The notes beneath the pieces are model-generated. The model ran no database searches and was not told the origin of the DNA. It was given only the letters and a program-made list of their open reading frames with translations. Shown piece after piece: positions 1 through 25,711 of a stretch of 25,711 nucleotides of DNA. The translations under genes and the position numbers were made by a program. The DNA is from a virus. Position 1 is the stretch's first letter; every line of letters starts with the position of its first letter. The stretch covers positions 1 to 25,711 of the IMG/VR virus record IMGVR_UViG_3300007519_000070; one strand, written 5' to 3'.

Positions 1-66
1 ACTCATATAAAACTGATTTTAATTAAATATATGACTAAAAATTTTTTTAGTAAATAATACAATAAA

Positions 67-92
67 AAAAACCACCCATAAGAGTGGTTTTT
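67..92 (-). terminator. Rho-independent terminator of the leftmost gene
   Basis: A 9-bp stem (AAAAACCAC with GTGGTTTTT) encloses an 8-nt loop. It lies just past the stop of the minus-strand gene ending at 114, and the minus-strand transcript ends in a U tract. Confidence 0.75.
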
Positions 93-113
93 AAATTTTA
101 TATAGATTATTTA

Positions 114-470
114 CTAATAGTCAGCTCCAGTTCCATCCTTAAATTTAGAATTTACAGAAAATCTTTGATTAAAAGCCTTTAATATTTCGCCCAAATTACG
201 ATTAGCGATAGCCTTATCTAAAACACCTAAACCTATATAAGGGTCAACTATATCAGCAATATTTTTAATTATAGCTTTTAACGCATCTTCATTCTTGTTC
301 AAATCCTTTTCATTATTTTCTTTTATTGACATATGATTGTCACCAAAACCAATTTGTGTTTCATCAACTCCATCTAACGATTCATTGACAATACCTTTTG
401 ATTCTAAGTATCTATTCTCAATTATTAAGTTAATTTTCCTAAGGTTTTTTAATTTATCTGATTTTCTCAT
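114..470 (-). CDS. Small candidate internal head protein (118 aa), unknown function
   Basis: I do not recognise this family. The ATG at 470 is preferred over the in-frame ATG at 500. It aligns exactly with the start of the neighbouring gene at 1166: 28 bases spanning start codon and upstream motif are identical, and the 500 start would place the promoter motif inside the gene. The N-terminus (NLIIENRYLESKGIVNE) closely resembles that of the 540-1166 product (NLLTEQRYLKSKGFVTE); the rest does not. IIE fits the (L/I)xE site cut by the T4 prohead protease gp21, so the first 20 or so residues could be a removable capsid-targeting peptide. That role is inferred. The middle is acidic and Asn-rich, and the C-terminal half looks helical. 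The gene has its own promoter motif and terminator, so it appears monocistronic. Confidence 0.7.
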   Translation of the reverse strand: MRKSDKLKNLRKINLIIENRYLESKGIVNESLDGVDETQIGFGDNHMSIKENNEKDLNKNEDALKAIIKNIADIVDPYIGLGVLDKAIANRNLGEILKAFNQRFSVNSKFKDGTGADY

Positions 471-477
471 ATTAATT

Positions 478-490
478 TTTATTATAAATA
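478..490 (-). promoter_or_regulatory. Putative late promoter motif (exact 13-mer)
   Basis: Read on the minus strand this is TATTTATAATAAA, ending 7 bases before the ATG at 470. It is an exact copy of the motif before the genes starting at 1166, 2006, 8511 and 21133. No Shine-Dalgarno sequence is visible between motif and start. Confidence 0.55.
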
Positions 491-501
491 TTTTAAACAT
501 A

Positions 502-529
502 AAAAAACACTCGTTAAAGTAGTTTTTTT
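502..529 (-). terminator. Rho-independent terminator
   Basis: An AT-rich hairpin (AAAAAACACT with AGTAGTTTTTT, one bulged A, 6-nt loop) followed on the minus strand by U residues. It lies directly after the stop of the 540-1166 gene. Confidence 0.6.
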
Positions 530-539
530 ATCTTTTATT

Positions 540-1166
540 TTAATTTTCATTTTTACCAGAAGGATTATGTTCAATGAATTCACTCATTTTTTTAAATACT
601 TCCTCTCCGTTGTCTACTCCCGTTCTAACATCTATCATATCATGATAATCATTAATAAACATCTTATTTTTTTGTGGGCCGTCTTTATCTAAATAATAAA
701 TAACTTGACCACCAACAGCCTTCCTATTCTCACCCTCACGCTTATCCAATCCAAAAAAATACTTAATAGAATTTTTAGATTCGTCTATATTTTTTAATTC
801 ACCAACATTATACGCACCATCCTTAAGAAGAAATGTTATAAATTCTAAATCAGTAAATTTATATTCTTCATTTAAATGTTCAAAATTTTTATAATCTTCA
901 TATAATCTTACAAGTTCGGAATATTTTTCAATCATTTTTGCATGTCTATCTGGGTAATCATTTTTCAACCTAGCTAACAAGTCTCCAACACCACTTTTAT
1001 TATACGGTGTACCGTTTTTTATTTTTTCAAATGCGTCATTTATCAATCCAATCAAAACATCTTCAGTTGTTTGGTTTTCAGTAACAAAACCTTTAGATTT
1101 AAGGTACCTTTGTTCCGTTAATAAATTAACCCTAGCTAAATTCTTTTGTTTATCAAATCTTCTCAT
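540..1166 (-). CDS. Candidate internal head protein (208 aa), unknown function
   Basis: An unrecognised family. The basic N-terminus (MRRFDKQKNLARVNLLTEQR) is paralogous to that of the 114-470 product. LTE fits the (L/I)xE consensus of T4-type prohead proteases, so cleavage after about residue 18 would remove a short targeting peptide, as in T4 internal proteins. This is inference from motif, promoter and place in a virion module. The rest is charged and mostly helical-looking, with no membrane segment or recognisable catalytic motif, and ends in a hydrophilic NPSGKNEN tail. The start is supported by the 28 bases shared with the neighbouring gene. There is no Shine-Dalgarno. The gene has its own promoter motif and terminator. 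Alternatives are a scaffold or another minor head component. Confidence 0.7.
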   Translation of the reverse strand: MRRFDKQKNLARVNLLTEQRYLKSKGFVTENQTTEDVLIGLINDAFEKIKNGTPYNKSGVGDLLARLKNDYPDRHAKMIEKYSELVRLYEDYKNFEHLNEEYKFTDLEFITFLLKDGAYNVGELKNIDESKNSIKYFFGLDKREGENRKAVGGQVIYYLDKDGPQKNKMFINDYHDMIDVRTGVDNGEEVFKKMSEFIEHNPSGKNEN

Positions 1167-1173
1167 ATTAATT

Positions 1174-1186
1174 TTTATTATAAATA
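1174..1186 (-). promoter_or_regulatory. Putative late promoter motif (exact 13-mer)
   Basis: Minus-strand TATTTATAATAAA, 7 bases upstream of the ATG at 1166. It lies in a 28-base block (1160-1187) identical to 464-491, so motif, leader and start codon are shared as one cassette by the two paralogous N-termini. Confidence 0.55.
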
Positions 1187-1200
1187 TCTTTATTAAATGA

Positions 1201-1226
1201 AAAAACCACTCTCTAGAGTGGTTTTT
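1201..1226 (-). terminator. Rho-independent terminator downstream of tube gene and endonuclease remnant
   Basis: A perfect stem CCACTC-TCTA-GAGTGG is flanked by A5 and T5 tracts that extend the pairing. It sits just beyond the remnant at 1242 and upstream of the 1166 gene, so it probably ends the tail tube transcript. It could work in both directions. Confidence 0.75.
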
Positions 1227-1241
1227 ATATTTAATATTTTA

Positions 1242-1461
1242 TTATATACCTAATTCATGTTTCAATCTACTAATAACTTCATCTGGATTATTATTTATAT
1301 CTGTTTTCCAAAATCTTAATAATTTAATATTGTTATCACTAGCAATTTTATTTTTTATAATATCATTATTAACTGTTTTAATTTAAATTGGATATATTGG
1401 TGCGTCGTCTAACTGAATATAACGTTTCGAATTATATATCACATTCTTCACAAACTACCAT
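1242..1461 (-). pseudogene. Decayed homing endonuclease remnant
   Basis: This gap after the tube gene has no intact gene, but two minus-strand pieces are recognisable. Positions 1382-1242 encode a stretch containing IKLLRFWKTDINNNPDEVI and ending in HELGI and a stop; this resembles the C-terminal end of Vsr/DUF559-like phage homing endonucleases (typically LLRFWExDI then a final helix). Upstream, one frame starting with ATG at 1461 gives VVCEECD, half a zinc ribbon, and another gives NSKRYIQLDDAPIYP, typical of the region after such ribbons. In-frame stops and a frame change separate the pieces, and the nuclease middle is missing. The family match is from memory. No promoter of its own is visible; it lies between the tube stop and a terminator. 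Confidence 0.5.
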
Positions 1462-1517
1462 TAAATACACTAAATAAATCTTTATAAGCCAAGCTTTTGA
1501 TAAAGCTTTTTAATAAA

Positions 1518-2006
1518 TTAAAATAATAATATAGCTCTATCGAATCTCATAGTAGCTGTTATTTCAGCAATACCATCATCATCCATAGATAAGTCACCGA
1601 ATCCAACATTTGTTAACATTGTACCATCTAATAACCATTTTTCAATAACAACTCCAGTAGGGTCAAGCATTTCTAATTCAACTGGACGTTTATAACCAGC
1701 AGCATAACCTTGACGACCTGTAATTGATTCTGAATGTAAACGAACCCACTCCATTATAGCTTGTGCAGCAGAAGGACCAATAGGGTCTCTAAAGGTTACA
1801 TCGATAGTTTCCCAAGTAAACCTACCTATTACCCATGTAGAAGTGTTTAAGAAAGGAATCTCAACTTCATTTTGTGTTATTGAAGGTCTAGATGCGGAAG
1901 ACAACCACCATTGTTGGATACCTAAATCTGCTGGAAAAGTAATTAGCCAACGATTCTTCTTCTTAGGTTCGTATGGTAAGGGCATTTTCATTAATAAATC
2001 TGACAT
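1518..2006 (-). CDS. Tail tube protein (T4 gp19-like)
   Basis: At 162 residues it matches the size of T4 gp19 (163 aa), whose hexamers stack to form the inner tube of a contractile tail. The layout agrees: a hydrophobic N-terminal strand region, a segment FTWETIDVTFRDP followed by AIMEWVRLH, and a C-terminal half with TNVGFGDLSMDDDGIAEITATMRFDRA. The last part resembles gp19's TNVGELQLDWDSNNEIQTFEVTLALDY. Transcription probably starts at the motif at 2062-2074, giving a leader of roughly 55 nt. No strong Shine-Dalgarno precedes the ATG. The gene is bracketed by homing endonucleases: a remnant downstream and an intact divergent one upstream. The sheath gene is transcribed in the same direction 3.7 kb away, with two genes inserted between. 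Confidence 0.85.
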   Translation of the reverse strand: MSDLLMKMPLPYEPKKKNRWLITFPADLGIQQWWLSSASRPSITQNEVEIPFLNTSTWVIGRFTWETIDVTFRDPIGPSAAQAIMEWVRLHSESITGRQGYAAGYKRPVELEMLDPTGVVIEKWLLDGTMLTNVGFGDLSMDDDGIAEITATMRFDRAILLF

Positions 2007-2061
2007 ATCTTATTGTTTTTTAAAAATTAATTAGTACCTTAGCACTAATTATTGTTATGTG

Positions 2062-2074
2062 TTTATTATAAATA
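2062..2074 (-). promoter_or_regulatory. Putative late promoter motif for the tail tube gene (exact 13-mer)
   Basis: Minus-strand TATTTATAATAAA, 55 bases upstream of the tube ATG. It lies in the 98-bp divergent spacer shared with the endonuclease gene starting at 2105, which has no clear copy in its own direction. Confidence 0.55.
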
Positions 2075-2104
2075 TCACAATATATAAAAAAATAAGAATT
2101 TATT

Positions 2105-3580
2105 ATGAAAATAACTAAAAATAAATATAATACTGAATCATTTATTAAAATTTGTGAAGAAATTCATAATAAAGAATATAATTACGATAAGTTAATATAT
2201 TTAGATATTAATACAAAAATAATTATAACATGTGTTAAACATGGTGATTTTAAACAATCACCTAATAATCATATACATGGCCAAGGTTGTCCTATTTGTG
2301 GTAAATCAAAAAGTAAAAAAAATTCAACAACTGATGAATTTATAAATAAAGCTAAAATTATTCACGGTAATAAATATGATTATTCCAAAGTTAAGTATTC
2401 CGACAGTAAAACAAAAGTTAAAATAATATGTTTAGAACATGGTGAGTTTGAGCAAATACCCAGCGGTCACCTTAGAGGTAAGGGTTGTGTAAAATGTGGT
2501 AAAAAATCAGCTAAAGAAAAACTAAGTAATAGTGTTGGATTTTTAGTTGAAAAAGCTGGTGAGGTTCATAATAATAAATATGATTATTCATCAGTAAATT
2601 ACGTTAATGCACACACCAAAATAATAATAAAATGTCCGACACATGGTGAATTTACACAATTACCTTACGACCATTTAAGTGGTCATGGGTGTAATAAATG
2701 TGCATCATCTATATCTAGTTATGAGGTTGAGATTAATGAATTCATAAACTCACTAGACGTTTCAACTATTACTTCATCAATGTCTATAATAAAACCACAA
2801 CAATTAGATATTTTCATACCTTTACATAAAATAGCAATTGAATTCAATGGATTATATTGGCATTCTGAGAATTTTATTGATAAAAATTATCATTTAAATA
2901 AAACTAAAGCATGTGAAGATATAGGAATTCAATTGATACATATATTTGAAGATGAATGGGTAAATAAAAAAGATGTTGTTAAATCTAGATTGAGAAACTT
3001 ACTAGGTGTGACCGAATATAAAATATATGGTCGTAAGTGTTCGATAAAGGAGATAACTAATAATATCTCTAGAATTTTTTTAGATAAAAACCATTTACAA
3101 GGATTCACCAATTCAACAGTTAAATTAGGTCTATTCCACGAGGAAGAGTTAGTTAGTGTTATGTTATTTAATAAACCTAGAATCGGTATAGGACAAGACT
3201 ATGATGGGTATGAATTAACTAGATTTGCTAGTAAATTAAACACTAGCGTTATTGGTGGTGCCGATAAATTACTTAAATATTTCGTTAAAAATACTAAACC
3301 AAAAAAAATAGTTAGTTATGCTGATAAAAGATGGTCAAATGGTGATTTATATGAAAAATTAGGTTTTAAATTAACACATGAGAATAAACCTAATTATTGG
3401 TATGTTTTAGGTAAAACTAGAAAACATAGATTCAATTATCGAAAAAATGCATTAAAAGAAAAAGGTATTGATATAACAAATAAAACTGAACATGAAATAA
3501 TGTTAAATCTTGGCATATACCGTATATATGATTGTGGAACCCTATCATATACTTTAGACTTAAGATTTACTTATCCTTAA
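2105..3580 (+). CDS. Free-standing homing endonuclease with three zinc-ribbon-like repeats
   Basis: A 491-residue mobile DNA endonuclease. Residues about 8-65, 74-132 and 143-199 are three copies of a DUF723-like unit (FxxKAxxxHxxKYDYSxVxY, then a central Cys, HGEFxQxPxxHLxGxGCxxC) that probably binds DNA and zinc. Residues about 205-300 form a PD-(D/E)xK/Vsr-type nuclease region, with LDIFIP (234-239), IAIEFNGLYWHSE (243-255) and LIHIFEDEW (277-285). Residues about 307-485 are a C-terminal domain shared with the 4017-5570 enzyme (YGRKC, FLDxNHLQG, IGGxxKLLK, YADxRW, HRFNYRK, YRIYDCG). It likely cuts phage genomes lacking the insertion near the tube gene. It runs against the surrounding virion genes and overlaps the 3' end of the 3567-3935 gene by 14 bases. 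It looks even more AT-rich than the structural genes, which fits recent acquisition. Confidence 0.85.
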   Translation: MKITKNKYNTESFIKICEEIHNKEYNYDKLIYLDINTKIIITCVKHGDFKQSPNNHIHGQGCPICGKSKSKKNSTTDEFINKAKIIHGNKYDYSKVKYSDSKTKVKIICLEHGEFEQIPSGHLRGKGCVKCGKKSAKEKLSNSVGFLVEKAGEVHNNKYDYSSVNYVNAHTKIIIKCPTHGEFTQLPYDHLSGHGCNKCASSISSYEVEINEFINSLDVSTITSSMSIIKPQQLDIFIPLHKIAIEFNGLYWHSENFIDKNYHLNKTKACEDIGIQLIHIFEDEWVNKKDVVKSRLRNLLGVTEYKIYGRKCSIKEITNNISRIFLDKNHLQGFTNSTVKLGLFHEEELVSVMLFNKPRIGIGQDYDGYELTRFASKLNTSVIGGADKLLKYFVKNTKPKKIVSYADKRWSNGDLYEKLGFKLTHENKPNYWYVLGKTRKHRFNYRKNALKEKGIDITNKTEHEIMLNLGIYRIYDCGTLSYTLDLRFTYP

Positions 3581-3935
3581 GTATTTTATTAGCTATATCT
3601 AACATATCTAAACTATAACCTAAATTATTTTCTTTTGAATATCTATTGAAATTATCAGCTATAATATCAGTTTTATATAATAATTTATTAGACGCATCAT
3701 CCATACCTTTATTAGTTAAAGACTCAATAAACTCTTTTATTTTTTCAGAATCCTCCAACGCATTCTTGATTGCACCCATAGTAGATTTACTCTTAACTGC
3801 ATTGTTTGCTATATTCTCATTTTGACCAGTCAACTTTATATCCATTACTTTTGCGAGACCTAATAAAATATCATCTGAGTTTTCAAATAATAATATAGAC
3901 TTATATTGATTTTCCGTTATAATTAACTTTATCAT
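3567..3935 (-). CDS. Small candidate internal head protein (122 aa), unknown function
   Basis: An unrecognised family. The N-terminus MIKLIITENQYKSILLFE contains ITE and LFE, both fitting the (L/I)xE site of T4-type prohead proteases. The first lies eight residues in, close in size to the 10-residue capsid-targeting peptide of T4 internal protein III. The rest is helical-looking, with many Asn, Lys and Asp residues and no membrane segment. Overall sequence differs from the other two small candidates, but the N-terminal idea is the same. The 3' end overlaps the convergent endonuclease gene by 14 bases. Upstream is a variant of the late motif (TATTTATTAGTAAA). A packaged head protein is inferred; a small regulator is possible. 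Confidence 0.65.
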   Translation of the reverse strand: MIKLIITENQYKSILLFENSDDILLGLAKVMDIKLTGQNENIANNAVKSKSTMGAIKNALEDSEKIKEFIESLTNKGMDDASNKLLYKTDIIADNFNRYSKENNLGYSLDMLDIANKILKDK

Positions 3936-3940
3936 TTTCT

Positions 3941-3954
3941 TTTACTAATAAATA
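3941..3954 (-). promoter_or_regulatory. Variant late promoter motif
   Basis: Minus-strand TATTTATTAGTAAA, 5 bases upstream of the ATG at 3935. It keeps the TATTTAT core but differs in the second half from the exact 13-mer seen elsewhere. Confidence 0.4.
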
Positions 3955-3965
3955 TCTATTAAAAC

Positions 3966-3994
3966 AAAAAAAACCCTCGAAAATTCGAAGGTTT
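3966..3994 (-). terminator. Rho-independent terminator of the 4017-5570 endonuclease
   Basis: Stem AAACC/TCGA pairs with TCGA/GGTTT. The one C-A mismatch on the plus strand becomes a G-U wobble in the minus-strand RNA, and eight U residues follow on that strand, so it works best for the endonuclease transcript. Confidence 0.7.
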
Positions 3995-4011
3995 AATTTT
4001 TTAAGTTTATA

Positions 4012-4052
4012 TTTTTTTAGACATTATCAAATGAAGCACCAGTATTCATTAT
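4012..4052. repeat. 41-bp direct repeat, copy A (end of endonuclease gene)
   Basis: These 41 bases are identical to 5690-5730, the 3' end of the sheath gene. They cover the last 12 codons, the stop and a few bases beyond. Here they form the 3' end of the endonuclease reading frame. Confidence 0.95.
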
Positions 4053-5570
4053 TATAAGCTCGAATCTCATAGAACCACAATCCCAAATTCTATCATAACC
4101 TTTTAACTCCATTATCTCCTTTTCACTTAATCTAACATCATAACCATCTTTAACCAAAACATCTTTTCTATAATTAAATCTATGATATCTATTATTAAAC
4201 TCACCCACCTTAAGGTACCAATAATTTGGTAAGGTATTACCAATGTACTTAAAACCATTTTTATTATACACAGTATTCATTGGGTCTATACCAGACCATC
4301 TTATGTCAGCATACGTTGTTATTTTATATGGTTTATAATCAGTGATGAAATTCTTTAATAACTTAGAAAACCCACCAATAACGGTAGTATTAATTTTATT
4401 AACGAACCTAATTAATTCAAAAACATTCTCAGTCGTCTTATTATGACCTAAAACTTTACGTTCTTTACCAAAAGTCATTAAACTAACTAATTCCCCATCA
4501 TAATATAAACCTAATCTTATTTTATCAACGCAATTACCTTGAATATGATTATCATCTAAAAATTTAGAGCTATCAACCTTATTAACTAATCTAATAATAC
4601 ATTTCCTACCATATATCTTATTAGTATTTAATTTCAATAAATTACCTAATCTAGATAAAACTATATCCTTTTTATATAGTATTTCATCTTCAAATATATG
4701 AATAAGTTTAATACCCTTAGAATTAGCTAAATTAGTCTTGTTTAAATGATATTTCTTATCTTTCTGACCATATTTTTCACTATGATAATAATTACCATTA
4801 ATCTCTAAACCTAAACCATTATCACTTAATAATAAATCAATTTCTTTACCATCTAATACAGTTCTATCATTATCTATATGTTTGATATTATTTTCATTAA
4901 TGAAATCCCTAATACCTTCTTCTAATTTTGAATTTTTAACTAATGGGTTACATTTACGACATATAGGTATCTTTCCAGAACCTAAAACTGTACTTGTAAA
5001 TATATTATCACACTTTAAACACTTGAAATTATACGGTAATGATGTAGAACCATTCTTATTAACAGAATACTCATCCAATAATTCTAAAAAATTAAGATTA
5101 AGTTTAGGTAATAGATTATTAATCTGTTTAATTCTTAATGTCTCTTTAAGATTATCAACAAATTCAGTTTTAAACATAGGGTTAGTAACACCATGTACAT
5201 CTAATAATAAATTTTTAACATTACCCTTAAACTCATCAGTCTTGAATATTGAGTCAACACCATAATTGTCAATCAATTTATTTTTACTAGCAAGTATTCT
5301 AGTGTGTTTATTTTCATCAAGTGAGTTCCACTTTTTCCGACAAATATCAGAACATAACAGTTTATTATGTTTTTTCCTTTCCGTAAATTCAGTCTCACAA
5401 ATTAAACACTTTCTAACTTCCCTCAATTCTGAATCAAATTTCCTACCTATTGTTTTATTTTTCCTAGCATGTTCAAAATAACACGTCCTATTACAAAATT
5501 TCTTATCTCGGTGCTTAAACTCAACCTCAAAATCACCACCACAATTAGTACATATCAATTCTATCTTCAT
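4017..5570 (-). CDS. Free-standing homing endonuclease fused to the sheath C-terminal peptide
   Basis: A 517-residue mobile endonuclease. The N-terminus has Cys pairs of zinc ribbons (CTNC 7-10, CNRTC 26-30, CLIC 55-58, CSDIC 73-77), then two HGV/YGV repeat segments (about 103-140), then CLKC...CRKC (184-207). The nuclease region follows, with EIDLLL (243-248), LGLEINGNYYHSE (253-265) and LIHIFEDE (289-296). The C-terminal domain (about 320-505) is shared with the 2105-3580 enzyme. The native family end is around IWDCGSMRFEL. The last 12 residues, IMNTGASFDNV preceded by I, are not endonuclease sequence: they repeat the end of the sheath protein, encoded by the 41-bp repeat. The gene follows the sheath gene on the same strand and has its own leader (a weak TATATATTTATG at about 5607-5618) and terminator. 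It probably homes into the sheath gene end. Confidence 0.85.
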   Translation of the reverse strand: MKIELICTNCGGDFEVEFKHRDKKFCNRTCYFEHARKNKTIGRKFDSELREVRKCLICETEFTERKKHNKLLCSDICRKKWNSLDENKHTRILASKNKLIDNYGVDSIFKTDEFKGNVKNLLLDVHGVTNPMFKTEFVDNLKETLRIKQINNLLPKLNLNFLELLDEYSVNKNGSTSLPYNFKCLKCDNIFTSTVLGSGKIPICRKCNPLVKNSKLEEGIRDFINENNIKHIDNDRTVLDGKEIDLLLSDNGLGLEINGNYYHSEKYGQKDKKYHLNKTNLANSKGIKLIHIFEDEILYKKDIVLSRLGNLLKLNTNKIYGRKCIIRLVNKVDSSKFLDDNHIQGNCVDKIRLGLYYDGELVSLMTFGKERKVLGHNKTTENVFELIRFVNKINTTVIGGFSKLLKNFITDYKPYKITTYADIRWSGIDPMNTVYNKNGFKYIGNTLPNYWYLKVGEFNNRYHRFNYRKDVLVKDGYDVRLSEKEIMELKGYDRIWDCGSMRFELIIMNTGASFDNV

Positions 5571-5635
5571 AAAGTATTATCTTTTTTTAAGTAACTAACG
5601 CTACACACATAAATATATACAAATGTACTAAAAAA

Positions 5636-5669
5636 GAAAAAGGATGCAAATAAATTACATCCTTTTTTC
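5636..5669 (-). terminator. Rho-independent terminator of the sheath gene
   Basis: Stem GAAAAAGGATG pairs with CATCCTTTTTTC around an 11-nt loop, with A/U tracts on both sides. It lies 25 bases beyond the sheath stop and separates sheath from endonuclease transcription. Confidence 0.75.
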
Positions 5670-5689
5670 TTTAAAAATTAATTACTTAT

Positions 5690-5730
5690 TTTTTTTAGAC
5701 ATTATCAAATGAAGCACCAGTATTCATTAT
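5690..5730. repeat. 41-bp direct repeat, copy B (end of sheath gene)
   Basis: Identical to 4012-4052. The two copies lie 1678 bp apart and bracket one complete unit: sheath terminator, endonuclease promoter region and endonuclease gene. Confidence 0.95.
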
Positions 5731-8511
5731 CACAAATTCTAATTGAATAAATTCTAATGCTCTTGTTGGTTTCAAGAAGATTTGACCAGTTAATTGGTTT
5801 CTATCTAAATCTTCTGGGTCGCTTGAAAGAACCACACGGAAATCTGTTAAACCTCTTTGACTTCTAATGTTATCTAATATTGGGTTTACAAGTGCTAAAA
5901 ATTGATTTCTCACTGCCGAATCATTTTGTTCAAATAATAATCTGATTGAAACTGCAGAAATTAATTTTCTTGCTTGTAATAGTAAACGTCTAACGTTAAT
6001 TCTATTAAGAGCAGTACCTTTAACTTGAAGTGTTTTATTACCCCAAATCTTAACACCATCCGTTGTGAATGTAGCGATTGGATTGATTCTAGCTTCATAT
6101 AAAGTATCTCTCTCACCTAAAGTAAGTACCTTTCTTGCTTGAATCGCATCAACATCACCTCTCTGTATACCAGCTACTGCGAACCAAGGGAATGAAATAT
6201 TATCTGTTAATGCTATATTTCTAACTACGTCACGTGTAGGTGGCATGTATATATATACATTATTTTCAGTATCATTTACTTGAATCCATGGCCAGTAAGT
6301 ACAAGAGTAATTACTATCATATAATCCATCTAAAGCATCAGAGATATCTTCAGCTGTTCTTAAATCACCACCACCATCAGTATCAGGGGTAGTCATTATA
6401 TATAATGAATCTGCTCTATCTTGTTCAATCATTTCGATAGCAGCTTCAATTAAGTTAGAGTTATCGACATTATCAATACCTGGTGTTGCAAATATATTAA
6501 TATTTGTAGCTTCTGGATTTCTAAATGTCCAAATAGCTTCTAAATAAGCGTAGTAATCAGAATTAATACCTATATCACCGTTTGTTAAAGTTTTATTTGA
6601 GAACGCACCACTTAATAAACCATCAGCACCACTAGCACCATTTATTAAAAATGAATCTAAATTACTTCTTCTGCTTCTATAAATATCCCATCCATCAAAT
6701 CCACCATAAGGTGCGAATGTAAATTTACGTGCATATACTTTTTCATATGGTCCACCAACAACACCAGCTTCAGTTCTGAAAGTATCATTACCAACGTCAA
6801 ATGAATAATTTTGGGAACCAGATACACCATCAATAGTTGCACCAAAAGCATCGATATCCATGTGGAATCCACTTGTCATTCCAGTCCAGAAATCAGACGC
6901 ACCATCAGAAGGTTTACCTTTATAATCAAAGAAATCAGAATCAATTCCTACACTGTCAGACAAACCTAAATATACTTTACGTTTATTTTCAAAAGTACTA
7001 TATTCTGTTTTGTATGTTAATTTAGGGTCAACAACATTAGTGTTATTATTTGCTTGATAATCTCTTACTGGAACTCCAAGGAACCCAGATGGGAAAGCAT
7101 CAGAAATATTAGAAGTATCGTCTAATTCAATTAATACGAATGAAGATTTTGATGGATATTCACCATCTAAAGTACCAATACGTCTAGAGATAAAATTATT
7201 TGATGTTGGGTTTAAATTACATTTAGAGAATGACTCCAACACTACTGGTTGTACATCTGTATCTGAGTAAGACCTAACTACTACATCAAATTCTTTAGTA
7301 TCTAATTTAATATTTCTGATTGATATTTTGAATTGCTCATTTGCAGTATTACCATCAGATATTGTCCAAAATCTAAATAATTTCAACACTTTAGTACCAC
7401 GTAATTCAGAAATAACATAAGGTGTTACCGCTGGTTGATATTGTGTTAAATAATCATCGTATTTTTCACCATAATTAACAGTTGCTTGATTAATACCTCT
7501 AACTTTGTTATCAGAGACAAATGATTCAAACATTTTACGATAGAATTCCTCAACATATAATGTAGTGCTACCATCTTGCGCTCCTCTACCTAACGCTCTT
7601 GGTAAATAATTTTGTTTTGTTTTATCTAAAGATAATTGGTAATTAAAATTACCCTGAGTTCTTGAAGCACCAGTTAATCCAAAGTTACCATTAACATCAC
7701 TTATAGAACCAGTTAAAGATGGGTCAAATACAACACCAGTTGTACCAGTTACTTCAAATAAAGGTAATTGTGATGCCGTATCTACAGAAGCTCTAGAACG
7801 TAATAAAGCAACTACTTTATTTTCTACATCTGAATAACCAGAACCAGAACAATTAATTGACGTACCAGAAGTTGTACCAGTAATAAAGTTACCAGTTACA
7901 TCATTACCAGTAGCCGTTACATATAAATTAGCTGATAAACCACTAAATACATCACCAGACTTACGGAATGTTAAAGATATAGCTAAAGTAGCGCCAGTTG
8001 GTAAAGTTGATAATATAGCTAAAGAGCCAGTTAAAGCTCCGTCATTAATTAATGCTTGCATAAGCGCATCACTACTAACAAGAGTAACGTTTGTGTTTGT
8101 AGATGTTGCAGTATATGAAATTAATTGATTAATATTAGTTGTTGATGTAACACCAGTTGTTGAAGAATCCAAAGCAGCGTCCAAAGTAAGTGCCCACCCT
8201 TTACCAGCATGGAACCCAGAAAAACCTAATACCCTTGTTACGAATAATTGGTTAGATTGTGATAAATATGAATTAGCAATATATGGTAACTCATATTTTG
8301 GCGCTCCATTATCCTTTATTTTAGTGGCATTTTGACCACCAAAGAAAGACTTAAATTCACCGTAGTTACCTACGAATATTGGCTGGAACGCTGGTCCCAT
8401 AGTTGTTTCACCAACTAACCCCAATGTTGTAACGCCAATTTGACGTGTTATGAACGATAAGTCTCTTTCTGAAGTAAACACTCCTGGACTTACAAATACT
8501 CTATTCGGCAT
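5695..8511 (-). CDS. Contractile tail sheath protein (T4 gp18-like)
   Basis: A 938-residue sheath subunit that surrounds the tube and contracts to drive infection. The N-terminus (MPNRVFVSPGVFTSERDLS) and the GVTTLGLVGETTMGPAFQP segment are typical of the family. So is the C-terminal domain with TLGERDTLYEARINPIATF, GVKIWGNKTL and NRINVRRLL, then LDRNQLTGQIFLKPTRALEFIQLEF. It is longer than T4 gp18 (659 aa). Residues about 110-330 are Thr/Ser/Gly-rich and look like surface insertion domains. The ATG at 8511 is chosen because MPNRVF is the usual family start; the in-frame ATG at 8634 would add a hydrophobic stretch encoded by the promoter region. The extreme C-terminus is duplicated at the end of the downstream endonuclease. 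Confidence 0.95.
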   Translation of the reverse strand: MPNRVFVSPGVFTSERDLSFITRQIGVTTLGLVGETTMGPAFQPIFVGNYGEFKSFFGGQNATKIKDNGAPKYELPYIANSYLSQSNQLFVTRVLGFSGFHAGKGWALTLDAALDSSTTGVTSTTNINQLISYTATSTNTNVTLVSSDALMQALINDGALTGSLAILSTLPTGATLAISLTFRKSGDVFSGLSANLYVTATGNDVTGNFITGTTSGTSINCSGSGYSDVENKVVALLRSRASVDTASQLPLFEVTGTTGVVFDPSLTGSISDVNGNFGLTGASRTQGNFNYQLSLDKTKQNYLPRALGRGAQDGSTTLYVEEFYRKMFESFVSDNKVRGINQATVNYGEKYDDYLTQYQPAVTPYVISELRGTKVLKLFRFWTISDGNTANEQFKISIRNIKLDTKEFDVVVRSYSDTDVQPVVLESFSKCNLNPTSNNFISRRIGTLDGEYPSKSSFVLIELDDTSNISDAFPSGFLGVPVRDYQANNNTNVVDPKLTYKTEYSTFENKRKVYLGLSDSVGIDSDFFDYKGKPSDGASDFWTGMTSGFHMDIDAFGATIDGVSGSQNYSFDVGNDTFRTEAGVVGGPYEKVYARKFTFAPYGGFDGWDIYRSRRSNLDSFLINGASGADGLLSGAFSNKTLTNGDIGINSDYYAYLEAIWTFRNPEATNINIFATPGIDNVDNSNLIEAAIEMIEQDRADSLYIMTTPDTDGGGDLRTAEDISDALDGLYDSNYSCTYWPWIQVNDTENNVYIYMPPTRDVVRNIALTDNISFPWFAVAGIQRGDVDAIQARKVLTLGERDTLYEARINPIATFTTDGVKIWGNKTLQVKGTALNRINVRRLLLQARKLISAVSIRLLFEQNDSAVRNQFLALVNPILDNIRSQRGLTDFRVVLSSDPEDLDRNQLTGQIFLKPTRALEFIQLEFVIMNTGASFDNV

Positions 8512-8556
8512 AGTTTTCTCTTTTTTTTGTTTTATGTTATTTACTTTATAGTTTTC

Positions 8557-8569
8557 TTTATTATAAATA
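8557..8569 (-). promoter_or_regulatory. Putative late promoter motif for the sheath gene (exact 13-mer)
   Basis: Minus-strand TATTTATAATAAA, 45 bases upstream of the sheath ATG at 8511. Its presence here argues against starting the sheath protein at 8634. Confidence 0.55.
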
Positions 8570-8644
8570 TTAACAATAATCCAAAAGTAATGTCTTAAAA
8601 CAAAATATATCTTTTTAAGTATGAATTTAATCATACTTTTATCA

Positions 8645-8657
8645 TACTTATAATAAA
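8645..8657 (+). promoter_or_regulatory. Variant late promoter motif before the small DNA-binding gene
   Basis: Plus-strand TACTTATAATAAA, one mismatch from the 13-mer, ending 7 bases before the ATG at 8665. The spacing equals that at 470 and 1166. Confidence 0.45.
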
Positions 8658-8664
8658 AATAGAT

Positions 8665-8817
8665 ATGAAACGTGATAAAAACTTAAAAATTACCCCACAA
8701 TCACACACATTACTAAAAGAGTATTGTGAAAAAAATGGTCTTAAAATGTTTGCTTATGTTGAAAAATTAATTAGAGAGTCGTGTACCCCAAAAAAAGACT
8801 TATATGGTGAAGACTAA
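8665..8817 (+). CDS. Small ribbon-helix-helix-like protein (50 aa)
   Basis: A 50-codon gene reading MKRDKNLKITPQSHTLLKEY and continuing CEKNGLKMFAYVEKLIRE. The pattern is a short basic beta strand (KNLKIT), then a helix (QSHTLLKEYCEKNG), then a second helix (KMFAYVEKLIRE). This is the layout of Arc/MetJ-type ribbon-helix-helix proteins, which dimerise and bind DNA through the strand. It is transcribed against the surrounding virion genes from the divergent spacer with the sheath gene. Its stop codon abuts the stop of the membrane protein gene with no gap. It may repress its own promoter and the divergent sheath promoter, but that is inference. The frame is clean and the motif spacing supports the start. 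Confidence 0.65.
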   Translation: MKRDKNLKITPQSHTLLKEYCEKNGLKMFAYVEKLIRESCTPKKDLYGED

Positions 8818-9294
8818 TTATTTTCTTTTTTTGAAGTAAATTTTATCTAATTTTATTTTTGCTTCATAATAATGAAAAGCATCCACAGCGTGTGATTTTT
8901 GATTAAATACGAAGTTAAGAAACCGACTAAACTTTATACCAAACTTATTTAAATCTCCAGATAATTCTAATTTACCCACAGTAGCAGAAACTGTTATATT
9001 TTTTTCACTAAACATAGTATCCTCTTTAGCAGTTACAATATCTTCTATTATCTCACCATTCACGTTCCAACTCATATCTAAACCCACAGCTGATTCAAAT
9101 AGAATGTGACCTACACTAGCTGCAAAACCATCTATTAATCGCCACCAAAAAATAAAGAAAGCGCTAATTTTTTTTAAGGTTACTGTTAACCATATTGAAT
9201 AAATTAACGAAAATAACACACCTAATGTCCACATAAGGACGGTAACCAAAATAGCCATAATTAAGGTTATTAACCCATTTAATAATTCTTTCAT
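8818..9294 (-). CDS. Phage membrane protein, unknown function (158 aa)
   Basis: The N-terminal third is strongly hydrophobic: LITLIMAILVTVLMWTLGVL begins a long segment at about residues 7-38, and a second segment with aromatics (FFIFWWRLIDGFAASVGHIL) covers about 46-65. The remainder is soluble and mixed alpha/beta (for example NITVSATVGKLELSG) with a basic end KIYFKKRK. I recall similar proteins beside fibre genes in large uncultured phages but know no function for them. Position after the fibres and before the sheath suggests late expression. Holin or membrane-bound lysis/superinfection roles are possible without specific support. It follows the 9318 gene by 23 bases, probably in the same transcript, with only a weak ribosome site. 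Confidence 0.65.
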   Translation of the reverse strand: MKELLNGLITLIMAILVTVLMWTLGVLFSLIYSIWLTVTLKKISAFFIFWWRLIDGFAASVGHILFESAVGLDMSWNVNGEIIEDIVTAKEDTMFSEKNITVSATVGKLELSGDLNKFGIKFSRFLNFVFNQKSHAVDAFHYYEAKIKLDKIYFKKRK

Positions 9295-9317
9295 AATTCT
9301 TTTATAATTAATTTTTA

Positions 9318-10235
9318 TTAACTGTTTGGATTGGATAATATTGTAATACTTCCTAAATCCTCAACTTTTATTTTTAGAGATTGTGGCAAATCTGAAACTG
9401 AAAACACCCCAGCTTGTTGAGAAGAGGCACGAATAAACGCAGAAGCAAAATCCGAACACGCAACAAAATAACGAGTATGTGTATTTCCAGCCGTTAAGCC
9501 AGTTAAAATAAATTCTGCAGAATATCCGTTACTCGCCCCATCATCATCACCATTCACTCTGAACCAACCGTTAGTTGGTGTTGTTGTTGCTGTTGATAAG
9601 TTATGCAAACCAATTCTTAAATTAGTAGCTGAATTCGTCAGTATAGCGTCGAAATCCATTTTAATAGATACTTTACCACTCTCTGGTGCGATAAATACTA
9701 CCTTAGCAAATCTATTTGTTCCATCGCTATTTAAGTTAATCGCCGTTGCTGTTAAAGACGTTACAACTGTATGTGTTACCAAAGTTGTCGCTCTTAATTC
9801 AGTCATTGCAATTAACGCAGAACTACCAGCACCATTACTAGAACTAAATCCAGACACACTAAATGTACCACCAGTATTATTGGTAAATGTCGCAGTAGTT
9901 GTACCACTTGAATACGTACCACCAGTCAATATAATATCTATAGGTAAATTTAAATATGTTGTAGCTGATATTGTTGTTGCTGTTAACCCATTAGTAAAAT
10001 TAGTTGGACCATTTACAGTTCCGCCAGTAAACGAACCACCACCACCACCACTACCAAACCCAGACACACTAAATGTACCACCAGTATTATTCGTGAAAAT
10101 TGCTGTCCCAGCATTATATGTACCACCAGTTATAGTCACATCGATAGGTAAACCTAAATAAGTTGTTGCTGAAACACTCATAATAGCTAGGTTACCTTGA
10201 ATCTTTTCTGCGTTTATATTTTTATTTTCTGACAT
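9318..10235 (-). CDS. Short tail-fibre/adhesin protein with TGGT modules
   Basis: A 305-residue fibre-like protein. Two modules (about 21-60 and 89-130) follow the pattern SATTYxxLPI...TGGTYxxGT..FTNNTGGTFSVSGF; the same module occurs in the 12465-14954 and 14985-16148 products. They are separated by a Gly-rich linker and GGTVNGPTNFTNGL. The rest (about 145-305) is non-repetitive and beta-rich and may be the exposed receptor-binding end. No catalytic motif or signal peptide is visible. It follows the 10237-10428 gene with only one base between stop and ATG. Family knowledge: such low-complexity trimeric repeats form shafts of phage fibres. Its place at the virion surface is inferred. Confidence 0.65.
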   Translation of the reverse strand: MSENKNINAEKIQGNLAIMSVSATTYLGLPIDVTITGGTYNAGTAIFTNNTGGTFSVSGFGSGGGGGSFTGGTVNGPTNFTNGLTATTISATTYLNLPIDIILTGGTYSSGTTTATFTNNTGGTFSVSGFSSSNGAGSSALIAMTELRATTLVTHTVVTSLTATAINLNSDGTNRFAKVVFIAPESGKVSIKMDFDAILTNSATNLRIGLHNLSTATTTPTNGWFRVNGDDDGASNGYSAEFILTGLTAGNTHTRYFVACSDFASAFIRASSQQAGVFSVSDLPQSLKIKVEDLGSITILSNPNS

Positions 10236-10236
10236 T

Positions 10237-10428
10237 TTATATTATTGGTGTGTTAGTGTTGTTATTATTGTCATTATAACCTATTGGTTCGGCTTCGTAA
10301 AAATTCCACCCATCAATCGGAAATGTTAAATCATTTAAATTGTTTAAATTTATATCATATGTTGGCGATGATACACCTAACGGGGCATATAACCAACCTT
10401 CTTCTGTGTTTTTATAAAATCCGACCAT
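10237..10428 (-). CDS. Small hypothetical protein between fibre genes (63 aa)
   Basis: Not recognised. It begins MVGFYKNTEEGWLYAP and ends in an Asn/Thr-rich tail (NDNNNNTNTPII). It contains several aromatic residues (GWNFYEAEP) and has no membrane segment. It is packed between the 10440 gene (11 bases upstream) and the 9318 gene, so it is very likely co-transcribed with the fibres. It may be a fibre chaperone or small capping protein by position only. Confidence 0.5.
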   Translation of the reverse strand: MVGFYKNTEEGWLYAPLGVSSPTYDINLNNLNDLTFPIDGWNFYEAEPIGYNDNNNNTNTPII

Positions 10429-10439
10429 AATTTATAGTT

Positions 10440-12461
10440 TTAAAATAGTAAAGTGTAACCCTTATTAGTACAAATAAGTCTATCACTAGGTGATAAACTT
10501 ATACTACCTGGTGTTAGAGTTACGTTTATTGTTTGTGCACCACTCGCTGTGCTTAGATTATTGAATACGTTTATTATTTCATTATACCCCATATTTGAAT
10601 TAGCGAAATTAAATCCTCTAGTTGAATTTATTGGTTCGAATTTATTTAAAAAAATATTAGAAACTAACATAGATGTTGTAATTGTTACTGCTGACATTTG
10701 AAGTGCTGGGACTTTTTGTAACTCAGTACAATCTTGAAACATAAACCCCATATTAATCACCTTAGAAGTATTTAATAATGGTATTTCTTGTAACTTAAAA
10801 CATCCACTGAACATATGCTCCATATTAGTTGCTTGAATTGTGTTATATACAGGTACAGTAAGTAATTCTCTATTTTGGTGATGCATAGCACTAAAATTAG
10901 TGCAGGCACTTGTCGTTATTATTGAACCAATATTCTTTAGTTTAAATGCAAAAATAAATAACCAAAGCACACTAGGTGTCGAAGATAAATTTAAGCTACC
11001 TATAGTTTCTAAATTATTACAAGATTGAAACATATGTGTAGTTGATGTTGCCGCTGAAAAACTCATTGAAGGAAACGAGGTGAGGTTAGTGCAACCATTA
11101 AACATATGACTACAGTTAGTTACTTTATTAAAGTTTAAATCAAAATCTATAGTCTGTAAATTAGTACAATTTTGAAACATATATGTAGAATTAGTAACAT
11201 TACTAAAATTTAAAACGGGCACCTTCACTAACGAGGCAGCACCAGTAAACATGTAACTCATATTAGTCACGTTAGACGTGTTTATTTGTGGTATATCTGT
11301 TAGTGACGAACATAAACCAAATGCATAATCTAAAGTAGTCACGCCACTCATGTTAAATAAAGGTATCGTTTTTAATTTAGTCGCACCATAGAACGCATAA
11401 TTAAAGTTAATACCAGTAACTTTACTCGTATCAAATAGTGGTATTGTAGTTATTTTAGACTCCCTAAACATACCTCCAGCATTTAACAATTTAGGTGTGT
11501 TAAATGCTGGGACTGTATCCAATCTAGTTGTTAGATAAAACATATTAGTCATATTTGTGACATTACTTGTATCAAATAATTCTAATTTTTTAATTCCACT
11601 AGATTGGAATGTTGATACCATAGAAGTAACATTAGATGTGTTAATTGATGGAATTACAACTAAATTAGTTGTTAATGCAAAAACACTACTAAATAGTATT
11701 GTATTAGTAAAATTGATATATGGTATAGTTTTAATCTTAGTACAACCATTAAACATTAAATCCATATTAGTACACAATGGGCCAAAATTCCAAGTAGATG
11801 CGTCGGGTATTTCTCTTAATTCAGTACAATTTTGAAACATAGCATGAAGACCAAGCGATGTATTCACAAATGAAGAAACATCTAAAGATGTTATTTTTTG
11901 TAATGATGTCGCCCAAACGCTAAAAAAACTTTGAAAGGATGGAAATCTATTTGTACCTACCCATTCAAACCTACCCAACAATGGTGCTGAAGATGTGGTA
12001 AATGTCGTTAATAATGGTGCTGACAATTTTATCTCCAACCAATGTTTTCTATAGCTAGTATTTCTTACAGAAGTATGATTAACGTTCATATTAAAAGTAG
12101 TAAACGTTGCACCACTTTGAGGGTAAACTTTAACAATCGCTTGACGATATCCAGCAGTTGAAAAGCTTGACGAGGAAACCCCAGACCAATGAATTATAGT
12201 TTCAGCTTTTGTATTAGCGCTATAATTAACTGGAATACCATCACCCCACTCTACAGTATAGTTACCAGAACAATTAAGCGCTAAATGATTATTTGTATTT
12301 TCATATATTGCGGCCAATAAATATACGACAGTATCACCACTACTAATACTAGGTAATTCCAACCAATCAGTAGGTAACGTTAAAGGTAATGGTGTTGTAT
12401 CATAATCAACAATTGTTTGTGCTGTTACTAACCTATTTTTATGTAATAATAATCGTCCCAT
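10440..12461 (-). CDS. BspA-like (DUF285) leucine-rich-repeat adhesin
   Basis: A 673-residue protein. Residues about 1-170 are non-repetitive and include YTVEWGDG, which resembles a PKD/Ig-type strand. Residues about 170-620 consist of 22-25-residue repeats of the form DTSNVTNMxxMFxxCxxLxxxPxx(N/D). This is the pattern of DUF285/BspA-like surface repeats known from bacterial and protist surface proteins. The C-terminus ends SLSPSDRLICTNKGYTLLF. In this module it is most likely a virion surface adhesin binding host or environmental glycans or proteins; the binding role is inferred. An AGAGGA sequence lies 7 bases before the ATG, one of the few clear Shine-Dalgarno sites here. It starts 3 bases after the stop of the upstream fibre gene. 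Confidence 0.75.
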   Translation of the reverse strand: MGRLLLHKNRLVTAQTIVDYDTTPLPLTLPTDWLELPSISSGDTVVYLLAAIYENTNNHLALNCSGNYTVEWGDGIPVNYSANTKAETIIHWSGVSSSSFSTAGYRQAIVKVYPQSGATFTTFNMNVNHTSVRNTSYRKHWLEIKLSAPLLTTFTTSSAPLLGRFEWVGTNRFPSFQSFFSVWATSLQKITSLDVSSFVNTSLGLHAMFQNCTELREIPDASTWNFGPLCTNMDLMFNGCTKIKTIPYINFTNTILFSSVFALTTNLVVIPSINTSNVTSMVSTFQSSGIKKLELFDTSNVTNMTNMFYLTTRLDTVPAFNTPKLLNAGGMFRESKITTIPLFDTSKVTGINFNYAFYGATKLKTIPLFNMSGVTTLDYAFGLCSSLTDIPQINTSNVTNMSYMFTGAASLVKVPVLNFSNVTNSTYMFQNCTNLQTIDFDLNFNKVTNCSHMFNGCTNLTSFPSMSFSAATSTTHMFQSCNNLETIGSLNLSSTPSVLWLFIFAFKLKNIGSIITTSACTNFSAMHHQNRELLTVPVYNTIQATNMEHMFSGCFKLQEIPLLNTSKVINMGFMFQDCTELQKVPALQMSAVTITTSMLVSNIFLNKFEPINSTRGFNFANSNMGYNEIINVFNNLSTASGAQTINVTLTPGSISLSPSDRLICTNKGYTLLF

Positions 12462-12464
12462 GTT

Positions 12465-14954
12465 TTATCCTCTAATTAATCTTATCCAAACGTTATCGTC
12501 AACAGCTGTAAAAAAATAGTTTGAGTTATAATAGCTTTGACCTTGATATGTATTGGTTATTGATGCTCCAGTATATTGTCCATTAATATCCCAATTAGTT
12601 GCACCACTTAACAATATAACAGCTGTACCACCAGTTATAAATGACTCAATCATTGGGATTTCACTTATCATACCACCAGATAATGATGATGAACCCAAAA
12701 GAGCTGCTTGAGTCATTTGCTGCATTTTATCATACGAAACAACATTCGGTTGAATTGTTGTTGACCCTAGATTATTTATTGTGATATCACCAGTCATCGC
12801 TCTTGATACCGCAGTCGTTCCAGAGCCAACAAATATTTGTCCATTAGCCAACGGTTTTTCAGTTAAAAAACCACTTACACTAAATGTACCACCAGTATTA
12901 TTTGTAAATATAGTCGTACCAGCGTTATATGTACCACCAGTCACCCTAGTATCTATACTTATAGGTAAGTTTTGATATGTAGTAGCTGATATAGTAGTAC
13001 TTGTGATTAATCCATTAACCGTTAATCCAGTCATTGTATTAAATAACGTATTTATTGTACCACCAGTACTATTTGTTAAAGTGATAACATTGTTACCATT
13101 AGTCACTCCAGTAATAACAACTGTTGATGGTAAGTTTTGATATGTAGTGGCTGACATCGTAGTACTTCTAACCAACCCATTAACTGTCAAGCCAGTCATT
13201 GTATTAAACAAAGTATTTATTGTACCACCAGTACTATTTGTTAACGTAATGTTATTATTACCATTAGTTACCCCAGTAATAACAACTGTGGATTGTAATG
13301 GTAAATTTTGGTACGTTGTAGCGGATATCGTAGTGCTTGTGATTAACCCATTAACTGTCAAACCAGTCATTGTATTAAATAAAGTATTTATTGTACCACC
13401 AGTACTATTTGTTAACGTAATGTTGTTATTAATATTCGTTACTCCAGTGACAACAACTGTAGATGGTAAGTTTTGATATGTAGTGGCTGACATTGTAGCA
13501 CTTCTAATCAGTCCATTAACTGTTAACCCAGTCATTGTATTAAATAAGGTATTTATGGTTCCACCAGTACTATTTGTTAAAGTAATGTTGTTATTACCAT
13601 TAGTAATACCAGTAATAACAACTATAGGTGGTAAATTTTGATATGTAGTTGCTGATATCGTAGCACTTCTAATCAGTCCATTAACTGTTAACCCAGTCAT
13701 TGTATTAAATAAGGTATTTATGGTTCCACCAGTACTATTTGTTAACGTAATGTTGTTATTACTATTAGTTACCCCAGTAACAACAACTGTAGATGGTAAA
13801 TTTTGATATGTAGTTGCTGATATCGTAGCACTTGCTATTAATCCGTTAACTGTTAACCCAGTCATTGTATTAAACAAAGTATTTATTGTACCACCAGCAC
13901 TATTTGTTAATGTTAAAACATTATTAGCATAGGTTAATCCAGTAACATAAGTATCAGTCATTCCAGTCAAGAAACCACTCACATTAAATGTACCACCACT
14001 ATTATTTGTAAACGAAGCAATACCAGTCGATTGGTTATATGTACCACCAGTAACATTCATATCACTAGCTAAAATACTTAAATTAGCGATGAAATTAGTA
14101 CCGTCATTTCTACCACCTATTAAATTATATGTGCTATTATTAAATGTTAACCCAGTCATATAGATATCATCAGAAGGTTTGAAAAACCCAGACACACTAA
14201 ATGTACCACCAGTATTATTTGTGAATATAGTTGTACCGCTTGAATACGTACCACCAGTCACCCTAGTATCTATACTTATAGGTAAGTTTTGATATGTAGT
14301 AGCTGATATAGTAGCACTTCTAATCAATCCATTAACTGTCAAGCCAGTCATTGTATTAAATAAAGTGGTTATTGTACCACCAGTAACATTTGTTAAAGTA
14401 ATATTATTATCACTATTTGTAATCCCAGTTATTGATGGGATAGTTTGTGGTAAATTTAAATATGTTGTTGCCGATATTGTTGTTGATGATATCGATGGGG
14501 CAATTACACCACCAGTAAATGTTGCGCCAGAAAGTGTTGCTAAACCATTTTGTTTTATGATTAACGTTTCATTACTTCCAGAATTAAAAATAGAAACATC
14601 TATATTTGTACTCCCACTTATTTTAGAATTAAGAAACCCACTAGTAGTATCTGAAGCTGATATTTTAACTTCTTTAGTATCACCAGAACCAGCAATTAAA
14701 TCATTAATAGTTGCAAAAACATTAAGTGTTGAAGGTGAAGTTGAACCAGTTATCGCATTATATTCATCTTGGGAAATGTTTAAACCACCAGTCGAATTAA
14801 CAACCCATTGGCCGCCACCATCCTTATTTATATATTGTACTGGTACATCTAAATCTATAAAAATAGAACCTTTACTAGAAACATGTGTCGGAACACCATT
14901 ACCAGTTTGTATAAGTATTATCCCTACCGATATTGACCTAATATTATTTGCCAT
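12465..14954 (-). CDS. Large repetitive tail-fibre protein
   Basis: An 829-residue fibre. The N-terminal about 145 residues are unique, with VQYINKDGGGQWVVNSTGGL. Next come TGGT..FTNNTGGTFSVSGF modules and then, at about residues 340-665, six near-identical units of 54-57 residues (TGVTN..NNITLTNSTGGTINTLFNTMTGLTVNGLI..ATISATTYQNLP). The C-terminal part (about 690-829) includes GQIFVGSGTTAVSRAMTGDI and DKMQQMTQAALLGSSS, typical of the distal part of long phage fibres, and ends IRLIRG. The role is an extended trimeric fibre for host attachment (family inference). A variant promoter motif overlaps the end of the upstream gene, so it may be transcribed independently. The long repeat suggests length variation by recombination. 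Confidence 0.8.
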   Translation of the reverse strand: MANNIRSISVGIILIQTGNGVPTHVSSKGSIFIDLDVPVQYINKDGGGQWVVNSTGGLNISQDEYNAITGSTSPSTLNVFATINDLIAGSGDTKEVKISASDTTSGFLNSKISGSTNIDVSIFNSGSNETLIIKQNGLATLSGATFTGGVIAPSISSTTISATTYLNLPQTIPSITGITNSDNNITLTNVTGGTITTLFNTMTGLTVNGLIRSATISATTYQNLPISIDTRVTGGTYSSGTTIFTNNTGGTFSVSGFFKPSDDIYMTGLTFNNSTYNLIGGRNDGTNFIANLSILASDMNVTGGTYNQSTGIASFTNNSGGTFNVSGFLTGMTDTYVTGLTYANNVLTLTNSAGGTINTLFNTMTGLTVNGLIASATISATTYQNLPSTVVVTGVTNSNNNITLTNSTGGTINTLFNTMTGLTVNGLIRSATISATTYQNLPPIVVITGITNGNNNITLTNSTGGTINTLFNTMTGLTVNGLIRSATMSATTYQNLPSTVVVTGVTNINNNITLTNSTGGTINTLFNTMTGLTVNGLITSTTISATTYQNLPLQSTVVITGVTNGNNNITLTNSTGGTINTLFNTMTGLTVNGLVRSTTMSATTYQNLPSTVVITGVTNGNNVITLTNSTGGTINTLFNTMTGLTVNGLITSTTISATTYQNLPISIDTRVTGGTYNAGTTIFTNNTGGTFSVSGFLTEKPLANGQIFVGSGTTAVSRAMTGDITINNLGSTTIQPNVVSYDKMQQMTQAALLGSSSLSGGMISEIPMIESFITGGTAVILLSGATNWDINGQYTGASITNTYQGQSYYNSNYFFTAVDDNVWIRLIRG
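12960..13930 (-). repeat. Tandem 162-171-bp coding repeats in the fibre gene
   Basis: Six consecutive near-identical units, visible as the recurring GTCATTGTATTAAA at about 13033, 13195, 13367, 13531, 13696 and 13861. A seventh related unit starts near 14346. Spacing is about 162-171 bases, always a multiple of three, so the frame is preserved. Confidence 0.85.
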
Positions 14955-14964
14955 TACTTTTAAA

Positions 14965-14978
14965 TTTATTTATAAATA
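14965..14978 (-). promoter_or_regulatory. Variant late promoter motif before the large fibre gene
   Basis: Minus-strand TATTTATAAATAAA, 10 bases upstream of the ATG at 14954. The same 14-mer occurs at 17809-17822. It begins just after the stop of the 14985 gene. Confidence 0.45.
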
Positions 14979-14984
14979 TCATTT

Positions 14985-16148
14985 TTATTTTATAATCTCC
15001 CAATTTGAAGACCAATTATAATTTTTTGATGTTTCACCACTTATTATTATAGATACATTACCACTATTAGCTGAATAAACAACTGAATTAGAAGTTATAC
15101 CACTTGAAACCCTATCAAAATCAGAATTCTCACCAATAACAGTCACCGTTCCATTTACCTTACTTATAGCTAACGTTCTTTTCCAAAATCCAAAATCAGT
15201 ATTATCTTTATATGCATTAACATATGAGACAATAAAACTATTTGAATCATCTGTAAAACCAGAAATAGTATCAATTATCAATGTTTCATTTGAAACAGTC
15301 TGAGCAGTTGTTGGAATTAAAATTCTAGACTGAATCGAAATCTCAACACCTTGACTATCATTTCTATTTAAAGTTAAAATTTTACTATTTTTATTAAATG
15401 TTCCACCAGTTACGAAATAATCAGTTAAACCAGTTACACTAAACGTTCCACCAGTACTATTTGTAAATAAAGCATCACTATTAGAATACGTCCCACCAGT
15501 TACATAAGGCATACCAGTTATCTTACTACCATCCCCAATAAATTCAAGTGACGTTATAGTTGTAGCACTAACACTAGAAGATGATAATAGACCATTCACA
15601 GTTAAAGCAGTAAATGTATTAATAAACGTATTTAAATTTAAACCATCATTTCTAAGGATAACTAATTGATTATCACTAAATGTAACACCAGTTACGTATA
15701 TATCAGCAGTAAATAAATCTAGATTTAAAGTATATGCTGATAAACTATCATTTCTATCGAAATAAGCTGTTGTACCAATAATTGTTGAACCAGTAGTATA
15801 ATAATCTGTTAATCCAGTTACATTTACTTGATTACCATTATCCTTAAATAATGTCAAAGTATCTGAAATATTATCAAATGTCCCCCCAGTTATATTATTA
15901 TAATTAATAATATCAATTATATTTGTACCTCCACTATAATATGTTGAAGCGTTAATAGTTGATGCTGAAATTTGACTATTAGTATATAAATTACCATCAA
16001 ATGTTATAACTCCAGTTTTTAAAAATATTTGTGTATCTCCACTACAAGAAATAATGTTATTTGTAAATAAAGATGTGCAAGCACTAATAATTGGTGAACC
16101 AAAAGGTTCAATTACGAATGTTTGATTTATGTTTGACCAATTACTCAT
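14985..16148 (-). CDS. Tail-fibre/virion surface protein with TGGT modules
   Basis: A 387-residue protein with related but more diverged modules: TGGTFDNISDTLTLFKDNG, VTGGTYSNSDALFTNSTGG, SATTITSLEFIGDGSKITG and TALTVNGLLSSSSVSATT. The N-terminus (SNWSNINQTFVIEPFGSPI) is unique and probably attaches it to the tail. The C-terminal third (about 285-387) is a non-repetitive beta-rich region ending NYNWSSNWEIIK. Its start codon overlaps the stop of the 16148-17206 gene by one base, so the two are translationally coupled. The placement at the virion surface follows from repeat content shared with its neighbours. Confidence 0.7.
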   Translation of the reverse strand: MSNWSNINQTFVIEPFGSPIISACTSLFTNNIISCSGDTQIFLKTGVITFDGNLYTNSQISASTINASTYYSGGTNIIDIINYNNITGGTFDNISDTLTLFKDNGNQVNVTGLTDYYTTGSTIIGTTAYFDRNDSLSAYTLNLDLFTADIYVTGVTFSDNQLVILRNDGLNLNTFINTFTALTVNGLLSSSSVSATTITSLEFIGDGSKITGMPYVTGGTYSNSDALFTNSTGGTFSVTGLTDYFVTGGTFNKNSKILTLNRNDSQGVEISIQSRILIPTTAQTVSNETLIIDTISGFTDDSNSFIVSYVNAYKDNTDFGFWKRTLAISKVNGTVTVIGENSDFDRVSSGITSNSVVYSANSGNVSIIISGETSKNYNWSSNWEIIK

Positions 16149-17206
16149 TATGATGTAGTTCCAATTAATTTAAACGACCCAAGTGATAGGACGTTTTTAT
16201 ATACTCTAATAGTAACGATATCGTTAGCATCTATCATTATGGGTGAAACTAATATAGTTCCATCAAATACGCCAACACCGTTTATACTAATAACTATCCT
16301 AGTAATATCTAAAATACCTAATAATTGTGTTATATTCATATTATATTGAGCTGTAAATGAAAATTGTGTGTCTGATTGGGGTTTAAAGATAAAACTTAAG
16401 TTAACAATATTACCCCTAACCAACGGTTCAAACACTATATCCTCAAAAACTCTACCTTGTTCAACCTCCAATGTTATAATACTCCTATTCAACGTAGGGA
16501 CCACCTCAAAATCTTCTTCATCTAGTATATACCCTAACATTTTAATATCAAACATTTGAACATAGAACCTTCTATTTTCAAAATCCTCAATATTACTTTC
16601 ATCACCGATACTCTCAATATGCAGAGGAATTGGGTGTCCATTTATATTTATATAGCACTGTCTAGATTGAAAAGCTCTTTGTATTTTTCTATTAAATCGA
16701 TTTAAATCCTTCATTTTATTAGTAAACAATCTAACTTCATACGTTAAATCAACGGATGTTGGTTGCGGAATTTTATATAAATCAAAACCACGCCTTGCAC
16801 CATCCCATGTTGGAACTTTTACGAAAGTATATGTTCTATTACCTGGTATATTCCACAATCCAGCTTGATTTTGACCTTGCTGAATATCTGGCTTCCTAAC
16901 AATAGTGATAAAAGGTAACTCAATATCTTTATATTTATCCGAAAATTGCCATGTTTTAGAAAATTCTGTCCATCTTTGTATCGTTAAGAAAATAATTGGA
17001 ACAACATCACCATCTATAGTCAATTTTACCCTTTCATCATCCTTAAAGAACTCCATAAAACCTTGGTCCATATCTTCTTCTAGAATCCCTTTAGGTAAAA
17101 AGGTTCCATTATCGGTAATACCATCTTGAATCTCTAATCTTCTTTCTGGTCCAACTTTTTGATTTACTATATTTATATCACTTCTCCAACCCTTTGGTAC
17201 TGCCAT
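16148..17206 (-). CDS. Conserved virion structural protein, probable neck/tail connector component
   Basis: 352 residues, no signal peptide or membrane segment. The N-terminal two thirds contain dense, conserved-looking segments (IQRWTEFSKTWQFSDKYKDI, FVKVPTWDGARRGFDLYKIP, TYEVRLFTNKMKDLNRFN). They also include FENRRFYVQMFDIKMLGYI and LDEEDFEV. I recall similar proteins as unnamed structural proteins in large uncultured phages and cannot assign a T4 equivalent. The last about 100 residues look like a separate beta domain (VNLSFIFKPQ...ISINGVGVFDG). It lies between a small structural gene and the fibre genes and overlaps the next gene by one base. A neck, tail-completion or baseplate role is inferred from position only. 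Confidence 0.5.
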   Translation of the reverse strand: MAVPKGWRSDINIVNQKVGPERRLEIQDGITDNGTFLPKGILEEDMDQGFMEFFKDDERVKLTIDGDVVPIIFLTIQRWTEFSKTWQFSDKYKDIELPFITIVRKPDIQQGQNQAGLWNIPGNRTYTFVKVPTWDGARRGFDLYKIPQPTSVDLTYEVRLFTNKMKDLNRFNRKIQRAFQSRQCYININGHPIPLHIESIGDESNIEDFENRRFYVQMFDIKMLGYILDEEDFEVVPTLNRSIITLEVEQGRVFEDIVFEPLVRGNIVNLSFIFKPQSDTQFSFTAQYNMNITQLLGILDITRIVISINGVGVFDGTILVSPIMIDANDIVTIRVYKNVLSLGSFKLIGTTS

Positions 17207-17221
17207 AATTTTTAACTATTT

Positions 17222-17665
17222 TTAAACTCCACGAAATTCACTAGCATCAACAGCAGCACAAGCCACACTTCTAAATGCACCTTTATATCCCATAATAGTA
17301 TGTTTGTTATCATAATTCTTAACACCATCATTAGTAACACTAAAATAACGTATTTCAGTCTCAGTTACTGGATAACCAATATAATCACCATAGCTAATAT
17401 TGGTCTCTAACTCAAGTAGTTGTGCCTCATATATACCAAAAGTTAGATTACCATCTTGTAAAAATCTTAACGAACCATTTGGGTTGTACGCTGCATTTTT
17501 CGCCTCCTCTAATATCGGAATAACCTTCAACTCAACTGGCGGAAAATACCTAATACCATCCTTAGACGCTTCTCCGTACACATTATCAGATTCAGACATC
17601 TCTCTATTTACACGATATAAAATTATCGTGAAATTTCCATCTCCCTCAATCGCCTCTCTACCCAT
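17222..17665 (-). CDS. Structural protein, main frame of an apparently frameshifted gene
   Basis: 147 residues from ATG 17665 (MGREAIEGDGNFTIILYRVN). Segments NVYGEASKDGIRYFPPVELK and YGDYIGYPVTETEIRYFSVTNDG look like a conserved neck or head-completion-type protein, which I recall without a name. The true N-terminus probably lies upstream. An ATG at 17751 opens a frame for 25 codons ending at a TAG inside an 11-base T run (plus-strand A11, 17676-17686). One extra base in the run would join the frames as ...SEEDFFFLEVEMGREAIEG.... From memory, related proteins have a similar EEDF...GRE N-terminus. AGAGG lies 5 bases before ATG 17665, so independent initiation is also possible. It is the first gene of the minus-strand structural transcript. 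Confidence 0.6.
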   Translation of the reverse strand: MGREAIEGDGNFTIILYRVNREMSESDNVYGEASKDGIRYFPPVELKVIPILEEAKNAAYNPNGSLRFLQDGNLTFGIYEAQLLELETNISYGDYIGYPVTETEIRYFSVTNDGVKNYDNKHTIMGYKGAFRSVACAAVDASEFRGV

Positions 17666-17673
17666 TTCAACCT

Positions 17674-17751
17674 CTAAAAAAAAAAATCTTCTTCAGAGAA
17701 AAAGCGATTTATACGAGTTATTGGTGTAATTTTCTTATTTTTATTATCCAT
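17674..17751 (-). pseudogene. Frameshifted N-terminal segment (25 codons) of the 17222 gene
   Basis: It starts with MDNKNKKITPITRIN, continues RFFSEEDFFF, and meets TAG at 17674-17676 within the A11/T11 run. Its position, frame relation and content suggest it is the missing N-terminus of the adjacent gene. A sequencing error in the homopolymer, a real mutation, or deliberate slippage could each explain the break. Confidence 0.55.
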
Positions 17752-17914
17752 TTTGTTTTATTTTTTTTTATTGATTCTAGTCATAGGTGTTATCTTGTTT
17801 TACATCGTTTTATTTATAAATATTTATCTTTTGATTAATATGTAATAAAGTATTGATTTTTATTAAATTTTTTATTATATTTAGTAATAATAAAATGATA
17901 TAAATAAAACTATT
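17752..17914. promoter_or_regulatory. Divergent promoter region between structural module and helicase
   Basis: A very AT-rich 163-bp spacer. A leftward motif TATTTATAAATAAA lies at 17809-17822. On the plus strand, TATATTTAGTAATAATAAAA just upstream of the helicase resembles the variant at 3941-3954. A short second copy of the peptide KITPMTRIN is encoded leftward at 17770-17796. Confidence 0.45.
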
Positions 17915-20836
17915 TTGATTAATTTAGACGATTTAAGAGGGTATTCAGCTATTACACTATTAGGAAACTACGAAGGTGTAAACCCGTACTTAGTTAAACT
18001 TAGAAATGAATATTTAAAAAATAAAAAATTGGGGTTAACTGAAAACCAATCTAAATACATTTTGGATAATCACGATAAAGAACCATTATATATCAATAGA
18101 GTTATTGGTATTACCAAATATTTAGGTGAAGAATTGAAAAAAACTAGTGATTTGTCTTTCACACCAGAAAAATTATTGGTTGAGTTCATATTAGCTGAAA
18201 CAGAAAAAACTTATCACGTATACGGAAAACTTAAACAGAATCAAAAAGAATCCATGATGTACTGGTTACCAAAAACACAAGTTACTGATGACCCATATTT
18301 TGAAAATATCGATATTGATATCGATTTCTCAAAGTATAACGATGTATTAGCATTAGACGGTAAAACCCTTTATCAACATCAAAAAGATGGTATTAAATTT
18401 TTATTAACTAGAAATGGTTGCATTTTAGCTGATGATATGGGTCTAGGTAAAAGTATGCAAGCGATTATAGCAGCACTAGAAAGTGGCGCTAAAAATATAT
18501 TAATTGTTTGCCCCTCATCAACAAAAATAAATTGGGAACGTGAAATAAACGTTTTTTGTGATGATACATTTATTATTGATGGTCAAAAATGGGGTAGCGC
18601 TAAATTTACTATAATAAATTTTGATATTCTTAAGAATTTTCACGGATTAGGACCAGATAAAAAACCAAAAAAAGATGAGCCACAACCAATATTAGCTAGG
18701 AACCTAGTAGAAGCTAAATATGACCTATGTATTATTGATGAAGCACACAACTTAAAGAATAGTGATAGTAAAAGAGGTAAAATAATGGTTGAGCTATGTG
18801 TTAAACATGGTATAGAGAAGACTTGGCTACTCACTGGTACACCAGTTGCAAACAGACCAATGGATTTCTTTAATCTATTATCTATTATTAAGTCTCCAGT
18901 CGCAAATAACTGGAAACACTATGCTCTTAGATATTGTGATGGTAAAAGGTTCTTTAAAACACTTAAAAATGGTGTTAAAAAGCAAATATGGATTACAAAC
19001 GGTGCTAGTAATTTAGAGGAACTATCATCTAAAACAAAAAACATACTATTAAGGAGATTAAAGACTGAGGCTTTAGATATGCCAGATAAAGTTATCACAA
19101 CTATGTATCATAATATGGATAATAAAGGTTGGAAGATGTATGATGATTTATGGGATGAGTACTTAATTGCAAGGAAAGCGCAAGGTAAGAAAACTGGTAA
19201 TTTACAAAAAGACTTAGTTGAACTTATTTTATTAAGACAATTTATCGCAATTCAAGCAATACCTTATACAATAGAAATGGTTGAAAATGCTATAGAAATG
19301 GGACGTAAAGTAATTATATTTACTTCTTTTACTGAAGAATTAGATATTTTATCTAATCACTTTGGTAAATTAGCTGTTACTCACAACGGACTAATGACAA
19401 TGAATCAAAAACAAAAATCTGTAGATTCTTTTCAAAATGATGATAAGATAAAAGTATTTATTGGTAATATAAAAAGTGCTGGTGTTGGTATTACATTAAC
19501 AAAAGCTACTGTTGTGGTATTTAATTCTTTTGATTGGGTAACTGGTAACAATGAACAAGCTGAAGACAGATGTGTTTTTGGTGGACAATTAGTTATGACA
19601 AATAATGGTTATAAATTAATTGAAGATATTGAAATAAATGATTATGTTTATACACATAATGGTAATTTTAAAAAAGTAGTTGATACGCACACACATTTAG
19701 AACATAAAAAAACTAGAGTCGATATTAATGCGTTAGGTTATAATTCTCCTTTAAGTTTAACTAATGACCATAAAGTTTATGTTTACAATAACACAACAGA
19801 AAACTTCGAATGGATTGAATGTGGCTTGTTAGATATAAATAAACATAGTTTAACATTAAAATCAGATAAGCAACCTAAAAAAAGAAAAAAAACTTTAGAA
19901 GTAATTAATTATTATAATAATAATAATTTTGGATTTAAACAAAAAAATTCTAAGTTAAAGTTATTACCAGAAAATGTGGAATTAACTAATGATTTATTAT
20001 ATGCCTTTGGTTTTTTTATTGCTGAGGGTTGGGTTAATGATATGTCCGAAACAAAATCTAGTATAGTTAGTGTTTGTCAAAAAATAGATAATAAAAAAAT
20101 GTATGATTCTGCTAAATACATTATTGATATTTTAAAAGAAAGTTTTAACCTTAATAAACATTCAGAGTATATTGATAAAAATAATATTAAAACATGTACT
20201 ATACGCTCTAAAAATCTAGCGAAAAATTTTATAAATTGGTTTGGTAAAGATGTTCATAATAAACAATTACCAAGTTGGGTTGATGAGTTAAATAATGAAC
20301 AATTAACATATTTATTAGAAGGGTATTATCATGGTGATGGGCAAAAAATAAAAACCACGCAAGCAGCCGTAACAGCATCAAATAAATTAGGTTCACAATT
20401 AATTAGATATAACGCTAATTTAGGTAGAGGTGTATCATTTTGTTTTAAAGATAACCTATATTATAATATTGAATATACCACTGATTTAACACTTAATATA
20501 AATAAAATTATAAAAATAGATGATTACATTATCTATCCTATAAAAAGTTTACATATAAGCAAACCAAAAAGAGGTGAAGAAAGAGTTTATGATTTATCAG
20601 TTGAAGATGACCATTCGTTTGTTGTTGGAAATTATAACGTACATAACTGTTTTCGTATAGGTCAAAAAAACGATGTAAATGTATATTATCAATTATTCAA
20701 TAATACCATATCAACTAGAATGTGGGCCATGTTAAAAAACAAGAAGAAAATAATTAACACCATCATGGGTGAAAAAAAATTAAGTGATGAAGAAATAACT
20801 AACTTATTGATGGATAATTTAGATGAAATAATATAA
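17915..20836 (+). CDS. SNF2-family helicase interrupted by an intein
   Basis: 973 codons; about 614 residues after splicing. This is an SF2 ATP-dependent DNA helicase/translocase of SNF2 (SMARCAL1-like) type, probably acting in phage replication, repair or fork remodelling. Motifs: Walker A ADDMGLGKS (172-180), DEAH (275-278), TGTPVANRPMDFFNLL (motif III), VIIFTSF (motif IV), GIGNIKSAGVGITL-like GNIKSAGVGITLT (motif V), and motif VI split as QAEDR (548-552) then CFRIGQ (912-917). The intein occupies residues 553-911. The N-terminal about 150 residues are a phage-specific domain. No ATG precedes the conserved region in frame after the stop at 17891, so TTG at 17915 is the likely start. Glutaredoxin follows after 8 bases. 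Confidence 0.85.
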   Translation: MINLDDLRGYSAITLLGNYEGVNPYLVKLRNEYLKNKKLGLTENQSKYILDNHDKEPLYINRVIGITKYLGEELKKTSDLSFTPEKLLVEFILAETEKTYHVYGKLKQNQKESMMYWLPKTQVTDDPYFENIDIDIDFSKYNDVLALDGKTLYQHQKDGIKFLLTRNGCILADDMGLGKSMQAIIAALESGAKNILIVCPSSTKINWEREINVFCDDTFIIDGQKWGSAKFTIINFDILKNFHGLGPDKKPKKDEPQPILARNLVEAKYDLCIIDEAHNLKNSDSKRGKIMVELCVKHGIEKTWLLTGTPVANRPMDFFNLLSIIKSPVANNWKHYALRYCDGKRFFKTLKNGVKKQIWITNGASNLEELSSKTKNILLRRLKTEALDMPDKVITTMYHNMDNKGWKMYDDLWDEYLIARKAQGKKTGNLQKDLVELILLRQFIAIQAIPYTIEMVENAIEMGRKVIIFTSFTEELDILSNHFGKLAVTHNGLMTMNQKQKSVDSFQNDDKIKVFIGNIKSAGVGITLTKATVVVFNSFDWVTGNNEQAEDRCVFGGQLVMTNNGYKLIEDIEINDYVYTHNGNFKKVVDTHTHLEHKKTRVDINALGYNSPLSLTNDHKVYVYNNTTENFEWIECGLLDINKHSLTLKSDKQPKKRKKTLEVINYYNNNNFGFKQKNSKLKLLPENVELTNDLLYAFGFFIAEGWVNDMSETKSSIVSVCQKIDNKKMYDSAKYIIDILKESFNLNKHSEYIDKNNIKTCTIRSKNLAKNFINWFGKDVHNKQLPSWVDELNNEQLTYLLEGYYHGDGQKIKTTQAAVTASNKLGSQLIRYNANLGRGVSFCFKDNLYYNIEYTTDLTLNINKIIKIDDYIIYPIKSLHISKPKRGEERVYDLSVEDDHSFVVGNYNVHNCFRIGQKNDVNVYYQLFNNTISTRMWAMLKNKKKIINTIMGEKKLSDEEITNLLMDNLDEII
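19571..20647 (+). mobile_element. LAGLIDADG intein in helicase motif VI (359 aa)
   Basis: A self-splicing intein. It begins with Cys1 (CVFGGQLVMTNNGYKLIEDI), has a block B-like LTNDHKVYV with its His, and ends RVYDLSVEDDHSFVV then GNYNVHN. The +1 extein residue is Cys. The centre carries two LAGLIDADG-type motifs, YAFGFFIAEGW (about 696-706) and YLLEGYYHGDG (about 800-810), so it encodes a homing endonuclease. All expected splicing residues are present: Cys1, block B His, terminal His-Asn and Cys+1. Removing it restores QAEDRCFRIGQ, an intact SNF2 motif VI. It looks more AT-rich than the flanking extein. Confidence 0.9.
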
Positions 20837-20844
20837 AGAATAAT

Positions 20845-21099
20845 ATGATAAAAGTTTATGGTTTTGAAGGTTGCCCTTACTGTAATGATTTAAGAAATCT
20901 ATTAAAAGAAGAAGGCATAGAATTTAATTACGTGGATATCAATCTACAAGAGAATAACGAAGATTTTGATAATATAATTAAAATATCGAATTCTGAAGAA
21001 GTCCCCATAATTTTAGTGGGAAAACAGATATTAATTCCTAACGTATCATTTAAGACAATTAAAGAAGGTGTTAAGATTATAAAGAAGTTTTTAATTTAA
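20845..21099 (+). CDS. Glutaredoxin
   Basis: 84 residues with the thioredoxin fold of small glutaredoxins: beta strand IKVYGF, active site CPYC (residues 10-13), cis-proline region EVPIILVG, and a C-terminal helix. It is a dithiol-disulfide reductant. In phages it commonly serves ribonucleotide reductase, supporting dNTP synthesis; no reductase gene is in this window, so the partner is inferred. It starts 8 bases after the helicase stop, indicating co-transcription, with no clear Shine-Dalgarno. Confidence 0.9.
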   Translation: MIKVYGFEGCPYCNDLRNLLKEEGIEFNYVDINLQENNEDFDNIIKISNSEEVPIILVGKQILIPNVSFKTIKEGVKIIKKFLI

Positions 21100-21112
21100 T
21101 TATTTTTCTTTA

Positions 21113-21125
21113 TATTTATAATAAA
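21113..21125 (+). promoter_or_regulatory. Putative late promoter motif for the neck-type gene (exact 13-mer)
   Basis: Plus-strand TATTTATAATAAA, 7 bases before the ATG at 21133, with AAAGGA between them as a ribosome site. This plus-strand copy fixes the motif's orientation relative to genes. Confidence 0.6.
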
Positions 21126-21132
21126 AGGAAAT

Positions 21133-22263
21133 ATGTCAGTAAGTGCAGATGAAAGAGAAAAGTTATATAGACAATTTAGACACTCTATGGGTGCTCCTAC
21201 ACGTCAAATTGAATTAACCGATGAACAATTATGTACTTTTCTAGAAATATCTATTGAAGATTATGCTCAATATGTTCAAGAATGGTTAATTGAACATCAA
21301 TGGCAATCAGTATTGGGTCAAAATTTAGACTCTATTGATATGGCCTTTGCTTTAAGTGTTCGTAATTTTGATTTTATGACACAATATACCTACGCATACT
21401 CAAAGCAGGTAGGTCTACAAACTAATGGTCCTTGGGAACTTAAAAAAGATTTTGTTCGATTAGAATCTGGTAAACAAGTTTATCAATTACCAGCTGGTCG
21501 TGAGGTAAACGAGGTACTTTGGATTACACCTCCAGCAACTAGTCAAGCCTTATTAGCCAACTATGGTGGAATGGATATTGGTTTTGGTGGTGGATTCTCA
21601 CAAGTAGGTGGTACTGGTGTGAGAGGTGGAAATGGTGGTCACTATATCGCACCAGCATTTGATATATTGTTAACTGCTGCTGATATGAATTTAAAAAATC
21701 GTATTATTAGAAGTGAGTTAGTTTATAAAATAACTGCTGGACCAAATGGAACTAAATTATTACATTTATTAAGTACACCAGGTTCTAAAATGTCTTTTGG
21801 TGGTGCAATAGGTGGTATTGGAAGTTCAATAAACCTTACTGGTTGTCAAGTATGGTATCATTATTATGATACAACACCAGAAAATGAAGATGACTGTAGA
21901 GCTGACAATCCAGATATTATAAAAATGCCAAATCAAGTTCCATTGTCTAAATTAGATTATGCTGATTTTAATGAACCAACAAAAACACTTGTTCGTCAAT
22001 TATTTATTGCTGAAGCTAAAAAAGCGTTAGGTAGAACTAGAGGTAAGTTTGGAGGAACAGTTGGACCACCAGAAGCTGAAAGAACAATGGACTACGAGAG
22101 TCTTATATCTGAAGGTAATGAAGAGAAAAGAGCTGTACTGGAAAGATTAGACACTAGACTTCTAAGACTAAGCTCAACTTCACAGCTTGAAAGGGGAGCC
22201 AAAGAAGCTACTGATTTAAATACTGCAATGAAATACAGACCTTTAGGTTTTTGGGTTTATTAA
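21133..22263 (+). CDS. Neck/head-completion-type structural protein (T4 gp13-like candidate)
   Basis: 376 residues. The N-terminal half is helical and acidic, with LCTFLEISIEDYAQYVQEWL. The middle holds a Gly-rich stretch (GGMDIGFGGGFSQVGG) between IRSELVYKITAGPNGTKLLH and a VYQLP beta region. The C-terminal part has NLTGCQVWYHYYD, DFNEPTKTLVRQLFIAEAKK, LGRTRGKFGG and PPEAERTMDYESLISEGNEE, and ends YRPLGFWVY. From memory this is a conserved large-phage structural protein often annotated as a gp13-like neck protein; the exact T4 equivalence is uncertain. Gp13-type proteins close the head after packaging and join it to the tail. It has its own late motif and a good ribosome site, so late expression separate from helicase and glutaredoxin is likely. 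Confidence 0.6.
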   Translation: MSVSADEREKLYRQFRHSMGAPTRQIELTDEQLCTFLEISIEDYAQYVQEWLIEHQWQSVLGQNLDSIDMAFALSVRNFDFMTQYTYAYSKQVGLQTNGPWELKKDFVRLESGKQVYQLPAGREVNEVLWITPPATSQALLANYGGMDIGFGGGFSQVGGTGVRGGNGGHYIAPAFDILLTAADMNLKNRIIRSELVYKITAGPNGTKLLHLLSTPGSKMSFGGAIGGIGSSINLTGCQVWYHYYDTTPENEDDCRADNPDIIKMPNQVPLSKLDYADFNEPTKTLVRQLFIAEAKKALGRTRGKFGGTVGPPEAERTMDYESLISEGNEEKRAVLERLDTRLLRLSSTSQLERGAKEATDLNTAMKYRPLGFWVY

Positions 22264-22266
22264 AAC

Positions 22267-22296
22267 AAAAAAAAGGGGCTTTAACCCCTTTTTTTT
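22267..22296. terminator. Bidirectional terminator between neck-type and polymerase genes
   Basis: A perfect 12-bp stem (A8GGGG with CCCCT8) around a 6-nt loop. It lies 4 bases after the neck-type stop and 2 bases before the polymerase stop on the other strand, so it serves both converging transcripts. Confidence 0.9.
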
Positions 22297-22297
22297 A

Positions 22298-25200
22298 TTA
22301 ATACCCCCATTCATCATCTTCATCGAATTTAATACCCTCTTCATTAGGGTCATAATCTTCTGGTATACCATAATACGTATCATCCACACCATCATCAAAT
22401 TTTAACACTTCATCTTTACGAATTAAATTACCATCCACATCCGAGATAAAAACTTCTTCCTCATTATCATCATCACCTCCCTCTTCATCTTCTTTACCCT
22501 GCTTAACCTTTTCTACTTTAACTAATTTAAAAGTAGACATATTATCTTTTATTTTATCTAAACTAACAACACCAATTGGTAATATAGTTGAAATATCTAC
22601 TTTTTCTACTTTAAATAAATCCATATTAATAGTCTTACCAGTCATTATCTCACGTTCAGCAACATAATCTAACCATTGTTCATAACGATTATCATTGTTA
22701 TGGTTTTTAGCTAATTTATAGTATTCATCTCTATCTTTAGCTTCTTTTTTGTATTTAAATAAGTCATCATACCTACATAGTTCACCACCCCATTTCCTAG
22801 AGAATAAATAAACACCATTATCATCAGCTGCAACATCAGCAATTTTTATAATATCTATTGGTAATTTATTATTATTAACTATTTCAAGTAAATCAACTAA
22901 CTCCATATGCTTTATTATATCCACCATAACCTCTTTATGAAATTCATTACCTTCAATAACTGCCAAACTCATACGTTCATGGTAATTAGCTCTAACCTCA
23001 ACCCATTCATATAATTCCATATTATTTGGTTGTTTATCGACAGAATCCCAAAACCTAATCTCTTTATCCTCCATCCTCATAAGGTCTTCATAAGAATCTT
23101 GGTCAGAATCTTTATACGGTAAACCACAAGCCAATTCACATTCTTGATTGGTGAATATCGTTCTTTCTTTTAATTTCTCACTATTCTTCTTAGTTACTTT
23201 ATCTTTTGTTTTAATAATATCTAACAAAACTTGACCCCTAACTTCCTCACTAAAACAAACCAATAGTGGTTTAATCTTTTTATTGAAAGCATTTAAGTAG
23301 CGAGAAACATTAAACTCTTCAGTATATAAATTATCATTTATTTCTTTAATTCTCACCTCAATTTCTTGATACGCAGAATCAGTCTTATCTAATTTTAATA
23401 AAGCTTTATTTAAAATATCCATCTCTTTCAAGTTTTCAAAATCATTCTCAACTATCTTAGGGTCAATTAATTTACAATTCAATTCAACCATCTTATCAAT
23501 AACTAATTTTTTACCATGCTCTTTAAAATAATCATCTTTTTCTTTTTTAGTTGTTCTAATCTTATCCATACTTTTTAAATCACCATGAGACTTAGAAGTA
23601 CCAGTATTTATATAATATAAGGTGTCACCTAAATTAACATCTAGTTCAGCTCTCATAGCTAATTCCATATGTGCTTGTTTAGGTAAAGGATTTCCAACCT
23701 TATTTAATTTTTTACTCTTATCTTTATAACCTTGAATAGAAAGTTTAACCTTAGCCTTAGATGCCATTTTAACTACTGGTATCTGATAATTATAAATCTT
23801 ATCAACATACTCATAATAATAGTTAATAAATGAATGTCCATCACCATCTAGTAACATCCTAATACTCTTACCTAAAAATTCCTCAATAAATACTGACATT
23901 TTTTTAGATTTAACTGAATTACCAACTAATTTAATTTTACCATCTATATCATTAGCGTAATTCTTACGAGCAAAATTAATTGTACTTCTACAAATATCAT
24001 CAATATCCAACCCCATACGACCCTCCATATAAACTTCATTAAATTCAGCTAATATTGCTTCTAAACCAATTAGCTCTTTACCAGCATCATCAATTGTTTT
24101 CCAATGAGAACCCTTAGCCATGTATTTAACATCATCAACATTATCTGGGAAAGCAAAATTGAAACCATCAGTATTGTGCGCTATAATACCATTAATACCA
24201 CAAACAAAAGTCCCATCCTCAGTTGAAATATCATAAACGTAATTATTTTTATCTTTATTAGAAATTATTTCATTTTTCCAAACTTCATTTGTTTTCTTTT
24301 TTGTTTTATTAGTAAAACTTGAATTATTTCTATTACTATTTTTAAGGTTAAAAGAAATAAAATTATCCTTATCAAACCTAGTTTTTATTTTAAAATCAAT
24401 ATTTAACTCTTTTAATAACATGGAAATTCCAGCCATAGCTACTTGAGATTTCATACCTATATCCGAGCAATCTTCAATTGTATCACCATAACCATCTGAA
24501 GCAAATACACCCTCAATAAATGATTTTTTAATATCGTAGTTTGAATTTAAAATTATAGATGGTATTTTCTTTTCTCTATATGATGTATAAAAATTTTCAC
24601 AATACTCTTTTGTGAAAATAGAATTATTAACAATTAAATTATAAACACCACTAGATTTTCTATGGTCTTTAATTGAGTTATTAATGTTAAATTCGTTTTT
24701 TAATATCCCACTTAATTTTTCTAATAAATCTAACCTAGAATTTGAAATTTTCCAATCACTTCTTTTACCCTTATTGATATGTGTTTTACCAGTTTTCTTT
24801 GAAACGTATTTTTGTGACCTAGCTGAATTATTAGCCGAACCATCACCTAAGAAAAACCCCATTAAATAAGCTTTATCTAAAGTTAACATCGTTGAAAGAT
24901 TATTTAACGGTATTTCATACGTATCAATTACGTCAAATCTTTTCAAATCAGATGGTTTAACTTCCACTCCATTTTTAAATAACGAATGGTCTTCAGTAAC
25001 ATTTAACAACCTATCTTTGGTTGTTATTCTATGTATATTCTTATCAGTCCCATGTCTATAAACATATTTTAAATCCTTCCAACCATTACGTGTTAACACC
25101 TCAAATGGTTTTTCTTCAAAATCTCTAAGGGATTCTGAATCTAAAAATTCTGATTTCTCATTAAACAAATCACAAATAGGTAACACATCGATATATTTTT

Positions 25201-25711
25201 CATCTGTTTTATATCTAATATATACTGGTGTATCATACGTTACTGAGTCTCCAACCAAAGGTCTAAAACCATATTTCTCAGTAAAATGTCTAACCATAAG
25301 TCTTAGATACTGTCTACCACGACACGTTGTTTCTTCAGCTGAATTAGAATCACCCCAATTAAAAATATATGGGGCACCATACGAACCAAACCATGAATTA
25401 GCTAATATTTTAAGGGGTAATTGTTTCTTATCATAAAGATTTGCTAATGCTTTAAATTTTGAAATCTCAGCAACATGTTCATCTATAACTTCTTTAGTCA
25501 TATTTTCTCTATTTTCAGATAAATAAGACTCTAACTTTTTATATTTTTTCTTTTCTATACCAGTTTTAAATTTAAACTCATCTCTCGTATCAACAATATA
25601 TGTCAATGTTCCTTCCATCATTCCAGAAATATCTAAATCTGGAAAAATTAAATGTGTTAATTGAATCTTAGGGTATAATGCCGCAAAATCTAACTTAACA
25701 ACATTCTTAGC
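22298..25711 (-). CDS. Family B DNA polymerase, 5' end outside the window, interrupted by an intein
   Basis: The frame is open to the right edge, giving 1137 codons without a start, so an initiation at 25621 is not real. The first 30 codons encode polymerase motif A (KLDFAALYPKIQLTHLIFPD). Motif B is KILANSWFG (fragment residues 101-109). Motif C is split by the intein: VGD (153-155), then TDGFNF (514-519), giving the metal-binding GDTDG after splicing. VGNSVKSKKM likely supplies the conserved Lys region after motif C. The exonuclease domain must lie beyond the window. The C-terminal part is long, with an acidic tail (KEDEEGGDDDNEEE...) ending FDEDDEWGY. It is the probable replicative polymerase, on the strand opposite the helicase. 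Confidence 0.9.
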   Translation of the reverse strand, partial: AKNVVKLDFAALYPKIQLTHLIFPDLDISGMMEGTLTYIVDTRDEFKFKTGIEKKKYKKLESYLSENRENMTKEVIDEHVAEISKFKALANLYDKKQLPLKILANSWFGSYGAPYIFNWGDSNSAEETTCRGRQYLRLMVRHFTEKYGFRPLVGDSVTYDTPVYIRYKTDEKYIDVLPICDLFNEKSEFLDSESLRDFEEKPFEVLTRNGWKDLKYVYRHGTDKNIHRITTKDRLLNVTEDHSLFKNGVEVKPSDLKRFDVIDTYEIPLNNLSTMLTLDKAYLMGFFLGDGSANNSARSQKYVSKKTGKTHINKGKRSDWKISNSRLDLLEKLSGILKNEFNINNSIKDHRKSSGVYNLIVNNSIFTKEYCENFYTSYREKKIPSIILNSNYDIKKSFIEGVFASDGYGDTIEDCSDIGMKSQVAMAGISMLLKELNIDFKIKTRFDKDNFISFNLKNSNRNNSSFTNKTKKKTNEVWKNEIISNKDKNNYVYDISTEDGTFVCGINGIIAHNTDGFNFAFPDNVDDVKYMAKGSHWKTIDDAGKELIGLEAILAEFNEVYMEGRMGLDIDDICRSTINFARKNYANDIDGKIKLVGNSVKSKKMSVFIEEFLGKSIRMLLDGDGHSFINYYYEYVDKIYNYQIPVVKMASKAKVKLSIQGYKDKSKKLNKVGNPLPKQAHMELAMRAELDVNLGDTLYYINTGTSKSHGDLKSMDKIRTTKKEKDDYFKEHGKKLVIDKMVELNCKLIDPKIVENDFENLKEMDILNKALLKLDKTDSAYQEIEVRIKEINDNLYTEEFNVSRYLNAFNKKIKPLLVCFSEEVRGQVLLDIIKTKDKVTKKNSEKLKERTIFTNQECELACGLPYKDSDQDSYEDLMRMEDKEIRFWDSVDKQPNNMELYEWVEVRANYHERMSLAVIEGNEFHKEVMVDIIKHMELVDLLEIVNNNKLPIDIIKIADVAADDNGVYLFSRKWGGELCRYDDLFKYKKEAKDRDEYYKLAKNHNNDNRYEQWLDYVAEREIMTGKTINMDLFKVEKVDISTILPIGVVSLDKIKDNMSTFKLVKVEKVKQGKEDEEGGDDDNEEEVFISDVDGNLIRKDEVLKFDDGVDDTYYGIPEDYDPNEEGIKFDEDDEWGY
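24173..25246 (-). mobile_element. LAGLIDADG intein in DNA polymerase motif C (358 aa)
   Basis: The intein starts with Ser1 (SVTYDTPVYIRYKTDEKYID), has a block B-like LLNVTEDHSLFKNG, and ends YDISTEDGTFVCGINGIIAHN, with Thr as +1. Two LAGLIDADG-type motifs are visible, AYLMGFFLGDG and SFIEGVFASDG, so the endonuclease looks intact. The insertion point, between GD and TDG of the catalytic motif, is the classic pol-c site of family B polymerases. Ser1 and Thr+1 are accepted splicing nucleophiles. Polymerase activity depends on splicing, because two metal-binding Asp residues are separated. Confidence 0.9.

Follow-up and report, generated by a model that had tools for sequence, protein, structure and literature searches.

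Integrative elements enter the 3′ end of a conserved tRNA or protein gene and rebuild it, with the displaced end coming to lie at the far side of the element and repeats flanking it. In fungal mitochondria, mobile open reading frames (mORFs) have been described at atp6, atp9, cox2 and nad3 of Glomus (Beaudet 2013, PMC3630166) and at atp6 of Allomyces macrogynus (Paquin 1994, as cited in PMC3630166). These mORFs consist, like the locus described below, of a free-standing endonuclease ORF between a foreign functional C-terminus, to which the resident gene is joined, and a displaced native C-terminus, and synonymous divergence reveals their horizontal transfer. In phage T4, the Seg and Mob endonucleases are likewise encoded by stand-alone, intergenic genes adjoining conserved phage genes; such intronless homing spreads by double-strand-break repair with co-conversion, and in one-sided events the ends are joined by illegitimate repair at microhomology (PMC2988022).

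The 25,711-nt stretch of viral DNA analysed here (the window) carries, in this order on its minus strand, a tail sheath gene (8511-5695), a hairpin terminator, a promoter-like stretch, an endonuclease gene (5570-4017) and the native sheath terminator, beyond which follow a gene of 122 aa (3935-3567), a second endonuclease gene on the opposite strand (2105-3580) and the tail tube gene (2006-1518). The sheath gene, the target, codes for 938 aa (MPNRVFVSPG...IMNTGASFDNV; PHROG 23/10581, tail sheath), and its relatives align from the same start. Its present 3′ end, comprising stop codon and A-run (copy 1, 5690-5730, minus strand) and regarded here as a regenerated end, recurs at 41 of 41 positions as copy 2 (4012-4052, minus strand), with a mismatched base flanking the repeat at either side and looser similarity (91% over 54 nt) extending past it. 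Read on the minus strand, the 41 bp consist of 11 sense codons (IMNTGASFDNV), the stop codon and five more bases, and in copy 2 they provide the last 11 codons and the stop of the endonuclease gene; both ORFs, 4017-5570 and 5695-8511, are intact. This is the longest exact direct repeat within 3001-8700, compared to a mean longest repeat of 13 bp and a maximum of 17 bp in 100 first-order shuffles, and no third copy was found anywhere in the record at up to three mismatches, nor any match to a reversed control pattern. The mismatch-free, in-frame repeat of the original prediction is thus borne out, with the qualification that the 12 codons it had counted include the stop, the sense codons numbering 11.

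As had also been proposed, the copies bracket a terminator, a promoter region and the endonuclease gene. A hairpin with a T-run (an inverted repeat at 5632-5672, minus strand), which the element would have brought along as terminator, occupies the interval between sheath stop and endonuclease, and similar hairpins are found at the equivalent place in L161, L195 and L196/L107. Next to it lies the promoter-like stretch TACATTTGTATATATTTAT (5609-5627, minus strand), for which conservation suggests a function: 12 of 13 family members keep ATATTTAT 45-51 nt upstream of the endonuclease start, and its position reads TAnnTTTG in the clade of the window. On the minus strand of the window the motif is seen at 5609-5616 and, before the native downstream gene, at 3948-3956. 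Standing ahead of this native gene and of nearly all family endonucleases at a near-fixed distance, ATATTTAT might possibly be a phage promoter element.

A scan with the sheath protein of the window gathered 80 relatives, of which the two closest, L002 and L003, have no endonuclease at the sheath end and one sheath end only. This single end is followed by sequence like window positions 3960-4011, by the old terminator and by the next gene, exactly the empty site that had been predicted. By blastn, L002 aligns from -37 to 472 relative to the sheath stop to window DNA beginning inside copy 2, and its sheath body, up to the stop, aligns as a separate match; the window shares the hairpin ACCTTCGAATTTTCGAGGGT and the next gene with both relatives. 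As L002 and L003 continue in the same way as the window does after copy 2, the terminator at about 3966-4000 is native. Together with the 3′ UTR (3966-4011, minus strand) it directly follows the sheath stop in L002/L003 and now lies 3′ of the endonuclease, in accordance with the suggestion that the old terminator had been displaced behind it, and the native 122-aa gene (3567-3935, minus strand) adjoins the sheath in the empty relatives. It therefore follows from the comparison with L002/L003 that the block beginning at the sheath stop and running through the endonuclease core is an insertion. Relatives carrying both copies without the endonuclease, which the original prediction had named as the contrary case, were looked for and amount to 0 of 64 empty-site relatives, and among 102 distinct sheath ends a second one scored only in endonuclease-bearing members.

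With respect to the endonuclease itself, a scan with the single protein retrieved only a near-identical contig, and an alignment of the window enzyme with its homologue from L161 (65% identity) was required as query to collect further homologues, yielding 44 loci, one of them (L237) spurious. All 43 recognisable family members reside at the 3′ end of a tail sheath gene, 42 of them on the same strand as the sheath, with about 110-130 nt between its end and the endonuclease start codon, and one (L222) convergent with the sheath and adjoining its end. With 64 sites empty, the family thus occurs sporadically, always at one fixed site. At 90% identity its full-length members fall into 15 clusters, and their C-termini are alike up to '..DRIWDCGSMKFEL', followed by a stop after a few residues, in most cases as '..KFELxx*'; the window endonuclease, in contrast, reads '..RFEL' and then enters the displaced sheath end as IIMNTGASFDNV. 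Since the homologues stop just past the common C-terminus, the window enzyme has no stop of its own, in line with the earlier claim that the displaced original end became the tail of the endonuclease. At the joint of the endonuclease core with this end (4053-4065, minus strand) a few bases still match sheath positions 5731-5743 (microhomology FEL/EFV).

A continuation past the common C-terminus, into either IIMNTGASFDNV or FVIMNTGESLTNI, is found only in the window, L195 and L197. In the latter two a comparable fusion with an open frame is present, the tails have substitutions at conserved positions (NTGESLTNI), the two sheath-end copies differ at 11 of 45 positions, and the displaced end is 7-8 differences away from the nearest native ends; an AU test on whether the fusions of the window and of L195/L197 go back to a single event gave p = 0.449. 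L198 has kept the endonuclease stop and carries a displaced sheath end of 44 nt (43 identical) three bases further on and out of frame, and in L213, L214 and L216 a decayed displaced sheath end provides the endonuclease stop in another frame. Most family clusters, situated 3′ of the sheath, have no second sheath-end copy and possess an endonuclease stop of their own (L161/L199 and the L204 group), and in-frame fusion to a displaced sheath end is not a general property of the family.

The 517-aa enzyme (4017-5570, minus strand) is assigned as a sheath-end-specific homing endonuclease of PHROG 3339/559 from alignment and structure model. Its gene is intact, and its nuclease assignment is by sequence, with a match to PHROG 3339 'homing endonuclease' at E = 4e-105. 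It consists of an N-terminal zinc-finger-like part, the nuclease core, a C-terminal Mom-like GNAT-fold domain and the fused tail. The residues D245, E256 and H263 of the core are invariant in 17 homologues, and on our reading of the alignment D-x10-E-x-N-G..H would correspond to a Vsr/PD-(D/E)XK-like pattern. No nuclease structure was matched in a PDB sequence search with the endonuclease, and Pfam, NCBIfam and PDB sequence searches left the nuclease poorly named. An AlphaFold model of the entire enzyme has a mean pLDDT of 83.9, with residues 509-517 below 50, and for the C-terminal domain the top Foldseek match is 8bv8, the GNAT-fold Mom protein of phage Mu. This Mom-like GNAT fold spans residues 320-505 behind the nuclease core, with a weak Pfam Mom match, and represents a fold of the DNA-modification type in a homing enzyme.

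That the element brings its own sheath end, as originally predicted, is supported by a foreign 3′ tract in L024 and L091 and, weakly, in the window. Compared with the empty phage L105, L024 has 7 differences in 338 nt upstream of -85 and 15 in the last 85 nt (p = 3e-6, Fisher's exact test), followed by 6 differences in the 42 nt of the displaced copy and by 60 of 60 identical positions from the stop on, which shows a foreign block made up of the last ~85 nt of the sheath gene, the element and the displaced copy. L024 and L091 are most similar precisely in the final 90 nt of the sheath gene, and their sheath bodies cluster with those of empty phages. More generally, endonuclease-bearing phages compared with their nearest empty relatives diverge disproportionately over the final 51 nt of the sheath gene, with ratios from 1.7 to 11 and a median of about 2.6 as against 1.4 in empty pairs (p = 0.0014, Mann-Whitney test), a pattern resembling a homing co-conversion tract, which in this case would be the sheath end of the donor. 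For the window and L002 the corresponding difference is weak (7/51 in the last 51 nt vs. 14/285, p = 0.026), and 10-19% of sliding windows in their sheath genes differ as much. In the comparisons with L002 and L105, as well as in the L024/L091 tract, the resident sheath gene ends in an element-supplied copy and the native end lies behind the endonuclease. Between copy 2 of the window and native L002, in turn, 5 of 36 coding positions differ, vs. 2 of 98 in the right flank (p = 0.015, Fisher's exact test), and this copy is of the type of the new sheath end, not of the native L002 type. The near-identity of the two copies in the window, L024, L076, L198 and L249 would mean that donor and recipient shared the same end, that the displaced copy is carried along by the element as a right homology arm, or that conversion homogenised the pair. 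The greater difference of copy 2 than of its flank from L002 favours one of the latter two, and the displaced 41 bases of the window may accordingly be element-borne or homogenised.

Longer enzymes of a zinc-finger-repeat type lie 3′ of the sheath in reversed orientation in, e.g., L012, L014, L024, L058, L067, L070, L076, L091 and L249. In L024, L091, L076 and L249 a displaced sheath end of 29-42 nt is found beside the endonuclease start, the copies being identical at 41/42 positions in L024 and exact over 29 nt in L076 and 34 nt in L249, and L239 has the L024 arrangement again in another sample. L024 and L091 contain one element (enzymes 91% identical) with the same junction and differing downstream genes, and in L091 decay of the displaced sheath end has left NAGASFDKI, which fits a presumably useless remnant.

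Some further observations concern these enzymes. L195/L197 and L058/L067/L073, the phages with the most similar sheath bodies, differ in the type and orientation of the endonuclease that they carry at this sheath end, apparently as elements competing for one site. In L250-L315, zinc-finger-repeat endonucleases and several conserved genes (sheath, glutaredoxin-like and baseplate-like) converge at the 3′ ends of the latter, which looks like a niche preference for gene ends. The second endonuclease of the window (2105-3580, plus strand; PHROG 559) is also of the zinc-finger-repeat type and convergent to the 122-aa gene; because L002 and L003 lack it, its bounds can be placed at about 2019 and 3565, and no duplicated gene end was seen at it. 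In L286 (~2800-4740), an endonuclease next to a baseplate-like gene is flanked by a 111-bp repeat (98%) that includes the upstream region of this gene and its first 26 codons (MAQKIPYFARNF...), so that a gene start and not a gene end is duplicated. Elsewhere in the window, a DNA-polymerase-like ORF (22298-25621, minus strand) contains a LAGLIDADG intein (Pfam intein match) and an SNF2-type helicase ORF (17915-20836, plus strand) an intein-like insert recognised by eye, and with two intein or intein-like inserts and two free-standing endonucleases this genome is crowded with mobile elements. A large fibre-like ORF at 12465-14954 (minus strand) is composed of near-identical repeats (TGVTNGNNNITLTNSTGGTINTLFNTMTGLTVNGL...).

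The reading that we consider well supported is that of a homing endonuclease gene which is free-standing and has the sheath 3′ end as its specific target, homing with co-conversion of the donor's end and displacement of the old one. We infer from the sequence comparisons that the enzyme would cut the sheath end of phages without the element near the codons E-F-V-I, probably some 33-45 bp short of the last base of the stop codon; displaced copies start 33-45 bp ahead of the stop end. To the left of the cut, the sheath gene would supply the homology for invasion of the donor sheath gene, and the element would be copied from the donor, starting with the donor's last ~50-85 nt of sheath coding sequence and continuing through a new stop, the terminator and the promoter into the endonuclease gene. 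The sheath end that the recipient had to the right of the cut would thereby be moved behind the endonuclease. In close relatives the right joint would form in homologous 3′ sequence without a second copy (L161 vs. L153); otherwise it would form by one-sided repair at microhomology and leave the old sheath end over, in the manner of one-sided homing in T4 (PMC2988022). In the window the joint would have been made at the FEL/EFV codons, whose similarity would be the reason for the in-frame fusion, with the endonuclease stop lost and the protein ending in IMNTGASFDNV. The sheath protein remains complete. However, the identity of the window copies at 41/41 positions is evidence to the contrary, as several silent differences between donor and recipient ends would usually be expected. 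The displaced coding bases of L024 and of the window agree with the sheath end of the element, and native sequence sets in again at the stop codon; on this basis it is conceivable, if rather tentative, that the displaced gene end serves as a portable right homology arm, the element then carrying both flanks of its target. If so, a conserved sheath end would be all that a phage needs to be open to homing, even without downstream homology, and the duplication in L286 would be the mirror image at a gene 5′ end.

The near-identity of the copies (41/41 in the window, 43/44 in L198, 41/42 in L024, 29/29 in L076, 34/34 in L249) would also agree with a target-site duplication, in which a break with a stagger of ~30-45 nt is made by the enzyme or as two nicks, the element is joined in and gap filling doubles the sheath end in a transposon-like manner. 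We nevertheless regard this as unlikely, since a simple duplication leaves unexplained the foreign 3′ sheath tract beyond the repeat (to -85 in L024), the copies of L195/L197 differ at 11/45 positions, the different phages L024 and L091 have the same element at an identical junction, and the second copy is missing in most family clusters. The many members with their own stop and a single copy (L161/L199, L204 group) would suit an origin of the second copy after insertion, gene conversion or slippage having put the sheath end onto the end of the downstream endonuclease gene, for which the FEL/EF similarity could act as seed. Such copying is nonetheless improbable, given that the sequence behind copy 2 is, from the stop on, the native sheath 3′ UTR (L002, and L105 for L024) and that copy 2 of L024, L076 and L249 lies beside the start codon of a reversed endonuclease.

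The open frame in the window/L182, L195 and L197 might further suggest a function for the sheath C-terminus carried by the endonuclease, e.g., in binding to the virion tail or in packaging the enzyme for delivery. However, the tail is predicted to be disordered, L195/L197 have substitutions at its conserved positions, most homologues have no tail, and the L198 copy is outside the reading frame, all of which makes a function very improbable; as the tail looks unstructured, the fusion is probably incidental and the tail functionless. An assembly error, in which two reads are fused at a repeat, may come to mind with metagenomic data; nothing in favour of it was found. It is disfavoured by a near-identical IMG/VR contig (L001/L182, 99.9% identity to the window with 8 mismatches in 9549 nt) carrying the identical pair of copies, and by L238/L239, a second phage, in which a separate double copy is seen in two samples, once on a 362-kb contig; the probability of such an error is practically negligible. 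Rejected as well were a group I intron, as Rfam gave nothing credible and no intron in 3500-6200 and the unit sits 3′ of the sheath stop, an intein, given this same position and the lack of an intein domain in the endonuclease, and an integrase-driven element, as the endonuclease is the sole recognisable gene between the copies and no recombinase is present.

Homing with replacement of the gene end means that a selfish phage endonuclease could attack a structural gene harmlessly at its essential and most conserved end by supplying a new one, and this supply would explain the transfer of the element between phages with little downstream similarity. Displaced ends would be fossils of past homing that indicate its direction and approximate cut position, and as they mark homing events, the history of homing becomes readable from metagenomes. 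Caution is warranted in turn, as sheath 3′ ends are mosaic and C-terminal identity of unrelated phage proteins can be insertion debris.

Integrative elements rely on an integrase and reversible site-specific recombination, whereas the unit in the window encodes an endonuclease only. A duplicated gene end or a regenerated target-gene terminus does not occur in the review of T4 homing (PMC2988022; word search 'duplicat'), and the literature searched contained no phage example of an endonuclease replacing a gene end, which is weak evidence of absence. The mORFs of Allomyces and Glomus are mitochondrial, encode LAGLIDADG or GIY-YIG enzymes and replace parts of about 50-300 nt (PMC3630166). The window element, in contrast, targets a phage tail sheath gene, encodes a putative Vsr/PD-(D/E)XK-like enzyme (PHROG 3339/559), replaces about 35-85 nt, has its own terminator and putative promoter, and its endonuclease is fused to the displaced end. 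Within the limits of these sources, the fungal mitochondrial mobile ORFs of Allomyces and Glomus, which have the same layout, are the nearest known cases.
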